Positions 1 to 64,000 of a DNA stretch of 64,000 bases are shown here, piece by piece. Positions within the stretch are counted from its first letter, which is position 1. Every line of letters begins with the position of its first letter. Origin of the DNA: Rufibacter ruber (lineage in GTDB: Bacteria; Bacteroidota; Bacteroidia; Cytophagales; Hymenobacteraceae); NCBI RefSeq assembly GCF_001647275.1, contig NZ_LRMM01000014.1, positions 1 to 64,000 on the forward strand, written 5' to 3'. The notes beneath the pieces were generated by a model. That model saw only the letters and a program-made list of their open reading frames with translations, was not told where the DNA came from and ran no database searches. Position numbers and translations under genes: made by a program.

Positions 1-2
1 AG

Positions 3-116
3 GCCATCCCCCGCTACCTCCTCATTGACAAGGCAGGCAGGATCGTGAACGCCAACGCCCCCCGCCCCAGCGAGCCGGACCTGCTGGAGAAGGAGCTGGA
101 TAAGCTGCTTAGGTAA
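3..116 (+). CDS. C-terminal end of a TlpA-like thioredoxin-fold protein (partial)
   Basis: Only the last 37 codons are in the window; the 5' part lies to the left. The readable tail contains PRYLLIDKAGRIVNANAPRPS, the cis-proline strand and following beta strand typical of the end of TlpA/ResA-like thioredoxin domains in Bacteroidota, which are usually periplasmic thiol-disulfide proteins. The CxxC motif is outside the window, so redox activity cannot be judged. The family call rests on this short motif. Confidence 0.6.
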   Translation, partial: AIPRYLLIDKAGRIVNANAPRPSEPDLLEKELDKLLR

Positions 117-424
117 CTGTAAAAGCGGAGGTAGTTAGGATAGTGTAATCCTCTTGGGCAACGGCATGTTGTCTTTATCCTTTGATCCTGCTGAGACGAA
201 GCTGCAAGTTGAAATAAGCATATTTGCCTTTCCTTCTAACATCTTAACCATGTAAAATAATGGGAAAGGGATAAGGCGGCCTCTTAATTTTAAGATTTTA
301 GGAACACGCTGGCAGAAGAAAAGAAAGTGGCTGCGTCATCTATGGTAAGCTAGAGAATAAGTAAACACACCTTTCTTTTTTCCTGCCAATTTGGTTAAAA
401 TGGTTCCAAAACGCACTTAGGTAC
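117..424. other. Gene-free spacer
   Basis: Spacer between the TlpA-like gene end and the convergent vsr gene end. I see no convincing reading frame, strong hairpin or copy of the dispersed palindrome. It is more AT-rich than the flanking genes. Confidence 0.5.
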
Positions 425-898
425 TTACGCCGCCTCCAGCCAATAGCTCTCCGGTACGCCCGCGTGCAGGCCTTTAATGGTGAGCAGGCACCCTTCCAGA
501 TCCTGTTGCAGCTGGCATTCCCAGATCACCAGAACCTGCCAGCCGGCTGCTTTTAATTTGGCGCGGTGCTGCTGGTCACGCGCTACATTGCGGGTGAATT
601 TTTCACGCCAGAAGGCTGTGTTGCTTTTAGGCAGGGAAAGAGCACAGTGCGGGCAGCGGTGCCAGAAGCAGCCGTGCAGGAAAATTGCCAGCCTGCGGCC
701 GGGATAGCAGACATCGGGCTTGCCCGGAAGATGTTTCCAGTGTACGCGATAGCCCCGTAGCCCTGCCTGCCACAAGGTTCGGCGCAGCAATAGCTCTGGC
801 TGAGTGTCTTTGCTCTTGTTGCTGCGCATGTACCGGCTAACCTTCTCCTGGGCAGTAAGGGGAGGTGCCGTGGGTTTGTATGCCTTTTTCTTTGCCAT
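425..898 (-). CDS. vsr: Very short patch repair endonuclease (Vsr)
   Basis: 157-aa protein with the Vsr fold: N-terminal SRYMRSNKSKDTQPE (about residues 21-35), then PGKPDVCYPGRRLAIFLHG with the metal-binding Asp of PDV, then CFWHRCPHC carrying the conserved His/Cys residues, and a C-terminal GWQVLVIWECQL strand. Known Vsr enzymes nick next to the T of T:G mismatches made by deamination of 5-methylcytosine, and usually sit beside a C5 cytosine methyltransferase. None is visible here, so this is an orphan Vsr or its partner lies elsewhere. Length is normal for the family. Monocistronic, with a dispersed palindrome upstream of its start. Confidence 0.93.
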   Translation of the reverse strand: MAKKKAYKPTAPPLTAQEKVSRYMRSNKSKDTQPELLLRRTLWQAGLRGYRVHWKHLPGKPDVCYPGRRLAIFLHGCFWHRCPHCALSLPKSNTAFWREKFTRNVARDQQHRAKLKAAGWQVLVIWECQLQQDLEGCLLTIKGLHAGVPESYWLEAA

Positions 899-988
899 GC
901 TTCTGGTGTAGAAACAGAACGCAAATCAACGGCAGAGAGTGCCCGGGAGCAAACTCATTTATAGCAGTCTTACCAATTGAGGAAAAAT

Positions 989-1027
989 GCGTTTCCGGGC
1001 CATTTTTCTGAAAACAGGCCAAAAACA
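989..1027. repeat. Dispersed ~40-bp palindrome, copy 1
   Basis: Copy of the palindrome whose consensus arms are GTTTTTGGCCTGTTTTC and GAAAACAGGCCAAAAAC. The right arm matches the consensus; the left arm (GTTTCCGGGCCATTTTTC) is diverged. It lies upstream of vsr. Confidence 0.8.
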
Positions 1028-1221
1028 GCCAGGAGGTGAAAGAGGGCAGCAGGGGTAAACGCTTGGGAGGCTGGTGCTTGGGCCTAGGGGGCGCGTGCGG
1101 TTCTGCCGGTGCGGCAGTGTTTGCCCGCCGTACCAGCCGTGGCGCTGGAAAGGATATGGGAAACAAGTTCACAGAAGTATTCTATTCCTGCTTGGGACTT
1201 CTATCTATTTATTGGTTCGTG

Positions 1222-1265
1222 AAAAAAGTCAAGCCCCTGCCGCCGGAGGGCGGGAGGGGCTTGAC
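1222..1265 (-). terminator. Intrinsic terminator of the 88-aa membrane-protein gene
   Basis: A GC-rich hairpin (arms GTCAAGCCCCTGCCG... and ...CGGGAGGGGCTTGAC) begins about 20 bp downstream of the minus-strand stop and is followed, on the minus strand, by TTTTTTCAC. Confidence 0.8.
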
Positions 1266-1287
1266 GGGTATCTTCCGGAAAGAAAGG

Positions 1288-1554
1288 TTAGTCTTTCACT
1301 TCCTCGGCGTCTGCAAACTGACCGCCGCTGTAGCTTACCAGTACAATGGCGCCAATGGCCACGGCGGCCACAGACAGAATCATCTGTACGGGGGTCATTT
1401 TCTGGCGTACTTTCAATAACATGTTTCCGGCGTCTGAGAGAAGCTCTGGCAGCACGTCATGGTTGCCCTGGTACACGTGCATGATAGATTCAACAGTGCG
1501 GGCAAAATCTTTGGGTTGTACTAGTTGGGCAGAAGTATTGGCTGATTGTTCCAT
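1288..1554 (-). CDS. Small protein with one membrane segment, unknown function
   Basis: 88 aa. The N-terminal half looks soluble and helical; one hydrophobic stretch around residues 53-74 (MTPVQMILSVAAVAIGAIVLV) is followed by a short acidic tail ending FADAEEVKD. No known domain recognised. It is accepted as a gene because it ends at a well-formed intrinsic terminator and is followed upstream by a similarly organised small gene on the same strand, each with its own terminator. Confidence 0.7.
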   Translation of the reverse strand: MEQSANTSAQLVQPKDFARTVESIMHVYQGNHDVLPELLSDAGNMLLKVRQKMTPVQMILSVAAVAIGAIVLVSYSGGQFADAEEVKD

Positions 1555-1577
1555 AGTGAAGGTTCTGGTTTAGCGTA

Positions 1578-1622
1578 TAAAAAAACATCCCGGCAGTGCC
1601 TTGTGTGGCCCTGCTGGGATGT
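1578..1622 (-). terminator. Intrinsic terminator of the 90-aa protein gene
   Basis: Hairpin with 12-bp arms (ACATCCCGGCAG and CTGCTGGGATGT, one mismatch) followed on the minus strand by a T7 run. It separates the two small minus-strand genes. Confidence 0.85.
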
Positions 1623-1669
1623 GTATACGCAAGAAACCTCGCTTTGGTCAGGCAAAATCTCTGAATAAA

Positions 1670-1942
1670 TCAGGCAACTTGCCCGCCCGCCCCGCGCACG
1701 GCCTCGTTGATTTTCTGAATGATCTTGTCTGGGCTGAACATCATGCTCGCCGGAAACGCCACATTCACGTTGTTGATCTGAAGAGACTGGCTTGCCTCGT
1801 CATACGCGTAATCTGCCGTTACGCCTTGCTTAGATACACGGCCGCTGTTGCCTTCTAATTCAATGCCGGCGGCGCTTAGTTTGCCTTTCAGGTTGTTGTA
1901 CAACTCAGGGGTGATGCCGTTGTAGGTAGCGCTATTTGCCAT
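1670..1942 (-). CDS. Small soluble protein, unknown function
   Basis: 90 aa, no signal peptide or membrane segment. The sequence (TYNGITPELYNNLKGKLSAAGI... to ...VNVAFPASMMFSPDKIIQKINEAV) looks like a compact alpha/beta protein with no motif I recognise. It has its own terminator immediately downstream and a dispersed palindrome upstream, so it is probably a single-gene unit. Function is not inferred. Confidence 0.72.
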   Translation of the reverse strand: MANSATYNGITPELYNNLKGKLSAAGIELEGNSGRVSKQGVTADYAYDEASQSLQINNVNVAFPASMMFSPDKIIQKINEAVRGAGGQVA

Positions 1943-2039
1943 AGGTCTGGTTATTTAAGTAGATGGTGAATCAAGGAATACAGTGTAACGCAAGGAGCAG
2001 TGGCAAGGTTAAGCTGCCGCTGGCGGCATAAAGGTAGTT

Positions 2040-2074
2040 GTTTTTGCCTGTTTTCAGGAAAACAGGCCAAAACG
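2040..2074. repeat. Dispersed ~40-bp palindrome, copy 2
   Basis: Near-consensus copy in a divergent intergenic space, so it cannot be a terminator for either neighbour. The longest open frame of the next gene starts inside it, which argues for the later start at 2146. Confidence 0.85.
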
Positions 2075-2145
2075 CATTTCCGGCATTATTTCTCAACCTT
2101 TGGCGGCTTTTTCAGGTACAGTTGAACTCTGAACAACCGCCCTCC

Positions 2146-3762
2146 ATGAAAAGAAAAATTTTGCTGACACTACTGGGTTTCTTTTGCCTGTACGGGTTGG
2201 TGAGGGTCTTTTTTTCAGACCAGCCCAGTGAGGCGGTCCTGGGGCCTTCGCCGTTCCTGGGGGGGAATGTCCTGCACCACAACGCCCCAGACAGTGTAAT
2301 GGTGAGTGCGGGCCGGCACTACCAGCTGGGTAAGGTGGGGGAGTTCTTTCTGGGGAAACATTACCGGGAGGTGTGGGCGGTGCCGGTGAAGGCCAAAGTG
2401 TTTCACATGCACGAGCAGAAAGGCGGCCTCCAGATAGAAAAGCTGGGCGGCGGTATGCAAACCACCAGCCTCACCCTCACAGACTCGGTGGGCCGTTTGT
2501 TTGCGTTGCGGTCTGTAGACAAAGACCCCATTGAGGTGCTGCCCCCCTTCTGGCGGAAAACATTTGTAGGCTCTTTTGTGCGGGACCAGATCTCAGCCAC
2601 CAACCCGTATGCGGCCTTGGTGGTGGCCCCGCTGGCAGAGGCGGCCGGTGTCTTCCACCCCACGCCCAGCCTGGTGTACGTGCTGCCCTCAGATCAGGAC
2701 TTTCAGCAGTATTCCAACCAATTTGGGAACAAGCTCTTTCTCATGGAGGAGAAGTTTACCACCAGGGCCTCGCTCACCAATAAGTTTGGGAACGCCACTG
2801 ACTTGGTAGAGACAGAAGAAATGCTGGCGCGCCATTACCGCTCCAGCCACCACAGAATTGACCAGTGGGCGTACGCACGGGCCCGCCTGCTGGACCTGCT
2901 CATCAGTGACTGGGACCGCCATGAGGGGCAGTGGGACTGGGCAGAGTACCAGCAGAACGGTGAGACGTGGTACAAGCCCGTGCCCAAAGACCGGGACCAG
3001 GCTCTCTGCAAGTATGATGACGGCGTCATTCCCTGGATTGCCACCCGCAGGTTTGCGGCCAGAAAATTCTCCTCTTTCCACCCTGAGTTTCAAAATATCT
3101 TCGGGCTCACCATCAATGCCGCTTTTCTGGACGCCCGGGCGCTGCCCGAAGTCTCTTTGGTTGACTTTAAGAGGCTGGCCCGGGAGATGCAAATGGCTTT
3201 GACAGACTCAGTGCTGAGAATGGCGGTGCGCCGCTTTCCGCCGGCGGTGTATCAACTGGTGGGCGACGAGACCTACCAGAACCTGAAGAGCCGGTTAAAG
3301 CAACTGCCGCAGGCCGCCGAAGAATATTACAAGGTGCTGGCCAAAGAAGTAGCCGTGGTGGGGTCAGATGAGCGGGAGCGGTTTGTGGTCCAGCGCCTGT
3401 CACAGGGCAGAACCGTGGTAGAGGTCTTCAGGTTGGGCGAAAAGAATATCAACGGGACCAAAATCTACAGCCGCACTTTTTTTGCCAGCGAGACCGAGAA
3501 GATCAGCCTGTACGGGCTTGGGGGCGACGATTTCTTTGATCTGCGCGGGCATGCCGTGGTAGGGAGCTATGTCTATGTGTTCGGCGGAGCCGGTGGTGAC
3601 CAGGTCACAGATGAGTCAACCGTAGAAGGGTGGCGCAAGAAGACAGTGGTGGAAGACACAGACCAGGGGGTGAAGCTGGTAGCAGGCCCTGAGACCGAGG
3701 CTAAGCTAGCCCGTGCGGCCGCAGAAGTCCCCTCCTTTGTACGGTTCAGGAAAAGGGAGTAG
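2146..3762 (+). CDS. Large exported or membrane-anchored protein with DWDRH and PKDRDQA motifs
   Basis: 538 aa from the ATG at 2146; the longer frame to 2038 runs through a palindromic repeat. Residues 1-25 form a signal or anchor segment (KRKILLTLLGFFCLYGLV). The middle carries FVRDQISATNPYAALV, then LLISDWDRHEGQW and WYKPVPKDRDQAL. I recall these motifs from the central part of larger Bacteroidota proteins annotated as metallophosphoesterase/BamA-TamA-type barrels. Here both the phosphoesterase and barrel parts are absent. The DWDRH motif loosely resembles the catalytic/metal motif of atypical secreted kinases, which is inference. Near residues 455-500, GLGGDDFFDLRG and FGGAGGDQ resemble RTX-type calcium-binding turns. 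Stand-alone gene. Confidence 0.72.
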   Translation: MKRKILLTLLGFFCLYGLVRVFFSDQPSEAVLGPSPFLGGNVLHHNAPDSVMVSAGRHYQLGKVGEFFLGKHYREVWAVPVKAKVFHMHEQKGGLQIEKLGGGMQTTSLTLTDSVGRLFALRSVDKDPIEVLPPFWRKTFVGSFVRDQISATNPYAALVVAPLAEAAGVFHPTPSLVYVLPSDQDFQQYSNQFGNKLFLMEEKFTTRASLTNKFGNATDLVETEEMLARHYRSSHHRIDQWAYARARLLDLLISDWDRHEGQWDWAEYQQNGETWYKPVPKDRDQALCKYDDGVIPWIATRRFAARKFSSFHPEFQNIFGLTINAAFLDARALPEVSLVDFKRLAREMQMALTDSVLRMAVRRFPPAVYQLVGDETYQNLKSRLKQLPQAAEEYYKVLAKEVAVVGSDERERFVVQRLSQGRTVVEVFRLGEKNINGTKIYSRTFFASETEKISLYGLGGDDFFDLRGHAVVGSYVYVFGGAGGDQVTDESTVEGWRKKTVVEDTDQGVKLVAGPETEAKLARAAAEVPSFVRFRKRE

Positions 3763-3771
3763 CGGTTGTTT

Positions 3772-3811
3772 CTGTTTTGGGGCTGTTTTCTGAAAAATAG
3801 CCCCAAAACGG
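3772..3811. repeat. Dispersed palindrome, copy 3 (GGGGC/GCCCC variant)
   Basis: Both arms carry a matched change, TTTTGGGGCTG on the left and AGCCCCAAAA on the right, where the consensus has GGCC. The pairing is preserved. Directly follows the 538-aa protein gene. Confidence 0.85.
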
Positions 3812-4000
3812 CGGCGCAAGCAGATGCTTGCGCCCAGTCAATAATTTCAGGGCAAGAATGAAAAACGCTAATCAGGGTTTCAGTTTGTGTAGCCTCCGCA
3901 TCAAAGCGTACACATGCTCTGTTATTAAAATAGCGGGTAAGTTAGAAGCCCTCTCCTTCAGGCAGAGGCTTTAGGAGGTAAGTTTGAGCAGGAATGTCTT

Positions 4001-4040
4001 CTGTTTTTGGCCTGTTTTCTAAAAAGTAGGCCAAAAACAG
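4001..4040. repeat. Dispersed ~40-bp palindrome, copy 4
   Basis: Near-perfect copy in the convergent gap before the MazG-like gene. The rest of the 3763-4078 gap shows no gene. Confidence 0.85.
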
Positions 4041-4078
4041 AAAAGCATGTTGGCCGCATCACACGCATGAGACAGCTT

Positions 4079-4390
4079 CTACACTTTTATGTTGCTGCCA
4101 ATACGGTCAGAGACTTCATTGAATTTCTGCCGCACGCATTCGCCCAGATCCAGCCCCAACTGATCGGCCAGTAGATCAGCGTAGATCACTATGTCTGCCA
4201 GTTCTTTTCCTACGTCTTTCACGTCAATGCTGTCACCCCGCCTTATTTTCTTGATGAGGTTGCACATTTCGCCGGTTTCACCGGCAATGGCATTGCTCCA
4301 GTCAGCCAATGACCAGTCCAGGCAATTGTGATAGGCGGCAGACGTTTGGTTTCTGAGGCGGCTGGCGTGGGTGAGGTGGGAAAATTCCAT
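4079..4390 (-). CDS. MazG-like nucleotide pyrophosphohydrolase
   Basis: 103 aa, all-alpha. The metal-binding pattern of the MazG/dUTPase-like family is visible: GETGEMCNLIKK (Glu38 and Glu41) followed about 22 residues later by GKELADIVIYADLLA (Glu63, Asp66 and the following Asp). Family members hydrolyse (deoxy)nucleoside triphosphates to monophosphate and pyrophosphate, as house-cleaning or stress functions; substrate cannot be read from sequence. Size fits single-domain MazG-like proteins. Monocistronic, divergent from sucA. Confidence 0.85.
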   Translation of the reverse strand: MEFSHLTHASRLRNQTSAAYHNCLDWSLADWSNAIAGETGEMCNLIKKIRRGDSIDVKDVGKELADIVIYADLLADQLGLDLGECVRQKFNEVSDRIGSNIKV

Positions 4391-4679
4391 AGTGGTTCAA
4401 ATCTAAAAATTGAATATTGGAAAGAAAAGCAGAAAAAGGGTCATTAGGAAAAGGAGGGAGTAGAAAGATTTGTCCCTTATCTATTTATCTATAATTTCGC
4501 CAAAACCATAAAATTAACGTACCTCTTTTTTAAGCATGCGCAGATTCAGGCAATATGGTTCTGAGAGTCAATGATAATTTGATAACGGAAAGCGAATATT
4601 TGCTTATGCGAATCTTAGAATTAGGTTGTTAATCAATATTTTTTAATTTGCCGAGGTTTTAGAAAGTTCTAGCACTTTT

Positions 4680-7439
4680 ATGGATAAATACTCTTATATA
4701 GCCAATGCGCATGGGGCGTATATAGATGAGCTATACAAACAATACCAACAAGACCCTGCTTCTGTAGAGTTTGGCTGGCAGAAATTTTTTGAGGGGTTTG
4801 ACTTTTCCCAAAGCTACCCAAGCGAAAACGGGGAGGCGGCCCCAACTGCTTCTTCGGGCGCATCTTCTGCCAAAGGAGCTACCGCCGGTGAGGTGGACAA
4901 GGAAATTCAGGTGCGTAATCTAATCTACGCCTACCGTTCCCGTGGCCACCTGCGGTCAAACACCAACCCGGTTAGACCCCGCAAAGACCGCAAAGCGCTG
5001 TTAGACCTGTCTGACTTTGGGTTGTCTGAGGCTGATTTGGACACTAAATTCCAGAGCGGTTCAGAATTGGGTTTAGGCACGGCCAGCCTGCGCGATATTC
5101 TGGCTACCCTGAAAAAGGTGTATGAAAGAACCATCGGGTTTGAGTACATGTACATCAGAGACCCAGAGGTGCTGGAGTGGTTTAAGCAGAAGGCTGAGAA
5201 AGAGTCAGTAGACTTTAACCCTACTATTGAATACAAGAAGCGCATTCTGTCTAAGTTGAATGAGGCAGTGGTGTTTGAAAACTTCCTGCACACTAAGTTC
5301 TTAGGCCAGAAGCGTTTCTCACTGGAAGGTGGCGAAACTACTATCCCGGCGCTGGATGCCATCATTGACAAAGGTGCCGAGTTAGGCGTACAGGAAGTGG
5401 TGATTGGCATGGCGCACCGGGGCCGCCTGAACGTGCTGGCCAACATCATGGGCAAAACCTATGAGCAGATCTTCTCTGAGTTCCAGGGAACGGCCGTGCC
5501 AGACTTGACCATGGGTGACGGTGACGTGAAATACCACATGGGCTTCTCCAGTGAGATTGATACCCCGTATGGCCACAAGATCAACCTGAAGCTGGCACCC
5601 AACCCGTCTCACTTAGAGGCGGTGAACCCAGTGGTTGAGGGATTTGTGCGCGCCAAGCTGGACTCTATGTACGGCCGTGACACCAATAAAATACTGCCTA
5701 TCCTCATTCACGGTGATGCGGCCGTGGCCGGCCAGGGCATTGGCTACGAGGTTACCCAAATGGCCAAACTGGAAGGGTACAGCACCGGCGGTACCATTCA
5801 CTTTGTGATCAACAACCAGGTTGGTTTCACCACCGACTTTGAAGACGCCCGTTCTTCTATCTACAGCACTGACCTGGCCAAAATCATTGACGCGCCGGTG
5901 CTGCACGTAAACGGTGACGACCCGGAGGCGGTAGTGTTTGCCGTGCGTCTGGCTACGGAGTACCGTCAGAAATTCCATAATGATATTTTCATTGACATGG
6001 TGTGCTACCGCCGCCATGGGCACAATGAGGCAGATGAGCCTAAGTTCACGCAGCCACAGCTCTACAATCTCATCTCTAAGCACGCCAACCCCCGCGAGAT
6101 CTATAACAAATCGCTGGTAAGCCGGGGAGAGGTAGATGCGAAGCTGGCAGATGAAATGGACCAGCACTTCCGCCAAACGCTTCAGGAGCGCCTGGATATG
6201 GTGAAGCAGGAACCGTTGCCTTACAACTACCAGGTGCTGGAGAAAGAGTGGCAGGAGCTGCGCCGCTCTACCCCAGAAGACTTCCATCAGTCGCCAGAAA
6301 CGGGCGTGCCATTAGAGGCTATTGAGAAGGTAGGCAAAGCGCTGACTACGCTGCCAGAGAACTTCAAGCCGCTCAAGCAGATTGAAAAGCTTATCAAAGA
6401 GCGCCAGGATATGTTCTTTGAGAGCCGCTCATTGAACTGGGCCTCGGCGGAGTTGCTGGCCTACGGGTCTATCTTGCTAGATAACAAAATTGTGCGCATG
6501 AGCGGGCAGGATGTGCGCCGCGGTACGTTCTCGCATCGGCATGCGGTGGTGCGTGACGCCAATACCAACGCCGCCTACAACAACCTGAACCACATTCAGG
6601 AAGGCCAGCAGCAGCTGCAGATTTACAACTCGCTGCTGTCTGAGTACGGCGTGTTGGGCTTTGAATTCGGCTATGCCATGGCTAACCCCAACGCATTGGT
6701 GATTTGGGAAGCCCAGTTTGGTGACTTCGCCAACGGCGCGCAGGTTATGATTGACCAGTTCATCTCGTCTACTGAGTCTAAATGGCAGCGCATGAACGGC
6801 GTGGTGATGTTGTTGCCGCACGGTTATGAGGGCCAGGGGCCTGAGCACTCCAATGCCCGCCCAGAGCGCTTCCTGCAGTTGGCCGCTGAGTACAACATGT
6901 ACGTGACCCAGTGTACCACGCCAGCCAACTTCTTCCACATGCTGCGCCGCCAGTTGGCCACGCCGTACCGCAAGCCGTGCATCCACATGTCGCCTAAGTC
7001 TATGCTGCGTCACCAGGCGGTGATGTCACCCATTGAAGACTTCGTGAACGGTTCATTCCAGGAGGTGATTGGTGACGGCTACGCCGATGCCAAGGCCGTG
7101 ACCAAAGTGTTGCTGTGTACGGGTAAGGTCTACTATGACCTGCTGGAAGAGCAGCAGAGCACCAACCGCTCAGATGTGGCCATCATCCGGATGGAGCAGC
7201 TGCATCCGTTCCCAGAGGTGCAGTTGGTGCGTGAGCTGGAGAAATACCCTGAGGCCAAGATTTACTGGGTGCAGGAAGAGCCGTTCAACATGGGCGCCTG
7301 GACGTATATTCTGAGCGTGATGCGCAAGAACATTGATGACGTGGTATCACGTAAGCCAAGCTCTTCACCCGCTACCGGTTACAACAAAATTCACCAGAAA
7401 GAGCAGCGCAGCATCATTGAAAGAGCATTTAGCATTTAA
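4680..7439 (+). CDS. sucA: 2-oxoglutarate dehydrogenase E1 component
   Basis: 919 aa, full length for the E1 subunit that decarboxylates 2-oxoglutarate with thiamine diphosphate and reductively succinylates E2 in the TCA cycle. The N-terminal E1 helix (ANAHGAYIDELYKQYQQDP) is present. The ThDP/Mg site is seen in HGDAAVAGQG and NNQVGFTT (about residues 344-385), an active-site stretch at AHRGRLNVL, and the pyrimidine domain around FSHRHAVV near residue 620. First gene of sucA-sucB-lpdA. A dispersed palindrome, not a promoter I can recognise, separates it from sucB. Confidence 0.97.
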   Translation: MDKYSYIANAHGAYIDELYKQYQQDPASVEFGWQKFFEGFDFSQSYPSENGEAAPTASSGASSAKGATAGEVDKEIQVRNLIYAYRSRGHLRSNTNPVRPRKDRKALLDLSDFGLSEADLDTKFQSGSELGLGTASLRDILATLKKVYERTIGFEYMYIRDPEVLEWFKQKAEKESVDFNPTIEYKKRILSKLNEAVVFENFLHTKFLGQKRFSLEGGETTIPALDAIIDKGAELGVQEVVIGMAHRGRLNVLANIMGKTYEQIFSEFQGTAVPDLTMGDGDVKYHMGFSSEIDTPYGHKINLKLAPNPSHLEAVNPVVEGFVRAKLDSMYGRDTNKILPILIHGDAAVAGQGIGYEVTQMAKLEGYSTGGTIHFVINNQVGFTTDFEDARSSIYSTDLAKIIDAPVLHVNGDDPEAVVFAVRLATEYRQKFHNDIFIDMVCYRRHGHNEADEPKFTQPQLYNLISKHANPREIYNKSLVSRGEVDAKLADEMDQHFRQTLQERLDMVKQEPLPYNYQVLEKEWQELRRSTPEDFHQSPETGVPLEAIEKVGKALTTLPENFKPLKQIEKLIKERQDMFFESRSLNWASAELLAYGSILLDNKIVRMSGQDVRRGTFSHRHAVVRDANTNAAYNNLNHIQEGQQQLQIYNSLLSEYGVLGFEFGYAMANPNALVIWEAQFGDFANGAQVMIDQFISSTESKWQRMNGVVMLLPHGYEGQGPEHSNARPERFLQLAAEYNMYVTQCTTPANFFHMLRRQLATPYRKPCIHMSPKSMLRHQAVMSPIEDFVNGSFQEVIGDGYADAKAVTKVLLCTGKVYYDLLEEQQSTNRSDVAIIRMEQLHPFPEVQLVRELEKYPEAKIYWVQEEPFNMGAWTYILSVMRKNIDDVVSRKPSSSPATGYNKIHQKEQRSIIERAFSI

Positions 7440-7452
7440 ATAAATATCAAGT

Positions 7453-7489
7453 CTGTTTTTGGCCTGTTTTTAGAAAAACAGCAAAAACA
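7453..7489. repeat. Dispersed palindrome, copy 5 (right arm shortened)
   Basis: Lies between codirectional sucA and sucB. The right arm has lost the GGCC core (AACAGCAAAAACA), so the hairpin is interrupted. Confidence 0.75.
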
Positions 7490-7521
7490 AACTTAAGGGA
7501 CATCTTAAGCGAAAAGAAACT

Positions 7522-9153
7522 ATGAGCTTAGAAGTAAAAGTACCGGTGGTTGGGGAATCCATCACGGAAGTAACCATTGCCAAATGGCTAAAACAAGACG
7601 GCGACCAGGTGGCCATGGACGAGGTAATCTGCGAACTGGAGTCAGACAAGGCTACGTTTGAGTTGCCCGCCGAGGCTGCCGGGGTGCTGAGAATCAAAGC
7701 CCAGGAAGGCGATACCATTCCAATTGGTGAAGTAATTTGCGTGATTGAAGGCGCTGGACAAGGAGCTTCTGCCCCGCAGCCTACCACGTCTGCCTCTCAA
7801 GATACGATCACTGAAAGCAAATCTGTGACGGATCCGCAGAGCACCGTAGCGGCAGAGAATACGCCAAGCCACGGCACCCAGAACCAGTCTACCACGGGTG
7901 GCGCAGCTGGTCAGACCATTGATGTGAAAATCCCGACGGTAGGGGAGTCTATCACCGAGGTGACCATCTCTAAATGGTTGAAAGCTGACGGTGACCAGGT
8001 AGCCATGGACGAGGTTCTATGTGAGCTGGAGTCTGACAAGGCTACGTTTGAATTACCAGCCGAAGCTGCGGGTGTGCTGCGCATAGTGGCGCAGGAAGGG
8101 GAAACTGTTGAGATTGGTGCCACCATCTGCCGCATTGAGGCGGGTGCCGGTTCAGGCGTGACTACGTCTCCTGCTCCACAGACGGCTCCTGCCGCCCAGC
8201 CGGCACAGGCTGCTTCTGCCCAGGGCGGTGGCGCTTCTACCTACGCCAGCGGCACGCCTTCGCCGGCGGCGGGGAAAATCCTTTCTGAGAAAGGCATCTC
8301 TGCTTCTGATGTAACCGGTTCTGGCCGTGACGGCCGAATCACAAAAGAAGATGCTCAGAACGCCCAGGCTCGTCCGGCGGCACAACCAGCCGCTGCTGCT
8401 TCCGCGCCAGCGGCCAAAGAATCTGCGGCATCGGCACCAGTCGCGGCGGGTTCTAGAAACTCACGCCGTGAGAAAATGAGCAGCCTGCGTAAAACTGTAG
8501 CGCGCCGTCTGGTGGCGGTGAAAAATGAAACGGCTATGTTAACCACCTTCAACGAGGTAGACATGAAGCCGATTATGGATATCAGGGCCAAATACAAAGA
8601 CAAGTTCAAGGAGAAGCACGAAGTGGGCTTAGGATTTATGTCGTTCTTCGTGAAGGCGTGTACCGTGGCCTTGCAAGAGTGGCCAGCGGTGAACGCCCAG
8701 AGTGACGGCGGTGAAATGGTCTTCAACGACTTCTGCGATATCTCTATTGCCGTGTCTGCGCCTAAAGGTCTGGTGGTGCCGGTTATCCGGAACGCCGAAG
8801 GTCTGAGCCTGGACGGTATTGAGAAAGAAGTGGTAAGATTGGCTAAGCGTGCCCGTGAGAACAAACTGGGCATTGACGAGATGACCGGCGGTACGTTCAC
8901 CATCACCAACGGTGGCGTGTTCGGGTCTATGATGTCTACGCCTATCATTAACGCGCCGCAGAGTGCTATCTTGGGCATGCACAATATTGTGAACCGCCCG
9001 GTGGCTATCAACAACCAGGTGGAAATTAGACCCATGATGTACCTGGCGCTTTCATATGACCACCGCATTATTGACGGTCGTGAGTCAGTGAGCTTCCTGG
9101 TGCGCGTGAAGGAGTTGCTGGAAGACCCAATGAGATTGTTGCTTGGAGTCTAA
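7522..9153 (+). CDS. sucB: Dihydrolipoyl succinyltransferase E2 with two lipoyl domains
   Basis: 543 aa. Two lipoyl domains, residues about 2-77 and 133-208, each with the [17 protein letters not shown] lipoylation loop; the modified lysines are Lys43 and Lys173, exactly 130 residues apart. Ala/Pro-rich linkers follow, then a peripheral-subunit (E3)-binding domain around residues 240-282 ([24 protein letters not shown]). The C-terminal catalytic acyltransferase domain has [11 protein letters not shown] near the end. It carries succinyl groups from SucA to CoA. The neighbouring sucA supports SucB rather than pyruvate dehydrogenase E2, although the double lipoyl arrangement is more usual in the latter. 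Confidence 0.93.
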
Positions 9154-9248
9154 CCGATAAAATCAATGAAGGAGGGGTGAACAGAAGGTTTGCTCCTCCT
9201 TTATTCTAATCAGTAGCAGAAGCAAAGATTGCTAGTCATCTTTCCTTA
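9154..9248. other. Post-sucB spacer, no gene
   Basis: Short spacer after sucB. A weak hairpin (GGAGGGGTGA... and ...TTGCTCCTCCTTT) followed by TTATTC may be the sucB terminator. The inverted-repeat element begins right after it. Confidence 0.35.
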
Positions 9249-9250
9249 TT

Positions 9251-9339
9251 TGTCATCCTGAAAGGATCTTGGTGGCGAACGGTAAGAATATGTAGTGAGC
9301 GCATATCTAGCTTGCCCACAAGATCCTTCCAAGATGACA
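9251..9339. repeat. Solo TGTCATcCTG inverted-repeat element (no gene inside)
   Basis: Left arm 9251-9280 starts TGTCATCCTGAAAGGATCTT and ends GGTGGCGAAC; right arm 9314-9339 is its approximate reverse complement, ending CCAAGATGACA. About 33 bp lie between. It belongs to the same family as the repeats around the GIY-YIG gene at 31.6 kb, but contains no gene. Confidence 0.85.
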
Positions 9340-9348
9340 GCACGGAGA

Positions 9349-9387
9349 CGTTTTTGACCTCTTTTCCCGAAAACAGGCCAAAAACGG
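9349..9387. repeat. Dispersed ~40-bp palindrome, copy 6
   Basis: Ten bases after the solo inverted-repeat element and upstream of lpdA. Left arm reads GTTTTTGACCTCTTTTC, right arm is consensus. Confidence 0.8.
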
Positions 9388-9459
9388 TCTTAAGACTTTT
9401 GCTTCTGCATCATATTGTTTTTGAGAACGGGAATTCTTTCCTTCATAAAAAGAAAAACC

Positions 9460-10863
9460 ATGAAATACGATGTAACGGTTATTGGTTCTGGTCCTGGGGG
9501 CTACGTAGCGGCTATTCGCTGTGCGCAGTTGGGCCTGAAAACAGCCATCATTGAAAAATATTCGGTGCTGGGCGGTACTTGCCTGAACGTGGGCTGTATT
9601 CCGTCTAAGGCGCTGCTGGATTCATCTGAGCACTTCCACAACGCGGCGCATACCTTTAAGGAGCACGGCATTGAGCTGGAGAACCTGCAGGTGAACCTGG
9701 AGCAGATGATTACCCGCAAGAGCGGCGTGATTAAGTCTAACAACGACGGGATTGCCTACCTCATGAAGAAGAACAAGGTAGACGTGTACAACGGCTTAGG
9801 CTCCTTTGTGAACAAGAACACCATCAAAATCACGGGCCAGGACGGCGCTGAGCAGCAGATTGAGACGGACAAAACCATCATTGCCACTGGTTCTAAGCCG
9901 GTAAACCTGCCTTTCCTGCCCGTTGATAAAAACCGCATCATCACTTCTACCGAAGCGTTAACCTTAAAAGAGGTTCCCAAGCACCTGATTGTGATTGGCG
10001 GCGGCGTGATTGGTCTGGAGTTGGGTTCTGTGTATGCCCGCCTAGGCGCGAAAGTGTCTGTGGTAGAATACACAGATGCCATTATCCCTACCATGGACCG
10101 CGCCCTTGGGAAAGAATTACAGCGCGTCTTGAAGAAAACCCTCGGCTTTGAGTTCTTCTTCGGGCACAAGGTAACGGGTGCGCAGGTAGAAGGCGAAGGC
10201 GTGAAAGTAACCGCTGAGTCTCCTAAAGGTCAGGAAGTGACGTTTGAAGGTGATTACTGCTTAGTATCTGTAGGCCGTAAACCCTATACAGAAGGCTTGG
10301 GCTTAGAGAACGCAGGCGTGCAGTTAGGTGAGCGTGGTATGATTGCCGTAGATGACCACCTGCAAACCAACGTGCCCGGCATCTACGCCATTGGCGACGT
10401 GGTGCGTGGTGCTATGTTGGCGCACAAAGCCGAAGAAGAAGGGGTTTTGGTAGCCGAGCAGATTGTTGGGCAGAAGCCGCACATCAATTATAACCTCATC
10501 CCAGGCGTAGTGTACACCTGGCCGGAAGTAGCCGGTGTTGGTTTTACGGAGGAGCAACTGAAAGCCCAAGGCGTAGCCTACAAGACGGGTTCGTTCCCCT
10601 TCAAAGCCTCCGGCCGCGCCAAAGCGTCTATGGACACAGACGGTTTCGTGAAGGTGTTGGCAGATGCCAAAACCGATGAGATTCTGGGCGTGCATATGAT
10701 TGGACCGCGTGCGGCAGACATGATTGCCGAGGCGGTGGTAGCCATGGAATTCAGGGCCTCGGCCGAAGATGTGGCCCGCATGAGCCATGCGCACCCAACC
10801 TATACTGAGGCCATGAAAGAAGCCTGTTTAGCGGCTACTGAGAACAGAGCTATTCATATATAG
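9460..10863 (+). CDS. lpdA: Dihydrolipoyl dehydrogenase (E3)
   Basis: 467 aa from ATG 9460; an upstream in-frame start (9415) adds an unlikely basic leader. FAD-binding GSGPGGYVAAIRC at residue about 9, the redox disulfide GGTCLNVGCIPSK near residues 40-52, the NAD-binding GGGVIGLELG around residue 180, the second FAD motif GIYAIGDVV near 310, and the C-terminal active-site HAHPTYTEA with the catalytic His-Glu pair. It reoxidises dihydrolipoyl groups of E2, producing NADH. Third gene of the oxoglutarate dehydrogenase cluster; it may also serve other 2-oxoacid dehydrogenases. Confidence 0.96.
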   Translation: MKYDVTVIGSGPGGYVAAIRCAQLGLKTAIIEKYSVLGGTCLNVGCIPSKALLDSSEHFHNAAHTFKEHGIELENLQVNLEQMITRKSGVIKSNNDGIAYLMKKNKVDVYNGLGSFVNKNTIKITGQDGAEQQIETDKTIIATGSKPVNLPFLPVDKNRIITSTEALTLKEVPKHLIVIGGGVIGLELGSVYARLGAKVSVVEYTDAIIPTMDRALGKELQRVLKKTLGFEFFFGHKVTGAQVEGEGVKVTAESPKGQEVTFEGDYCLVSVGRKPYTEGLGLENAGVQLGERGMIAVDDHLQTNVPGIYAIGDVVRGAMLAHKAEEEGVLVAEQIVGQKPHINYNLIPGVVYTWPEVAGVGFTEEQLKAQGVAYKTGSFPFKASGRAKASMDTDGFVKVLADAKTDEILGVHMIGPRAADMIAEAVVAMEFRASAEDVARMSHAHPTYTEAMKEACLAATENRAIHI

Positions 10864-10882
10864 GGTTTAGCTGCTGCTTTAT

Positions 10883-10925
10883 AAAATAGAACGCTCTCCT
10901 GATTTCAGGAGAGGCGTTCTATTTT
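10883..10925. terminator. Bidirectional intrinsic terminator between lpdA and the OmpP1-like gene
   Basis: Long hairpin with AAAATAGAACGC / GCGTTCTATTTT outer arms and TCTCCTGA / TCAGGAGA inner arms, in a convergent gap. U/A tracts on both sides suit termination from either strand. Confidence 0.85.
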
Positions 10926-10929
10926 ACAA

Positions 10930-10969
10930 GCGTTTTAAGGCTGTTTTTCTAAAAATAGCTCAAAAACAG
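10930..10969. repeat. Dispersed palindrome, copy 7
   Basis: Adjoins the terminator above and ends a few bases from the stop of the minus-strand gene. The left core AAGGCTG pairs only partly with right ATAGCTC. Confidence 0.75.
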
Positions 10970-10972
10970 AAC

Positions 10973-12523
10973 TTAGAAGTTCCACCCGAAGGTGACTACA
11001 AAGTTGGTGTTCTCATGCTTGTTTTCAGTGAGAGGGGTAATGGCCTCGTCATAGACAGAATCAGGTGAGCCAAACTCCAGATTGGAATAAGGGCTATACA
11101 GGCTCTTGTACTTGCTATACACCAAGGCGGCGTCAATAAAGTAGTTAGTCTGTCTCAGGCCAAAACCGCCCGTAAAGAAGGTTTTTGACTGATCAACATT
11201 GCTGTTCTTCATAGGGTCGCCGTACAAGCCTACACCACCTCTCAGCCTGAAGATGTCAATGCGGGCCTCCGCTCCAAATCTATAATTCATGGCACTTTGG
11301 TAGCTGTTGCGGGCCGCTTGGTTGGCGTTTTGAAAAGAGGCATCATTGGAGCTTAACCGGCCATTAGCGTAATTCACATATTCCACATCGGCGGTGATAA
11401 AGCCATTTTTGCCTAAGAACACGGCAGCGCCACCACTGGCCCTAAAGGGCGTGGTGAGGTTGTACTCAAACTCCCCAAGATCGGTTGTGGCATATTCTAC
11501 ATCATTGGTGAACATGCCCGTTGTGTAGTTAACCGTCAAGTTAGTGCTGTACTGGTCAACCAAAGTGTACCAGGTGGGAGTTTGAACGGCAACGCCTAAC
11601 CTAAGCACATCTGAAGGGCGGTAGATGGCTCCTACTTTTAGCATGACCCCGGTTCCTTCAGTCGTTAGGTTGTCCTGGAGCCGAAAATTTTGCAGGCCAG
11701 ACTGCGGGCTTTCAGCAACAGTAGGTCCGGTTTCAGAATAGGTTCTTGTCTGCTTAAACCGTACGCTGGTGATACCAATAGAGGCTCCCAGAAACAATTT
11801 GTCTCTAAAGCTGGCTCCGTAAGATAAGTCCCACTGGTTTTGTGAACCACTGGTGACAATGCTCTCTTGAAAAGGAGTGGCTACCAGTGCGCGGGTAATA
11901 GGGTCATTCTCATTGGCGGGTACCACAGAATAGTCTGGGGCGTAATAAAATCCTCCAGCTTCATCAAACGTGATGAGTCCAGTTTCATATGCTAAATAAG
12001 ATTCATCAAATGCATTTGCCCCCTCTGTAGTTGAGTTGGCTAATTGGTCAGCATACTCGGCAAATTTTAACGCACCCCTTGGTGAGGTGCCGCGGTAGGT
12101 CATGCGCTGGTTGAAATTGTTCAGCCGGGTGAGCCCCAGGCCAAAAGACCCAGACCGCCAATCTCCTTCCTCGTCATCAGCCTTGCGGGTAGTGATCACT
12201 ATCCCCACCTGAGGGATATTAAGGTTATTGCGGTTGTCCATGGCTGAGGTGCCAAAGACAGAACTGTTGGTCTCGTTGAAGTTAAGCCCGGCAGAAACAG
12301 TCACCTCTGAACGTCTGAACAAACCTAAGCCGGCTGGGTTAGCTGAGAAAGACCCGGCATCGCCGCCTAAGGCAACATTGGCGCCAGAGAGCCCTAAGGA
12401 ACGGGCAGTGCCCCCAAAATCTGTGCGTGAATAACGAAGGACGTCTGTCTCGCTTTGAGCAAAGCCCTTCCCGGCACTGCCTAGCAGGGCCAGGCAGGCC
12501 AAAAGAAAGCTATATTTTTTCAT
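10973..12523 (-). CDS. Outer-membrane protein, OmpP1/FadL-like family
   Basis: 516 aa. Signal peptide at residues 1-22 ending GFAQ. The N-terminal mature part (RYSRTDFGGTARSLGLSGA..., ALGGDAGSFSANPAGLG) is the pattern of Bacteroidota OmpP1/FadL/TodX-type barrels, and the rest alternates polar and aromatic strands, ending in aromatic FGWNF as expected for a barrel C-terminus. Relatives move hydrophobic compounds across the outer membrane; substrate unknown here. Upstream of it on the same strand is the Tyr/Gly-rich lipoprotein gene only 22 bp away, so they are probably cotranscribed. Confidence 0.82.
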   Translation of the reverse strand: MKKYSFLLACLALLGSAGKGFAQSETDVLRYSRTDFGGTARSLGLSGANVALGGDAGSFSANPAGLGLFRRSEVTVSAGLNFNETNSSVFGTSAMDNRNNLNIPQVGIVITTRKADDEEGDWRSGSFGLGLTRLNNFNQRMTYRGTSPRGALKFAEYADQLANSTTEGANAFDESYLAYETGLITFDEAGGFYYAPDYSVVPANENDPITRALVATPFQESIVTSGSQNQWDLSYGASFRDKLFLGASIGITSVRFKQTRTYSETGPTVAESPQSGLQNFRLQDNLTTEGTGVMLKVGAIYRPSDVLRLGVAVQTPTWYTLVDQYSTNLTVNYTTGMFTNDVEYATTDLGEFEYNLTTPFRASGGAAVFLGKNGFITADVEYVNYANGRLSSNDASFQNANQAARNSYQSAMNYRFGAEARIDIFRLRGGVGLYGDPMKNSNVDQSKTFFTGGFGLRQTNYFIDAALVYSKYKSLYSPYSNLEFGSPDSVYDEAITPLTENKHENTNFVVTFGWNF

Positions 12524-12545
12524 GTGCTTTTAAAGAAAAGAGAGA

Positions 12546-13655
12546 TTAGTTTCTGCCTCTGCGTCCGCCGCCTGAGCTAGAGCCCGAGCTGGAGCCGCTG
12601 CTGCTGCTTCTAGAAGGGAAGGATGAAGAGGAAGAAGATGATCTGGAAGGCTCATAAGAAGGTCTGCTCTGCTCATAAGAGCGGGAAGACTCTCTTTGGT
12701 AATCATTGTTCTGGCTGGCAGATGGGGCCGGAGACTCTCTGCGGCGTCTGCTTCGCTGGGCCTCACTGCTTCTGCTTCCAGAGTTTGACGGCGTTGGCGT
12801 ATAAACCGGCTGTTCTGACCCGCTTGACCGTCTGGTGCGGGCATTCACAGGCTGAGGCTGCTCTGAAACGCTGCCAGGGTAAGAAGATCTTCCGGTGGTA
12901 CGTCTAGAGCGGGTGCCTTCGTCTATCTGCGCATTAGAAACTCTGGAGCCGGAGCTTGGGGTGATGCCGCCGCGGGTTCCTCTGACTGCATTCTGGCTTG
13001 AGCTACCGCCAAGGTTAGAACTTCTGTCACGACGCGGGGCGTAGTTCACCTTTCTGGCCACAACACCGCCTCCGTAATAGCCCCCGTCATAGAAGCCGCC
13101 GCCGTAGTAGCCGCCATAGCGGTAAGGGTTGTATCTGCCGTAGCCGTAGTAACCCCATGGGTCATAGAAGCGACCGTACCCGCCGTAGCCCCAGCCGTAG
13201 CCTATGCCAATAGAGACAGAAATGCCAGTACGGGGCCACCAAGGATCATAAAGGGCCATGCCGGGGCCGTAAAACGGATCATACCAGGGGTCCATCATCA
13301 TCGCTCTGGAATAGTAGCGGCCAGGGTAGAAAAATGGGTCACGGTACGCATAATACGGGTTGCCAAAGGGCGCATCATAGTACGAGTACTGGTAAGGGTC
13401 ATTAGAAGCTCTGCGGGTCTTGCCAGAATAGGTTTCGGGGTCGCTCTCCCGCTCGGTAATGTCTCCAGAAGAGTTGGCCGCATACCCTTCAGTGGCCTCA
13501 GGGGCATATTCAGGTTCTACATACGTGACTTTGTCTGAGGAGGAGAAGTACACGTCATCCACTTCGCTGGTCTGCAGATTGGACGTCGTGCTGCACCCGG
13601 CCGCCAAAAATCCCAGCAGCGGCAAGAGGTACAGTTTATGGGAAAAATATTTCAT
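12546..13655 (-). CDS. Tyr/Gly-rich low-complexity lipoprotein
   Basis: 369 aa. Lipoprotein signal with lipobox LAAGC around residue 21. Residues about 80-200 are dominated by Tyr, Gly, Pro, Asp and Phe (repeats such as YYGYGRYNPYRYGGYYGGG). From about 210 on, the chain is Ser/Arg-rich and ends in a poly-Ser tract followed by GGGRRGRN. No enzymatic domain recognised. The composition suggests an extended or self-associating surface protein, which is inference. It probably shares an operon with the OmpP1-like gene and is divergent from proS. Confidence 0.78.
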   Translation of the reverse strand: MKYFSHKLYLLPLLGFLAAGCSTTSNLQTSEVDDVYFSSSDKVTYVEPEYAPEATEGYAANSSGDITERESDPETYSGKTRRASNDPYQYSYYDAPFGNPYYAYRDPFFYPGRYYSRAMMMDPWYDPFYGPGMALYDPWWPRTGISVSIGIGYGWGYGGYGRFYDPWGYYGYGRYNPYRYGGYYGGGFYDGGYYGGGVVARKVNYAPRRDRSSNLGGSSSQNAVRGTRGGITPSSGSRVSNAQIDEGTRSRRTTGRSSYPGSVSEQPQPVNARTRRSSGSEQPVYTPTPSNSGSRSSEAQRSRRRRESPAPSASQNNDYQRESSRSYEQSRPSYEPSRSSSSSSSFPSRSSSSGSSSGSSSGGGRRGRN

Positions 13656-13859
13656 GAGTTGTAGTAGTTGGAATGGATGCTAATTCAGATTCACAAAACT
13701 AGGTAACACGAGTATCCGGATCACCAACGTTTCTATTACAAGATATTAACGTATTTTTGAGCCGAAAAGGTATAGAAGCGTTCAAAGAAAAAACAAGCAA
13801 ATTCTATGCCGGATTATTAAAGAATTTCTATATATTTCTCTTTTTCAAAGATACTTAAA

Positions 13860-15338
13860 ATGAGCAAAGGGTTGCCTAAGCGTAGTGAGGATTATTCACT
13901 GTGGTACAATGAATTGGTTAAGCGGGCCGGCCTGGCCGAAAACTCCGCCGTGCGGGGCTGTATGGTCATTAAACCGTACGGGTATGCCATTTGGGAGAAA
14001 ATGCAGCGCGTATTAGATGATATGTTCAAAGCAACAGGACATTCTAATGCGTACTTCCCCCTATTCGTGCCCAAAAGTTTGTTTGAGGCCGAAGAGCAGA
14101 ACGCCGAGGGTTTTGCCAAGGAGTGCGCCGTGGTGACCCACTACCGCCTGCAAACCGACCCCGACAAACCCGGCAAGCTGCGCGTAGACCCCAATGCCCG
14201 CCTGGAGGAAGAGCTCATTGTGCGCCCCACCTCTGAGGCCATCATCTGGAACACCTACAAAGGCTGGATCCAGAGCTACCGTGATTTGCCCTTGCTCATC
14301 AACCAGTGGGCCAACGTAGTGCGCTGGGAAATGCGCACCCGCCTGTTTCTGCGTACCGCCGAGTTCCTGTGGCAGGAAGGCCACACCGCCCACGCCACTT
14401 CCAAAGAAGCCGTAGAGGAAACCGAACGCATGCTGCACGTCTACGCTGATTTCGCCGAGAATTTTCTGGCCCTGCCGGTGATTAGAGGTAAGAAAACCCC
14501 CAATGAGCGCTTTGCCGGGGCTTTGGATACTTACTGCATTGAAGGCCTCATGCAAGACGGGAAAGCCCTGCAGGCCGGTACGTCGCACTTCCTGGGACAG
14601 AACTTCGCGCAGGCGTTTGACGTGAAGTTCGCCACCAGAGAAGGCGTGCTGGAGCACGTGTGGGGAACCTCCTGGGGCGTGAGCACCCGTTTAATGGGAG
14701 CCCTGGTCATGGCGCACTCAGATGATGAAGGCTTGGTATTGCCTCCCAAACTGGCGCCTATCCAGGTGGTGATTGTGCCCATCTACAAAGGCGAAGAGCA
14801 ACTGGCGCAAATCTCTGAGAAGGTGCTGGCCCTGAAAAAACAACTGGAGGCCAAAGGCATCAGTGTAAAATATGATGACCGCGACACCGAGCGCCCCGGC
14901 TTCAAGTTTGCCGAGTGGGAACTGAAAGGCGTGCCCGTGCGCATCGCCATTGGCGGGCGCGACCTGGAAAACGGCACCGCCGAAGTGGCCCGCCGCGACA
15001 CCAAGGAGAAGTCCTCGCAGCAATTTGACGAGCTGGTGAACCTGGTGCCTGCGTTATTAGACGAGATTCAGGAAAACGTCTTCCAGAAAGCCCTGGCCTT
15101 CCGCGAAGCGAACACCACCAAAGTAGATTCTTACGAGGAGTTCAAGCGTATTCTGGACGAGAAACCCGGGTTTGTCTTAGCCCACTGGGACGGCACCCCG
15201 GAGACCGAAGAGCGCATCAAAGAGGAAACCAAAGCCACCATCCGCTGCATCGCCCTGGATTCACCGGAGGAAGACGGCGTGGACATGGTGACGGGCCAAC
15301 CTTCTAAGCGCCGTGTGTACTTCGCCAGAGCGTACTAA
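13860..15338 (+). CDS. proS: Prolyl-tRNA synthetase, archaeal/eukaryal-like type
   Basis: 492 aa class II aminoacyl-tRNA synthetase that charges tRNA-Pro. It begins [19 protein letters not shown] as in the ProS type 3 group; motif 2 region is [19 protein letters not shown] ... [22 protein letters not shown], motif 3 is in [17 protein letters not shown]. The bacterial-type editing insertion is absent. The anticodon-binding domain ([12 protein letters not shown]) and the C-terminal zinc-domain-like region follow. This form is normal in Bacteroidota. No Shine-Dalgarno; the start is preceded by an AT-rich leader. Confidence 0.96.
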
Positions 15339-15424
15339 TAATTTAAAGATTGGGGAAGATGTGAAAAGGGCGTTTTCCTTTTCCTGCAGATAAAGAACGG
15401 GAGCTGCGTGAGTGGCTCTCGTTT

Positions 15425-15449
15425 CTGTTTTGAGCCTGTTTTAGGAAAT
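15425..15449. repeat. Half copy of the dispersed palindrome, copy 8
   Basis: Only the left arm (CTGTTTTGAGCCTGTTTTAG) is recognisable; the right arm has been lost and the TTACCCTGTAACG hairpin element begins 13 bases later. Confidence 0.6.
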
Positions 15450-15461
15450 TAAATCAAGAAT

Positions 15462-15627
15462 GTAGCGTCGTTACCCTGTAACGACGTGTCGGCATGAAAC
15501 GATAAAGCCTCTCCCAGAGAGACCATAATTTGAGCCCATAAGCAATGTAGGTTGAATGATCTGGTTCTCTGGTTTAGAGCCTATGCCGCTGCGTGGAAAC
15601 ACGCCGTTACAGGGTAACGACGCTACG
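15462..15627. repeat. Inverted pair of GTCGTTACcctGTAACGAC hairpins
   Basis: Two 27-bp units, 15462-15488 and about 15601-15627, are reverse complements with one mismatch, and each is itself a hairpin (CGTCGTTAC, 3-base loop, GTAACGACG). About 112 bp without a reading frame separate them. Located between proS and the LOG-family gene; a different family from the other repeats. Confidence 0.85.
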
Positions 15628-15631
15628 GATT

Positions 15632-15673
15632 TCTGTTTTTTGGCCTGATTTCCAGAAAACAGGTCAAAAACGG
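15632..15673. repeat. Dispersed ~40-bp palindrome, copy 9
   Basis: Four bases after the preceding inverted pair. Consensus apart from GGCCTGATTTCC in the left arm. It is upstream of the -7 box of the next gene, so it is not part of that transcript. Confidence 0.8.
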
Positions 15674-15708
15674 GAAATGAATGTAGAACCGGACCTGCGC
15701 AACTTTTG

Positions 15709-15716
15709 TACCTTTG
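15709..15716 (+). promoter_or_regulatory. Bacteroidota-type -7 box (TACCTTTG) before the LOG-family gene
   Basis: TACCTTTG matches the TAnnTTTG -7 consensus of Bacteroidota sigma-A promoters and lies 27 bp before the chosen ATG at 15743. No clear -33 box. Confidence 0.45.
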
Positions 15717-15742
15717 CCTTTCAACCCTTCAACCTGTTTCAC

Positions 15743-16324
15743 ATGAAAAGCATTGCCATCTTCTGCGGTGCCCAGAGCGGCCATAACCCGGTGTACCAAA
15801 AAGCCGCCCAGGCACTGGGAACCTTGTTCGCCCAGAAAGGTGTCAGGCTGGTGTACGGCGGCGGCAAAGTGGGGCTGATGGGCGTGATTGCCGATGCCGT
15901 GCTGGCGGGCGGCGGCGAGGTGGTGGGCGTGATTCCGCAGAGCCTCATGGACATGGAGGTGGGGCACCCGGGGTTGACCCAACTGCACGTGGTGCAGACC
16001 ATGCACGAGCGCAAGGCCTTGATGGCCGCCGAGTCAGATGCGTTTGTGGCCATGCCCGGCGGCTTTGGCACGTTTGACGAGTTCTGCGAGATTGTGACCT
16101 GGAACCAGATCAACATCATTCAAAAGCCTTTTGCGCTTTTCAATGTGAACGGCTATTTCAACCCGTTCCTGCAGATGCTGGACCACGCCACCGCCGAAGG
16201 CTTCCTGAAACCAGAGCAACGGGCCAACGTGCTGGTGTCTGACCAGGGCGAGGACTTGATGAATCTGGTGCTGCAAAAAGCATCGGCCGTGGCCGAAGAC
16301 TGGGTGGATTTCAAGCGCATCTGA
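15743..16324 (+). CDS. LOG-family nucleotide 5'-monophosphate phosphoribohydrolase
   Basis: 193 aa from ATG 15743. An earlier in-frame start (15593) would run through a repeat and the probable promoter. Rossmann-type fold with YGGGKVGLMG near residue 40 and the family signature PGGFGTFDE around residue 100, containing catalytic Glu/Arg positions (HERKALM precedes it). Proteins of this group (TIGR00730) hydrolyse cytokinin riboside monophosphates or other nucleotides to free base and ribose 5-phosphate; the bacterial substrate is often unclear. Confidence 0.9.
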   Translation: MKSIAIFCGAQSGHNPVYQKAAQALGTLFAQKGVRLVYGGGKVGLMGVIADAVLAGGGEVVGVIPQSLMDMEVGHPGLTQLHVVQTMHERKALMAAESDAFVAMPGGFGTFDEFCEIVTWNQINIIQKPFALFNVNGYFNPFLQMLDHATAEGFLKPEQRANVLVSDQGEDLMNLVLQKASAVAEDWVDFKRI

Positions 16325-16329
16325 TTTTT

Positions 16330-16369
16330 CTGTTTTCGGCCTGTTTTTCAGAAAGTAGCTCAAAAACAG
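16330..16369. repeat. Dispersed palindrome, copy 10
   Basis: Immediately after the LOG-gene stop; right arm diverged (AGTAGCTCAAAAACAG). Confidence 0.75.
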
Positions 16370-16462
16370 CGTTGAATTCAACTGGAACAGCGCCTGCTCC
16401 AAAAGGCCTGGCAGCGTCTGGAGGGCCTGCGAGTGTCTGGACCCAATGCTTTTACCACCGAC

Positions 16463-16500
16463 TCACCCTCATTTAACCTTCTCCCTGAGAGGGAAGGAAC
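16463..16500. repeat. CCTTCTCCC...GGGAAGGAAC dispersed hairpin
   Basis: CCCTCATTTAACCTTCTCCC followed by GAGAGGGAAGGAAC; the same unit recurs at 57406-57443. Confidence 0.6.
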
Positions 16501-16509
16501 GCCGCTAAT

Positions 16510-16548
16510 GCGTTTTCGCCTGTTTCCCCAAAAACAGGCCGAAAACAG
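16510..16548. repeat. Dispersed palindrome, copy 11
   Basis: Second copy in the same gap, joined to the terminator that follows. Left arm lacks one G of the core. Confidence 0.75.
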
Positions 16549-16580
16549 AAATAGCCACGGCACCTGCCGTGGCTATTTCT
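16547..16580. terminator. Bidirectional terminator between the LOG-family gene and hemH
   Basis: Perfect hairpin AGAAATAGCCACGG / CCGTGGCTATTTCT with a 6-base loop in a convergent gap. Confidence 0.88.
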
Positions 16581-16623
16581 GTAATATGCTGTCGTGCTAC
16601 GTGATACGCACTACCTGCTACGC

Positions 16624-17655
16624 TTATTCCGCCTCCTGCACCAGCTGCACCACGGTGTTGACCCAGGTGGGGTGCGTGTTACAGCTTTCTACCAGTTGCC
16701 AGTGTTCGCCGCCGGCTTTCTCAAACTCCTCTTTGAACTCTTCGCCCACCTCAATGGTGGTTTCCAGGCAGTCGGCCACAAAGGCGGGGCTGAAGGCCAG
16801 CACGCTCTTCACGCCGTTGGCGGCCAGTTCTTTCAAGATATTGTCTGTGTAGGGTTGCAGCCACGGGTCTTTGCCCAGGCGCGACTGAAACGCCACCGTA
16901 TATTTTCCTTCGGGGATGTTGAGGGCCTTGGCCAGCTGGCGCGAGGTCTCAAAACACTGCGCGCGGTAGCAGTAGCGGTTACGGCTGTGGTACGTGTTGC
17001 AGCAGGCGCCCAACTGGCAGTAGCCTTTGGTGCTGGCCTTGAGAATCTGCCGCTCCGGCACGCCGTGGTAACTGAACACAAAATGGTCATAGTCCCGCTT
17101 GGCCATGTGCGTCTGGGCAATCTCTGCGAAGGTATTGATAAAGCCGGGGTGGTTGCAGAACGTGCTGATGAACTTGATGTCTGGGATCACCTCCCAGGTG
17201 CCCACCACCTCCATCACCTTCTCCTGCACCGAGCCCGTGGTGGCCGAGGCGTACTGCGGGAACAGCGGCAGCACAATGATGCGGTCCACCACCTTGTCTT
17301 GGAGCTCTTGCAGGGCGCTTTCAATGCTGGGGCTTTGGTACCGCATGCCCAGGGCCACGTGGTAGTTCTTGCCCAACCGTTCCTGCACCAGTTTCTGCAG
17401 GTCCAGGCCGTGGTACAGCAGCGGCGAACCGCGGTCGGTCCAGAGTTCTTTATAGATCTTCGCCGATTTAGGCGCCCTAAACGGGGCGATGATGCCGTTC
17501 ACCAACAGGTAACGGTTTACGGCCGGGATGTCAATCACCCGTTTGTCTAAAAGGAATTCGCGAAGGTATTTTCTAACGTGGGGCACGCTGGGCGAATCTG
17601 GGGTGCCCAGGTTCACCAACAATACTCCTGTTTTTCCAGGGAGTCCACTTTTCAT
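16624..17655 (-). CDS. hemH: Ferrochelatase
   Basis: 343 aa from the ATG at 17655, which gives the usual length; the longer frame to 17844 crosses a palindrome and the probable promoter. GVLLVNLGTPDSP at the N-terminus, and the metal-chelating active-site stretch FSYHGVPERQ with the conserved His; a Cys-containing segment CQLGACCNTYHSRNRYCYRAQC follows, and the C-terminal FSPAFVADCLETTIE carries the conserved Glu. Inserts Fe(II) into protoporphyrin IX at the membrane in the last step of haem synthesis. Single gene, divergent from era. Confidence 0.95.
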   Translation of the reverse strand: MKSGLPGKTGVLLVNLGTPDSPSVPHVRKYLREFLLDKRVIDIPAVNRYLLVNGIIAPFRAPKSAKIYKELWTDRGSPLLYHGLDLQKLVQERLGKNYHVALGMRYQSPSIESALQELQDKVVDRIIVLPLFPQYASATTGSVQEKVMEVVGTWEVIPDIKFISTFCNHPGFINTFAEIAQTHMAKRDYDHFVFSYHGVPERQILKASTKGYCQLGACCNTYHSRNRYCYRAQCFETSRQLAKALNIPEGKYTVAFQSRLGKDPWLQPYTDNILKELAANGVKSVLAFSPAFVADCLETTIEVGEEFKEEFEKAGGEHWQLVESCNTHPTWVNTVVQLVQEAE

Positions 17656-17673
17656 AAGCCTGATATTAGATTG

Positions 17674-17681
17674 CAAAGGTA
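17674..17681 (-). promoter_or_regulatory. -7 box (TACCTTTG) before hemH
   Basis: On the minus strand TACCTTTG lies 19-26 bp before the hemH ATG; it matches TAnnTTTG. -33 element not evident. Confidence 0.45.
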
Positions 17682-17771
17682 CATATTTGGGAGGCAGCAG
17701 GCACAGAACCAGCCCGTAAACTCTATAGATATTCCTTATAGGCCATAGAGTGTATAGAACCTGGGGTTTTG

Positions 17772-17823
17772 CTTTTTCTGTTTTGGGGCTGTTTTCAGAA
17801 AAACAGCCCCAAAACAGAAAAAG
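17772..17823. repeat. Dispersed palindrome, copy 12 (extended perfect arms, GGGGC/GCCCC variant)
   Basis: The cleanest copy: 24-bp perfectly matched arms (CTTTTTCTGTTTTGGGGCTG plus TTTT, and its complement). It lies in the hemH-era divergent gap and shows the same compensatory GGGGC/GCCCC core as copy 3. Confidence 0.92.
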
Positions 17824-17971
17824 TACGGGGGCTGGTTCTGTCAACCGGCGCGTGCTGGGTTACTGCTGCAACTGTTTTTCTGGCTAAAGGTTTACCGCTC
17901 AGCGTTATTTTACGTCTTTATCAATCTCTTGATACTTTAGCCGTGATACTCAATACGATCTAAAAAAGCGT

Positions 17972-17979
17972 TACCTTTG
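17972..17979 (+). promoter_or_regulatory. -7 box (TACCTTTG) before era
   Basis: TACCTTTG 27 bp upstream of the era ATG, identical to the boxes before hemH and the LOG-family gene. Confidence 0.5.
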
Positions 17980-18005
17980 CAAATTGTTTTCAAAAAGAGG
18001 TTAAA

Positions 18006-18896
18006 ATGGCAGAACAGCCGCACAAAGCAGGGTTTGTAAGCATCATTGGGAAGCCCAACGTGGGCAAGTCTACCCTAATGAACGTGATGGTGGGCGAGAA
18101 GCTCTCCATTATCACGTCTAAGGCGCAGACCACCCGCCACCGCATTATGGGTATCCTGAACAGTGACAATTTCCAGATTGTCTATTCAGACACGCCCGGC
18201 ATCATTCAGCCGCAGTACGAGCTGCACGAGTCTATGATGCGGTTTGTGCATTCGTCTCTAGAAGACGCAGATGTCATTCTCTTTGTGACCGATATTTATG
18301 AGAAGCATGATGAGAGCGAGGTGGTAGAGCGCCTGCGCAAGGCAAAAGCCCCCATTCTGCTGCTCATCAACAAGATTGACCAGGCCACCCAGGAAGACGT
18401 AGTAGCCAAAATTGCCTACTGGAAAGAGCAGCTGCCCGCGCAGGAGTACCTGCCCATTTCGGCGCTGCACAGCCAGGGCACGCCCGGCGTCTTCCAGAAG
18501 ATTCTGGACCTGCTGCCGGAGCACCCGCCCTATTACCCCAAAGATGAACTAACTGACAAACCGGAGCGTTTCTTTGCCGCCGAAATGATACGGGAGAAGA
18601 TTTTTCTGAACTACAAGAAAGAGATTCCTTACAGCTGTGAGGTAGTGATTGAAGAGTTCAAAGAAGACGAAGACATCATTAGAATGCGCGCTGAGATCAG
18701 CGTGGAGCGCAAAAGCCAGAAAGGCATTGTGATAGGCAACAAAGGCGAGGCCCTGAAGAAAGTAGGCACGCAGGCCCGCCTGGACATGGAGGAGTTCTTC
18801 CAGAAGAAAGTGTTCCTGGACCTGTACGTGCGCGTGAACGAAAACTGGCGCGCAGACAAGCGCCTGCTGGACAGGTTTGGGTATAACAGCATATAG
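18006..18896 (+). CDS. era: GTPase Era
   Basis: 296 aa. N-terminal GTPase domain: G1 GKPNVGKS, G2 region around SKAQTTRHR, G3 DTPG, G4 NKID, G5 ISAL; C-terminal KH domain carrying IGNKGEALKKVGTQAR (about residues 243-258). Era binds 16S rRNA near its 3' end and assists 30S maturation. Followed by der, separated by an inverted-repeat scar. Confidence 0.96.
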   Translation: MAEQPHKAGFVSIIGKPNVGKSTLMNVMVGEKLSIITSKAQTTRHRIMGILNSDNFQIVYSDTPGIIQPQYELHESMMRFVHSSLEDADVILFVTDIYEKHDESEVVERLRKAKAPILLLINKIDQATQEDVVAKIAYWKEQLPAQEYLPISALHSQGTPGVFQKILDLLPEHPPYYPKDELTDKPERFFAAEMIREKIFLNYKKEIPYSCEVVIEEFKEDEDIIRMRAEISVERKSQKGIVIGNKGEALKKVGTQARLDMEEFFQKKVFLDLYVRVNENWRADKRLLDRFGYNSI

Positions 18897-18981
18897 TTGT
18901 TAGTTATTCGTTACTAGTTGTTGGTTTAAAGAGCATACTTCTTCAGATTCTAACAACGAACAACTAAAAACTAGCAACCAC
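18896..18981. repeat. Low-complexity inverted repeat between era and der, no gene inside
   Basis: Left GTTGTTAGTTATTCGTTACT and right CTAACAACGAACAACTAAAA plus ACTAGCAACC form an imperfect inverted pair; only about 25 bp separate them. This style of AGTTGTTCG-like repeat resembles the arms around four-helix-bundle genes, but here there is no gene. Overlaps the era stop codon. Confidence 0.6.
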
Positions 18982-19028
18982 AAAAAGTCCCTAGCGGCGC
19001 CACGGCGGCGATACCGCAGGTTTAACCC

Positions 19029-19068
19029 GCGTTTTGGGAGCGATTCCCGAAAAGGAGCCTCAAAACGC
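19029..19068. repeat. Dispersed palindrome, copy 13 (diverged)
   Basis: GCGTTTTGGGAGC and GCCTCAAAACGC arms, weakly matched in the centre, 15 bp before der. Confidence 0.65.
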
Positions 19069-19082
19069 ACATTTCAGTAGAT

Positions 19083-20396
19083 ATGGCACAAAATACAATC
19101 GCCATTGTAGGACGCCCCAATGTGGGCAAATCAACCCTGTTTAACCGCCTGGTAGGTGAACGCAAAGCCATCATGGACAATGAGAGCGGCGTTACCCGTG
19201 ACCGCCATTACGGGCACGGCAACTGGGTGGGCAAATACTTCACTGTAATTGACACCGGCGGCTATGTGCGCGGGTCTGATGATATCTTTGAAGAGGAGAT
19301 CCGGAAACAAGTAGAGTTGGCTATCAAAGAGGCAGATGTGATTCTGTTCATGGTAGACGTGGAGATGGGTGTTACAGGGCTTGACCAGGAGTTTGCTGAT
19401 GTCTTGCGCCGCACAGACAAGCCTATTTATCTGGTCGCCAACAAGGCAGATACCCACGCCCGCGGGCACTTGGCCGGGGAGTTTTATGCGCTGGGTTTTG
19501 ACAGCGAGATTTTCCCAATCTCCAGCCAGAACGGCTCCGGTACCGGTGAACTGCTAGATGCCGTAGTGGCGCACTTCCCGGAGGAGGGGATTGAGAACCC
19601 AGAGGCCGGTATTCCGCGCATAGCGGTGGTGGGCAGACCCAACGTGGGCAAGTCCTCGTTTGTGAATCTGTTGCTGGGCGAGGAGCGAAACATTGTGACT
19701 GATATTGCCGGTACCACCCGTGATTCTATCCACTCGCACTACAACGCCTTTGGGCAGGAGTTCATAATTGTAGACACCGCCGGGCTCCGGAGAAAAAGCA
19801 AGGTGCATGAAGACATTGAATTCTACTCTGTCTTACGCTCTATCAGGGCGCTGGAGGAAAGCAATGTGGTGATTGTGATGCTGGATGCCACCCGCGGCAT
19901 TGAGGCCCAAGACATGAATATCATTGGCTTGGCAGATAAAAACCGCAAGGGTCTGGTGATTCTGGTGAACAAATGGGACCTGGTGGAGAAGGAAACCAAC
20001 ACCATGCGGGATCTGGAGAACCATATCAGGGAGCGTATTGCACCCATTTCTTATCCGCCTATTGTGTTCATCTCAGTGCTCACTAAGCAGCGTGTGCACA
20101 AGGCTATAGAAACGGCTATACAAGTGTATGAGAACCGCTCCATAAAGATCCCTACTTCTAAATTGAATGAGGTGATGCTGAAAGAGATTGAGCGGTATCC
20201 GCCGCCGTCTATTAAAGACAAATACGTGAAAATAAAATACGTTACCCAGTTGCCCACTCATACGCCTACATTCGCGTTTTTCTGTAATTTGCCGCAGTAC
20301 ATAAAAGAGTCTTACACCAGGTTTTTAGAGAATAGGTTGCGGGAGCATTTTGGTTTTGAAGGTGTGCCTGTTAACTTAGTGTTCAGAAAAAAATAA
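19083..20396 (+). CDS. der: Double-GTPase ribosome assembly factor Der (EngA)
   Basis: 437 aa with two successive GTPase domains: first [12 protein letters not shown] with DTGG and NKAD, second [12 protein letters not shown] with DTAGLRRK and NKWD (about residues 180-290), then a KH-like C-terminal domain. Acts in 50S subunit assembly. The next gene, a small lipoprotein, starts 61 bp downstream and may be cotranscribed. Confidence 0.96.
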
Positions 20397-20457
20397 TTTG
20401 GAGAACTGGGAACAGAAAATGCCTCCAAAGCCCTTACCACCCTTTACCCTTTTCACC

Positions 20458-20670
20458 ATGAGGAATGCATTGTATCTATTGGCTGTAGCAGGTTTGTCTA
20501 TTTTTAGCGGGTGTGACTCAAAGAAAGCAGAAGAAACCAAGGTGCCTGCCATTGAAGATGCCACCAGTGCCACAGATATTGCTGAAACAACTGCCTCACC
20601 TATTGATACCGCAAGAGTACTGCCAGATTCAGCGGCCGTTGACACGGTCTCAGCTGGGGCTGTTCAGTAG
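20458..20670 (+). CDS. Small lipoprotein, unknown function (1 of 3)
   Basis: 70 aa from ATG 20458; the longer frame from 20398 adds an unlikely proline-rich leader. Signal peptide LYLLAVAGLSIFSGC with lipobox FSGC gives a mature chain rich in Ala, Thr, Asp and Glu with no domain recognised. Followed by a terminator, so it is likely the end of the der transcript. Confidence 0.7.
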   Translation: MRNALYLLAVAGLSIFSGCDSKKAEETKVPAIEDATSATDIAETTASPIDTARVLPDSAAVDTVSAGAVQ

Positions 20671-20687
20671 AAGTCATAGTTACCTTT

Positions 20688-20730
20688 AAAACGTGCCTGC
20701 TCCTTACCCAAGGGGCGGGCACGTTTTGTT
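20688..20730 (+). terminator. Intrinsic terminator after the first small lipoprotein
   Basis: Hairpin AAAACGTGCCTGC / GGCGGGCACGTTTT followed by GTTTT. Confidence 0.8.
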
Positions 20731-20901
20731 TTATGCCAAGAATCTGATCAGAAAGATCTTATATCTGCCATTAAAAATATATCTATTCAGCCATACGTGC
20801 GTACAATAGCCTAAATGCTTAAAAAGCTATCCCGCCAGCCAGAGGCTGAGAGGCCAAGCTGGGGAGAACATGAACTTACGCGCACTGAACAAAATAAAAC
20901 T

Positions 20902-21114
20902 ATGAAAAAGATATTTTTTGGAGCCGCCATGGTGATGAGTGCAGCAGCGCTCTCCTTCTGTGACTCTAAAACAGAGAACCACATGGAGGACCAGGCGGAG
21001 AGAACAGAGCTGCATGCCGAGATGGCCGGTGATACGGCTCTTGCCCAGCAAGCCCGGGCAGTGAAAGACAGCATTGACAAGGTAGACCCAGAAAACCCGG
21101 AAGACCAAAAATAG
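20902..21114 (+). CDS. Small exported protein, unknown function (2 of 3)
   Basis: 70 aa from ATG 20902. Hydrophobic signal FFGAAMVMSAAALSF then Cys; the residues before Cys do not make a canonical lipobox, so lipidation is uncertain. Mature part is highly charged (HMEDQAERTELHAEMAGD). The 20 bases around its start are nearly identical to those before the next gene (AAAATAAAACTATGAAAAAG), pointing to a duplicated leader. Confidence 0.68.
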   Translation: MKKIFFGAAMVMSAAALSFCDSKTENHMEDQAERTELHAEMAGDTALAQQARAVKDSIDKVDPENPEDQK

Positions 21115-21162
21115 CAAGCCGTTCTGGCTAAACATGCTTGTACAACCATACAAAATAAAACT

Positions 21163-21351
21163 ATGAAAAAGACATTGTTTACACTGGCGCTGGCGGCAGG
21201 TATGATGACCTTTAACGCGTGTGGCAACAGCCAGGAAGAGCGCACTGAAGACAACATGGAAGAAGTAGAAGACGCCGCTGAAGAAGCCGGTGACGAGGTG
21301 GAAGACGGCGCAGAAGAAGTGAAGGATGAAGTAGATGATAATGATGCTTAA
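21163..21351 (+). CDS. Small, very acidic lipoprotein (3 of 3)
   Basis: 62 aa. Signal peptide with lipobox FNAC around residue 20; the mature chain is almost entirely Glu, Asp, Ala, Gly, Val (EEVEDAAEEAGDEVEDGAEE), a helical acidic pattern. No domain recognised. Its transcript ends in a 68-bp perfect palindrome directly after the stop codon. Likely cotranscribed with the preceding small gene (48 bp apart). Confidence 0.7.
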   Translation: MKKTLFTLALAAGMMTFNACGNSQEERTEDNMEEVEDAAEEAGDEVEDGAEEVKDEVDDNDA

Positions 21352-21354
21352 TTC

Positions 21355-21422
21355 CGGCACACTCCCTTAAAACAGAAGAGGCGGTACATGTACCGCCTCT
21401 TCTGTTTTAAGGGAGTGTGCCG
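21355..21422. terminator. 68-bp perfect palindrome, terminator core with extended arms
   Basis: 34-bp arms with no mismatch and no spacer; centre TACATGTA, inner arms AGAGGCGG / CCGCCTCT flanked by AAAACAGA / TCTGTTTT, outer arms reach CGGCACACTCCCTT. The inner part alone would work as a bidirectional terminator. Confidence 0.92.
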
Positions 21423-21731
21423 TAGTAAAGGCTCCTTTCAGGGGGTGCGGCATTGAAGCTGTTTGGGCTTTTGTTTTTTCTCAGGTGCCAGCGTCTGTTT
21501 ATGGCTTTAGAGTTTCTGTTTCTGGGGTGTTCTCTGAAGAGTAACCCTAAAACGTGGCTTTAGCCAAATACACCTCCACCAGAACAGGAGAAGGAAACGT
21601 TCTCAACAAGTTCCTTGCAAACATGATCTTCTATAGCCTGAACCGCCTTGGGCGCTGTGATGAAGTGCGGGAACCGCCTGGGCAGAGCAATTCTACCTGT
21701 TTCGTCTACTGGCCTAAGGGGCAGACCCACG
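21423..21731. other. Gene-free spacer with one degenerate palindrome
   Basis: Between the 68-bp palindrome and the convergent 189-aa gene. A weak open frame (21554-21775) overlaps the neighbouring real gene and has no recognisable composition, so it is not annotated. Confidence 0.5.
21512..21554. repeat. Dispersed palindrome, copy 14 (degenerate)
   Basis: GTTTCTGTTTCTGGGGTG and AACCCTAAAACG arms still pair in the GGGGT/ACCC part. Confidence 0.55.
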
Positions 21732-22301
21732 CTAGGCTCCCAATCTTCTCTGGATCATACTGTCTACAATGGTGAACAGCTGCGGCGGCGTTAACGTGCG
21801 CCACGGTATTTTGTCCAGGTCGCCGCCAAAGTTGATGTAATAGTCAATGTGAAACTGCTGCATTTCACTCACCACAAAATCCTGGAAACCAATGGCCGCA
21901 ATCCAGCCGTCTTCCACCTCTTCAAACCACTCCTCATAGTACGCGTCATCTGAACCGTGAAAGTTGAAGACGTTTTCCCCTACCAGAATGAAGCGGTGAA
22001 TGCCTTCCCCAATCATCAGGTCCAGCACATTGCGCTTCAAGGTCATGATGTCATTGTTGATGGTGTCATTCCACTCGCCAATGAGCTCAATGACCGCGTA
22101 GCCGTCATTGTAATCTGCGTACAGAATCTTGATGAACAGCGTCTCAGAGTCAATGTCATCCCACTGCGGATGGATGTAGTAGCCGTAAATGGTGTGCGTG
22201 TACTCAGACTCGTTGTTTTCTGCGCCGTAGAGCGGCGAGCGCTCATCTTCTGAGGCTGAATACGCTTCTATCCAGTTATAAAAAGGTTCAATGGTGTGCA
22301 T
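21732..22301 (-). CDS. Conserved-type protein of unknown function
   Basis: 189 aa, soluble, strongly acidic and rich in Tyr and Trp (YNWIEAYSASEDERSPLYG, ILYADYNDGYAVIELIGEWND). No signal peptide or membrane segment, no known motif. Middle segment MTLKRNVLDLMIGEGIHRFILVGENVFNFHGSDDAYYEEW looks like a helix-strand alternation of a compact domain. Monocistronic; a terminator for the murQ side lies upstream of it. Confidence 0.78.
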   Translation of the reverse strand: MHTIEPFYNWIEAYSASEDERSPLYGAENNESEYTHTIYGYYIHPQWDDIDSETLFIKILYADYNDGYAVIELIGEWNDTINNDIMTLKRNVLDLMIGEGIHRFILVGENVFNFHGSDDAYYEEWFEEVEDGWIAAIGFQDFVVSEMQQFHIDYYINFGGDLDKIPWRTLTPPQLFTIVDSMIQRRLGA

Positions 22302-22367
22302 AGCGTAAAAATAAAGGCTGCAGGAATGGCTAACGCAGAAACAGGGGTTAGGGATGAGCGAATGGCA

Positions 22368-22400
22368 TAAAAAAAAGATTCGCCGGTTACGGCGAATCTT
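22368..22400 (-). terminator. Terminator of the murQ operon
   Basis: AAGATTCGCC / GGCGAATCTT hairpin followed on the minus strand by a T8 run; lies downstream of murQ and two palindrome copies. Confidence 0.85.
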
Positions 22401-22405
22401 AGCTC

Positions 22406-22445
22406 CTGTTTTAGAGCCGTTTTCAGGAAAATAGCTCTAAAACAG
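22406..22445. repeat. Dispersed palindrome, copy 15 (TAGAGC/GCTCTA variant)
   Basis: Left TTTTAGAGCC and right AGCTCTAAAA carry matched substitutions relative to the consensus, preserving the stem. Confidence 0.85.
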
Positions 22446-22480
22446 TAAAATGACAACAGACATCACCAGGGTGCTCCCTT

Positions 22481-22526
22481 TCTGTTTTGTCTGTCTGTTT
22501 TACTGGAAAACAAGGCCAAAAACAGA
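22481..22526. repeat. Dispersed palindrome, copy 16
   Basis: Two copies lie tandemly in the murQ 3' region; in this one the core is GTCTGTCTG on the left and AAGGCC on the right, poorly matched. It ends 4 bases from the murQ stop. Confidence 0.65.
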
Positions 22527-22529
22527 AGC

Positions 22530-23336
22530 CTAGTGCTGGTGGTAAGAAGAGATGGCGGCGCGCACGCTCCCGTGCAGCTCCAGCAGTTCACGGGCTTTCT
22601 CTTCGTCAATGCTCAGCTCATCCATGATCATGCGGGTGCCGCGGTCTACCAGCTTGTGGTTGGTGAGCTGCATGTCTACCATCTTGTTGCCCTTTACACG
22701 GCCCAGCTGAATCATTACGGAGGTGGTGAGCATGTTCAGGGCCAGCTTTTGGCCAGTGCCTGCTTTCATGCGCGTGCTGCCGGTCACAAACTCAGGGCCG
22801 GTCACTACTTCTACCGGGTACTGGGCAACCTGGGCCACTTTGCTGTTGGCGTTGCAGACAATACAGCCGGTGGTGATACCGCGCTCGTTGCAGGCCTGCA
22901 GGCCGCCTATCACGTATGGGGTTCGACCGGAGGCCGCAATGCCTACCACTACGTCTTTTTCATTCACCCCAAAGGCATCCAGGTCTTTGATGGCCTGCTC
23001 AAAATCGTCTTCGGCAAACTCTACTGCCTTACGGATGGCGGTGTCACCGCCGGCCATGATGCCAATGACCATGTCAAACGGAACGCCGTACGTGGGCGGG
23101 CACTCAGAGGCGTCTACCACGCCCAGACGGCCGCTGGTGCCGGCGCCAATGTAAAAGAGACGGCCGCCTTCTTTCAGTTTGGCCACGGTGGCCTCCACCA
23201 GCTTCTCCAGCTGCGGAATGGCCTTCTCTGCCGCCAGGGGAACGGTTTTATCTTCCTGGTTGATGTTGGTGAGCAGCTCACGCACAGTCATCTTCTCCAG
23301 ATCATTGTAGTGTGAGGCGGTTTCTGTGGTACTCAT
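22530..23336 (-). CDS. murQ: N-acetylmuramic acid 6-phosphate etherase
   Basis: 268 aa, SIS-fold enzyme that cleaves the lactyl ether of MurNAc-6-phosphate to give GlcNAc-6-phosphate and lactate in cell-wall recycling. GAGTSGRLGVVDASECPPTYG (about residues 63-84) is the sugar-phosphate/active-site stretch with the catalytic Glu; the C-terminal lid has LTNHKLVDRGTRM. It overlaps by 4 bp the upstream sugar-kinase gene (ATGA type), so the two are translationally coupled. Confidence 0.95.
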   Translation of the reverse strand: MSTTETASHYNDLEKMTVRELLTNINQEDKTVPLAAEKAIPQLEKLVEATVAKLKEGGRLFYIGAGTSGRLGVVDASECPPTYGVPFDMVIGIMAGGDTAIRKAVEFAEDDFEQAIKDLDAFGVNEKDVVVGIAASGRTPYVIGGLQACNERGITTGCIVCNANSKVAQVAQYPVEVVTGPEFVTGSTRMKAGTGQKLALNMLTTSVMIQLGRVKGNKMVDMQLTNHKLVDRGTRMIMDELSIDEEKARELLELHGSVRAAISSYHQH

Positions 23337-24184
23337 ACAGTGATTTTTTGCTGGTGGTACAGGCTTAGGCCTGCAATAGGACTTTCAAGAATGTTCTTTA
23401 CGTTGATGTGGTATTGTTGGGCTACGGTGCGCAGGATATCACTAAAGTAAAATGCAATGGAACCTACAAAGTGGGTGCCTCGCTGCTGGTAGTCTGGGTA
23501 TTTAGTGACGGTCTTCTCAAAGAAGTCTGCAAAGCACTTGAAGATCATCTGGTAGAGGTACGGGTGGTTGCGGTGGTCATGCATGAACTTGGCAAAACCC
23601 GCCATGTACCGGTTAGGGTAAGGCTTGCGGTACACCTGGTCAATGATCTCGTCACGGCCTACCTGGTAGCGCTCAAAAAAGGCCTGGTGCAGATCCTGGG
23701 GCAATTCCAGGTTAAGATATGCCTGAACAAGCAGTTTGCCCATGTAGCCCCCGCTGCCTTCATCACCCAGAATGAACCCCAGGTTGGGCATGCTTTCCAC
23801 TATTTTCTCGCCGTCATAGTGGCAGGAGTTGGAGCCGGTGCCTAAAATGCAGGCAATACCTTCTTCATGGCCACACAAAGCCCGGGCGGCGGCCTCCAGG
23901 TCATGGTGCACTGACACGTCACTACTGGGGAACAGCGCTCTCAAGGCCGAGGCAACTACCTCCTGTTTGTCTTTGGCGCTGCAACCCGCCCCGTAGAAGT
24001 AAATTTCCTCGGGCATGTGTTGGGGCAACTGCGGCAGCAGGCTCTCCTGCAGGCTTTGGGTAATTTCAGCGCTTTCCTGATAGTAAGGGTTGATCCCTAT
24101 GGTATGGGCTTGGGCCACTTCACCTTCAGCGGTTAACAAACGCCAGGAAGTTTTGGTAGAGCCGCTATCGGCGATGAGAATCAT
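23333..24184 (-). CDS. BadF/BadG-type N-acetylhexosamine kinase
   Basis: 283 aa, actin-fold kinase: phosphate-1 motif ADSGSTKTSW at the N-terminus, an adenosine-type GTGSNSCHY around residue 117, followed by GDEGSGGYMG. Closest family by motif is the GlcNAc kinase-like BadF/BadG/BcrA/BcrD ATPases. Coupled to murQ, it most likely phosphorylates GlcNAc or MurNAc to feed MurQ; I cannot separate the two substrates. No AnmK is visible. The cytochrome-b5-like gene lies 48 bp upstream on the same strand. Confidence 0.87.
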   Translation of the reverse strand: MILIADSGSTKTSWRLLTAEGEVAQAHTIGINPYYQESAEITQSLQESLLPQLPQHMPEEIYFYGAGCSAKDKQEVVASALRALFPSSDVSVHHDLEAAARALCGHEEGIACILGTGSNSCHYDGEKIVESMPNLGFILGDEGSGGYMGKLLVQAYLNLELPQDLHQAFFERYQVGRDEIIDQVYRKPYPNRYMAGFAKFMHDHRNHPYLYQMIFKCFADFFEKTVTKYPDYQQRGTHFVGSIAFYFSDILRTVAQQYHINVKNILESPIAGLSLYHQQKITV

Positions 24185-24232
24185 AAGAAGATACTAGAAG
24201 GGTAAAAAACTTAATAAGCACTCAAAGATTGG

Positions 24233-24466
24233 TTATTTTTTTAATAATCCTACCACAGAGAATTTATCAAATACATATTCTGTGTGGGGCGCATCTTTCA
24301 ACTCATCTGTGAGATCCTGGCCTGCCCAATGCTCATAATGCTGCCCGCGGCGCCACAGCCGTGATTTAGTCACGTCATATATCTCTCCCTGGTACGCTAC
24401 CCAGATCTCGTCACGGTCTTGCCCGTTGCGCAGGGCCAGTTGGGAGCGGGTGTATTCTGGGAGCAT
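24233..24466 (-). CDS. Cytochrome b5-like haem/steroid-binding protein
   Basis: 77 aa from ATG 24466. The longer frame to 24688 is not its N-terminus: it is part of a decayed upstream gene. The domain signature is EYTRSQLALRNGQDRDEIWVAYQGEIYDVTKSRLWRRGQHYEHWAGQDLT: a cytochrome-b5 fold with VAYQGEIYDVT and the GxHxxHxAGxDLT-like ligand segment, in which the first His of the usual HxxG pair appears as GQHYEHWAGQDL. Such single-domain bacterial proteins are of unknown function. Downstream is the kinase-murQ pair. Confidence 0.8.
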   Translation of the reverse strand: MLPEYTRSQLALRNGQDRDEIWVAYQGEIYDVTKSRLWRRGQHYEHWAGQDLTDELKDAPHTEYVFDKFSVVGLLKK

Positions 24467-24524
24467 TTTTAAGGAGTGAAGGAGTGAAGAAGCGAATGCC
24501 AAATTATGAGCGAATGTGTACTTA

Positions 24525-24899
24525 TTAAGTGGTGTTCTTTCCGGCTTTTGACAAAACAAGCAAAATTTCTGTGGTTTCGTGTAGTAAGGTCGCCGCAATT
24601 TTAGAAGATACGGTTTCTGACTCAGTGAATAGCTCCAGCCAAACATGGTTTCATCAGCTTCCTCTACGCCAATGCATAATATTAGCATGAAACTCTGCGC
24701 TTGACCCTGCCCGGCTGGCTGCCCTGTAATTTGCCGCCACAGAAGTGACCTAACGTAAGAGCTACCTTTTCATAATAACCGCTTCTTCAGTTCTGGGTAA
24801 TTGCTGGCTAAACTTCATGGCCTGCAATGCCAGCATCTTGGTTCTCTGCCTAAACCGCGAGACAAATTCTGCTTTCGTTAACCCCTTCAACTGCTCCAT
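24525..24899 (-). pseudogene. Decayed four-helix-bundle (TIGR02436-type) gene
   Basis: Translation from ATG 24899 gives MEQLKGLTKAEFVSRFRQRT then LPRTEEAVIMKR-stop-LLR-stop-VTSVAANYRAA and CIGVEEADETMF. With one missing T restored in the following TTTGG, this continues WLELFTESETVSSKIAATLL ... VLSKAGKNTT-stop. This matches the four-helix-bundle protein family (motifs R.RTK, LPRTEEA, TSVAANYRAA, VEEADE) over the whole length but has two in-frame stops and one frameshift. Flanks carry imperfect GAATG / CATTC-rich inverted repeats (24470-24520 and 24955-24995). Motif recall, not a database hit. Confidence 0.82.
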
Positions 24900-25013
24900 G
24901 GGTAAATCTGATTTCCCTCCAAACAAGAGCTGCCGAGAAAAATCAAATCATGGGAAATAATTTATTCTTACTCCCCATTCATTCACGCAATTGCCCCTTC
25001 AATCATTGGAAGA

Positions 25014-26162
25014 TTACATTCTGCTCTGCGTCAGAATCCACCTGTTGGGCACTTCCCCGTCGGCGGCGGTCAGGTAGTCCTGATAGCTGCAGGGAATGAT
25101 AAGGGGCGGGCGCAGACCTGAGAAATCCTCTACCTCCATCCACCATTTATCATTCTGCCGGTTTTTATAGAAAATCATCTTGTTGGGGTTGTCATGGAAA
25201 CCCACTGAGAACCGCATAAACTGGTTGCTCTGAAAGTTCAGCGGCTGCTGGCGCTGGTAATACCCTTCTATCACGTACCACACCATGGTGGCCAGCGTGG
25301 TGGCGGTGAGGTGGCGGTGGTCGTGCTCAGGCCGGTACCCGTAAAGACCAAAGGACGTTAGCTGTTCACTCTGTCCCGCATACCAGGCCAGTTGGCACGC
25401 CTCTTCACCGGTAAAGCCGAAGGGGTTTGCCTGCAGCTGGCCCGGGGCGTCTTGGTGGCGTATGGCAGAAACGTCAAAGCTTACCAGGTCAGCCTGCCTG
25501 ATCACCGGTTCTATCTCCTTTAGGTTCTGCCGTACCTGGCCAATGCGGTACAACTCAAAATGCAGCTTCTCCAGCGCCGCCAGGGTGTGGTTGTCTGTGA
25601 GGTAGGTTTGGTGGCCCAGATGGCTCAGGCTGAACAGGTAATTGGGGTCGTGCAGCAGAATGCGGTGCAGGTGGCTCTGCTCTGGGGTGGCGTCTTCGTT
25701 CTCAAGAAGGTCTAGCTGGGAGTCAAAAAGAGCCAGACTGGCGGTTTTGTGCAGATGCTCGTAGCCCAGAAACTGCCCGTAGGTGAGATCATGGGAGCCG
25801 CCCAGCAGAAGAGGCAGTTTGCCCGCATCTACCAGTATCTCTACTACTTCTTTCAGGCGCAGGTAGGTGTCTTCCAGTTCAATGCCGGGCAGCAGGTTGC
25901 CCAGGTCCATGACCAGCCAGGAGCCGGTGCCTTTCATGAGACGGTACAGCTGCTGGCGAATCAGGTTGGGTCCCTGGTAGGTGAGGTCAACCGTGCCGGT
26001 GGTGCCGCGGTACTCGGGCAGGCCTACAAGCACCACCTCGGCACTGCGCCAGTCTGGGAACGTATGAATGAACGGCGCCAGGTAGCCACCCACTGACTTG
26101 GGGTTGTCGGCAATGCCGAAGGTGTCTTCCGGCAGCGGCTCAAAGAAGATGGAAAGGTTCAT
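25014..26162 (-). CDS. Ureohydrolase-superfamily protein with altered metal ligands
   Basis: 382 aa from ATG 26162 (a TTG 15 bp upstream is the only longer option). Arginase/formimidoylglutamase fold by motif position, but signatures are changed: GGSHDLT where GGDHS is usual, FDSQLD where DAHxD is usual (His to Gln), and SFDVSAIRHQDAPG where SxDxDxxDP is usual (second Asp to Ser). Two of the six Mn ligands are therefore lost, so canonical ureohydrolase activity is doubtful. I recall similar degenerate members in other Bacteroidota, sometimes annotated as formimidoylglutamase; no hut genes lie nearby. Confidence 0.8.
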   Translation of the reverse strand: MNLSIFFEPLPEDTFGIADNPKSVGGYLAPFIHTFPDWRSAEVVLVGLPEYRGTTGTVDLTYQGPNLIRQQLYRLMKGTGSWLVMDLGNLLPGIELEDTYLRLKEVVEILVDAGKLPLLLGGSHDLTYGQFLGYEHLHKTASLALFDSQLDLLENEDATPEQSHLHRILLHDPNYLFSLSHLGHQTYLTDNHTLAALEKLHFELYRIGQVRQNLKEIEPVIRQADLVSFDVSAIRHQDAPGQLQANPFGFTGEEACQLAWYAGQSEQLTSFGLYGYRPEHDHRHLTATTLATMVWYVIEGYYQRQQPLNFQSNQFMRFSVGFHDNPNKMIFYKNRQNDKWWMEVEDFSGLRPPLIIPCSYQDYLTAADGEVPNRWILTQSRM

Positions 26163-26311
26163 GAAACGGAGGGGCAAAAATCAAATTTAGCTAAATAAAG
26201 GGCAGGGCAGGAATACTTTTTTAGGAAATCTGCGTGTAACAGGCAAAAGCGTTAAATTTTTTTTAACCAGAATTTGCATTATCTTACCCCAATAAACTAG
26301 ACAACAGCACT

Positions 26312-28078
26312 ATGAAAGTGACCCGCGTTTTTGACTTGCTGACGCAACAGGTGCAGGAATTTCCGCAGCCAGACTGCCTGGCTACAAAAATAAATGGCGA
26401 GTGGGTGAAATACAGTACCCAGGAGGTAATAAAAACGGTGAACACGCTGAGCCTGGCCTTGCTGAAAATGGGCATCAGGAAAGACGACAAGGTAGCCCTT
26501 ATCTCCATGAACCGCCCGGAGTGGGTGTTTGCCGACTACGGTATTCAGCAGACGGGGGCGGTGAGCGTACCCATGTACCCTACCATTACCGTTGAAGACT
26601 ACCGGTATATACTGCAAGATTCTGAGACCAAGCTTATTCTGGTTTCTACAGAAGACTTATATAACAAAGTAAAAGAAGCCGCCACGGGGCTGCCTGGTAT
26701 TCAGGGTATTTACACGTTTGACCGCGTGCCCGGCGCCAGGCACTGGACCGAGCTGCTGCAATTAGGCGAAGGCGAAGACGCGGCCACGCTGGAGCCGCAC
26801 AAAGCCGCCGTGCAGCCCTCAGACTTGCTCTCCATCATTTATACTTCCGGTACCACCGGTGCCCCTAAGGGGGTTATGCTTTCGCACAACAACCTGGTGA
26901 GTAATTTCATGTCGGCTATGCCGTACGTGCCCGTGAACCAGAGCCACCGCGCCTTGAGCTTTTTGCCGCTCTGCCACATTTATGAGCGCATGGTGTCTTG
27001 TATTTATATGAGTGTGGGCGTTTCTATCTATTTTGCCGAAAGCATTGAAAAGGTGGCTGATAACCTGAAAGAGGTGAGCCCAGACATCTTTGTGACGGTG
27101 CCGCGCCTGCTGGAGAAAGTGTATGACAAAATTGTCGCCAAAGGCGGAGAGCTTACCGGCGTGAAAAAAGCGCTGTTCTTCTGGGCGCTGGGCCTGGGGC
27201 AGAAATATGATACCCGGAAATCACCGGGCTTCTTCTATGATGTGCAGCTCAAACTGGCCCGCAAGCTCATCTTCTCCAAATGGAAAGAGGCGCTGGGCGG
27301 AAAAGTAAAAGTCATTGTTTCCGGCGGAGCCGCTCTGCAGCCAAGGTTAGCCCGCGTGTTCTGGGGGGCCGACATCAGGGTAATGGAGGGCTACGGCCTT
27401 ACGGAGACATCGCCGGTGATTGCCGTGAACCGCTACGAGCCCGAGAACAACGTGATTGGCACCGTGGGCCCGGCCATTGACCGCGTTGAAATCAAAATTG
27501 CCGAAGACGGCGAAATCCTGACCCGTTCTGAGAGTGTGATGGTGGGCTACTACAAGCGCCCAGACCTCACCGCCGAAGTCATTGACCCGGACGGCTGGTT
27601 CCACACCGGTGACATTGGCGAGTTTGTAGAAGGCAAGTACCTTAAAATCACAGACCGTAAGAAAGAGATGTTCAAAACCAGTGGCGGTAAGTACATTGCC
27701 CCGCAGCTCATTGAGAACAAACTCAAGGAGTCGCTGGTGATTGAGCAGGTAATGGTGGTAGGCGAGGGCGAGAAATTCCCGGGGGCTTTGATTGTGCCAG
27801 CGTTTGAAGGCCTGCAGGAGTGGTGCAGAATCCACAGCATCAACTACACCACCAATGAGGAAATGATCAGGAAGCCCGAGGTGCTGGACAAGTTCCAGAA
27901 GGAGATAGACAAAGCCAACGAGCAACTGGCGCAGTATGAGAAAATCAAAAAGTTTGTGCTGCTGCCCAACCTCTGGAGCGTTGAATCTGGTGAGATGACG
28001 CCTAAACTGAGCATCAAGCGCAAAATCATCACCAACAACAACCGCGCGCTGATTGACAGCCTCTACCGGAGTGCGTAG
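26312..28078 (+). CDS. Long-chain fatty acid-CoA ligase (AMP-forming)
   Basis: 588 aa, ANL superfamily. P-loop-like IYTSGTTGAPKGVMLSHNN around residue 178-196, GYGLTETSPVIAV near 360, WFHTGDIG near 430, and KITDRKKEMFKTSGGKYIAP (A8 hinge and catalytic region). It activates fatty acids to acyl-CoA for beta-oxidation or lipid synthesis; chain length is not readable. It ends at a strong terminator, then a MarR regulator and the beta-oxidation genes follow, fitting a fatty-acid utilisation locus. Confidence 0.92.
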   Translation: MKVTRVFDLLTQQVQEFPQPDCLATKINGEWVKYSTQEVIKTVNTLSLALLKMGIRKDDKVALISMNRPEWVFADYGIQQTGAVSVPMYPTITVEDYRYILQDSETKLILVSTEDLYNKVKEAATGLPGIQGIYTFDRVPGARHWTELLQLGEGEDAATLEPHKAAVQPSDLLSIIYTSGTTGAPKGVMLSHNNLVSNFMSAMPYVPVNQSHRALSFLPLCHIYERMVSCIYMSVGVSIYFAESIEKVADNLKEVSPDIFVTVPRLLEKVYDKIVAKGGELTGVKKALFFWALGLGQKYDTRKSPGFFYDVQLKLARKLIFSKWKEALGGKVKVIVSGGAALQPRLARVFWGADIRVMEGYGLTETSPVIAVNRYEPENNVIGTVGPAIDRVEIKIAEDGEILTRSESVMVGYYKRPDLTAEVIDPDGWFHTGDIGEFVEGKYLKITDRKKEMFKTSGGKYIAPQLIENKLKESLVIEQVMVVGEGEKFPGALIVPAFEGLQEWCRIHSINYTTNEEMIRKPEVLDKFQKEIDKANEQLAQYEKIKKFVLLPNLWSVESGEMTPKLSIKRKIITNNNRALIDSLYRSA

Positions 28079-28088
28079 ATTTACAGAA

Positions 28089-28117
28089 AGCCCCGCCCAA
28101 ACGCGGGGCTTTTTTTG
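28089..28117 (+). terminator. Intrinsic terminator after the acyl-CoA ligase gene
   Basis: AGCCCCGC / GCGGGGCT with a 6-base loop and T7 tail. Confidence 0.93.
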
Positions 28118-28123
28118 TGCGCA

Positions 28124-28161
28124 CGTTTTCGGGCTGTTTTCCGTAAAACAAGGTAAAAACG
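28124..28161. repeat. Dispersed palindrome, copy 17
   Basis: Directly after the acyl-CoA ligase terminator; right arm reads AAGGTAAAAACG, partly diverged. Confidence 0.7.
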
Positions 28162-28223
28162 CATTTCTTCTTGCCGAGAGAAAAAAATCTTCAATTATAG
28201 TATGCAAGCATAACAAATTTTTC

Positions 28224-28231
28224 TAAATTTG
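28224..28231 (+). promoter_or_regulatory. -7 box (TAAATTTG) before the MarR-family gene
   Basis: Matches TAnnTTTG, 31 bp before the ATG; no clear -33 element. Confidence 0.4.
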
Positions 28232-28261
28232 GTAAGAGAGGTATAGACCTACAGACATTCC

Positions 28262-28720
28262 ATGAAAGCAAGTGAGACGGTAGACTATAATATAAAGGTG
28301 TGCTGGCATGCCATTGCGCGTATGTACAATGCAGAGGCGGCCAAGAATGACATCACCACCTCCATTGGGTTTGTGCTCCTGAACATTGACCCTGACCAGG
28401 GCACGGCCGCCACCAAGATTGCGCCGCTGCTGGGGCTGGAAGCCCGCAGCCTGACGCGCATCTTGAAAAGCATGGAAGAGAAAGGCCTTATCTACAAAGT
28501 GGCAGACACCCAGGACAAGCGGAGCGTGCGCATTCTCTTGACAGAACTGGGGCTGGAGAAACGGGAGGTGAGCCGCATCACCGTAAAGCAGTTCAATTAT
28601 AAAGTGCGGGAGGTGATCCCGGAGAGCCAGCTGCAGGTGTTTTTTCAGGTGATTGGCCAGATTAACAGTTTGATTGAGTCTAAAGATGTTTTTTCTGACG
28701 AAGGAAGCAGTGAAAAATAA
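28262..28720 (+). CDS. MarR-family transcriptional regulator
   Basis: 152 aa. Winged-helix core: TAATKIAPLLGLEARSLTRILKSMEEKGLIYKVADTQDKRSVRILLTELG, with the recognition helix LEARSLTRILKSM and the wing D..DKRSVR typical of MarR. Helical dimerisation segments lie at both ends. Position directly before the beta-oxidation genes suggests control of that cluster, probably in response to an acyl-CoA; this is inference from position. Confidence 0.9.
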   Translation: MKASETVDYNIKVCWHAIARMYNAEAAKNDITTSIGFVLLNIDPDQGTAATKIAPLLGLEARSLTRILKSMEEKGLIYKVADTQDKRSVRILLTELGLEKREVSRITVKQFNYKVREVIPESQLQVFFQVIGQINSLIESKDVFSDEGSSEK

Positions 28721-28725
28721 AAGGC

Positions 28726-28767
28726 GTTTCTGACCTGTTTTGGCTAAAACAGGCCGAAAACAGAAAC
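28726..28767. repeat. Dispersed palindrome, copy 18
   Basis: Follows the MarR gene; outer arms extended to GTTTCTG / CAGAAAC. Confidence 0.8.
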
Positions 28768-28772
28768 TGCTC

Positions 28773-28919
28773 TTCCCCCTTTGAAGGGGGTAGGGGATGC
28801 AAGGGCATTTGAAGAAAAGAGTACTTAGCTTAAATAGGAAAAGGATTGATTCTCGGGAATACGATTATCAACACGAGTAATCATTCTCCTACCCCCTTCA
28901 AAGGGGACGGAGGAGTACC
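28773..28919. repeat. CCCCCTTTGAAGGGGG inverted pair
   Basis: Left unit about 28776-28800 (CCCCCTTTGAAGGGGGTAGG) and right unit about 28888-28912 (CCTACCCCCTTCAAAGGGG) are reverse complements, and each is itself a hairpin. About 88 AT-rich bp with no reading frame lie between them. A similar unit occurs at 57223. Confidence 0.8.
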
Positions 28920-28942
28920 TAAAAGCTTAAATAGAATTAATC

Positions 28943-28973
28943 GTGCTACGTGATACGCACATCGTGATACATA
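28943..28973. repeat. TGCTACGTGATACGCAC dispersed repeat
   Basis: TGCTACGTGATACGCAC here, just before the beta-oxidation genes, is repeated exactly at 16594-16610 near hemH; the continuation CATCGTGATACA echoes it again. Confidence 0.55.
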
Positions 28974-28986
28974 ATTAAGAGCAACT

Positions 28987-29955
28987 ATGAAGAGAATTAT
29001 CAAGAAAGTGGCGGTGCTGGGCTCGGGCGTGATGGGCTCGCGCATTGCCTGCCACTTCGCGAACATTGGCGTGCAGGTGCTGCTGCTGGACATGGTGCCG
29101 CGGGAGCTTCTGCCCGAGGAACAGGCCAAAGGCCTTACGCTGGAGAACAAGCTGGTGCGCAACCGCATTGTGAACACCGCCCTCCAGACGGCCATTACGT
29201 CTAACCCCGCACCGCTCTACGAGAAAACCAAAGCCAGCCTCATCAAGACCGGTAACTTTGATGATGACCTCAAAGGCATTGCCGACTGCGACTGGACCAT
29301 TGAGGTGGTGGTGGAGAACCTGAAAATCAAGCAGTCCATCTTTGAGAAGGTGGAGCAATACCGCAAGCCGGGCACGCTGATTACCTCTAATACCTCTGGT
29401 ATTCCTATTCACTTGATGGCCGAAGGCCGTTCAGAAGATTTCCAGAAGCACTTCTGCGGTACCCACTTCTTCAACCCGCCGCGCTACCTCAAGTTGCTGG
29501 AGATAATTCCAACCCCTTACACAGACCCTGAAATCACGCAGTTTCTGCTGGAATACGGGGACCTGTTCCTGGGCAAAACCACCGTGCTGGCCAAAGACAC
29601 CCCAGCGTTCATCGCCAACCGCGTGGGTATCTACGGCATCATGCAGGTGCTGCACGTGATGGAGAAACTCGGCCTGAATGTAGACGAAGTAGACCGCTTA
29701 ACCGGCCCGGTAGTAGGTAGACCCAAATCAGCCACCTTCAGAACGTCTGATGTGGTAGGTCTGGACACACTGGCCAAGGTAGCCCAAGGCTTGTACCAAT
29801 CTGGTGAGAAAGACGAAGCCCGTGACCTGTTCCAGTTGCCCGCCTACATTCAGCAGATGCTGGAGAAAAACTGGCTGGGTGATAAAACCAAGCAAGGCTT
29901 CTACAAGAAAACCAAGAACGCCCAGGGTGCACCGAGATTCTCACGCTGGACCTGA
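28987..29955 (+). CDS. 3-hydroxyacyl-CoA dehydrogenase part of a frameshifted FadB-like protein
   Basis: 322 aa as read. N-terminal NAD-binding Rossmann motif VLGSGVMGSRIA (residues 9-20), then EVVVENLKIK, THFFNPPRYLKLLEI with the catalytic His, and 3HCDH C-terminal residues PAFIANRVG. The last residues APRFSRWT are out of frame: inserting one base near 29930 restores GATEILTLDLKTMEYGPKQ and joins the next frame. The combined gene 28987-31388 is 2402 bp, i.e. one base short of 801 codons. Catalyses L-3-hydroxyacyl-CoA oxidation in beta-oxidation. Confidence 0.88.
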   Translation: MKRIIKKVAVLGSGVMGSRIACHFANIGVQVLLLDMVPRELLPEEQAKGLTLENKLVRNRIVNTALQTAITSNPAPLYEKTKASLIKTGNFDDDLKGIADCDWTIEVVVENLKIKQSIFEKVEQYRKPGTLITSNTSGIPIHLMAEGRSEDFQKHFCGTHFFNPPRYLKLLEIIPTPYTDPEITQFLLEYGDLFLGKTTVLAKDTPAFIANRVGIYGIMQVLHVMEKLGLNVDEVDRLTGPVVGRPKSATFRTSDVVGLDTLAKVAQGLYQSGEKDEARDLFQLPAYIQQMLEKNWLGDKTKQGFYKKTKNAQGAPRFSRWT

Positions 29956-29960
29956 AAACC

Positions 29961-31388
29961 ATGGAATACGGGCCTAAGCAAAAGGTCAAATTCCAGAGCA
30001 TGGAAATGCTCAAGCCCATTGAAGACCTGCGCAAGCGCCTCAAAGCGTTCAGCCAGGTGCAGGACAAAGCGGGAGATTTCTTCCGGGAGACTTCCTACGG
30101 GCTATTCCAGTACGTGACCAACCGGATTCCGGAGATTTCAGACGAACTCTACCGCATTGATGATGCCATGCGCGCCGGTTTTGGGTGGGAGCTGGGGCCG
30201 TTTGAGACCTGGGATGCCGTGGGTGTGCGCGAGACCGTGAGCGCCATGGAAACCGCCGGGTATAAGCCGGCCCAATGGGTATATGAAATGCTGGAGGCCG
30301 GGCACGAGAATTTCTACCGCAGCCACAACGGCCAGCGCCAGTATTATGATATAGAGAGCAAAGAATACAAGCAGATTCCGGGCACCGAGAAATTTGTGCT
30401 GCTGGACGTGTTGCGCGGCACAAACGTAGTCTGGAAAAACGCCGGCTGCTCTATCATTGACCTGGGCGACGGCATCTTGAATGTGGAGTTCCACACCAAG
30501 ATGAACTCCATCGGCAGCGAAATCATACAAGGCCTGAACAAAGGCATTGACCTGGCCGAGCAAAGTTTCAGAGGCGTGGTGATTGGCAATGAGGCCGCTA
30601 ATTTTTCGGCGGGAGCCAACCTGGCGCTGGTGTTCATGTACGCCATTGACCAGGAGTACGACGAGCTGAACCTCATGATTAAGCAGTTCCAGAATACCAT
30701 GATGCGCATGCGCTACTCCGCTATTCCGGTAGTGGCCGCGCCGCATGGCCTGACCTTGGGCGGGGGCTGCGAACTTTGCTTACACGCAGACCGCGTGCAG
30801 GCAGCCGCTGAATCATACATTGGTTTGGTGGAATTTGGAGTTGGTGTAATCCCGGGCGGTGGCGGCACGAAGGAAATGACGTTGAGAACCTCGGCGGCCT
30901 ATGAAGAAGGGGACACCGAATACAACGCCCTGCGCAACGTGTTCATGACCATTGGTACGGCCAAGGTCTCCACCTCGGCCCATGAGGCCTTTGATTTAGG
31001 TTTCATGCGCCGCGGCGATGGCATCACGCTCAACAACAACCGCCTCATTGCCGAAGCCAAAGCCGAAGCCATTCTTTTAGCCGAAGCCGGTTACACCAAA
31101 CCCACGCCCAAGACCAACATCAAAGTGCAAGGTCGCGGCGGATTGGGCATGTTCGTGACGGGCGCTTACGCCATGCAGGCCGGTGGTTTCATCTCTGAGC
31201 ACGACCGTAAAATCTCTGAGAAGCTGGCCTACGTGATGTGCGGCGGTGACCTCTCCATGCCGTCTGAAGTCTCTGAACAATACCTGCTGGACCTGGAGCG
31301 CGAAGCCTTCCTGAGTCTCTGCGGTGAGCGCAAGACCCTGGAGCGCATCAAGAGCATCTTGACTACGGGTAAACCGCTGCGGAATTAG
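29961..31388 (+). CDS. C-terminal hydroxyacyl-CoA dehydrogenase lobe and enoyl-CoA hydratase part of the frameshifted FadB-like protein
   Basis: 475 aa as read from an internal ATG; the natural protein would continue in frame from the preceding one. First about 110 residues are the second 3HCDH C-terminal lobe (RIDDAMRAGFGWELGPFETWDAVG). The rest is a crotonase domain: NEAANFSAGANLAL (oxyanion hole), APHGLTLGGGCELCLHADRV, and VEFGVGVIPGGGGTKEM. The order dehydrogenase-hydratase is reversed relative to E. coli FadB. Both halves are otherwise intact, so this is either a very recent mutation or a sequencing error. Confidence 0.88.
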   Translation: MEYGPKQKVKFQSMEMLKPIEDLRKRLKAFSQVQDKAGDFFRETSYGLFQYVTNRIPEISDELYRIDDAMRAGFGWELGPFETWDAVGVRETVSAMETAGYKPAQWVYEMLEAGHENFYRSHNGQRQYYDIESKEYKQIPGTEKFVLLDVLRGTNVVWKNAGCSIIDLGDGILNVEFHTKMNSIGSEIIQGLNKGIDLAEQSFRGVVIGNEAANFSAGANLALVFMYAIDQEYDELNLMIKQFQNTMMRMRYSAIPVVAAPHGLTLGGGCELCLHADRVQAAAESYIGLVEFGVGVIPGGGGTKEMTLRTSAAYEEGDTEYNALRNVFMTIGTAKVSTSAHEAFDLGFMRRGDGITLNNNRLIAEAKAEAILLAEAGYTKPTPKTNIKVQGRGGLGMFVTGAYAMQAGGFISEHDRKISEKLAYVMCGGDLSMPSEVSEQYLLDLEREAFLSLCGERKTLERIKSILTTGKPLRN

Positions 31389-31400
31389 GGGTTGACTCTT

Positions 31401-31440
31401 CTGTTTTTGGCCTAGTTTTCAGAAAACAGGCCAAAAACGG
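31401..31440. repeat. Dispersed palindrome, copy 19
   Basis: Almost perfect consensus copy after the hydratase stop and before the GIY-YIG element. Confidence 0.85.
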
Positions 31441-31484
31441 AAAGTTTGCTCGCAGGAGCTTTGGCAACCGGCCGCTCCTCTCTT

Positions 31485-31640
31485 TGTCATTCTGAAAGAA
31501 GTTTGATTTCACTCAAGCAACGTCTCTTCCCTCTCTGTCATCCTGAAAAGAACTTAGGGAACAGTGGGCGAATGAAACATGCAATAGAAGGCAAGGCGTT
31601 TACAAACAGTTGTCATTCTGGAAGAATCTTGGTGGCGAAC
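31485..31640. repeat. Left repeat block of the GIY-YIG element
   Basis: Three direct copies of the TGTCATYCTG unit: 31486-31500, 31536-31562 (ending TTAGGGAAC) and 31611-31640 (ending GGTGGCGAAC). The last one is 28/30 identical, in inverted orientation, to 31960-31989 on the other side of the gene. Confidence 0.88.
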
Positions 31641-31656
31641 TAGACAAGCAGCGGGC

Positions 31657-31953
31657 ATGAAACAGCATAACTACTTTGTCTATATCACGTCAAACCCTAC
31701 AAAGACTGTGCTCTACGTGGGAATGACCAATGACCTGCTCCGCAGGCTGTATGAACACCGGGAGAACAGAGGGAAGCCTGAGACGTTTGCCGGAAGGTAC
31801 TACTGCTACAAGTTGCTCTATTATGAGCGGCACACCTTTGTGCAGCATGCCATTGACCGGGAGACAGAACTGAAACTAATGAGCAGAGAAGAAAAAGTAG
31901 CTTTGATTAAGACCATTAACCCTAAGCTGCTTTTCCTGAAAGTAGCCGACTGA
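31657..31953 (+). CDS. GIY-YIG nuclease domain protein (UPF0213/YhbQ-like size)
   Basis: 98 aa, single GIY-YIG domain: YFVYITSN and VLYVGMTNDL form the name motifs (Tyr6-Tyr9, Tyr20-Gly22), catalytic Arg30 and His34 in LLRRLYEH, catalytic Glu near 69 in IDRETELK, and Asn88 in INP. All expected catalytic residues are present. It starts 16 bp after one 30-bp repeat and stops 6 bp before its inverted partner, so the gene fills the space between them. It interrupts a beta-oxidation gene cluster to which it has no functional relation. Role on chromosomal repeats is inference. Confidence 0.93.
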   Translation: MKQHNYFVYITSNPTKTVLYVGMTNDLLRRLYEHRENRGKPETFAGRYYCYKLLYYERHTFVQHAIDRETELKLMSREEKVALIKTINPKLLFLKVAD

Positions 31954-31959
31954 ATTACC

Positions 31960-32048
31960 GTTCGCCACCGAGATTCTTTCAGAATGACAAAAGTGGGGTG
32001 GCTTTAGAATTAATTACAGTTAGCCCACAAGGTCCTTTCAGGATGACA
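31960..32048. repeat. Right repeat block of the GIY-YIG element
   Basis: 31960-31989 begins GTTCGCCACC and ends CAGAATGACA, the inverted partner of 31611-31640; a second unit in the same orientation ends CAGGATGACA at 32024-32048, equivalent to the right end of the solo element at 9.3 kb. Confidence 0.88.
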
Positions 32049-32080
32049 GGGAGTATCAAGAAGAGAAAATAGAATGAAAC

Positions 32081-32120
32081 TCGTTTTCAGCTTGTTTTTA
32101 TAAAAACACCTCAAAAACAG
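32081..32120. repeat. Dispersed palindrome, copy 20
   Basis: Ends 8 bases before the thiolase ATG, so any transcript from upstream carries the hairpin right at the start codon. Arms partly diverged in the core. Confidence 0.7.
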
Positions 32121-32128
32121 AAAAGAAA

Positions 32129-33307
32129 ATGCAAACTGCCTATATAGTTGCCGGATTCAGAACCGCCGTGGGGAAAGCCCCGCGCGGCGTATTCCGGTTC
32201 ACCCGGCCAGATGATTTGGCCGCCGATGTGATCAAACACCTGCTGGCATCGGTGCCGCAACTGGACCCCGCCCGCGTAGACGACCTGCTGGTAGGGAACG
32301 CGGTGCCCGAGGCCGAGCAAGGCCTGCAGATGGGGCGTATGATTTCGCTCCTGTCGCTGCCCATCAACGTGCCCGGTGCCATCATGAACCGCTACTGCGG
32401 CTCGGGTATTGAAACCATCGCCACGGCATCTTTCAAAATTCAGGCCGGCATGGCCGACTGCATCATCGCCGGAGGCGCCGAGTCTATGAGTCTGGTGCCG
32501 GTGGTGGGCTGGAAAACCGTGCCGAACTACAAGATCGCCAAAGAGCACCCGGAATATTACCTGAGCATGGGCTTGACCGCTGAGGCCGTGGCCAATGACT
32601 TCAAAGTGAGCCGTGAAGACCAGGACGCCTTCGCCTATGCCTCGCACCAGAAAGCCATCAGAGCCATTCAGGAAGGCCGGTTCAAAGACCAGATTGTGCC
32701 CATCACCGTGGAAGAGACTTTCTTAGACGAGAACGGCAAAAAGAAAACCCGCTCCTATGTGGTAGACACCGATGAAGGTCCGCGCGCTGATACGTCGCTG
32801 GAGCGATTGGCCAAGCTGCGTCCGGTTTTTGCCGCCAACGGAAGCGTGACGGCTGGTAACTCGTCACAGACCTCAGACGGGGCCGCTTTTGTCATTGTCA
32901 TGAGCGAGCGCATGGTGAAAGAACTGAACATTGAGCCCATCGCCCGCCTGGTATCTTACGCCGCCGAAGGCGTGGACCCGCGCATCATGGGCATGGGCCC
33001 AGTAAAAGCCATTCCGAAAGCTTTAAAGAATGCGGGCATGAACCTGCAGGACATTGACGTGATTGAGATGAACGAGGCCTTCGCGTCACAGTCTATCGCT
33101 GTAATGCGGGAACTGGGCATTGACCCAGACAAACTCAACCCCAACGGCGGCGCTATTGCCCTAGGCCACCCGCTGGGCTGTACCGGTGCCAAACTAAGTG
33201 TGCAACTCTTCAGTGACCTCCGCCGCATGAACAAAAAGTACGGCATGGTGACGGCCTGTGTGGGCGGCGGCCAGGGCGTGGCAGGTATCTATGAACTGCT
33301 TAAATAG
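32129..33307 (+). CDS. fadA: Acetyl-CoA C-acyltransferase (3-ketoacyl-CoA thiolase)
   Basis: 392 aa, thiolase family. Nucleophilic Cys90 in NRYCGSGIETIA, the GGAIALGHPLGCTGAKL motif with the conserved His near 345, and the C-terminal acid/base Cys in CVGGGQG around 380. Cleaves 3-ketoacyl-CoA with CoA in the last step of beta-oxidation. Part of the cluster FadB-like, thiolase, acyl-CoA dehydrogenase; in this genome the three genes are separated by the GIY-YIG and four-helix-bundle insertions. Its TAG stop is the first codon-sized part of the next repeat. Confidence 0.95.
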   Translation: MQTAYIVAGFRTAVGKAPRGVFRFTRPDDLAADVIKHLLASVPQLDPARVDDLLVGNAVPEAEQGLQMGRMISLLSLPINVPGAIMNRYCGSGIETIATASFKIQAGMADCIIAGGAESMSLVPVVGWKTVPNYKIAKEHPEYYLSMGLTAEAVANDFKVSREDQDAFAYASHQKAIRAIQEGRFKDQIVPITVEETFLDENGKKKTRSYVVDTDEGPRADTSLERLAKLRPVFAANGSVTAGNSSQTSDGAAFVIVMSERMVKELNIEPIARLVSYAAEGVDPRIMGMGPVKAIPKALKNAGMNLQDIDVIEMNEAFASQSIAVMRELGIDPDKLNPNGGAIALGHPLGCTGAKLSVQLFSDLRRMNKKYGMVTACVGGGQGVAGIYELLK

Positions 33308-33341
33308 ATGTTAGACGCTAGATGTTAGATACTAGACTTTT
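33305..33341. repeat. Left TAGATGTTAGAT repeat of the four-helix-bundle element
   Basis: TAGATGTTAGACGCTAGATG followed by TTAGATACTAGACTTTT, two near-direct units. The inverted counterpart is at 33705-33740. Confidence 0.85.
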
Positions 33342-33344
33342 CTG

Positions 33345-33707
33345 ATGCACAATTTTAGGGAATTAAAGGTATGGCAGGAGGCAATTTCGCTTGCAAAGCA
33401 AGTGTACGAGTTGACTTCTACTTTCCCGGCGAACGAGAAGTATGGTCTAACATCGCAGATGAATCGTGCGGTTGTTTCTGTCGCCTCTAATATTTCAGAA
33501 GGGGCCGGAAGAAACTCTGATAAAGAGTTCGTTCAGTTTTTAGGATTTGCGTTAGGTTCTGCCTTTGAAGTGGACACGCAGTTAGTTCTGGCACATGCTT
33601 TTGGCTTTGTAAAGGAAAACGATTACCAGGACATGTTACAAAAGATGAACCAAGTGCAGCGCATGATTTATGGGTTTCAACAGTCTATCATCAAAAAGAA
33701 TAAATAG
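33345..33707 (+). CDS. Four-helix-bundle protein (S23 intervening-sequence / Avd-like)
   Basis: 120 aa, all-helical. HNFRELKVWQEAISLAKQVYELTSTFP at the N-terminus, LTSQMNRAVVSVASNISEGAGR in the middle and a hydrophobic helix GFALGSAFEVDTQL are the hallmarks of the family first seen in rRNA intervening sequences; the diversity-generating retroelement accessory protein Avd has this fold too. No reverse transcriptase or variable repeat is nearby. It sits between thiolase and acyl-CoA dehydrogenase, bracketed by 26-bp inverted repeats that begin at the thiolase stop and end 4 bp before the dehydrogenase ATG. Molecular role unknown. Confidence 0.9.
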   Translation: MHNFRELKVWQEAISLAKQVYELTSTFPANEKYGLTSQMNRAVVSVASNISEGAGRNSDKEFVQFLGFALGSAFEVDTQLVLAHAFGFVKENDYQDMLQKMNQVQRMIYGFQQSIIKKNK

Positions 33708-33740
33708 TCTAAAATCTAACATCTAGAATCTAGAGTCTTA
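33705..33740. repeat. Right TAGATGTTAGAT repeat of the four-helix-bundle element
   Basis: TAGTCTAAAATCTAACATCT with a following AGAATCTAGAGTCTTA; reverse complement of the left repeat with about 4 differences in 26 bp. Overlaps the four-helix-bundle stop codon. Confidence 0.85.
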
Positions 33741-33744
33741 AAAT

Positions 33745-35532
33745 ATGGAAGCAACTAACAAAACCTTAAAAGGCGGTGAGTTCATCATCAAAGAAACCAA
33801 CGCCGCAGATATTTTCATCCCGGAGGATTTCTCTGAGGAGCAGCGCATGATGGCCGAGACGGCCCAGCAGTTTGTGCAGACCGAGGTGTACCCGTTGGTG
33901 GAGCGCCTGGACAACCACGAGGAAGGCCTGATGGAAGGCTTAATGAAAAAAGCCGGGGAACTCGGCCTGTTTGGCGTAGCCATCCCGGAGGAGTACGGCG
34001 GGCTGAGCATGGACTTTAACTCGTCATTGCTCGTGACCGAGTCAGTAGGTTCCGGGCACTCATTCCCGGTGGCGTTTGCCGCGCATACCGGTATCGGAAC
34101 GCTGCCTATCCTGTACTTCGGTACCGAAGAGCAGAAAGCCAAATACATTCCCAAGCTCGCCTCTGGTGAATGGTCAGCGTCTTACTGCTTGACCGAGCCA
34201 GGTTCCGGGTCTGATGCCTTAGCGGCTAAAACCAAAGCCGTGCTGGACGTGGAAGGGGAGAACTACATCCTGAACGGCCAGAAAATGTGGATTACGAACG
34301 CCGGCTTCGCCGATGTGTTCATTGTCTTCGCGCAGGTTGACGGCGATAAGTTCACCGGCTTCATTGTGGAGAAAGGCTATGAAGGTTTGAGCTTAGGCCC
34401 CGAGGAGCACAAGATGGGGATTAAAGGTTCTTCTACCCGCCAGGTGTTCTTAACTGACTGCAAAGTGCCGAAGGAAAACGTGCTGGGCGAGATTGGCAAA
34501 GGCCACTTGATTGCGTTCAACATCCTGAACATTGGCCGTATTAAACTGGCGGCGGCGTGTTTGGGTGCTTGTAAAAGCGTAGCAGACCTGTCGGTTAAAT
34601 ATGCTAATGAACGTATCCAGTTCAAGATTCCAATCTCCAAGTTCGGGGCTATCCGTCATAAACTGGCAGAGCAAGCCATCAGAATCTTCGCGGTGGAGTC
34701 TGCGCTGTACCGTTGCGGGCATGACATTCACGTGAAGGAGCAAGAGCTGTTGGCCGCCGGTAAAAGCTACAACGAGGCTGTGTTGGAAGCCGCCCGTGAG
34801 TTCGCTGTGGAAGCCGCTATCTTGAAAGTAGACGGCTCTGAAGTGTTGGACTACGTGGTAGACGAAGGCGTACAGATTTACGGAGGCTACGGCTTCTCAG
34901 CTGATTACCCCATGGACCGCGCGTACCGCGATGCCCGTATCAACCGCATCTTTGAAGGCACCAATGAAATCAACCGCATGCTCATTGTAGACATGGTGTT
35001 GAAAAAAGCTCTCAAAGGGGAACTTGACCTGATGGGCCCAGCCGCCAACGTGCAGAACGAGCTGATGGCCATTCCTGATTTTGGGGAGGAAGACACCAGC
35101 CTGTTTGCCGCTGAGAAAAAGTCTGTGGAGAAATTCAAGAAAGCCGTGTTGCTGACCGCCGGTACTGCCGTGCAGAAGTTCATGATGACGCTTGACAAAG
35201 AGCAGGAAGTCTTGATGTATATCGCTGACATGGCCATCCAGACCTACATTGCCGAGTCTACCATGCTGCGCGTAGAGAAACTGGTGAGCCGCAACGGCGA
35301 AGAAGCCACCAGCCGCCAGCTGGACATGATGCGCGTGGTGATTAATGACGCCGCTGACCGCATCAACAAAGCCGGGAAAGAAGCCATTGCCGCCATGTCT
35401 GAACCAGGTGATGAGCAGAAACTGTTGTTGATTGGTCTGAAGCGTTTTACCAAACTGGAGCCCTACAACACCAAAGAAGCCCGCCGCCGTATTGCCGCTG
35501 AGATGATCAAGGCAAACGAGTTCGTGTACTAA
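33745..35532 (+). CDS. Acyl-CoA dehydrogenase (long, VLCAD/ACAD9-like form)
   Basis: 595 aa. N-terminal helical domain, FAD/substrate motif YCLTEPGSGSDALAAKTKA (about 150-168), WITNAGFADVFIVFA, and the C-terminal flavin region YGGYGFSADYPMDRAYRDARINRIFEGTNEINRMLI around residues 375-410. The approximately 180-residue C-terminal extension resembles the very-long-chain class. Introduces the C2-C3 double bond in acyl-CoA, the first step of beta-oxidation. Last gene of the cluster, followed by a palindrome and a strong terminator. Confidence 0.95.
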   Translation: MEATNKTLKGGEFIIKETNAADIFIPEDFSEEQRMMAETAQQFVQTEVYPLVERLDNHEEGLMEGLMKKAGELGLFGVAIPEEYGGLSMDFNSSLLVTESVGSGHSFPVAFAAHTGIGTLPILYFGTEEQKAKYIPKLASGEWSASYCLTEPGSGSDALAAKTKAVLDVEGENYILNGQKMWITNAGFADVFIVFAQVDGDKFTGFIVEKGYEGLSLGPEEHKMGIKGSSTRQVFLTDCKVPKENVLGEIGKGHLIAFNILNIGRIKLAAACLGACKSVADLSVKYANERIQFKIPISKFGAIRHKLAEQAIRIFAVESALYRCGHDIHVKEQELLAAGKSYNEAVLEAAREFAVEAAILKVDGSEVLDYVVDEGVQIYGGYGFSADYPMDRAYRDARINRIFEGTNEINRMLIVDMVLKKALKGELDLMGPAANVQNELMAIPDFGEEDTSLFAAEKKSVEKFKKAVLLTAGTAVQKFMMTLDKEQEVLMYIADMAIQTYIAESTMLRVEKLVSRNGEEATSRQLDMMRVVINDAADRINKAGKEAIAAMSEPGDEQKLLLIGLKRFTKLEPYNTKEARRRIAAEMIKANEFVY

Positions 35533-35536
35533 TTTT

Positions 35537-35576
35537 ACGTTTTCGGCCTGTTTTGGCCAAAACAGCTCAAAAACAG
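35537..35576. repeat. Dispersed palindrome, copy 21 (first of a duplicated palindrome-terminator composite)
   Basis: With the terminator that follows, it forms a 75-bp composite that recurs at 40935-41010 with about six differences. Confidence 0.85.
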
Positions 35577-35611
35577 AACGCCCCGCTAATACAGCGGGGC
35601 GTTCTGTTTTT
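35577..35611 (+). terminator. Intrinsic terminator after the acyl-CoA dehydrogenase gene
   Basis: AGAACGCCCCGCT / AGCGGGGCGTTCT hairpin with TGTTTTT tail. Confidence 0.92.
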
Positions 35612-35904
35612 ATGATAATGTAAAAAAACTAGATGTTTGAAACTTTATTTATCATAAAACGTAGGGTCAGTTTTTTTTGCTTTTATACATAAAAAGCAAT
35701 GAGTTAATGTTTTAATATGTAAAGTTGTTTTATTTAAATTTAAGATATTGTAATTACAAACCTTTGATAATCAACATGATGAATTACTGTTAAATTAAGT
35801 ATTATTTAATTGGTTAAATAAATTTAAAAAGAATAAAAACGTTTTTCATGTCGTAATTTTTCTGCTAATTTGGCCGAAATAATCTACCAATACACCTAAT
35901 AACT
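35612..35904. other. AT-rich upstream region of the SusC gene
   Basis: About 290 bp of very AT-rich sequence with long A and T runs and no gene. It presumably holds the SusC promoter; TAATTTGG at 35866-35873 is the closest to a -7 box but one base short of TAnnTTTG. Confidence 0.5.
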
Positions 35905-38900
35905 ATGATAAAACACCTACTTTTATTACTTCTATTGGTCATAGCGAGCTTGAATTCGTTTGCCCAAATTAGAATAACCGGGCAGGTCACCTCGGGCAAG
36001 TCCAGAGAGGCGCTTCCCGGCGTAACCGTACTAGAGAAAGGCTCCCCCACCAATGGTGCTTCAACTGGCGCAGACGGCCAATTCTCTATTACAGTTCCTG
36101 GACCCAATTCAGTGCTGGTTTTCTCCTTTATAGGTTTTGTGACAAGAGAGGTGACGGTTGGCAATCAGCAGACCATCAATGTTATCTTGAATGAAGATGC
36201 ACGTGCCTTAGATGAGGTGGTGGTAACGGCATTTGGGGTGGTTCAGGAGCGGAAGGCACTGACTTATGCGGTGCAGGAGGTGGATAGCAAACTGATCCAG
36301 GAAACAAATCAGCCCAATGCTTTGAATGCTCTGCGTGGAAGAGTGGCCGGGGTGAGCATTACCAGTGCAGGCGGTACCCCCGGGGCTGGTTCTACAATTG
36401 TGATACGGGGTATCAACTCTTTAAATCCTAGTGCCAATAATCAGCCTCTTTTTGTGATAGACGGTGTTCCTGTAAGTAACCAGACAGATATTACAGGAGG
36501 AAGGGAAGGGAGCACGTTTACCAATAGCAACCGTTTTGCTGATATCAACCCAGATGATATAGCCTCTATCTCTGTGCTGAAAGGGCCTGCCGCGTCTGCT
36601 TTGTATGGATTGCGGGCTTCTAACGGTGCTGTGATCATCACTACCAAGTCTGGTCAGGCGGGTAAAACAACCTTTAATTACCGCACCTCTGTCAGCTTTG
36701 ATGACGTGTACCGTACGCCCCCCATGCAGGATAAGTACGGGCGCGGTTTCAATGGCATTTACAATCCTGCTGATTACCGGGCAGATGGGCCACCTATTCC
36801 GGCGGGAGAGCCTGTATATGACCAGTGGGACCAGGTATTCAACACGGGGCACCAGTATCAGAATAATTTTTCTTTCTCAGGAGGTACTGACAAGGCTACT
36901 TTCTACGGTTCCCTGGGCCGCCTGGACCAAACCGGGGTGGTGCCTAATTCTGAATATGAGCGAACAACCGCTAAGATTGCAGGTACCCTGCAGGCTACTG
37001 AACGGCTGAAGATAGACGCCTCTGCTAACTTTATTAATTCAAACAATACGAACCCCAGAAACGGGGTAGGTGGCTCAGGGGTCATCTCTTATGCCTCCAG
37101 GTACGCGCCAGACGTGAACATTGAAAACTATCTGAACCCTGACGGAACCCAGAACAGATATACTACGCAGTTAGACAACCCGCTTTTCTTTGCTGAGAAT
37201 GCTTACCAGACAGAAACCTTGAACCGCATCATAGGCAACATGGGGTTAAATTACAGGTTTACTGATTGGCTTGCGCTGGACTACCGTGCCGGTATTGACT
37301 ACTATGGGACCCAACGTAATGTAGTGACCCGCCCTACCGTCTTAATTTCGGCTACCAGCCGAGGCAGTATTTCTGAGCAGTACCTCACCTACCAGGAGAT
37401 TAACAGCAATTTATTGCTCACGGGAGACCGGCAGCTTAATGAAAACTTTGGACTCACGGTGTCACTTGGGAACCAGGTGACCATGATCAACACTACAGAT
37501 GTGAACGGCTCAGGAACCAACTTCATTCTGCCAGACTTTAACAGTGTGAATAACCTGGGGCAATACACCGTTCGCTCTTACCCGTCTGAACGCAACATCA
37601 TTGGGGTGTTTGGAGATGCAAAGCTGAACTATAGGGAAACCGTCTTCTTAAATGTGACAGGCCGTAATGACTGGTCCTCTACCTTGCCTAAAGCAAACAG
37701 ATCCTTCTTCTACCCATCTGTAAGTTTAGCCTACATCTTCAGTGAGACTTTAGGGCTTTCAGGTAACCGCTATTTTAACTACGGTAAACTGAGGGCTTCT
37801 TACGCGGAGGTAGGGAAAGATGCTGCCCCTTATCTGCTTGGGAACTACTACACCACCCAGGCTCCCTTCTTAGGGGTGGCGGGTGTTAGAAGAAGTGAGA
37901 CCATTGGGTCAGAGACGCTGCGGCCAGAGCGTACCAAAGGCTTTGAATTTGGGGTAGAGCTGGCGTTTCTGGGGAACAGGCTGCGTCTGGACGCCAACTA
38001 TGCTATTCAGAACTCTGTTGACCAGATTGTGCCTATCCCCACCAGCCGCTCCACAGGTTTCTCAACCTATGTGACCAATGCTGGGGAAATCCAGAACCGG
38101 GTGCTGGAGTTAGTGGTAGATGCAGATGTCATCAAAGGCGGTGACTTTAGCTGGAACACTATTTTCAACTTTTCCCGCCTGCGGGGCGAGGTGCTGGAAA
38201 TGCCAGAGGGGGTAAGCGTAATCACGTTCCAGCCAGAGAGCCCTTGGGTAAAACAGCGAATTCAGCCTGGCGGAAGACCCGGTGACTGGTATGGCTGGAA
38301 ACTTAGCAGAGTTGAAGATCCTGCAAGCCCTGCAAACGGACGGTTAGTCATTGTAGATGGTTACCCAAACGTAAACAACCAGTGGAAGGGGGCTGCACTG
38401 TCTGAAGACACTTATCTGGGAAATGCGTTCCCTGATTTTGAAGGGGGCTGGAACAACACTTTGCGGTACAAGAATTTTGAACTGAGCTTCTTGTTCAACT
38501 TCAGAAAAGGAGGCTACGCTTTTGACATTAACAGACGTATGCGTTATGGTTCTACTGGTGGCGAGGCGCCAACTGGTGCAGAAACAGAGCTCCGTAACCG
38601 GTTAGTGATTTTTGACGGTGTAGTCAATACGGGTACCACAGAGAACCCGGTTTGGGTAGAGAATACAACTCCGGTGGTGCTGGACGTGGCAAACTTCTAT
38701 AGCCAGGCTTTCAGGTACCGGTTGGCCAGTGAATATAACGGTTTTCAGGAAGCCTCTGTGCTGCGCCTGCAAAACGTAAGCCTTTCTTATACCTTGCCTA
38801 AGGGACTATTGGGGAAAACCCCCTTCTCAAATGTGACGGCCTCTGTTACAGGAAACAACCTTTGGATGTCCTCTCCCTTTGTAGGGTTTGACCCAGAGCA

Positions 38901-38997
38901 GAGCGCCTATGGGCCAGGCAGCAATGTCTTTGGTTACGTGGGTACCAATATACCCGCTACCAGAAGTGTTTATTTTGGTTTAAACTTTAGCTTTTGA
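35905..38997 (+). CDS. SusC/RagA-family TonB-linked outer-membrane receptor
   Basis: 1030 aa. Signal peptide (residues 1-21, ending SFAQ), a CarboxypepD-regulatory-like domain (ITGQVTSGKSREALPGVTVLEKG, to about 105), the TonB-box-like LDEVVVTAFG, a plug with IVIRGINSLN and PLFVIDGVPV, then a long barrel ending in aromatic YFGLNFSF. Imports nutrients through the outer membrane together with the SusD-like lipoprotein encoded next. No glycoside hydrolase, peptidase or sigma/anti-sigma pair accompanies it here, so the substrate is not predictable. Confidence 0.95.
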   Translation: MIKHLLLLLLLVIASLNSFAQIRITGQVTSGKSREALPGVTVLEKGSPTNGASTGADGQFSITVPGPNSVLVFSFIGFVTREVTVGNQQTINVILNEDARALDEVVVTAFGVVQERKALTYAVQEVDSKLIQETNQPNALNALRGRVAGVSITSAGGTPGAGSTIVIRGINSLNPSANNQPLFVIDGVPVSNQTDITGGREGSTFTNSNRFADINPDDIASISVLKGPAASALYGLRASNGAVIITTKSGQAGKTTFNYRTSVSFDDVYRTPPMQDKYGRGFNGIYNPADYRADGPPIPAGEPVYDQWDQVFNTGHQYQNNFSFSGGTDKATFYGSLGRLDQTGVVPNSEYERTTAKIAGTLQATERLKIDASANFINSNNTNPRNGVGGSGVISYASRYAPDVNIENYLNPDGTQNRYTTQLDNPLFFAENAYQTETLNRIIGNMGLNYRFTDWLALDYRAGIDYYGTQRNVVTRPTVLISATSRGSISEQYLTYQEINSNLLLTGDRQLNENFGLTVSLGNQVTMINTTDVNGSGTNFILPDFNSVNNLGQYTVRSYPSERNIIGVFGDAKLNYRETVFLNVTGRNDWSSTLPKANRSFFYPSVSLAYIFSETLGLSGNRYFNYGKLRASYAEVGKDAAPYLLGNYYTTQAPFLGVAGVRRSETIGSETLRPERTKGFEFGVELAFLGNRLRLDANYAIQNSVDQIVPIPTSRSTGFSTYVTNAGEIQNRVLELVVDADVIKGGDFSWNTIFNFSRLRGEVLEMPEGVSVITFQPESPWVKQRIQPGGRPGDWYGWKLSRVEDPASPANGRLVIVDGYPNVNNQWKGAALSEDTYLGNAFPDFEGGWNNTLRYKNFELSFLFNFRKGGYAFDINRRMRYGSTGGEAPTGAETELRNRLVIFDGVVNTGTTENPVWVENTTPVVLDVANFYSQAFRYRLASEYNGFQEASVLRLQNVSLSYTLPKGLLGKTPFSNVTASVTGNNLWMSSPFVGFDPEQSAYGPGSNVFGYVGTNIPATRSVYFGLNFSF

Positions 38998-39005
38998 TTC
39001 TTATT

Positions 39006-40448
39006 ATGAGAAAGATAATATTGAGAAAGATAATATATAGTGCAGCAGTCGCCTTTAGCACCTTGTGTATGGGTGCTTGTAGTGACCTGCTTGATGTAAA
39101 TACAGATCCGTCAAGAGTAAGTGGGGAGGAGGCGACTCTGCCTACCTTGCTTCCGTCTGCTGAGCGTTTTTCTGCCAATACGCAATATGGCGCTGCCCAG
39201 TATGGAATACAGTATCCAGAGTACCTTACAGGCCAGACGGTGAGTCAATTTGCACCGTATGGCTTTGATCAGCTGTGGCAGCCGTTTTATTCAGATGCCC
39301 TGCCTGCGCTTCAAGACATTATTGCAAGGGCTGAGGCTGCCGGTGCTTATAATTACTCAGGCATTGCCAAAACCCTGCTGGCCTTGAACCTGATGACTGT
39401 GGCAGATATTTATGGGGACGCCCCTTACTCTGAGGCAAACAAAGGAACGGCCAATCTGTATCCCTGCTATGATAAGATGGAAGACTTGTACCGGGTGCAC
39501 ATAAAAGCGCTTTTAGATGGCGCCATTGCAGACCTGGCGCGGCCACTGCCTACCCTTCCCAGCTTACAAACGGTACAGAATGACCTGATTTATAACGGGG
39601 ACCTGACTAAATGGACAAAAGCGGCCAGAGCGGTAAGAGCCCGCTACTTTCTGCACCTGAGTGAGAAGGAGCCAGCTATGCTGGCTATGGCAGCGCAGGA
39701 GGCGGCGGCGTCCTTCACGTCTAATGCAGATGACCTGCAGCTGAATTATGAGACTCAGAACCCTAACCCCTGGTTTGGCTTTTTGGGCAATGCTACAAGC
39801 AAAATCATGCAGCCAAGCTCTTATGTGATTGATTTATTGAGTGGGCGGGGTGGCAGATTTCAAGGGGTGACAGATCCCCGTTTGCCTATTCTGGTGACAA
39901 AGTCAGGCACTGGGGCTTCCTACATTGGTCTCACACCAGGTGCGGTGGCAGGTACCCAGGCAGATGTCAATGTGAACATGACGGCATCCTCCTGGCATAC
40001 CAGGGCCGTGGCGCCCATCTTGTTTATTACGTATGCAGAAATGCAGTTTATTATTGCTGAGGCTCTTTTCAATACCAATAAACCAGAGGCGTATGCCGCT
40101 TACAGGAGAGGGATAGAAGCCAGTATGGCTAAAGTGGGGGTGCCGGCAGGTGAAATCACTACCTATCTGGCCAGCCCAACCGTGGCATTGAGTGCGGCTA
40201 CTCTCACGCTTCAGGACATCATGCTGCAGAAGTATCTGGCGCTGTTTCTTCAAATTGAGACATGGGTAGATATGCGGCGTTACCAGTATAGCCAGACGGT
40301 TTACCCAGGGCTTCCGAAACCTGTTGTGAACCAACTCCCAGGCAACCCTTGGGTGCAGCGCTCTAATCTGGCAGATGAGGAGCCCGGTGTGAATACCTGC
40401 TTGCCAAAGGGAGTTACCCAGACAGACATCTTATGGTTATTCCAATAA
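39006..40448 (+). CDS. SusD/RagB-family surface lipoprotein
   Basis: 480 aa from ATG 39006; a TTG overlapping the SusC stop would add 4 residues. Lipoprotein signal with lipobox MGAC; then CSDLLDVNTDPS, the usual SusD N-terminus. Helical repeats follow (NLMTVADIYGDAPYSEA, WTKAARAVRARYFLHLS). The C-terminal part contains LTLQDIMLQKYLALFLQIETWVDMRRY. It acts as the substrate-capturing lid on SusC at the cell surface. It is 8 bp from the SusC stop, hence cotranscribed. Confidence 0.93.
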   Translation: MRKIILRKIIYSAAVAFSTLCMGACSDLLDVNTDPSRVSGEEATLPTLLPSAERFSANTQYGAAQYGIQYPEYLTGQTVSQFAPYGFDQLWQPFYSDALPALQDIIARAEAAGAYNYSGIAKTLLALNLMTVADIYGDAPYSEANKGTANLYPCYDKMEDLYRVHIKALLDGAIADLARPLPTLPSLQTVQNDLIYNGDLTKWTKAARAVRARYFLHLSEKEPAMLAMAAQEAAASFTSNADDLQLNYETQNPNPWFGFLGNATSKIMQPSSYVIDLLSGRGGRFQGVTDPRLPILVTKSGTGASYIGLTPGAVAGTQADVNVNMTASSWHTRAVAPILFITYAEMQFIIAEALFNTNKPEAYAAYRRGIEASMAKVGVPAGEITTYLASPTVALSAATLTLQDIMLQKYLALFLQIETWVDMRRYQYSQTVYPGLPKPVVNQLPGNPWVQRSNLADEEPGVNTCLPKGVTQTDILWLFQ

Positions 40449-40459
40449 ACAGCTAAGAC

Positions 40460-40915
40460 ATGAAAAAGATTAATAGTTTACTTGCTTTCTTATTGATGGG
40501 GCTTGCCTTAACATTTAGCTCCTGTGATGAAGACCCAACCGAAGATCTGGAAGAGATCATCAAAGAGGACTTGGGGTATGTGCCTAGAATCTCCACCTTC
40601 AAACTAGTTACTCCTGCCACCGCCACTGTACAGCCCGGTACCAACCTGACACTGGATCTGCGGTTCTGGTCTGAGGGCCAGATCAAGGATATTCAGTTTT
40701 ACATGCGGTCAGGGGGCCAGTTAACCAAAATAGGGGAGAGTGCATATAAGCCCGCTTATAGCAAAATAACCCGTACAGACTCGCTTCTCTTTAATTACCA
40801 GGTACCAGCTACTGTTGCCCCAGGAAGTAAGTTCACCATACAGGCACGTGTGGCAAACCAGGGGCTGGAGCAGTACCCTGCCAGAGATAGTGTGGTGTTT
40901 ACAGTTCCCCAGTAA
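40460..40915 (+). CDS. Lipoprotein in the SusE/F position
   Basis: 151 aa. Signal with lipobox TFSSC, then an acidic linker DEDPTEDLEEI and a beta-rich domain (VPRISTFKLVTPATATVQPGTNLTLDLRFWS ... KFTIQARVAN) of immunoglobulin-like pattern. Located 11 bp after the SusD gene, so it is probably an accessory surface lipoprotein of this uptake locus. No known domain name assigned. Confidence 0.8.
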   Translation: MKKINSLLAFLLMGLALTFSSCDEDPTEDLEEIIKEDLGYVPRISTFKLVTPATATVQPGTNLTLDLRFWSEGQIKDIQFYMRSGGQLTKIGESAYKPAYSKITRTDSLLFNYQVPATVAPGSKFTIQARVANQGLEQYPARDSVVFTVPQ

Positions 40916-40934
40916 GAAGCCAAATCTTTAAAAT

Positions 40935-40973
40935 GCGTTTTAGGCCTGTTTTGGCCAGAACAGCTCAAAAACA
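40935..40973. repeat. Dispersed palindrome, copy 22 (second palindrome-terminator composite)
   Basis: Direct repeat of the composite at 35537-35611, so the two copies bracket the SusC/SusD/lipoprotein locus. Confidence 0.85.
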
Positions 40974-41010
40974 GAACGCCCCGCTGATTTAGCGGGGCGT
41001 TCTGTTTTTT
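40973..41010. terminator. Terminator after the SusCD-associated lipoprotein gene
   Basis: AGAACGCCCCGCT / AGCGGGGCGTTCT with a T6 run, in a convergent gap. Confidence 0.92.
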
Positions 41011-41029
41011 TAATTGTAACGTTCTTGGT

Positions 41030-41668
41030 CTATCCGCGGCGTCTCTCCTGAATAGTCATCAAGAGCAAACTGAGCAGTATCTGTTCCTGCTCAATGACTG
41101 TGCAGGTGCTTTCTTTGTAGACGGAGAATTTGCGGGCTAAAAAGGATTTCTGCTTTTGGAGGGTAGCGACCAATGCGCCACCGGGCCGCGTGACATGGTA
41201 AGACGGGTTCAAAAAGTAACCAGTGAACAAGCCTAGAAAAGGAATTCTGCCTAAAGCAGTGTCGCTTGCCCTTACCCATCCCGCCCCTTCTCTTATGGTA
41301 AAGATGGCTTGCAGGTGCTGGTCAAATACCTGGTAATGCGCCGCCAATTCAGGTACCCATGTAACGCGGGCTACGTAGCCTAAGACCTGCCCCTTGGCAT
41401 CTAAGAACCCGAAGGAAGCAGTGAAATTTTTCCAGGGAACTGCTTTGATGGTGTAAATGGCTTCTGCCTCAGAAGCATCTTTGAAAACCGTTATCTCGTC
41501 TATAAAAGGGTCAATGTTCAATAAACTGGATTCTGAGAATTCATCATGGTGAAGCTGCTTCACATAGAGAGCTCTACGGCCGTTTGCGTCTGTGACAGAG
41601 AGCCGGTTGGCAAGGGTAGTAACCTTGAAGGAAAAATCCAGGGGGAAAAGGAGATCCTGTAGGTGCAT
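41030..41668 (-). CDS. LURP-one/Tubby-C-terminal-like fold protein
   Basis: 212 aa, no signal peptide. Alternating beta-hairpins with repeated F/Y-x-I/V patterns (LSVTDANGRRALYVKQ, ITVFKDASEAEAIYTIKAVPW, FGFLDAKGQVLGYVARVTW, YQVFDQHLQAIFTI, YHVTRPGGALVATLQ) and a C-terminal helix LLSLLLMTIQERRRG. This layout resembles the LURP-one/scramblase/Tubby C-terminal-like domain; the assignment is by pattern only. Molecular role unknown. Confidence 0.65.
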   Translation of the reverse strand: MHLQDLLFPLDFSFKVTTLANRLSVTDANGRRALYVKQLHHDEFSESSLLNIDPFIDEITVFKDASEAEAIYTIKAVPWKNFTASFGFLDAKGQVLGYVARVTWVPELAAHYQVFDQHLQAIFTIREGAGWVRASDTALGRIPFLGLFTGYFLNPSYHVTRPGGALVATLQKQKSFLARKFSVYKESTCTVIEQEQILLSLLLMTIQERRRG

Positions 41669-41720
41669 AAGTGTAGCGCTAAGGAGCTTACGTCATGTGC
41701 ATTTCTCTGCTCGGCTATTT

Positions 41721-41760
41721 TCTGTTTTCGCCTGTTTTGGCGAAAACAGGCCGAAAACGG
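41721..41760. repeat. Dispersed palindrome, copy 23
   Basis: Consensus-like copy whose arms read TTTTCG / CGAAAA and GCCTG / CAGGC; between two minus-strand genes. Confidence 0.85.
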
Positions 41761-41765
41761 AATGG

Positions 41766-43217
41766 CTATTTAAAGGTGATTCGGCTTAGCCGAAGACCCG
41801 CTGAGGCTTTAGAGGGACGGTTCACGGCAATGATGCTGTTCTCCTCCAGCCACGTGGTAAAATCTTTGACGTAGGCGGCCCCCATATCATTGGCTACGTT
41901 CAAGCCCATAGGCTTTGGCGTGTCTGAGGTGCCGGTAAGGAGATGGATGGAGCGGTTGTACAGATCTGTTTTGCCGTTCAGGGTTTCCAGCGTGAGCAGC
42001 TGCAGGCGGTTCCCAAAGAGGCGGGCACTGTAAGAGATGCCGGCAAAGCCCTCAGTGGCGGGGGCCACCTGGTTCTTTAAAATGACTGAGTTCCAGGTGG
42101 GGTTCAGGTACTCATCATAGGAGAACAGCAGCAGTTCTTTGGCGTGATAGGGACTGTTCTCGCCGCCTTCCTCATATTTCTTTTCGGCCAGTACCAGGGC
42201 CTGGCCTTCTGTGCTCACCAGAATGTCTGACAGGTAGATGTCCTCCAGGCGGTTGGCGCCGCTGGCTTTGGCCACCCGCTGTGAAAACTCAGGGGTAAAG
42301 ACAAACTCTTCCGCGAAGCGCATATTGTTGATAGCATAGTCAAACTTCACCAGTTTCAGGCTGCGGTAGTCCCCAGATTTCTCTTCGGCCACTAAGACTG
42401 CCGCGTACAGGCTGCTATCCTGGGCCAGCTGGTAATGGGTGTCCAGGACGTAGCGTTTCTCCCCGTCAAACACGCCGCCCACCATCACCTCCATCACTTT
42501 GATCTCATTGTCCTGGTTGTTGTAGCGGCGCACACTCAGGCGCATGTTGTTATCTGTTAGCAGAGACACGTATTGGTCACCGCGGTTGTCAATGTGCACC
42601 TGCGCGGTTACCTGGCCGTTGGTGCCCCCAAAATCATACGGCCGCTCTTTGATCTTATTGAGGGTGGTGGCGTCATAGACCACGGCCAGCATAGAGCGCA
42701 GCTGTTCATCACGCGTGATAGAGTGGTAGGTAACCAGTTTAGAACCATCTTCTGAGACAGAAAGGGTAAGCCTGCGGCTTTTGCTGGGTGCTTCCTGCAG
42801 TTTCTTCTGCAGCAGCTCCTTGCCCGTGGTAAGGTCAAGGATGGTGCCATACAACGCCTGGCTGCCTTGTTCCGGGTCTATGCGGTGCGTCACCACCAGG
42901 GCTGTTTTGGCGCTGACCGCAAAGGCCACCAGAGATTCTGAACCCAGAAGGGAAAAAGGAGCCGACCATCTGGTTTTCAGGTCTGCGCCATAGCGCTCTA
43001 CGGCATAGGTCTGGTTAGACTTCCGGCTCAGGATGACAAAATCAGTGGCATTGACGGGGTATGATTTACGCGCTATCTGCTGGTTGTAGTAATTCCCAGC
43101 GGTCTCAGGGGCATACGTGAAAGACGCAGACTTGATCTTTTGGCTAAAGCTGTCAGTTTTACAGAAGAATATGCCAGCTACTATAAGAAAAAGAAGTCTG
43201 GGGAAATGATAATTCAT
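41766..43217 (-). CDS. Exported beta-rich protein of unknown function
   Basis: 483 aa. Signal peptide at residues 1-26 (LLFLIVAGIFFC ... SFSQ). The mature chain shows six to seven repeated blocks of short beta strands (VILSRKSNQTYAVERYGADLKTRW, LTLSVSEDGSKLVTYHS, LYAAVLVAEEKSGDYRSLKLVKFDY), suggesting a beta-propeller-type fold. No catalytic motif recognised. Single gene, divergent from the small exported protein at 43.7 kb. Confidence 0.78.
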   Translation of the reverse strand: MNYHFPRLLFLIVAGIFFCKTDSFSQKIKSASFTYAPETAGNYYNQQIARKSYPVNATDFVILSRKSNQTYAVERYGADLKTRWSAPFSLLGSESLVAFAVSAKTALVVTHRIDPEQGSQALYGTILDLTTGKELLQKKLQEAPSKSRRLTLSVSEDGSKLVTYHSITRDEQLRSMLAVVYDATTLNKIKERPYDFGGTNGQVTAQVHIDNRGDQYVSLLTDNNMRLSVRRYNNQDNEIKVMEVMVGGVFDGEKRYVLDTHYQLAQDSSLYAAVLVAEEKSGDYRSLKLVKFDYAINNMRFAEEFVFTPEFSQRVAKASGANRLEDIYLSDILVSTEGQALVLAEKKYEEGGENSPYHAKELLLFSYDEYLNPTWNSVILKNQVAPATEGFAGISYSARLFGNRLQLLTLETLNGKTDLYNRSIHLLTGTSDTPKPMGLNVANDMGAAYVKDFTTWLEENSIIAVNRPSKASAGLRLSRITFK

Positions 43218-43355
43218 AAAAATTCATATTTAATAAGTAGACAAATATACCTCTTTACACTGATTGAAGGCTGCTTTTTATAGAATTTGCAATAAACCAA
43301 CCCATGAGCGGAATCTGTAAATTGTTAACAGTTAGATAATTGATTTTTTTGTGCG

Positions 43356-43363
43356 TATCTTTG
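43356..43363 (+). promoter_or_regulatory. -7 box (TATCTTTG) for a long-leader transcript
   Basis: TATCTTTG matches TAnnTTTG; if used, it gives an approximately 295-nt untranslated leader before the 77-aa gene at 43665. Confidence 0.45.
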
Positions 43364-43664
43364 CGCCCGCATTGCGCAGAGAGGTAACCTGGCGGGAATT
43401 TGGAGAGAGTACTATTTCAGGAATAAGTACTTATACTAACAGTAGTGTGGAAAACTTTTTCTGAGGAAGATAAAAACCCGAAGTCAGGCCTGCCGTACAT
43501 ACCTAGGCTTATCAGCTTGGTAGGCATAAAATGGTAAGATCTGCGCAGAAAGGTTGCTTGATAATTACTTAACAGAAGGGTTACCTCTTGATAATTACTT
43601 AAGCGCGGGAGATCGCGTACATTTACCATACATAATTAAATAAAACACCTTTAACGTTTATTTT
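43364..43664 (+). other. Long leader of the 77-aa gene with a 16-bp direct repeat
   Basis: About 300 bp without a gene. CTTGATAATTACTTAA occurs twice exactly (43557-43572 and 43587-43602), 30 bp apart. AGTACTATTTCAGG and GTACTTATACTAACAGTAGT near 43407-43447 may pair. I assign no riboswitch family. Confidence 0.45.
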
Positions 43665-43898
43665 ATGAGATTTACATTTAAGATGTTTGTGCTGGTTGGG
43701 CTTATTCTTGTTGGAAAATTCTTAAAAGAAGACTCTGCCAATGGTACTGTTCAGAAAGTGGAAGCAACGAGCCAGAATATTTATTCCTTAGACGCAAAAG
43801 CACCACTTCCTTTCACCCAGAAGACAAATCATATTTTAGAACCTGTAACCAAAGAAGGAACTACTACTGAGAAAACCTTTACGTATTCATTGAATTAA
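43665..43898 (+). CDS. Small exported protein, unknown function
   Basis: 77 aa. One hydrophobic N-terminal segment (MFVLVGLILVGKFL) may be a signal or anchor; the remainder is polar with no domain. Codon use is more AT-rich than in surrounding genes. Supported by a recognisable promoter box and a long leader, rather than by homology. Confidence 0.55.
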   Translation: MRFTFKMFVLVGLILVGKFLKEDSANGTVQKVEATSQNIYSLDAKAPLPFTQKTNHILEPVTKEGTTTEKTFTYSLN

Positions 43899-43952
43899 TC
43901 TGCTCCCTCAGAGAAACGAATTTTTCTCCCCTAAAAAGACCCAGACTCAAGT

Positions 43953-45377
43953 CTAGCTGATACGGCTCCAGTTCACGGTGTTGTGGCTCAGCGACCGGAT
44001 GTGCCTCAGTAAGTTGGCATGCTCTGGAAGGCTTAAGTCCGGGTCTTTTTCTATGATCTGCAGGGCGGCCGCCCGGCTCTCTTTCAAAATCTTGGCGTCT
44101 TTGGCCAGGTCAGCAATTAGCAAATCTAAAACCCCGCTTTGCTGGGTTCCCATCAAATCTCCCGGTCCGCGCAGTTTCAGGTCAATGTCGGCAATCTCAA
44201 AGCCGTTGTTGGTCCGCACCATGGTTTCAATGCGCGTCTTGCCTTCCTTGCTGAGTTTATAGCCCGTCATTAAGATGCAGTAGCTTTGGTCGGCGCCACG
44301 GCCTACGCGGCCCCGCAGCTGGTGCAGCTGGGCCAGGCCAAACCGCTCGGCGTTTTCAATCACCATCACGCTGGCGTTGGGCACATTTACGCCTACCTCA
44401 ATCACGGTGGTAGCCACCATAATGTGCGTCTCGTGCTTCACGAAGCGCTGCATCTCATAGTCTTTGTCCTGGGGTTTGAGTTTGCCGTGCACCATGCTCA
44501 CGCGGTACTCCGGGAACGCGCGGGTCACACTCTCGTAGCCGTCCATAAGGTCTTTGTAGTCCAGGCCTTCAGACTCTTCAATGAGCGGGTAGACAATGTA
44601 CACCTGCCGCCCCAGCTTTATCTGCTCACGTATGAACCCGAACACCCGCAGGCGGTTGCTGTCATAGCGGTGCACGGTAATAATTTCTTTCCGGCCCGCC
44701 GGGAGCTCATCAATCACAGATACTTCCAAATCACCGTACAGCGTCATGGCCAGGGTTCTGGGGATTGGTGTGGCTGTCATGACCAGCACGTGCGGAATGA
44801 TGCGGGGGTTCTTCTGCCAGAGCTTGGAGCGCTGCGCCACGCCAAAGCGGTGCTGTTCGTCTACAATGCAGAGGCCCAGGTTATGGAACTGTACTTCGTC
44901 TTCCAGCAGGGCGTGGGTGCCCACAATCATCTGCATTTCACCAGAGCGGAGTTGCTCATGAATGGGCTTACGGTCTTTCTTTTTGGTGGAACCGGTGAGT
45001 TTGCCCAGCACTATGCCCAGTTTGTCTGCGTACTGTTTCAGTCCCTGGTAGTGCTGGTCAGCGAGAATCTCAGTGGGGGCCATGAGGCAGGCCTGGGCTC
45101 CGTTGTCGGTGGCCAGGAGCATGGTCACGAAGGCCACAATGGTTTTGCCGCTGCCCACATCGCCCTGCAAGAGGCGGTTCATCTGCTTGCCGCTGGTCAC
45201 GTCCTGGTAGATCTCGCGCACCACGCGCTTCTGGGCATTGGTAAGGTCAAAGGGCAGGTGGTTCTTGTAGAACTCAGTGAGGGTAGGTGTTTTATTAAAT
45301 ACCTGCCCGGCCAGTTCGGCGCGGCGTTTTGGTGGCGGTGCGCAGGAGCTTGAGCTGGGTGTAGAACAGTTCTTCAA
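43953..45377 (-). CDS. recG: RecG helicase, C-terminal part of a frameshifted gene
   Basis: 474 aa as read, but the first about 16 residues are an out-of-frame reading of the upstream part; genuine RecG resumes at KRRAELAGQVF. Helicase core: Walker A LLQGDVGSGKT, Walker B/DEQH in CIVDEQHRFGV, TATPIPRTLAMTLYGDLEVS, and motif VI QLRGRVGRG. Extra base in an A4 run (plus-strand TTTT at 45327-45330) shifts the frame; removing it gives a 698-aa protein over 43953-46050, the normal length. RecG unwinds stalled replication forks and Holliday junctions. Confidence 0.9.
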   Translation of the reverse strand: MKNCSTPSSSSCAPPPKRRAELAGQVFNKTPTLTEFYKNHLPFDLTNAQKRVVREIYQDVTSGKQMNRLLQGDVGSGKTIVAFVTMLLATDNGAQACLMAPTEILADQHYQGLKQYADKLGIVLGKLTGSTKKKDRKPIHEQLRSGEMQMIVGTHALLEDEVQFHNLGLCIVDEQHRFGVAQRSKLWQKNPRIIPHVLVMTATPIPRTLAMTLYGDLEVSVIDELPAGRKEIITVHRYDSNRLRVFGFIREQIKLGRQVYIVYPLIEESEGLDYKDLMDGYESVTRAFPEYRVSMVHGKLKPQDKDYEMQRFVKHETHIMVATTVIEVGVNVPNASVMVIENAERFGLAQLHQLRGRVGRGADQSYCILMTGYKLSKEGKTRIETMVRTNNGFEIADIDLKLRGPGDLMGTQQSGVLDLLIADLAKDAKILKESRAAALQIIEKDPDLSLPEHANLLRHIRSLSHNTVNWSRIS

Positions 45378-46050
45378 ACTTTAACCTGAACCGCGCCGCC
45401 GCCAGGGTATCCCAATTCTTGGGGAAGTGAATCTGCAGCATGGCCTCGCGCTTAGACACCATGCGGTACTGGTCCACCAGCTCAGGGGTGAGCGTCTCAG
45501 GCAGGTGCGTGGGCGCCTGTTTCAGGAGCTCCTGCATCATGCGGCTGATGGCCTTGCTGTCTACGCGGTGGTTCTTGAGTTTTTCAGAGGTATGGTAAAC
45601 GGGCTGCAGATATGTCTGCTCCAGCTTTACCTCAGAGAGTTCTTCCAGCTCTGGGTGCGCCATGTTGAACCGGCCGTTAAACAAACTCGGCTTGCCGAAG
45701 GCGATGTACTCATGGTTCACCTTGAGCTGGCCCGTCATGAACTTCACGCCTTTGAACCACACCAATTCTATCTCGCCGGAGGCGTCTCTGATTATGGCCG
45801 AGAGGCGTTGTTTGCGGCCTTCGCCTAGCAAATTTTTCTCCAGAATGCGGCCTTTGATCTGCACATACTGCATGTCTTCGGTCAGCTCGGCAATGGCGTG
45901 GAACTGCGTGCGGTCCATGTACCGGAACGGGTAGTGCTGAATGAGGTCGCCGTAGGTGAAGATGCCCAGCTCGGTCTGCAGCAATGTGGCCCGCTGGGGC
46001 CCCACGCCCTTGAGGAACTCTATCTTGGTATGGAAAAAGCCAGATGACAC
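45295..46050 (-). CDS. recG: RecG wedge/OB domain, N-terminal part of a frameshifted gene
   Basis: 251 aa as read. N-terminal KIEFLKGVGPQRATLLQTELGIFTYGDLIQHYPFRYMDRT, the usual RecG start, followed by the OB-fold wedge (VQIKGRIL ... ELVWFKGVKFM). After LFYTQLKLLRTATK the reading departs from the family (TPRRTGRAGI-stop), where the second frame continues correctly. Together with the C-terminal frame it makes one complete recG. Confidence 0.9.
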   Translation of the reverse strand: MSSGFFHTKIEFLKGVGPQRATLLQTELGIFTYGDLIQHYPFRYMDRTQFHAIAELTEDMQYVQIKGRILEKNLLGEGRKQRLSAIIRDASGEIELVWFKGVKFMTGQLKVNHEYIAFGKPSLFNGRFNMAHPELEELSEVKLEQTYLQPVYHTSEKLKNHRVDSKAISRMMQELLKQAPTHLPETLTPELVDQYRMVSKREAMLQIHFPKNWDTLAAARFRLKFEELFYTQLKLLRTATKTPRRTGRAGI

Positions 46051-46067
46051 GTAGTTGGGAGGCGCTT

Positions 46068-46109
46068 CCTGTTTTTAGCCTGTTTTTGAGAAAATAGCCC
46101 AGAAACAGG
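46068..46109. repeat. Dispersed palindrome, copy 24
   Basis: Between recG and the yjdM gene, both minus strand. CCTGTTTTTAGCCTG on the left, AGCCCAGAAACAGG on the right. Confidence 0.7.
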
Positions 46110-46191
46110 AGCGAAGCCGTTCTGTAAAGTTACGGAAAAGGAGAAAGCGGGGCTACCGCAGACGCTAAAGAATAACGTGCGTCTGAACAGT

Positions 46192-46533
46192 TTACGCCTT
46201 GCGCACAAACTCAGATTTAAGCGCCATTGACCCGAAGCCGTCAATTTTGCAGTCTATGTTGTGGTCGCCGTCAGTGAGGCGTATGTTTTTCACTTTGGTG
46301 CCGGCCTTTACCGGTTTGGGCGCGCCTTTCACGGGCAAATCTTTGATGACCACCACCGAGTCGCCGTCTTGTAATACGTTTCCGTTGGCGTCTTTTATCT
46401 GCAAACCTGCCTCTTGGCTCGCCTCCGCGGGGTTCCACTCGTGGCCGCATTCTGGACAGGCGTAGGTTTCTTCTCCCGTTGCGTAACCGTAGGGTGAGTT
46501 GCAGTTGGGGCAGGGTTTTAATTCGTCAGACAT
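46192..46533 (-). CDS. yjdM: PhnA/YjdM family zinc-ribbon protein
   Basis: 113 aa. N-terminal zinc ribbon with Cys8, Cys11, Cys26 and Cys29 (CPNC ... CPEC), and a C-terminal SH3-like domain ([41 protein letters not shown]). Despite the name, this family is not needed for phosphonate use and its function is unclear. No phn genes nearby. Single gene. Confidence 0.92.
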
Positions 46534-46567
46534 GGTATGCTTGTTTAAGAAATAGGCTGGCGTTGCT

Positions 46568-46607
46568 GCGTTTTTGGCCTGCTTTCTAAAAAATAGTCCA
46601 GAAACGC
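46568..46607. repeat. Dispersed palindrome, copy 25
   Basis: Upstream of the yjdM start; right arm reads AGTCCAGAAACGC, two mismatches. Confidence 0.7.
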
Positions 46608-46930
46608 CTGGCCGAACCGGTGGGTAAAATTACAGAAAAGAAAGGAGCGGGGCTAATGCAGAAATGGTTGGCAAGCTTCATAGACGGCAAACAGGCGCAT
46701 CCAGGAACAAATTGTTCACTGGTAAACCGCAGCCAAAATTCTTGCGCTGCGTATATGCACTATCTATTAACTAAAGAAAGGAGGGACAATCTGTGCTAGG
46801 CTTTTACGGGTTATTAGTAAGCACCTTCCACGCTGGTAGAGCGTTACGCCATTAAGTGGCCCTGAGTAGGTTTCGGCCGTGGCCGATGCCTTGCAGTTTT
46901 AAGTTTTTGAATTTTCATAAAGGAAGTCCT
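46608..46930. other. Gene-free spacer
   Basis: No supported reading frame, RNA gene or strong hairpin seen between two palindrome copies upstream of the serine-hydrolase gene. Confidence 0.5.
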
Positions 46931-46970
46931 TCTGTTTTTGGCCTGTTTCTTAGAAAATAGCCCTGAAACG
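46931..46970. repeat. Dispersed palindrome, copy 26
   Basis: Consensus left arm TCTGTTTTTGGCCTG; right arm AATAGCCCTGAAACG is diverged. Confidence 0.75.
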
Positions 46971-47094
46971 GAAGGGCTTTCTTGCCTGCCGTCCCTTGGC
47001 AGACGCTCTTTGCCGGTGCAACTAAAGGTGGTTTGGAAAGATATAGAGGGTTTCCTATTTTCCAGCCAGAAACTCTTCACCTATCCCTCCCGCT

Positions 47095-48246
47095 ATGAGA
47101 CCCTTCTTGGTTGCTTTTCTCATTCTGTGTATTTCCTGCCAGACCTTTGCCCAAACAGACAAAGCCGAGACTGATTTACGCCGCATCATGGAGCAGAAGA
47201 AAGCGGTAGGGTTGGCCGTGGCGGTGGTGAAAGACGGCAAACTGGTCTACACCCGCTCGCTGGGAATGAAAGACGTGGAGCAAAACCTTCCGCTGGCGGA
47301 AGATGATATGTTCAGGATTGCCTCTATCTCAAAGTCCTTTTCGGCCACGTCTATCATGCAGTTAGTGGAGGCCAAGAAAATGTCGCTGGACGATGATTTC
47401 AGTAAGCTGGTGGGTTTTCAAGTGCGCAACCCCAAGTTTCCGGACAAAGTGATCACGCTCAAGATGGTGCTCTCGCACACCTCCAGCATCTTAGACCGCA
47501 ACGGCTATTTCAACCTGGACGTGATTCACCCAGACAAGAACCCCAACTGGCAGAAGTGCTACGCAGATTATGCGCCCGGCACGCAGTACACCTACTGTAA
47601 CCTCAACTTCAACCTAGTGGGCGCGGTGATTGAGCGCGCCACCGGCCAGCGGTTTGACCAATACGTGAAGCGGCACATTCTGGACCCGCTGGGGCTGTAC
47701 GGCGGCTACTGCGTAGATTCCCTGGACCGCTCCAAGTTTGTCACCCTCTATGAGTACAATGCGGGCGGCAACGCTTTCACACCGTCACCGGCAGCCTATG
47801 CGCCCCGCTCAGAGGAAATCAAAAGTTACGTGATGGCCCAGAGCACGCCTGTGTTTTCGCCTACCGGCGGAATGAAAATCTCTGCCAAGGATTTGGCTAC
47901 CTACATGCTCATGCACCTGAACCAGGGCCGTTACCCGGGCGGCCGTATTCTCTCCAAAAAAAGCGCGAAGCTCATGCAAACACCCGTTGTCAAAACCACA
48001 GACGTGTCTCATTACGGGCTGGCGCTGCGCACGGCGGGCAACTTGATTCCGGACAAGGTGCTGGTGGGGCATACGGGCTCAGCCTACGGCCTGTACAGCG
48101 CCCTATTCTTCCACCCGAAGGAGAAGTTCGGGTTTGTGGTGATGACCAACGGCTGCCATACCACGTCTTCAGAAGATGAGATTAGGGACATCTTGCACCT
48201 GACCATGCGCAGCCTGAATGAGAATGTGGTGAAAGCGGGGAAATAA
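47095..48246 (+). CDS. Exported serine hydrolase, beta-lactamase/class C-like family
   Basis: 383 aa. Signal peptide residues 1-20 (FLVAFLILCISC ... FAQ). Penicillin-binding-protein fold: SxxK nucleophile SISKSF near residue 78, YxN motif YCNLN around 165, and a KTG-equivalent GHTGSAYG near 325. Family includes esterases, D-aminopeptidases and carboxypeptidases as well as true class C beta-lactamases; HTG in place of KTG points away from a dedicated beta-lactamase. Localises to the periplasm. Monocistronic. Confidence 0.88.
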   Translation: MRPFLVAFLILCISCQTFAQTDKAETDLRRIMEQKKAVGLAVAVVKDGKLVYTRSLGMKDVEQNLPLAEDDMFRIASISKSFSATSIMQLVEAKKMSLDDDFSKLVGFQVRNPKFPDKVITLKMVLSHTSSILDRNGYFNLDVIHPDKNPNWQKCYADYAPGTQYTYCNLNFNLVGAVIERATGQRFDQYVKRHILDPLGLYGGYCVDSLDRSKFVTLYEYNAGGNAFTPSPAAYAPRSEEIKSYVMAQSTPVFSPTGGMKISAKDLATYMLMHLNQGRYPGGRILSKKSAKLMQTPVVKTTDVSHYGLALRTAGNLIPDKVLVGHTGSAYGLYSALFFHPKEKFGFVVMTNGCHTTSSEDEIRDILHLTMRSLNENVVKAGK

Positions 48247-48251
48247 TACGG

Positions 48252-48290
48252 GCGTTTTTGGCCTGTTTTGGCGAAAATAGGCCGGAAACG
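48252..48290. repeat. Dispersed palindrome, copy 27
   Basis: Four bases after the serine-hydrolase stop, in a convergent gap facing the PIN gene. Confidence 0.8.
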
Positions 48291-48322
48291 GATAGGGGCT
48301 AATTTTTAAAAAGCAAATGAAC

Positions 48323-48805
48323 TTACAAATCAAGTAATCCGAACGCTTGATGATAAGGCGTGCTAATATCTAAGAATTCAAATTTTGCGCGGGCCTTACT
48401 TCTAAGTATTTCAATTATCACACCTGACCGTGCATCAGACGTGACAAAATGAGTGATGGTTTTATCAACGTCTGCTTGCGCAAAAAGCTTTGAGTCATTA
48501 GGTATAATAGCTCTAGGCATGAGTTGTTCTTTTAGAGCGCCTTTTCCTTCAAATATAATTCTGGCAAATTCGCCTGCTTTTTGCGCATGGTCAAGATTAA
48601 AAGGTATAATCTGAATATTACGGAGAGGCAGTTGGTCAATTTTACCAAGAACGCAGTATTCTGCAATTGTGATGGTTGATACTTTTAGCGTTACCCCTTT
48701 GTTTAGGAAATAGCGGAAATATTCCCTTGCATTCTGATGAAGTGGGTCTTCATCGTTTAAGAGCCTTATAAAGAAACTTGTATCTAAGAGAACACTATGT
48801 GTCAT
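48323..48805 (-). CDS. PIN-domain ribonuclease (toxin-like)
   Basis: 160 aa. All four acidic PIN positions are visible: Asp8 in LLDTSFFIRLL, Glu49 in ITIAEYCVL, Asp104 in IPNDSKLFAQA, and Asp124 in FVTSDAR. Such proteins are metal-dependent RNases, often VapC-type toxins. The gene overlaps the upstream 259-aa gene by 11 bp on the same strand, so the two are one unit. Partner is much larger than a classical VapB antitoxin. Noticeably AT-rich relative to neighbours. Confidence 0.85.
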   Translation of the reverse strand: MTHSVLLDTSFFIRLLNDEDPLHQNAREYFRYFLNKGVTLKVSTITIAEYCVLGKIDQLPLRNIQIIPFNLDHAQKAGEFARIIFEGKGALKEQLMPRAIIPNDSKLFAQADVDKTITHFVTSDARSGVIIEILRSKARAKFEFLDISTPYHQAFGLLDL

Positions 48806-49574
48806 AACCGCCTCTGATATTATTCAACCAGTCATTGGCATTGATATCTTTCCAGTTTGACTTTGCCTTGGTGATTAAGGTGTCAAGGTATTGGTCATCA
48901 TATTTGGGACTAAAATCAATTAATTGAAGTAGTTTTAGGCTTGATTTGTCAATTTCGCCCGTTTCTAGGTTTTGTTTCCCTGTAGCTCTTACTCCAAATT
49001 TCTTATACAATAGGTTCTCTTCTTGGTTTTGCAGATATACTTTAGGAGCTTCTATTGTCAGGGAGCCAAACTCATCAGTATCTAAATGTATATTGGCTTT
49101 CGTTTTTCCTCCGGCATTTGTTAATGTGCCATAGAAGTACAGTTCTGCGTCAATCCAAATATTTTCTGTTCTAAAAAACTTAGTGTTAGGGGTTATTCTT
49201 AAAGCCGTTTCTTCAGATACAGAAGTTTTGATTTCAAAGTCGTAATTCTTTTGGTAAGAAAGGCTTTGAATGTTTTCAATGGCTTGTGCAGTCTTTAAGT
49301 CAAGGAAATCAATAGAATTTACTTTTTCTATTTGGCTTATTACAGCACTGAAGCCAATGATTGCTTGAAGACTAGTTTTGAATATATTCCTTATTGAACC
49401 TTCTTCAATATCATATGTAATGATTGGTCTATCCTTCTTATTGTTGGGATAAAGAAGGTCTTCTATATTTTGAAGAATTAAAGCAATCTCTTTAATGTCA
49501 TAGTTGTCTGGGGATAGCGTTAAGCTCCCTTTGTTTCCTATGACACGAATTTCGATGCTTCCAATTTTGTCCAT
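48795..49574 (-). CDS. Partner of the PIN-domain protein, unknown family
   Basis: 259 aa from ATG 49574 (a TTG 6 bp upstream is possible). No signal peptide, no recognised domain. N-terminal part IRVIGNKGSLTLSPDNYDIKEIALILQNIEDLLYPNNKK could be a small alpha/beta module, followed by SIRNIFKTSLQAIIGFSAVISQIEKV (amphipathic helix) and a beta-rich second half. Overlaps the PIN gene by 11 bp, so translation is coupled. A 60-base sample (49201-49260) counts 19 G+C, versus over half in flanking genes, indicating acquisition by transfer. Confidence 0.75.
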   Translation of the reverse strand: MDKIGSIEIRVIGNKGSLTLSPDNYDIKEIALILQNIEDLLYPNNKKDRPIITYDIEEGSIRNIFKTSLQAIIGFSAVISQIEKVNSIDFLDLKTAQAIENIQSLSYQKNYDFEIKTSVSEETALRITPNTKFFRTENIWIDAELYFYGTLTNAGGKTKANIHLDTDEFGSLTIEAPKVYLQNQEENLLYKKFGVRATGKQNLETGEIDKSSLKLLQLIDFSPKYDDQYLDTLITKAKSNWKDINANDWLNNIRGGYDT

Positions 49575-49654
49575 ACACAAAAGTAACGGATTAAACCGGG
49601 TTTTAGATATGTTTGGGAGCCGTGGTAAAGTTCACCTAGCTGATAAAATTAAAT

Positions 49655-49691
49655 GAAAAAGCCGAACAGTATACAAGATACCATTCGGCTT
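49655..49691 (-). terminator. Terminator of the mutY-ssb-gldE-gldD operon
   Basis: AAGCCGAA / TTCGGCTT hairpin with a minus-strand T-rich tail (TTTTTCATTT). Confidence 0.75.
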
Positions 49692-49714
49692 CCATTTAAT
49701 GAACTTCAGTTTTC

Positions 49715-49752
49715 CGTTTCCGGCCTGTTTTCGCCAAAACAGCCCCAAAACG
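49715..49752. repeat. Dispersed palindrome, copy 28
   Basis: Four bases after the gldD stop; CGTTTCCGG and CCCCAAAACG arms. Confidence 0.75.
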
Positions 49753-49756
49753 CAAA

Positions 49757-50359
49757 CTACTTCACCTGCTCCGTCCAGTGCAGCGTATTCAGCAAATGCA
49801 CCACATCTTTTTTCAAGTACTCAATGACTGGGGCCAGTGAATCATTGGCGGTGGCAGTCCGGAAGTAGAGGGCGCCCCGGAAGAAGTGTTTGGTGCTGTC
49901 TGTGAGGTAGAACTGGAACTGGCTGGGCACCTCGCCCTGTAGCTCAAAAACGCTGGCGGTGATGCCGGTGGGGGTTTTAATCTGGCTTTCCTCAATGGCG
50001 TAGGCTTTGATCTGGTGCCGGCTGGTGAGCTTACGCGCGTCTTCCACCAAGCTGTTAAACGCCTTGGGGTCCTGGTTGAAGTTCTTGTAGGTGAGCTGCA
50101 CGTTGGCCTTGAACTGCGGGTAATAGAGGTCAATCCAGTGCGGTTCGGCAATGCGGGAGGAGTCTTTGAGCACCTTGGCATAGACCGAGTGTTCAAAGGT
50201 GTACGGGTGCCGCTCCTGCAGCGGCTGGTATTTGGCCGCGGGCAGGTCTATGCGGTTGTAACCCTTGGGTTTGGGCGTGTAGTCTTCACCAGCGCAACTG
50301 GCTAAGAAAAAGCTTCCGCAGAAGGCAGCTAGTATGAACAGGAAGTTATTCTTCTTCAT
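49757..50359 (-). CDS. gldD: Gliding motility lipoprotein GldD
   Basis: 200 aa from ATG 50359; upstream in-frame starts lie inside gldE. Lipoprotein signal with lipobox LASC, then GEDYTPKPKGYNRIDLPAAKYQ, the family start (conserved PKP.GY.RI.LP). The rest (HWIDLYYPQFKANVQLTYK, GEVPSQFQFYLTDS, HFFRGALYFRT) is the GldD pattern. Required for gliding in Flavobacterium, probably with the type IX secretion apparatus. Starts 14 bp inside the end of gldE. Confidence 0.95.
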   Translation of the reverse strand: MKKNNFLFILAAFCGSFFLASCAGEDYTPKPKGYNRIDLPAAKYQPLQERHPYTFEHSVYAKVLKDSSRIAEPHWIDLYYPQFKANVQLTYKNFNQDPKAFNSLVEDARKLTSRHQIKAYAIEESQIKTPTGITASVFELQGEVPSQFQFYLTDSTKHFFRGALYFRTATANDSLAPVIEYLKKDVVHLLNTLHWTEQVK

Positions 50360-51701
50360 TGTTAGGATGCGGCACAATCTGGTGCACGCGTACTTTTTTA
50401 ATCTTTTTACTGTCAGCGGCTTCTATCTTGAAGATATAGGGCCCCAATTGCATTTCCTCGCCGGTGTGCGGTATGCGGGAGAACAGGCGCAGCATTAAGC
50501 CGGCCAGTGACTCCACTTCGCCCCTGATCTCCTTGAGCAGCTCAGCGGGCGGATCTACAATTTTGCAGAAATCGTGCAGAGAGGTGCGGCCCTCAAACAG
50601 GAACGTGTGTTCATCCAGTTGCGTATAGTAGCGGTCCTCTTCGTCGTCCAACTCGTCATGGATTTCGCCCACAATCTCCTCAATCACATCTTCCAGGGTA
50701 AGCAGGCCGGTGGTGTCGCCGTACTCGTTCACCACAATGGCCATGTGCACCCGCCGCTCCTGGAATTCACGCAACAGCTCGTCAATCTTCTTAGATTCTG
50801 GTACAAAGTACGGGGTTCTGATCAGGTTCTGCCAGGTAAAATCTGCTGGGGCATTGAGGTGGGGCAGCAGGTCTTTTACGTACAGCACGCCGTCAATCTT
50901 GTCCAGTCCGTCTGAGTACACCGGCACGCGGCTGTAGCCCCAGTTGTGCACCTGTTTGAGCAGCGCAGGAAACGGCATGCGGCGGTTGAACGCAATAATA
51001 TCTACCCGCGCCCGCATTATCTGCCGCACGGTAATAGAGCTGAAGTTCACAATGGCTTTCAGCAAGCCTTTCTCTTCTGGTGAGGCTGGTGCCGAAGGGG
51101 CATGGTCCAGGGACTGTGACAGCTCCTCAGTGGCAGACGGCGTCCCGAAGGCTTCACGGGTGCGGCCCATCATACGCTGCAGTGGCAGGAAAACGGCCAC
51201 AAAGGGGGCGCCTAAAGTTGAAATAACCTGAATCACGGGCAGCAGAGCGGGCTGGTGCTGGCTTTGCTGTTTCCTTCCCCATGCGGCAGACAGCAGCCGG
51301 GCCGCTAGCAGAACCGCTGCCAGCCCTATGGCAATGCCCAGCAACGCCAGCCACTGGTGCGCCGCGCCGGGTGCAAGAACATGGGTAAGAAGTTTAAAAA
51401 CAGAGAGGGCCAGCAGCAGGTGCAATGTGGAGTTCAGGAACGCTCCGGCCAGAATCACCCGCTCTGGTGCCTGCGAAAGGTGCTGTACGTGGGCGGCCAT
51501 TTTAAGGCCGGCGTTATTCTGGGCAGTGGCCAGAAAGCGCTGAAAAGCAGCCAGGGCAGCCGTTATGGCCAGGCTGCTCACAAAGAACAGCAGGAGCAAG
51601 GCGGTTGGCCACGCCCATGCCGCCGGGTCAACCTGGGGAAGGGTTAAAGTAAGAAGAGAGCCCCAACTGTAGGGCTCTCCTGATGGAGGTATACTTTCCA
51701 A
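50346..51701 (-). CDS. gldE: Gliding motility protein GldE (CNNM/CorC-like, CBS domains)
   Basis: 451 aa. Hydrophobic segments near residues 31-53, 81-108 and 115-140, a fourth around 152-175, then a cytoplasmic CBS pair (about 220-345: TVRQIMRARVDIIAFNRRM, GVLYVKDLLPHL, MAIVVNEYGDTTGLLTLEDVIEEIVGEI) and a C-terminal transporter-associated CorC_HlyC domain. In Flavobacterium overexpressed GldE compensates for some gldB loss. Position before gldD after ssb identifies it as GldE. Confidence 0.94.
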   Translation of the reverse strand: MESIPPSGEPYSWGSLLTLTLPQVDPAAWAWPTALLLLFFVSSLAITAALAAFQRFLATAQNNAGLKMAAHVQHLSQAPERVILAGAFLNSTLHLLLALSVFKLLTHVLAPGAAHQWLALLGIAIGLAAVLLAARLLSAAWGRKQQSQHQPALLPVIQVISTLGAPFVAVFLPLQRMMGRTREAFGTPSATEELSQSLDHAPSAPASPEEKGLLKAIVNFSSITVRQIMRARVDIIAFNRRMPFPALLKQVHNWGYSRVPVYSDGLDKIDGVLYVKDLLPHLNAPADFTWQNLIRTPYFVPESKKIDELLREFQERRVHMAIVVNEYGDTTGLLTLEDVIEEIVGEIHDELDDEEDRYYTQLDEHTFLFEGRTSLHDFCKIVDPPAELLKEIRGEVESLAGLMLRLFSRIPHTGEEMQLGPYIFKIEAADSKKIKKVRVHQIVPHPNNEEE

Positions 51702-51727
51702 GTGAAAAGAATTGGTTCAACAATAGG

Positions 51728-52216
51728 TTAGAAGGGCAGGTCGTCTGGCTCTTCCTCATAGGCCGCCGAACGGGTGCTGCCGCCTTTGCTGGCAGAACTG
51801 GCGCCGGCGTTTCCGCCGCCGGAAGAGGCTTGTTCATTGCCGTAGCTTCCGCCGCCGTTGTTCTGACCGCCGTTGCCGCCTTCAGAGCGGCCACCCAGCA
51901 TGGTCATGTTGTCTGCTACAATCTCAGTGCTGTACCGCTGTATGCCGTCTTTGTCTGTATAATTGTTAGACCTGATTCTGCCTTCAATATAAACTGACTG
52001 GCCTTTCTTGAGGTATTTCTCAGAGACTTCGGCCAAGCCGCGCCACAGCACTATGTTGTGCCACTCTGTGCGCTCCTGGCGCTCGCCGTTCTTGTCTTTG
52101 AACGTCTCAGAGGTGGCCAAAGGGAAACGGGCTACCGCCACACCGCCTTCTAAGTGCCTCACCTCCGGGTCTTTGCCAAGGTTGCCAATCAAGATAACTT
52201 TATTAATGCTTGCCAT
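51728..52216 (-). CDS. ssb: Single-stranded DNA-binding protein
   Basis: 162 aa. OB-fold (INKVILIGNLGKDPEVRHLEGGVAVARFPLATSE ... WHNIVLWRGLAE ... VYIEGRIRSNNY), followed by a Gly/Asn/Ser-rich flexible linker and the acidic protein-interaction tip EEEPDDLPF. Binds single-stranded DNA as tetramers in replication and repair. Middle gene of the mutY-ssb-gldE-gldD operon. Confidence 0.97.
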   Translation of the reverse strand: MASINKVILIGNLGKDPEVRHLEGGVAVARFPLATSETFKDKNGERQERTEWHNIVLWRGLAEVSEKYLKKGQSVYIEGRIRSNNYTDKDGIQRYSTEIVADNMTMLGGRSEGGNGGQNNGGGSYGNEQASSGGGNAGASSASKGGSTRSAAYEEEPDDLPF

Positions 52217-52262
52217 AGAATTGTATAAAGGGGGTGCAAACTTAAATTAACTTATAAATATA

Positions 52263-53339
52263 CTAAAAGAAGTGCTCTTTCAAAAATGAATCTATCAATA
52301 CTGGCTTGGGCAAGTCTTCTATTTCTGAAATGGAATATAGCCGCAGCCCAATACTTTCTTCAGTCTCTCCCCTTAAACGGGAATCAAGCGAAACAAGGTA
52401 AAACTGCGCCATAATTTTCTGGTGGCTCAACACGTGTTTATACGTTTTGCCGGTAGAAGAAAAAGGGGTGAGGTTAGTGGCTAGCGTCTCTGCCGCCTGC
52501 CCCTGCAGGTGCTCTGGGGTGAGCTTGGCTGTGTCTGATTCTATGGTGTGGAAATCATACAGGCCCATCCAGATGTCGTTCTGGGTGCGCTTTTTCATAT
52601 ACAGCTGGTCGCCTACCCGCAGAACCAGGTAATGGAAGAACCGTTGGCGGCTGCTCTTGGCTTTCTCTTTCACCGGCAGCGCCGAAACCAACCCGTTCAG
52701 AAACGCGAAGCACGTCTGTTGCAGCGGGCAGAACAAACAGTCTGGGGCCACCGGCGTGCACTGGATAGCGCCAAACTCCATAATGGCCTGGTTGTAAGTG
52801 TCCGGCTCGCCGGCCGGAATCAACTCATTGGCCAGAGCCTCAAACACTTTTTTGCTCGCCGGGGCGGCAATGTTCTCGTGCTTGCCAAAGACCCGGGCCA
52901 GTACGCGGTACACGTTCCCGTCCAGCACGGCCACCTGTTCCTGGTAGGCAAAAGAAGCGATGGCGGCGGCGGTGTAAGAGCCAATTCCCTTCAACTGCAG
53001 CAGCCCCTGGTAACTTTTAGGAAACTGCCCCCCAAACTGGTCTACCACCTGTTTGGCGGTGAAATGCAGGTTTCTGGCGCGGGAATAGTAGCCCAGCCCC
53101 TGCCATAGGCGCAATACTTCGTCTTGGGGGGCGTTTGCTAGGGAGTACACCGTGGGGAACTGCTCCAGGAACCTGAGGTAGTAAGGCAGGCCTTGTTTTA
53201 CCCGGGTTTGCTGCAGAATAACCTCAGAAAGCCAGATGGCATACGGGTCAGTGGTCTCACGCCAGGGCAGTGCCCGCTTGTGGCGGTGATACCAGGCAAT
53301 AAGGGTATTTGTAAAGAAAGAATTGGTTGGGTGGGCCAT
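52263..53339 (-). CDS. mutY: Adenine DNA glycosylase
   Basis: 358 aa. HhH-GPD domain: LPWRETTDPYAIWLSEVILQQTRVKQ with catalytic Glu in SEVILQQT, LKGIGSYTAAAIASFAY and VLDGNVYRV with catalytic Asp; the iron-sulfur cluster Cys pattern C-x6-C-x2-C-x5-C (CTPVAPDCLFCPLQQTC). C-terminal NUDIX-like 8-oxoG recognition domain. Removes adenine paired with 8-oxoguanine. First gene of the operon, divergent from HU. Confidence 0.96.
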   Translation of the reverse strand: MAHPTNSFFTNTLIAWYHRHKRALPWRETTDPYAIWLSEVILQQTRVKQGLPYYLRFLEQFPTVYSLANAPQDEVLRLWQGLGYYSRARNLHFTAKQVVDQFGGQFPKSYQGLLQLKGIGSYTAAAIASFAYQEQVAVLDGNVYRVLARVFGKHENIAAPASKKVFEALANELIPAGEPDTYNQAIMEFGAIQCTPVAPDCLFCPLQQTCFAFLNGLVSALPVKEKAKSSRQRFFHYLVLRVGDQLYMKKRTQNDIWMGLYDFHTIESDTAKLTPEHLQGQAAETLATNLTPFSSTGKTYKHVLSHQKIMAQFYLVSLDSRLRGETEESIGLRLYSISEIEDLPKPVLIDSFLKEHFF

Positions 53340-53434
53340 GCAGGGGCTTTAACATCTTGGCTAGCTGCGGGGTATACGCGCTGAAAACCAACAGATTTTT
53401 TAAACAAATAGTTTTACTACTCAAAAAAGGCGGT

Positions 53435-53442
53435 TACCTTTG
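53435..53442 (+). promoter_or_regulatory. -7 box (TACCTTTG) for HU
   Basis: Perfect TAnnTTTG at 53435; a T4 run at 53412-53415 lies 19 bp upstream, close to -33 spacing. The HU leader would be about 85 nt. Confidence 0.5.
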
Positions 53443-53530
53443 TGCCCCGATTTCGAGGTGCCGTGTGACAGCGGTAAACGTTTGTACAAACATATTCATC
53501 TTCACTCAATTACTTAAAACGTTTAAACAA

Positions 53531-53836
53531 GTGACTAAAGCAGAAGTTATATCAGAGATTGCAGATAAGACAGGGATTGAAAAGTCTGATGTTGCAGCTA
53601 CCGTTGAAGCATTCTTCAAAGTGGTGAAAGACTCAATGGCCGATGGTAATAACATTTATGTGCGTGGCTTTGGAAGCTTTGTGAATAAGAAGCGCGCCAA
53701 AAAAGTTGCCCGTAACATATCTAAAAACACCTCTATCATCATTGATGAGCATTTTATCCCAAGCTTCAAACCATCTAAAACGTTTGTAGCCAAGATCAAA
53801 AACAGTAAGAAAATTAAAGCTGAGGTCGTTTCTTAG
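53531..53836 (+). CDS. HU-family DNA-binding protein (GTG start)
   Basis: 101 aa beginning GTG ACT AAA GCA, the start that aligns with the usual MTKAEVI N-terminus; the longer frame is read through the promoter region. IHF/HU fold: TGIEKSDVAATVEAFFKVVKDS, NIYVRGFGSFVNKKRAKKVARN (DNA-binding beta-arm base), HFIPSFKPSKTF. Bends and compacts DNA. Followed at 61 bp by the TPR gene; divergent from mutY, a conserved Bacteroidota arrangement. Confidence 0.95.
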   Translation: MTKAEVISEIADKTGIEKSDVAATVEAFFKVVKDSMADGNNIYVRGFGSFVNKKRAKKVARNISKNTSIIIDEHFIPSFKPSKTFVAKIKNSKKIKAEVVS

Positions 53837-53897
53837 TTTTTTCGTAGTTTTGCAGCCTTAACTCTTTGTTTAATAATCATTTCCAGATTCAATAGAT

Positions 53898-54782
53898 ATG
53901 TCAAAAGGTAAGTTAGCACTCATTTTTTCTGCCGTAGTGCTGGCCGTTCTGTTGGCTTTATTGCCTAAAGTGGTGATTAACAAAGACAAAAAGGCTGACC
54001 TTGCCTCTAACGGAGCCGCCGCCGAGTCTAGCCATGACCCCAACCATGAGGGCCATGAAGACCATGCAGCTGAGGCGGCGGCCCCGGCAGATGCCGCCAA
54101 TGCCCACATGACGGCTACGCCCGCCCAGTTGAAAGAGATTGCAGACCTGCGAGCCAAATTCAACCGGGCCAGTAGCCCTCAGGACAAAGGCAAAGTAGCA
54201 GATGAACTGGCGCAGAAATACGCGGCTATTGCCAAGCATGACAGCGCCGGGTATTTCTATGAGCAGGTAGCCGCCGTAAGACCAGGGGAGAAAAGCTTCC
54301 AGAAAGCGGCCGACCAGTACTTTGAGGCGTTCACCTTTGCCGCTACCCAGGAGCGTTCACAGCAACTGGGGCAAAAGGCGCAGGGGCTGTATGCGCAGGT
54401 GCTGAAAAACAACCCTGCCAATCTGGATGCCAAGACGAACCTGGCTATGACGTACATCGCCAGCGAAACGCCCATGCAGGGAATTACCCTGTTGCGGGAG
54501 GTGATCTCGGCAGACCCTAAAAATGAGAAGGCTCTGTTTAACCTGGGAGTTCTTTCTATGCAGTCTAATCAGTATGATAAGGCGGTAACGCGTTTTCAGG
54601 AACTGCTGGCGGTAAACCCTAAGCATGTAGATGCTACGTTCTACTTGGGCATTTCTCTGGCAGAGACCAAGCAGAAGCAAGAGGCGCAGAAAGCGTTTAT
54701 GCGGGTAAAGGAACTGAGCAAAGAGCCGGAAGTGTTGGCTTCAGTAGACAGTTACCTGCAGAAGCTGAACAGCGCCCAGTAA
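53898..54782 (+). CDS. TPR-repeat membrane-anchored protein
   Basis: 294 aa. N-terminal single membrane anchor (LALIFSAVVLAVLLALL, residues 5-22), a His/Glu/Ala-rich linker (HDPNHEGHEDHAAEAAA) and four or so TPR units from about residue 105 (LGQKAQGLYAQVLKNNPANLDAKTNLAMTYIA, LFNLGVLSMQSNQYDKAVTRFQELL, DATFYLGISLAETKQKQEAQKAF). Protein-protein interaction scaffold in the periplasm or facing the cytoplasm; partner unknown. Occurs between HU and rng, as in relatives. Confidence 0.88.
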   Translation: MSKGKLALIFSAVVLAVLLALLPKVVINKDKKADLASNGAAAESSHDPNHEGHEDHAAEAAAPADAANAHMTATPAQLKEIADLRAKFNRASSPQDKGKVADELAQKYAAIAKHDSAGYFYEQVAAVRPGEKSFQKAADQYFEAFTFAATQERSQQLGQKAQGLYAQVLKNNPANLDAKTNLAMTYIASETPMQGITLLREVISADPKNEKALFNLGVLSMQSNQYDKAVTRFQELLAVNPKHVDATFYLGISLAETKQKQEAQKAFMRVKELSKEPEVLASVDSYLQKLNSAQ

Positions 54783-54824
54783 AAGAGGAGTTAAAATATT
54801 TTTCACTTATAAAACATCAAGATT

Positions 54825-54914
54825 ATGCCTTGCGGTAAAAAAAGAAAAAGACATAAGATCGCTACCCACAAAAGAAAGAAGCGTCTTAGAAAGAATAGAC
54901 ACAAGAAGAAATAG
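54825..54914 (+). CDS. 29-aa AURKAIP1/COX24-type basic ribosomal-like peptide
   Basis: ATG at 54825 encodes a 29-residue, extremely basic peptide: MPCGKKRKRHKIATHKRKKR then LRKNRHKKK-stop. Known in Bacteroidota as a tiny AURKAIP1/COX24-domain protein (mitochondrial mS38 family), assumed to be a ribosome-associated protein. Position between the TPR gene and rng. Too short for standard gene finders. Confidence 0.85.
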   Translation: MPCGKKRKRHKIATHKRKKRLRKNRHKKK

Positions 54915-55000
54915 GTTCGCGCCTGTTTTTCTTTGAGCCCAGGTTGCCGCAGAGGTGATACTGGGCTTTGGTATATTCTTTCATCTAAGCTACTAAGACA

Positions 55001-56605
55001 TTGAGTAACGAATTAATCATTAATTCTACTCAAGATGGAGAACGAATAGCCCTTCTTCAGGATAAGCGGCTGGTGGAGTATCATTTTGATAAAAATGATA
55101 CCAACTACAGCGTGGGGGATATTTTTCTGGGAACCGTGAAAAAGGTGATGCCTGGCTTGAACGCAGCGTTCATAGACATTGGCTACACCAAAGACGCGTT
55201 CCTGCACTACCATGATTTGGGAGAGAACATCAAGACTCTGAACAAATACGTGAAAACGGTGCAGACCCAGAAGAATGCCTCTGCCAAGCTTACCCAGATC
55301 AAGTTTGAACCAGAAATTGACAAGCTGGGCAAGATGGCAGACGTCCTTAAAAAAGGACAGCAGATCTTGGTGCAGATTGTAAAAGAGCCAATCTCTACAA
55401 AAGGGCCCCGGCTCTCCTGTGAGATCTCCCTGGCCGGCCGTTACCTGGTGCTCGTGCCATTTTCTAACACCGTGAGTGTGTCTAAGAAAATAGTGAGCAA
55501 AGAGGAGCGTACGCGTCTAAAACGCCTTATTTCTTCTATTAAACCAGAGAATTTTGGCGTGATCATCCGCACCGTGGCTGAAGGCCGCGAAGTGGCTGAG
55601 CTGGACAAGGACCTCAGAGGTATGCTGGCTACCTGGGAAGAAGGCATTGCCACTTTGAAGACCGCCAAAGAGCGCGACAAAGTGATTGGGGAGCTTGGCC
55701 GCTCCTCCTCCATGTTGAGAGACATTTTGAATGAAAGTTTTGACAGCATTGTGGTTGATGACCCCAAGCTGCATGATGAAATCAAAACTTACATTGAAAC
55801 CATTGCCCCAGATAAGCTGAAGATTCTGAAGCATTACACGGGCAAGGTGAAGACCTTTGAACACTTTAACATTGAAAAGCAGCTGAAATCCCTGTTTGGG
55901 AAGACAGTGAGCATTCCGGGTGGGGGGTATCTGGTGATTGAACACACAGAGGCCCTGCACGTGATAGATGTGAACAGCGGGAACAAATCCAACTCCGAAA
56001 CGGACCAGGAGGCCACCGCGCTGAATGTGAATCTAACTGCGGCAAAAGAGGTGGCGCGTCAGCTGCGCCTCCGGGACCTGGGCGGAATCATTGTAGTAGA
56101 TTTCATTGACATGAAATCTGCTGAGAACCGGCAGAAAGTGCAGGACGTGGTGAAGGAAGAGATGAAGAAAGACCGGTCTAAGTACACGGTGCTGCCCATC
56201 TCCAAATTCGGGCTCATGCAGATCACCCGCCAGCGCGTACGGCCTGAGCAAAACATAGTAACCGGTGAGGTGTGCCCTACCTGCGGAGGCAGCGGGAAAA
56301 TATCTGCCAGCATTCTGGTAACCGACGACATTGATCAGACCATTGAAGATCTGCTCACCCGCCAGAATCAGAAAAACATTACGCTGTATGTGCATCCGTT
56401 CTTGCATGCGTACTACACCAAAGGCCTCATTTCCCGCCAACGGAAGTGGTTCCTGAAACACTTTAAGTGGGTGAACGTGATGAAAGATACCTCCCTTGGC
56501 CTCACAGATTTCAAGGTGATGGATGAACACGGCGATGAAATTGAGCTTCGCTCAAGTTATTCAGAAGTGAATGGTCTCCAAGACCGTGCCGTAGAAGGAG
56601 AATAA
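55001..56605 (+). CDS. rng: Ribonuclease G (RNase E/G family), TTG start
   Basis: 534 aa from TTG 55001, where translation gives the expected SNELIINSTQDGERIAL start. S1 domain at residues about 35-125 (VGDIFLGTVKKVMPGLNAAFIDIG), RNase E/G catalytic acids in ALHVIDVNSGN and IVVDFIDMKS, and zinc-binding CPTCGGSGK. Endoribonuclease for 16S rRNA 5' end maturation and mRNA decay. Overlap with HU-TPR region suggests cotranscription. Confidence 0.96.
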   Translation: MSNELIINSTQDGERIALLQDKRLVEYHFDKNDTNYSVGDIFLGTVKKVMPGLNAAFIDIGYTKDAFLHYHDLGENIKTLNKYVKTVQTQKNASAKLTQIKFEPEIDKLGKMADVLKKGQQILVQIVKEPISTKGPRLSCEISLAGRYLVLVPFSNTVSVSKKIVSKEERTRLKRLISSIKPENFGVIIRTVAEGREVAELDKDLRGMLATWEEGIATLKTAKERDKVIGELGRSSSMLRDILNESFDSIVVDDPKLHDEIKTYIETIAPDKLKILKHYTGKVKTFEHFNIEKQLKSLFGKTVSIPGGGYLVIEHTEALHVIDVNSGNKSNSETDQEATALNVNLTAAKEVARQLRLRDLGGIIVVDFIDMKSAENRQKVQDVVKEEMKKDRSKYTVLPISKFGLMQITRQRVRPEQNIVTGEVCPTCGGSGKISASILVTDDIDQTIEDLLTRQNQKNITLYVHPFLHAYYTKGLISRQRKWFLKHFKWVNVMKDTSLGLTDFKVMDEHGDEIELRSSYSEVNGLQDRAVEGE

Positions 56606-56630
56606 GTTTTTTCTGCTCCTTTCATAATAA

Positions 56631-56664
56631 AGAAAGCCCCTGCTTACTGGCAGGGGCTTTTCTG
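56631..56664 (+). terminator. Intrinsic terminator after rng
   Basis: GAAAGCCCCTGC / GCAGGGGCTTTTC hairpin with a TTTT tail. Confidence 0.88.
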
Positions 56665-56672
56665 TTATAGTA

Positions 56673-56715
56673 CGTTCTGTTTTTAGGCTACTTTTAGGAA
56701 AACAGGCCAAAAACG
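56673..56715. repeat. Dispersed palindrome, copy 29
   Basis: Joined to the rng terminator; right arm is consensus, left core is AGGCTAC. Confidence 0.75.
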
Positions 56716-57447
56716 CTCATGAAATTCTGGTTGCTGCGTGTATTTGTTAGCTGCCAGTTTTATGTTGGCTATTTTCAGATAGGCGTAATACTCATCCAAC
56801 TGCTTCTGCCAAACCTCTGGCTATATTACTTTCTACTCGCGTTTATCAGGTTGAGCCTTGATGCTCAACCTGACCAAAAGAATCAAGAAGGGAGGAACTC
56901 TCTGAGGCTCAGACAGGCTTCCCTTGGTTTAATTTCGCACCTGGCAACCGCTATTCCTTCCATTGCTTCCGTAGCCACTGCTACCTGGAACCGCCTGTAC
57001 GTGCACCCGCTATGCGCCTGCGTGCCTGGCGGCACTGGCCCGCTCCCGCAGGTACTGATAAGGAGCTACTGCGTTTCCACGCTGTTTTCTAGGAAGTAGG
57101 TGAGAAACGAAAAGGCAAGCGGTAGTAATTATCCATTATCACTTCTTAGCAGTTGCTTTCCCGCTGTGCTCTTGATGCCCCCTCTAAAGCGCGGGAGTTA
57201 CTTACATACATTTCTGATATTCCCCCTTTGAAGGGGGCGAAGGGGGATGTTTACACAGGAGGGCACGCATTGCAGAGGTAGGGGCGTATGGCATACGCCC
57301 GCACGCATTTCCGGAGACTCCCCTCCTCTGAGGGGTAGGGGTGTGTTCAATGAGCCTGCAACTACTTTATGGCGAGGGTCTGCGCTAATTATGGTTTGGA
57401 CCGCCTTGCCCTCATCCTAACCTTCTCCCAAAGGGAGAAGGAACACT
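56716..57447. other. Gene-poor repeat-rich stretch
   Basis: 730 bp with no convincing gene. It holds a CAGGTTGAGC / GCTCAACCTG hairpin (56847-56872), a palindrome copy, a CCCCCTTTGAAGGGGG unit (57223-57246), a GGGGCGTATG / GCATACGCCC hairpin (57281-57300), a CCCCTCCTCTGAGGGGTAGG unit (57322-57345) and the AACCTTCTCCC / GGGAGAAGGAAC unit (57406-57443). The open frame at 56719-57099 is not supported by codon use or homology. Confidence 0.6.
57071..57108. repeat. Dispersed palindrome, copy 30
   Basis: Diverged copy with GCGTTTCCAC and GTGAGAAACG outer arms, a shared covariant CAC/GTG change. Confidence 0.7.
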
Positions 57448-57495
57448 GCATTTTCTGTTTTTTGGCCTGTTTTCCAGAAAACAGACAGAAAATGC
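57448..57495. repeat. Dispersed palindrome, copy 31 (extended arms)
   Basis: GCATTTTCTG... and ...CAGAAAATGC outer arms extend the repeat to 48 bp; ends 1 base before the PorT-like gene stop. Confidence 0.85.
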
Positions 57496-57496
57496 T

Positions 57497-58207
57497 CTAA
57501 AATTTAATCCCGAAGTCAAGGGAGAAGACATCATTTTTCAGCTCCACTTTGTCATCCTTGAAAATACCGGCGTAGTGGTCGTCATCTACATCTGTAAGGC
57601 CGCGGTGGTAGGTGATACCGCCAAAGAGCTTGGTGCTGACCCCAATCTGCCGCTCTACCCCCACCCCAATCAGCACATCAATCTCAAACAGGTTGAAACG
57701 CTTGGTGAATTTGTCGCCTTCACTGTCTACTTTTTTGTCGTTTACTTTTGCGGCCAGCATGGTGTTCAAAGAACCGCCTGCCTGAAAATAGAGCTTGGTG
57801 TCTGTAGAAATCTCATTGGTGAAAAGTTTCAAGGCAATAGGGATTTCCAGGTACTGCAGGCTTAAATCATCTTCTCCTGACATTGTGATACTGGTAGCGC
57901 CATCCAGAGCCCCCGGGGCTATGGGTTGGGTATAGCTGTAGCGCACGGTACCGCCCTTGATGTTGTACATTAAACCGGAACTCACGGCATAGTTTGCGCC
58001 AAAGAAATAATCTGCCATGACGCCCACCCCAAAGCCACCGCCCACGCCGTCGCCTTCAAAATTGTATTTGTCTTGCGCCAAGGTGCGGTTTGAAGTGATA
58101 GAAGGGGCAAACTTCACCCCAATTTCTACCTGCGCTTCTGCGTGGCGGGAGCCCAGGAATAAAATTGCCACCAGACAAAATAGGATACTGTAGCGGATCG
58201 TCTTCAT
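57497..58207 (-). CDS. PorT-family outer-membrane beta-barrel protein
   Basis: 236 aa. Signal peptide residues 1-25 (SILFCLVAILFLGSRHAEA). About eight amphipathic strands with short turns (VEIGVKFAPSITSNRT, GFGVGVMADYFFGANYAVSSGLMYNIKGG, LSLQYLEIPIALKLF, IDVLIGVGVERQIG, KLFGGITYHRGLTDVD), ending in the aromatic DFGIKF. PorT-type beta-barrels occur with type IX secretion and in many other contexts; no specific partner here. Divergent from gldB. Confidence 0.85.
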   Translation of the reverse strand: MKTIRYSILFCLVAILFLGSRHAEAQVEIGVKFAPSITSNRTLAQDKYNFEGDGVGGGFGVGVMADYFFGANYAVSSGLMYNIKGGTVRYSYTQPIAPGALDGATSITMSGEDDLSLQYLEIPIALKLFTNEISTDTKLYFQAGGSLNTMLAAKVNDKKVDSEGDKFTKRFNLFEIDVLIGVGVERQIGVSTKLFGGITYHRGLTDVDDDHYAGIFKDDKVELKNDVFSLDFGIKF

Positions 58208-58264
58208 AAGTAAGTGGTATTGCCGAATGTTGAGTAAATTTGCTTAAAGATAAACGAAGAATTC

Positions 58265-59263
58265 ATGCAGAAATATCTATACCTGCTTTTTACTCTGTTG
58301 CTGTTTGCCGGTTGTCAGCAGCAACAGACGTGCCAGATGGCAGAGGAAGTAGAGAATATACCGGTTAACTTAGAGGTTGAGCGGTTGGAGAAGGAGTTTT
58401 TCCAAATAAAAGCGCTGCCCCAGATGCAGGAGTTCCTGAGCCGGCACCCGCTGTTCGCAGACAGATTCCTGCAGCAGAAAGGTTACCCTAACCAGGAGAT
58501 TCTGGCGCAAAGCCTCCTGAAGCTGGCCACAGACACCAGTATTCACAAACTGGTGCGGGAGTCAGACAACACGTTTGGGGAGTTGAAAGACGTGAAGCAG
58601 GAGCTGGAGAACGCGTTCAAGCACGTGAAATATTATTACCCTAAGTTTCAGGTGCCACAGGTGCAGACGTTTATCACCGGCCTGAGCCGGGACCTGTACG
58701 TGGGCGACAGCCTGATGGTGCTGGGGCTGGATTTCTTCATTGGCAAGAAGGCCCCTTACCGGCCGCAGGCGCCGCAGTACATTCTGGAGCGCTATGAGAA
58801 ACCGTACCTGGTGCCCACCGCCATGTTGCTGGTCTCCAACAAATTCAACAAGACAGACTTTCTGAGCGGCGCCATGCTGGATGAGATGATTGATTTTGGC
58901 AAGTCGTACTATTTTGTGGAGCAGATGATGCCCTGCACCCCAGATTCACTCATCATTGGCTTCACAGGCCAGGAGCTGGCAGATGTGCAGTACAACGAAG
59001 GCAAGATCTGGGCGCATTTTGTGGAGAAGAGCCTGCTGTATGAGACCGGGCAGTTTGTGATCAGGAAGTATATTGGCGAGCGCCCCAACGTGCCCGAGAT
59101 CAGTGCCCGCTGCCCCGGCCGCATTGGCACCTGGGTAGGCTGGCAAATTGTGCGCCAATACATGGAAAGCAACCCCAATGTGACCCTGCAGCAGCTTATG
59201 GAAGAGAAAAATGCCCGTAAGATCTTAGAAGCCTCTAAATACAAGCCGCAGAAAAAATCTTAA
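58265..59263 (+). CDS. gldB: Gliding motility lipoprotein GldB
   Basis: 332 aa. Lipobox FAGC at residue about 17. The body contains VNLEVERLEKEFFQIKAL, LYVGDSLMVLGLDFFIGKKAPYRP, and the zincin-like C-terminal region VQYNEGKIWAHFVEKSLLYETGQFVIRKYIGERP (GldB/DUF2268-type fold; catalytic His-Glu motif not clearly retained). Required for gliding in Flavobacterium johnsoniae. Confidence 0.93.
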   Translation: MQKYLYLLFTLLLFAGCQQQQTCQMAEEVENIPVNLEVERLEKEFFQIKALPQMQEFLSRHPLFADRFLQQKGYPNQEILAQSLLKLATDTSIHKLVRESDNTFGELKDVKQELENAFKHVKYYYPKFQVPQVQTFITGLSRDLYVGDSLMVLGLDFFIGKKAPYRPQAPQYILERYEKPYLVPTAMLLVSNKFNKTDFLSGAMLDEMIDFGKSYYFVEQMMPCTPDSLIIGFTGQELADVQYNEGKIWAHFVEKSLLYETGQFVIRKYIGERPNVPEISARCPGRIGTWVGWQIVRQYMESNPNVTLQQLMEEKNARKILEASKYKPQKKS

Positions 59264-59326
59264 TGTAGGGTAGCACGTAGCAAGATGGGGAGGGTATATT
59301 TTGGGCAGTCGCATGCTATGTGATTT

Positions 59327-59352
59327 TAATTTTTCGGCCTTTGGCCGAAGAT
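59327..59352. repeat. TTTTTCGGCCTTTGGCCGAA hairpin after gldB
   Basis: TTCGGCC / GGCCGAA with a 3-base loop; no U-tail follows on the plus strand, so terminator function for gldB is uncertain. Confidence 0.45.
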
Positions 59353-59430
59353 GGTCCAGTACTTTATCCTTTAAAGATTCTAAAGCGGGTGAACGGAAAT
59401 TTGTAAGTGGGCATAATCAACTAAACCTTC

Positions 59431-59527
59431 TGCCATTCTGGAAGAATCTTAGGGAACCGTGAGCGAGCTATGAAAGCGCTCAGGAGAAGCAATTGCCGTT
59501 CGCAACCGAGATCCTTTCAGGGTGCCA
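59431..59527. repeat. Solo TGTCATYCTG-family inverted-repeat element
   Basis: Left unit 59431-59457 (TGCCATTCTGGAAGAATCTT, AGGGAAC) and right unit 59498-59527 (GTTCGCAACC ... CAGGGTGCCA) are inverted; matched C/G changes give TGCCA / TGGCA-type ends instead of TGTCA. No gene inside. Confidence 0.8.
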
Positions 59528-59580
59528 GAGAGTGGGTCATTACTTCTGTCTCCTCACTTAGTTTTGAATTACTTTCACTT

Positions 59581-59618
59581 TCTGTTTTCGCTGTTTTTGT
59601 AAAAACAGGCCGAAAACG
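59581..59618. repeat. Dispersed palindrome, copy 32
   Basis: Ends 22 bp before the glycosyltransferase ATG; left core shortened to CGCTG. Confidence 0.75.
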
Positions 59619-59639
59619 TAATCCATTGTTCCGGCTCCC

Positions 59640-60839
59640 ATGCACATTGCGCTGTTTCATCAGTATCACCACAACCCTGACTGCCCCGCTACCTGCCGGC
59701 ATTACAGTTTCATGGCTGAACTGGTAAAGCGCCACCGTGTCACGCTCGTCACCTCTAACGCCTGGGAAAGCAAAAGACTCACGCACCAATATGCATGGGT
59801 GCCTCCTGGTGTGGAGTTGGTTTCCATTCAGGTGCCATATCATAATAAAATGGGAGTGTGGCAACGGGTGAAAGCTTTCAGTGATTTTGCCTTGCAGGCA
59901 ATAAGAAAAGGCAAAGAAATAGAAAAGCCAGATGTTGTGTGGGGCGTGTCTACCCCACTGACCACTGCCTGGGCGGCAGCTAGAGTTGCCAAATACCATC
60001 AAGTGCCGTGGGTGTTTGAGGTGCAGGACTTGTGGCCGTCTTTCCCCATCCAGATGGGGGCTGTACCCTGGAAGCCGGTGCAGCGGGAGCTTTACCGATT
60101 GGAGAAGAACCTCTACCAATCAGCTTCGCACATCATTCCGCTGTCAACAGACATGGGGCGATACATTCAGGAGCTGGGTATTGCACCAGATAAAATCACT
60201 ACGCTGGTCAATGGGACTGACATACCAGCCACGCCTGTCTCCGCTTCTGCAAAGCAAGCCTTGCTACATAAGTTGGGGCTTGAGGGGAAGCAAGTAGTGC
60301 TCTATGCTGGTACGTATGGCCGGGCCAATGACATTCCTATGCTGGTGGAGGCTGCTAAATTACTGCAAGACCAGCCTAAGTTGTACTTCGTTTTTACCGG
60401 TCAAGGGTATGATGAGCCATTGCTGCAAAATGCAGCCGCCGTGCAAACCAATATCCTGCTGCTCCCCCCTATGCCTCGGCACCAGGTTTTCACCTTGTTC
60501 TCGCTGGCAGCAGTGTCAATTGTTTCGTTTATTGATTTGCCAGTGCTCAAAGCAAACTCCCCCGGTAAACTTTTTGACAGCCTGGCGGTGGGTACGCCCG
60601 TTGTTGTGACCAATGCTGGCTGGACAAAGCAGCTGGTAGAAGCGAGCCAGTGTGGTTGGTACGTTCCGGCCGGAGACGCTGAGGCCTTGGCCGCTACTCT
60701 GGTGCAGCAGTTGGGGAATGAGCAGGAGCTGGCAGTAATGCGGAAAAATGCCGCTAGCGTGGCTCAACAGCAGTTTGAGAGGTTACAGATGGTGCCAGTA
60801 TTGGAGCAGATATTTGAGGGAGTGGTGGGGAGAAAGTAA
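59640..60839 (+). CDS. Glycosyltransferase family 4 (WbuB/WcaI-like)
   Basis: 399 aa, GT-B fold. N-terminal acceptor domain starts HIALFHQYHHNPDCPATCRHYSFMAELVKR, with FEVQDLWPSFP around residue 125; the C-terminal nucleotide-sugar domain has VLYAGTYGRANDIPMLVEAAKLL, the acceptor GKLFDSLAVGTPVVVTNAG, and GWYVPAGDAEALA. Similar enzymes transfer sugars to lipid carriers or polysaccharide repeats. No polysaccharide cluster surrounds it, so its product is unknown. Confidence 0.88.
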   Translation: MHIALFHQYHHNPDCPATCRHYSFMAELVKRHRVTLVTSNAWESKRLTHQYAWVPPGVELVSIQVPYHNKMGVWQRVKAFSDFALQAIRKGKEIEKPDVVWGVSTPLTTAWAAARVAKYHQVPWVFEVQDLWPSFPIQMGAVPWKPVQRELYRLEKNLYQSASHIIPLSTDMGRYIQELGIAPDKITTLVNGTDIPATPVSASAKQALLHKLGLEGKQVVLYAGTYGRANDIPMLVEAAKLLQDQPKLYFVFTGQGYDEPLLQNAAAVQTNILLLPPMPRHQVFTLFSLAAVSIVSFIDLPVLKANSPGKLFDSLAVGTPVVVTNAGWTKQLVEASQCGWYVPAGDAEALAATLVQQLGNEQELAVMRKNAASVAQQQFERLQMVPVLEQIFEGVVGRK

Positions 60840-61102
60840 GAAGAGAACTTAGGATGCATCATAGCAGATGAATTGATTGAACAATGCTGCCTCCTTCCTT
60901 ATTACAACTCATTTCTGCCCCCATTGCCCATTCTTTTTTCTTTCCTGCTGGTGCAGCAATTTCCTATACTTCTCTGCTTCTATCGCTTTTCCGTTTCTGC
61001 TGTTTCCCGCTCCATCTATTTATAAACGAAATACCAGGGGGCTAATGGGCAAGTAAATATAGCAAGCCACAAAAGCCACGCAGATTGCCTCAGCGCCTCT
61101 GG
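60840..61102. other. Gene-free convergent spacer
   Basis: Separates the glycosyltransferase gene from the end of the TPP-regulated operon. No gene or repeat recognised. Confidence 0.5.
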
Positions 61103-61399
61103 TCACCCTATAAATTTATCCTTCTCGCCTTTTTGTGGTACTAGCCTGAAGTTTTCAAACGTTTTACCTTGTAGATGCTGCTGCCACTTGGCCAACAGCG
61201 GTTTCTCTAAATTTATCTCACGGTATTCGTCGGGGCTCATGATCGGGATTCCTTTTACAATAGGATAAAGGCGGCTGCACTCACTACACGTAAAAAAGCC
61301 TTCCAGTATGTTCCCGCTAGGGTCTTGGGTAATGGTGGTCAGCTCAATGTCTGCTTTATCAAAGGGGCAGCACAATTTCTTTATAGTTTCAAGTCTCAT
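61103..61399 (-). CDS. Trm112-like zinc-ribbon protein
   Basis: 98 aa from ATG 61399 (a GTG one codon upstream is the alternative). Core LETIKKLCCPFDKADIEL ... FFTCSECSRLYPIVKGIPIM matches the Trm112/YcaR pattern; the second CxxC (Cys-Ser-Glu-Cys) is intact, but the first has CCPFD, lacking the second Cys. Trm112 activates SAM-dependent methyltransferases by binding them. It ends the operon that starts with a methyltransferase, so a pairing is a reasonable inference. Confidence 0.8.
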   Translation of the reverse strand: MRLETIKKLCCPFDKADIELTTITQDPSGNILEGFFTCSECSRLYPIVKGIPIMSPDEYREINLEKPLLAKWQQHLQGKTFENFRLVPQKGEKDKFIG

Positions 61400-61401
61400 C
61401 A

Positions 61402-62037
61402 CTAGATTGGTTTCAGTTGTTTCAGATATTTTGTAATAGCCACGCCTGGCTTTTCTGCACTCATTATGCCTGATACCACCGCTACTCCATCAAAAGGTAG
61501 TTCCTGTAGTTCAGGCATGTTGTCAGGTTTTATTCCGCCGGCTAAAAAGATGGGCATAGCGGTTATTCTTTTAGCTTCTTTGATGGTCTCAAAATCTACC
61601 AATTCACAACTGGTGCTGGTAGAGGAAGGAAAAATGGAGCAAAAGGAAATATAATCCAGCCTTTGGTCATTTGCCCACCGCACCAAAGCCAAATCATTGT
61701 TGCAGGTAAGACCTGTTATAAAGTCTCTGTTAAGAGAGATTTTTATCTGCTCTAAATCTTTAGGCGGAGCGTCAAAGTGAACGCCATCTAAGGCGGTGGT
61801 TTGCAGCCACTCCCACTGGTTGTTTATAAGTACCGGAACATTCTTCTCGTGGCAAAGCACAGAGATTTTCTGAATCAACGGCAGATGGTCTTTATGCGGC
61901 AAAAAATTGTCCCAGAGCTGTACCGCAGCAATCTTTTCCTGAAGAACTAGTTGTAGCTTTTGAAGTAAAATATCTTCCTCCAAAGATGGGTCTATGACCA
62001 AATAAACTCCTGACTCTACTTTTCGCTTCTTTTCCAT
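61402..62037 (-). CDS. ThiE-like thiamine-phosphate-synthase fold protein with altered active site
   Basis: 211 aa, TIM barrel of the ThiE/TenI family. Motif positions are recognisable but changed: AAVQLWDN where VQLRxK is usual, VLINNQWEW for LINDRxDLA, DGVHFDAPPK for DGVHLGQED, IFPSSTSTSCEL for P.F.T.TK, and LAGGI retained. The pyrophosphate- and Mg-binding Arg, Lys and Asp appear lost, so it probably does not catalyse normal thiamine phosphate synthesis. Its start overlaps the upstream stop as TAATG. Regulated by the TPP riboswitch upstream. Confidence 0.85.
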   Translation of the reverse strand: MEKKRKVESGVYLVIDPSLEEDILLQKLQLVLQEKIAAVQLWDNFLPHKDHLPLIQKISVLCHEKNVPVLINNQWEWLQTTALDGVHFDAPPKDLEQIKISLNRDFITGLTCNNDLALVRWANDQRLDYISFCSIFPSSTSTSCELVDFETIKEAKRITAMPIFLAGGIKPDNMPELQELPFDGVAVVSGIMSAEKPGVAITKYLKQLKPI

Positions 62038-63092
62038 TATTTCCATCCCTCCCGAAAGGCGTTGAAGAAAGCGGCCCAATACGGGTCTTCTGCCAGATAC
62101 ACCAAGTCAGATGCTTCTCCGTTTGCTATCAACTTTATGCCACTTTCTCTTTCTCTTATTTCTCCAACAGCGCAACAGGCTATGCCTTCAGCGGCAAGGT
62201 GTGCTATGATACCATGTGCGGCCTCTTTTTTACAGGTAATGATCATAGCGCCAGCACCCACGCAGTAGCGCGGGTCTATAGAGAAGAGAGAGCAGACGTC
62301 CTGCTGAATGTTTCCAATGGGAATCTGGTCGTTAAAAATCACGGCCCCGTTGCCAGAGGCGCTGGCCAGTTCATATATGGCCCCCAGCACACCACCTTCG
62401 GTTACATCATGCATGGCAGTTACCTGGTTACGCGCAGTTGGGGCGCCAACGGCGGTCAAAGCATCTTTGAGCGATGATGTTTGGTAAAACATGTCGCAGG
62501 CCTTCTGGTAAGTTTCCTGGCCCAGTTTATTCTTCACCGTTTCCGGAAAACTCATAGCCAAGATGGAGGTAGAGGAAAGGGCGCATTGTTTGGTCACCAG
62601 AATAGTGTCTCCTGGCCGGGCATTCTGCGAAGTAAGGATTTGCGCCTGAGGGGCAATGGTGGTAAACGTACCGCCCCCAGCAATGGTAGAGTTCTGCCCT
62701 TCAATAAAGCCGGTATGCCCTCCGGTAATAGCTACTCCCACATTAGCGCAGTATTGGTGAATGTACTGCCAATAAGTTTTGAAATCCTCTTTGGAAAACG
62801 TAGCCGGCAGGTTGAGCACAAATTGCCCGTACATAGGCGCAAAACCCGTGGTAGCCATGTCATTGGCCATTAGGTGTACCGAAAGCCAGGCAGATTCTTC
62901 CAGACCCAATGATGGAATAAGCGATAATGGGTCACTGGTGGTGGCCATGGCCATACCACCGGGCAAACGTACCACTGAGACATCTACCCCAAATCCTGGG
63001 CCCACCAGCACTTCCTTTCTTGGGTACCCGCAATTCTCCCGGATGATGTTGGTGAATAGAGGGTGGTCTATCTTTCCAAGTTTATCTTCCAT
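62037..63092 (-). CDS. AIR synthase (PurM)-superfamily protein, ThiL/HypE/SelD-like
   Basis: 351 aa. PurM-like N-terminal half: GPGFGVDVSVVRLPGGMAMATTSDPLS then AWLSVHLMANDMATTGFAPMYGQFVLNLP and GHTGFIEGQN; C-terminal half: ARPGDTILVTKQ, MHDVTEGGVLGAIYELA (HypE-type). Members use ATP to activate or phosphorylate small molecules (ThiL, PurM, SelD, HypE). The motif pattern does not let me name the substrate; the context of a TPP riboswitch suggests a thiamine-related metabolite. Separated by 1 bp from the methyltransferase gene. Confidence 0.83.
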   Translation of the reverse strand: MEDKLGKIDHPLFTNIIRENCGYPRKEVLVGPGFGVDVSVVRLPGGMAMATTSDPLSLIPSLGLEESAWLSVHLMANDMATTGFAPMYGQFVLNLPATFSKEDFKTYWQYIHQYCANVGVAITGGHTGFIEGQNSTIAGGGTFTTIAPQAQILTSQNARPGDTILVTKQCALSSTSILAMSFPETVKNKLGQETYQKACDMFYQTSSLKDALTAVGAPTARNQVTAMHDVTEGGVLGAIYELASASGNGAVIFNDQIPIGNIQQDVCSLFSIDPRYCVGAGAMIITCKKEAAHGIIAHLAAEGIACCAVGEIRERESGIKLIANGEASDLVYLAEDPYWAAFFNAFREGWK

Positions 63093-63093
63093 T

Positions 63094-63816
63094 CTAGTCT
63101 ACATCGTTTAGTTTGATGTATAACCCGAAGAAATCGCCGTAGGGCAGCCCCCATTGCTGTACCGGAAACCATTTAGGAAGGCCTGTGCAAGTCCATTCAA
63201 TGGTATATTCTCTGCCGGCCAGCGCCTGGTGAATTATCTCAGTTAGTTTGGCTGGTGTATAAAAGGTGGCGGTGACGTAAAACGGGTTTTTCCCGAACAT
63301 CTGCTGCACCCGCCTTCTCAGAACTTTGGGCGAGTTCCGGTTCATCATGCCCATGGCAATACCGTATTTGGCTACCCTGGCCGCTTCTCTAATAACTTTA
63401 ACGGGGTCTTTGTAATACTCAAACGTAGTGATGAAAGCCAGAGAGTCAAAGGTATGGTCTTTGAAGGGCATGTGGTGTGAGTCGGCCATGACCAAATCTC
63501 CTTGGAAGAGGTGCACCGCCTGTGACAGCATGAGGGGGGAAATGTCGCCGCCGGTGGCTTCTATGCCTATCTGGTGCCACCATCTGGTAAAGCGGGTGGT
63601 GCCGCAGCCAAACTCAAGCAGGGTCTTGATACGTGTGTCTTTGGAAACCAGCTGTTCCATGACCTTCTTTTGCCAGACCTCGGCTCTTTTGTAGCGGCCT
63701 TCATACCATTGCTCGTAGGTGTCAGTGTGTTCGCGGTTGAAGAACCATTCAGGTCTGTTTTGCCAGTTTTGCTGGCTCTGGGGAATTAATTCAGAGGATT
63801 TTTTCTGTAGCTCCAT
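63094..63816 (-). CDS. Class I SAM-dependent methyltransferase
   Basis: 240 aa. SAM-binding motif LLEFGCGTTRFTRWW (residues 66-80), acidic loop TGGDISPLMLS, MADSHHMPFKDHTFDSLAFITTFEY (motif IV region) with VIREAARVAKYGIAMGMM. N-terminal WFFNREHTDTYEQWYEGRYKRAEVWQKKVM is characteristic of a small-molecule or protein methyltransferase I cannot name. First gene after the TPP riboswitch; operon also encodes a Trm112-like activator candidate. Confidence 0.87.
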   Translation of the reverse strand: MELQKKSSELIPQSQQNWQNRPEWFFNREHTDTYEQWYEGRYKRAEVWQKKVMEQLVSKDTRIKTLLEFGCGTTRFTRWWHQIGIEATGGDISPLMLSQAVHLFQGDLVMADSHHMPFKDHTFDSLAFITTFEYYKDPVKVIREAARVAKYGIAMGMMNRNSPKVLRRRVQQMFGKNPFYVTATFYTPAKLTEIIHQALAGREYTIEWTCTGLPKWFPVQQWGLPYGDFFGLYIKLNDVD

Positions 63817-63830
63817 GTTGCAGTTTTGTT

Positions 63831-63875
63831 AAAACAAAAAACTCCATTCAATGGGTATGCCCAGAAAGAATGGAG
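63831..63875 (-). terminator. Leader terminator downstream of the TPP riboswitch
   Basis: On the minus strand ACTCCATTC / GAATGGAGT closes a hairpin with inner TGGG/CCCA pairing and is followed by TTTTTTGTTTT, a classical intrinsic terminator in the untranslated leader 14 nt before the methyltransferase start. A second ACTCCATT copy (plus 63881-63888) lies immediately upstream and can compete for pairing. Confidence 0.82.
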
Positions 63876-63899
63876 TACAAAATGGAGTATTTAATACAG

Positions 63900-63975
63900 C
63901 ATCCCTACGTTGGCATTATCCAAATCAGGTGGCGGGTATGATCTCAGCCTAACATTTCTAGTCAGGCACCCCGTG
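63900..63975 (-). ncRNA. TPP riboswitch (THI element)
   Basis: Minus-strand sequence carries the conserved core: GGGGTGCC at the 5' side, CTGAGATCATACCCG in the pyrimidine-sensor arm, and ACCTGATTTGGATAATGCCA followed by ACGTAGGGATG on the 3' side. These match the invariant elements of the thiamine-pyrophosphate aptamer. It precedes an in-leader terminator and the methyltransferase-PurM-ThiE-Trm112 operon, so expression should fall when TPP is abundant. Confidence 0.96.
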
Positions 63976-64000
63976 CGTTTACTTTACAAACTTACTTAAA

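Follow-up and report, generated by a model that had tools for sequence, protein, structure and literature searches.

The locus and its leader

The window is a stretch of 64,000 nucleotides from Rufibacter ruber (GCF_001647275.1, contig NZ_LRMM01000014.1, positions 1 to 64,000), and the cassette lies on its minus strand. Four genes encoding a methyltransferase, an ATPase, a ThiE-like protein and a Trm112-like protein follow a TPP riboswitch aptamer and a leader terminator (Table 1). The aptamer exceeds the RF00059 cut-off of 54.3 bits (E 4.1e-10) and is the only match over cut-off in an Rfam scan of the window. By analogy with the known biology of RF00059, the aptamer would turn expression on when TPP is scarce. 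The leader folds with an MFE z-score of -2.91, and 1 of 200 shuffles was equally stable, in a fold that takes in the aptamer too. The hairpin is not among the matches of a generic terminator scan with a loop limit of 8, the count of which (7 vs 4.2 in shuffles, sd 2.1) shows little excess. In a crude scan with no shuffle control, a hairpin followed by a T run (<= -6 kcal/mol) was found in 48 of 70 cassette leaders and was absent from 22.

Table 1. Features of the cassette, in the coordinates of the window
Feature	Position	Strand	Evidence
TPP riboswitch aptamer (RF00059)	63885..63983	-	full-length covariance-model match, 63.5 bits
Leader terminator	63836..63876	-	leader fold: 9-pair stem ACTCCATTC/GAATGGAGT, then T run
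Class I SAM methyltransferase, 240 aa	63094..63816	-	Methyltransf_11
PurM/HypE/ThiL/SelD-superfamily ATPase, 351 aa	62037..63092	-	AIRS + AIRS_C
ThiE-like TIM barrel, 211 aa	61402..62037	-	TMP-TENI; ORF open to TTG at 62079
Trm112-like small protein, 98-99 aa	61103..61402	-	Trm112p

The genes are tightly packed. The methyltransferase and ATPase genes are separated by 1 bp, and the ThiE-like gene most likely starts at the ATG at 62037 (ORF 61402-62079), which has one A in common with the TAA of the ATPase gene. The Trm112-like gene starts either at a GTG overlapping the ThiE-like TAG or at an ATG two bases downstream of it. An earlier note on this DNA had described an intact TPP aptamer with a leader terminator before four packed genes joined by a 1-bp gap and start/stop overlaps; the covariance-model score, the stem with its T run and the gene coordinates bear out both parts of that description.

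Conservation and apparent mobility of the cassette

Seventy loci were recruited through the ATPase, 68 of them distinct (L062 is the window, and L063 and L064 repeat L014 and L015); these three are omitted from pairwise identities (67 loci) and kept in counts of 70. Fifty-nine loci come from a contig scan with exact peptides of the window protein, which reaches close relatives only, and all bear titles of Bacteroidota. In all 70 loci a TPP aptamer precedes the methyltransferase gene, with only a leader of 54-172 nt and no other gene between them. The four genes occur in the same order in 69 loci, the exception being L053, where the contig ends after the second gene, and likewise in 12 of 12 further genomes of the phylum sample. 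Among 23 sampled cassette genomes, which overlap with the 70 loci, the aptamer was found at the cassette in every one, over cut-off in 22 and at 47.8 bits in the remaining one (G168). The same gene order behind the aptamer in 69/70 loci rules out an accidental position of the genes downstream of it. The arrangement that the earlier note had named as contrary evidence, a riboswitch on an ordinary thi operon with these genes only accidentally downstream or without co-conservation, is absent from the 70 loci.

The surroundings of the cassette are far less constant. Among the 15 largest clusters of neighbours listed, from up to three genes per side of 59 loci, those of at least five loci are single-genus, except one joining Ferruginibacter to Arenibacter, and clusters of two to four loci mostly span genera at varying positions, with the exception of L005 and L017, which have the same gene immediately upstream. 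A gene tree of 58 loci (L053 was left out as incomplete) groups different classes together with support of 0.985 and 0.96. Because neighbours are mostly unshared beyond the genus and the tree mixes classes, these comparisons suggest that the cassette is a stand-alone unit moving horizontally between Bacteroidota. The methyltransferase has no match in plasmids, nor in viral contigs by exact peptide patterns, searches that exclude close relatives only. In PHROGs, the ATPase hits a single family, its function unknown, and the methyltransferase hits two.

The four encoded proteins

The methyltransferase matches Methyltransf_11 (63.4 bits, Pfam cut-off 21.2), and its motif I, FGCGT, is invariant in 33 sequences, which assigns it to the class I SAM enzymes. 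It is the most conserved gene of the cassette, with 105 positions invariant in 70 sequences and a mean pairwise identity of 80.1% (67 loci); its AF2 model is poor (pLDDT 61.4). The Trm112-like protein scores over the Pfam cut-off for Trm112p (26.3 vs 22 bits) and under the cut-off of the archaeal Trm112 equivalog NF038101 (54.3 vs 77), and its residues C10, C11, D14, C38 and C41 (numbered from the ATG) are invariant in 69/69 sequences. The two genes co-occur in 69/70 loci and in 12/12 further genomes, and this co-conservation in one operon is the basis for a putative pairing of their products. Known Trm112 partners elsewhere have RNA or protein substrates. The cassette resembles Trm112 systems in that a class I methyltransferase is conserved together with a small protein containing four cysteines, but the first cysteine motif of this protein is CCPFD and, unlike Trm112-activated methyltransferases, the enzyme was assigned to no rRNA or tRNA methyltransferase family.

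The ATPase exceeds the Pfam cut-offs for both AIRS_C (68.1 bits) and AIRS (42.1 bits), and its AF2 model has a pLDDT of 90.7. Aligned with VIA-align, the model gives Z-scores of 34.8 for HypE (3vys_C, rmsd 2.5 over 321 residues), 29.1 for ThiL, 28.9 for SelD and about 24 for PurM, which places it in the superfamily with a predicted fold nearest HypE. It shares with these proteins the fold and the superfamily-type acidic motifs GVDV, SDP, NDMA and DVTEGG, but it lacks the GGEDYEL motif and the C-terminal cysteine and falls under all NCBIfam cut-offs, including those for ThiL (69.3 vs 184.15) and HypE (75.3 vs 251.6). HypE carries a C-terminal cysteine motif, whereas the ATPase consensus ends in GWK. 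ThiL itself was considered and ruled out by the score, by the separate ThiL of the same genome (332.7), which has GGDT where the ATPase has GGHT, and by the fold ranking.

The ThiE-like protein is a TMP-TENI member (111.2 bits, over the Pfam cut-off) that scores under the curated ThiE cut-off of NCBIfam (TIGR00693, 101.1 vs 145.1). In B. subtilis ThiE, R59, K61, D93, D112 and K159 are the ligands of the HMP-PP pyrophosphate and Mg. At these positions, 18 canonical ThiE proteins have R18, K18, D18, D17 and K18, whereas the 69 cassette proteins have W67, N51/H15, N61, P64 and a gap in all 69. Twelve more distant ThiE-like proteins have W12 at the first position, H6 N5 R1 at the second, D5 N4 E3 at the third and P11 at the fourth, so the first aspartate (D93) is retained in 5/12. 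None of the five ligands is present in the window's protein, and an alignment to the B. subtilis chain concurs on the replacement of D93, D112 and K159. With ThiE and TenI the cassette protein shares the TMP-TENI barrel, the pyrimidine-side equivalents of Q57, N92 and H107, a glycine loop and a late serine; residues for both thiamine halves are kept, and few for pyrophosphate. It differs from them in having three cysteines peculiar to it, two of them invariant and one nearly so. The TenI thiazole tautomerase uses histidine 122 as its catalytic residue; 1yad is a weak sequence match to the ThiE-like protein.

Standard thiamine genes and candidate functions

ThiC was found in 28 of 100 family genomes and in none of the 11 that bear the cassette, and in 138 of 395 phylum genomes and none of 13 cassette-bearing ones (hypergeometric P 0.021 and 0.0034, relatedness ignored); it was found in none of the 23 sampled cassette genomes. 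Full-length ThiG is likewise present in 28/100 family genomes and 0/11 with the cassette, a count that leaves out weak partial matches (E 9e-4 to 3e-7), which are widespread, also among cassette genomes, and some of which exceed the Pfam cut-off. ThiD and TMP-TENI were compared in 51 hand-picked genomes: the 23 cassette genomes, 14 of the 28 ThiC family genomes and 14 with neither. Strong ThiD matches occur in 14/14 ThiC genomes vs 1/23 cassette genomes (G347), leaving aside weak partial Phos_pyr_kin matches (E no better than 1.7e-18), of which some pass the cut-off. The cassette copy is the sole full-length TMP-TENI protein in 23/23 cassette genomes, leaving aside weak partial second matches in nine f24 genomes. 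ThiL is over cut-off in 11/11 cassette genomes tested. Thiamine pyrophosphokinase (PF04263) was found in none of 100 family genomes, and no thiamine kinase was evident by eye beside ThiL or the TonB gene described below. A canonical thi operon, with ThiC, ThiG and ThiD in or accompanying the cassette, is thus not what these genomes carry (ThiC 0/23, ThiD 1/23, ThiG 0/11).

The earlier note had proposed an uncharacterised thiamine-related pathway, and had pointed to co-occurrence of the four genes with missing thi steps as a check on it; this co-occurrence was found (69/70 loci, 12/12 further genomes, ThiC in 0/23). The proposal is well supported, because the cassette is co-conserved, preceded by a TPP riboswitch and confined to ThiC-less sampled genomes. 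Salvage of either moiety that it gave as an example, pyrimidine or thiazole, is unlikely to proceed by known steps, because clear ThiD is present in 1/23 only and the ThiE-like protein is without most pyrophosphate-binding residues.

In B. thetaiotaomicron, TPP-riboswitch thi operons include thiSEGCHF-tenI, OMthi and pnuT-tnr3 (PMC5613172). These Bacteroidetes operons and the cassette have in common the TPP aptamer, the phylum and a TonB receptor likewise controlled by a TPP riboswitch, but the cassette lacks ThiS, canonical ThiE, ThiG, ThiC, ThiH and ThiF. Searches of a library of open-licence PMC papers yielded no description of the four-gene cassette.

Since the cassette is found only in sampled genomes without a key standard gene, it probably encodes an undescribed route to vitamin B1. 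The favoured reading, with about an even chance of being right, is that the riboswitch and the four genes form a self-contained thiamine-supply unit, which under TPP control reaches thiamine monophosphate with no need of ThiC, ThiD or a normal ThiE and passes it to ThiL. At low TPP, the leader would permit expression of the four genes, and their products would convert a precursor, either taken up or of cellular origin, into thiamine monophosphate or a compound one step away; housekeeping ThiL would then make TPP. The methyltransferase, aided by the Trm112-like protein, may use SAM to modify this precursor. Dehydration or ring closure could follow from activation of an amide oxygen, a formyl oxygen or a phosphate by the HypE/PurM-like ATPase. 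The ThiE-like barrel would bind pyrimidine and thiazole phosphate, or else an intermediate resembling TMP in which the two are already joined, and might complete the product without a pyrophosphate leaving group, perhaps via its two invariant cysteines. A stronger and more tentative version, possible though doubtful in full, is a complete, horizontally transferable bypass, a route of four proteins to TMP. Here an ATP-dependent step of the PurM/HypE type would build or close the thiazolium ring directly on a pyrimidine that serves as carrier, the pyrophosphate-free ThiE paralogue would aromatise or finish it, and the Trm112-assisted methyltransferase would give a methyl group. Four enzymes look few for a full de novo route. 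ThiC was present in 21/21 thiamine prototrophs of a leaf-isolate study (PMC9666465), which counts against ThiC-free synthesis.

The other TPP riboswitches of these genomes fit salvage as well as synthesis. Exactly one further TPP riboswitch match is present in 18/23 cassette genomes; in the 19 inspected of the 29 other matches the next gene looks TonB-receptor-like at its start, and Pfam confirmed a TonB receptor in 10/10 genes tested. Repair or salvage is the leading alternative, if a rather unlikely one: the receptor would import damaged or modified thiamine (for example oxidised thiamine, the N-formyl thiol left by ring opening, or N-formyl aminomethyl pyrimidine), and the cassette would restore TMP or thiamine. 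With ATP, the PurM-like protein would close the ring again or put the amino group back, in line with superfamily chemistry, in which PurM carries out ring closure of a formyl amidine, and the ThiE-like barrel, with residues for both thiamine halves and few for pyrophosphate, would hold the two-part molecule. This account gives no obvious role to the methyltransferase, though no other gene of the cassette is nearly as constrained.

A methyltransferase so extremely conserved, and with a Trm112-like partner, could well act on a macromolecule, and riboswitches sometimes drive cofactor-independent isozymes, such as MetE under B12 control. Low TPP might thus induce synthesis of a compound replacing a TPP-dependent step, or modification of a macromolecule; this is improbable, as the intact pyrimidine-side residues of the ThiE paralogue point to thiamine chemistry and the absence from all sampled ThiC genomes to a supply role. 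It is very improbable that the genes are diverged ordinary ones, with a TMP synthase, a TMP kinase and two passengers, as family-level similarity to ThiE and the ThiL superfamily and the first aspartate of 5/12 more distant proteins might suggest. The equivalent of R59 is W in 67/69 and 12/12 proteins, no lysine stands at K159 in 69/69, and clear ThiD, needed for HMP-PP, occurs in 1/23 only; a separate ThiL is over cut-off in 11/11 genomes and the ATPase is nearer HypE (Z 34.8 vs 29.1), and the methyltransferase, which would be a passenger on this view, is conserved better than any other gene and occurs in all 70 loci, though these were found via the ATPase. Biosynthesis of a bacimethrin-like thiamine antimetabolite, to which a methyltransferase adjoining thiamine-like genes bears some resemblance, can be virtually dismissed, since the cassette has no thymidylate-synthase-like or export gene, its neighbours are mostly unconserved and TPP control suits supply better than attack.

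Absent standard genes are a common basis for scoring thiamine auxotrophy, namely thiC and thiG in PMC9666465 and a thiL-ECG gene pattern in PMC11346370. The cassette is present in the leaf isolate Chryseobacterium sp. Leaf394 (L029), which the main text of PMC9666465 does not mention. Rufibacter sediminis (L014) and Chryseobacterium defluvii (L028) also carry it, apparently with no ThiC in their genomes. If the route to thiamine monophosphate proposed here does supply thiamine, part of Bacteroidota has been misclassified as auxotrophs and models of vitamin cross-feeding would change; under the complete bypass, some ThiC-less Bacteroidota scored auxotrophic would not be so. A supply role would also offer new enzymology for testing: a ThiE barrel that dispenses with pyrophosphate chemistry, a HypE/PurM-like ATPase linked to TPP, and a methyltransferase of vitamin metabolism that Trm112 assists. 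The cassette is small and seemingly already mobile between classes, so one clone may suffice for testing.

The cassette as a conserved module

At the right-hand end of the window, the TPP aptamer is followed on its 3' side by a terminator hairpin and then by four tightly packed genes, joined by a 1-bp gap and start/stop overlaps. Their products are assigned by Pfam, in gene order, to a class I methyltransferase, an AIRS-type ATPase, a TMP-TENI barrel and Trm112p. All four proteins stay below the NCBIfam cut-offs: scores are 101 against ThiE (cut-off 145) for the ThiE-like protein, 75 against HypE (cut-off 252) and 69 against ThiL (cut-off 184) for the ATPase, and 54 against archaeal Trm112 (cut-off 77) for the Trm112-like protein.

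Coordinates of features in the window and in the contig L162 of genome G347
Feature	Contig	Position	Strand	Score
TPP aptamer, full-length	window	63885-63983	minus	63.5 bits
Genes beside the cassette and unrelated to it (outer-membrane barrel protein, GldB gliding lipoprotein, glycosyltransferase)	window	57497-60839
ThiD-like gene of G347	L162	7398-8252

The cassette is a conserved module. Loci were collected by scanning a single genome of each species for close relatives of the ATPase (59 loci, Bacteroidota by title) and by searching the 100 genomes sampled in the window's family, 11 of which, the window's own included, carry an ATPase ortholog more than 50% identical; the resulting 70 loci represent 68 distinct ones. 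All four genes occur in identical order in 69 of the 70, and a TPP aptamer lies 54–172 nt upstream of the methyltransferase start in every one (confirmed with Rfam in 19/19 loci tested). Twelve further genomes, found via the methyltransferase among 395 Bacteroidota genomes (the phylum sample), all hold the four genes in order, with wider gaps in some. A crude scan run without a shuffle control found a terminator-like hairpin in 48 of the 70 leaders and none of that stability in the other 22, including all eight Chryseobacterium loci, where control may therefore operate by another mechanism.

Thiamine genes and the altered ThiE-like barrel

ThiC is encoded by 28 of the 100 family-sample genomes and by none of the 11 cassette genomes among them; full-length or nearly full-length ThiG occurs in the same 28. 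In the phylum sample, the methyltransferase is found in 13 genomes and ThiC in 138, never together. The probability of zero overlap by chance is 0.021 (family) and 0.0034 (phylum) if the relatedness of the genomes is ignored. The earlier note had ascribed the operon to an uncharacterised thiamine-related pathway, and both the joint conservation of the four genes and the absence of ThiC from all 23 cassette genomes (family and phylum carriers combined) speak in its favor.

ThiD is the enzyme that produces HMP-PP, the pyrimidine substrate of ThiE. Among 51 hand-picked genomes, strong ThiD matches were found in all 14 with ThiC, in 1 of the 23 with the cassette (G347) and in none of the 14 with neither. 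The ThiE-like gene encodes the sole full-length TMP-TENI protein in 23/23 cassette genomes, and the 14 genomes with neither cassette nor ThiC have no such full-length protein. Lacking ThiC, any other full-length TMP-TENI protein and, in all but one case, a strong ThiD match, cassette genomes resemble thiamine auxotrophs plus one extra module. The ThiD-like gene of G347 adjoins, by eye, a glycine dehydrogenase-like gene, about 17 kb from the cassette and in no thi cluster. Three genomes of the window's genus (G032, G045 and G057) encode a canonical-scoring ThiE without ThiC; they are likely ordinary precursor salvage types, found in the genus alongside cassette carriers.

The ThiE-like proteins of 69 cassettes were compared with 18 canonical ThiE of family genomes (B. 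subtilis numbering) at positions that we take to bind pyrophosphate/Mg or the pyrimidine. Whereas canonical ThiE has equivalents of R59, K61, D93, D112 and K159 in 17–18 of 18 sequences each, the ThiE-like proteins replace R59 with W (67), K61 with N (51) or H (15), D93 with N (61) and D112 with P (64), and have a gap at K159 (69). The GG loop is kept together with the late serine, as are equivalents of Q57 (69/69), N92 (68/69) and H107 (69/69); in an alignment to the B. subtilis chain, D93, D112 and K159 have likewise been replaced, with N92 and H107 retained. Among the 12 further genomes, W at position 59 and the Q, N and H residues are each found in 12/12, D93 is kept in five (otherwise N in four and E in three), and one protein has arginine at position 61. 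Two cysteines are invariant (69/69 and 12/12), and a third is nearly so (63/69 and 11/12). The barrel thus appears to have lost most of its HMP-PP handling, which agrees with the near-universal lack of ThiD in cassette genomes, a separate observation.

Apparent spread between lineages

Genes neighboring the cassette are mostly common only to loci of one genus; a few small neighbor clusters (2–6 loci) cross genera, with one pair at the same position. In a tree built from the four concatenated protein sequences, Algoriphagus (Cytophagia) groups with Arenibacter (Flavobacteriia; support 0.985), Ferruginibacter (Chitinophagia) with Pedobacter chinensis (0.96), this pair with Cognataquiflexum (Cytophagia) and another Pedobacter (0.938), and Albibacterium with Lacibacter (0.888); four other groupings queried had support of 0.30–0.46. 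Because neighbors are mostly genus-bound and groupings mix classes (those of Pedobacter, Albibacterium and Lacibacter being assumed), we read the cassette as self-contained and apparently spread horizontally.

Two genomes each have two whole cassettes: Arenibacter sp. F26102 about 32 kb apart on one contig (L010 and L018) and A. arenosicollis on two contigs (L011 and L016). In the tree, each copy pairs with one from the other genome, so the duplication is older than their split or one copy has moved. Of the 13 carriers in the phylum sample, nine come from a single family (f24) that lies in a different GTDB class from the window. These nine cassettes have diverged further, and some have wider intergenic gaps; together with the aspartate retained in part of the further ThiE-like proteins, this suggests that some may hold an older state.

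Thiamine supply and the candidate role of the cassette

The aptamer precedes the methyltransferase gene in all 23 cassette genomes (22 exceed the Rfam cut-off), and 18 have exactly one additional TPP riboswitch match. The gene after an additional match has a TonB receptor-like start in all 19 cases inspected (of 29; one per genome), and Pfam found TonB-receptor domains in 10/10 such genes, nine of them truncated frames. In B. thetaiotaomicron, a TPP-riboswitched outer-membrane receptor of this kind takes part in thiamine uptake (PMC5613172). By analogy, uptake of thiamine or a relative is probably open to cassette genomes as well, yet they retain the cassette under like control.

The TPP riboswitch, the exclusion from ThiC genomes, the altered paralogue of a thiamine enzyme and the apparent horizontal spread point to a pathway that supplies TPP without using HMP-PP. 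ThiL exceeds its cut-off in 99 of the 100 family-sample genomes, including all 11 with the cassette, and a route to TMP that would feed ThiL has, in our estimate, an even chance of being the cassette's role. The main alternative, rather unlikely, is that the cassette repairs or salvages a thiamine relative after import, and the remaining weight falls on other rivals or an unlisted explanation. In a test of leaf isolates, ThiC was present in 21/21 thiamine prototrophs (PMC9666465), which argues against widespread ThiC-less prototrophy among those isolates; the strains tested may or may not have included a cassette carrier. TPK (PF04263) was found in 0/100 family-sample genomes (control genomes positive, 7/14), and many of these also lack ThiC and ThiE, though nearly all have ThiL; TMP could be obtained from imported thiamine there by an unknown thiamine kinase, or TMP itself could be taken up.

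Members of the HypE/ThiL/SelD/PurM superfamily use ATP to activate an oxygen or selenide. The predicted structure of the ATPase (pLDDT 90.7, high confidence) adopts this fold, with HypE nearest (Z 34.8), followed by ThiL (29.1), SelD (28.9) and PurM (about 24). The methyltransferase, judged by its alignment, is the most constrained part of the cassette: mean pairwise identity is 80%, against 62, 49 and 58% for the other three proteins, and 105 of 240 positions are invariant. Any mechanism must explain this constraint, and none proposed explains it well. The Trm112-like protein keeps C10, C11, D14, C38 and C41 in 69/69 sequences. The ATPase also matches PHROG phrog_36592 (function unassigned; 72.5 bits), suggesting that some phages carry a member of its superfamily.
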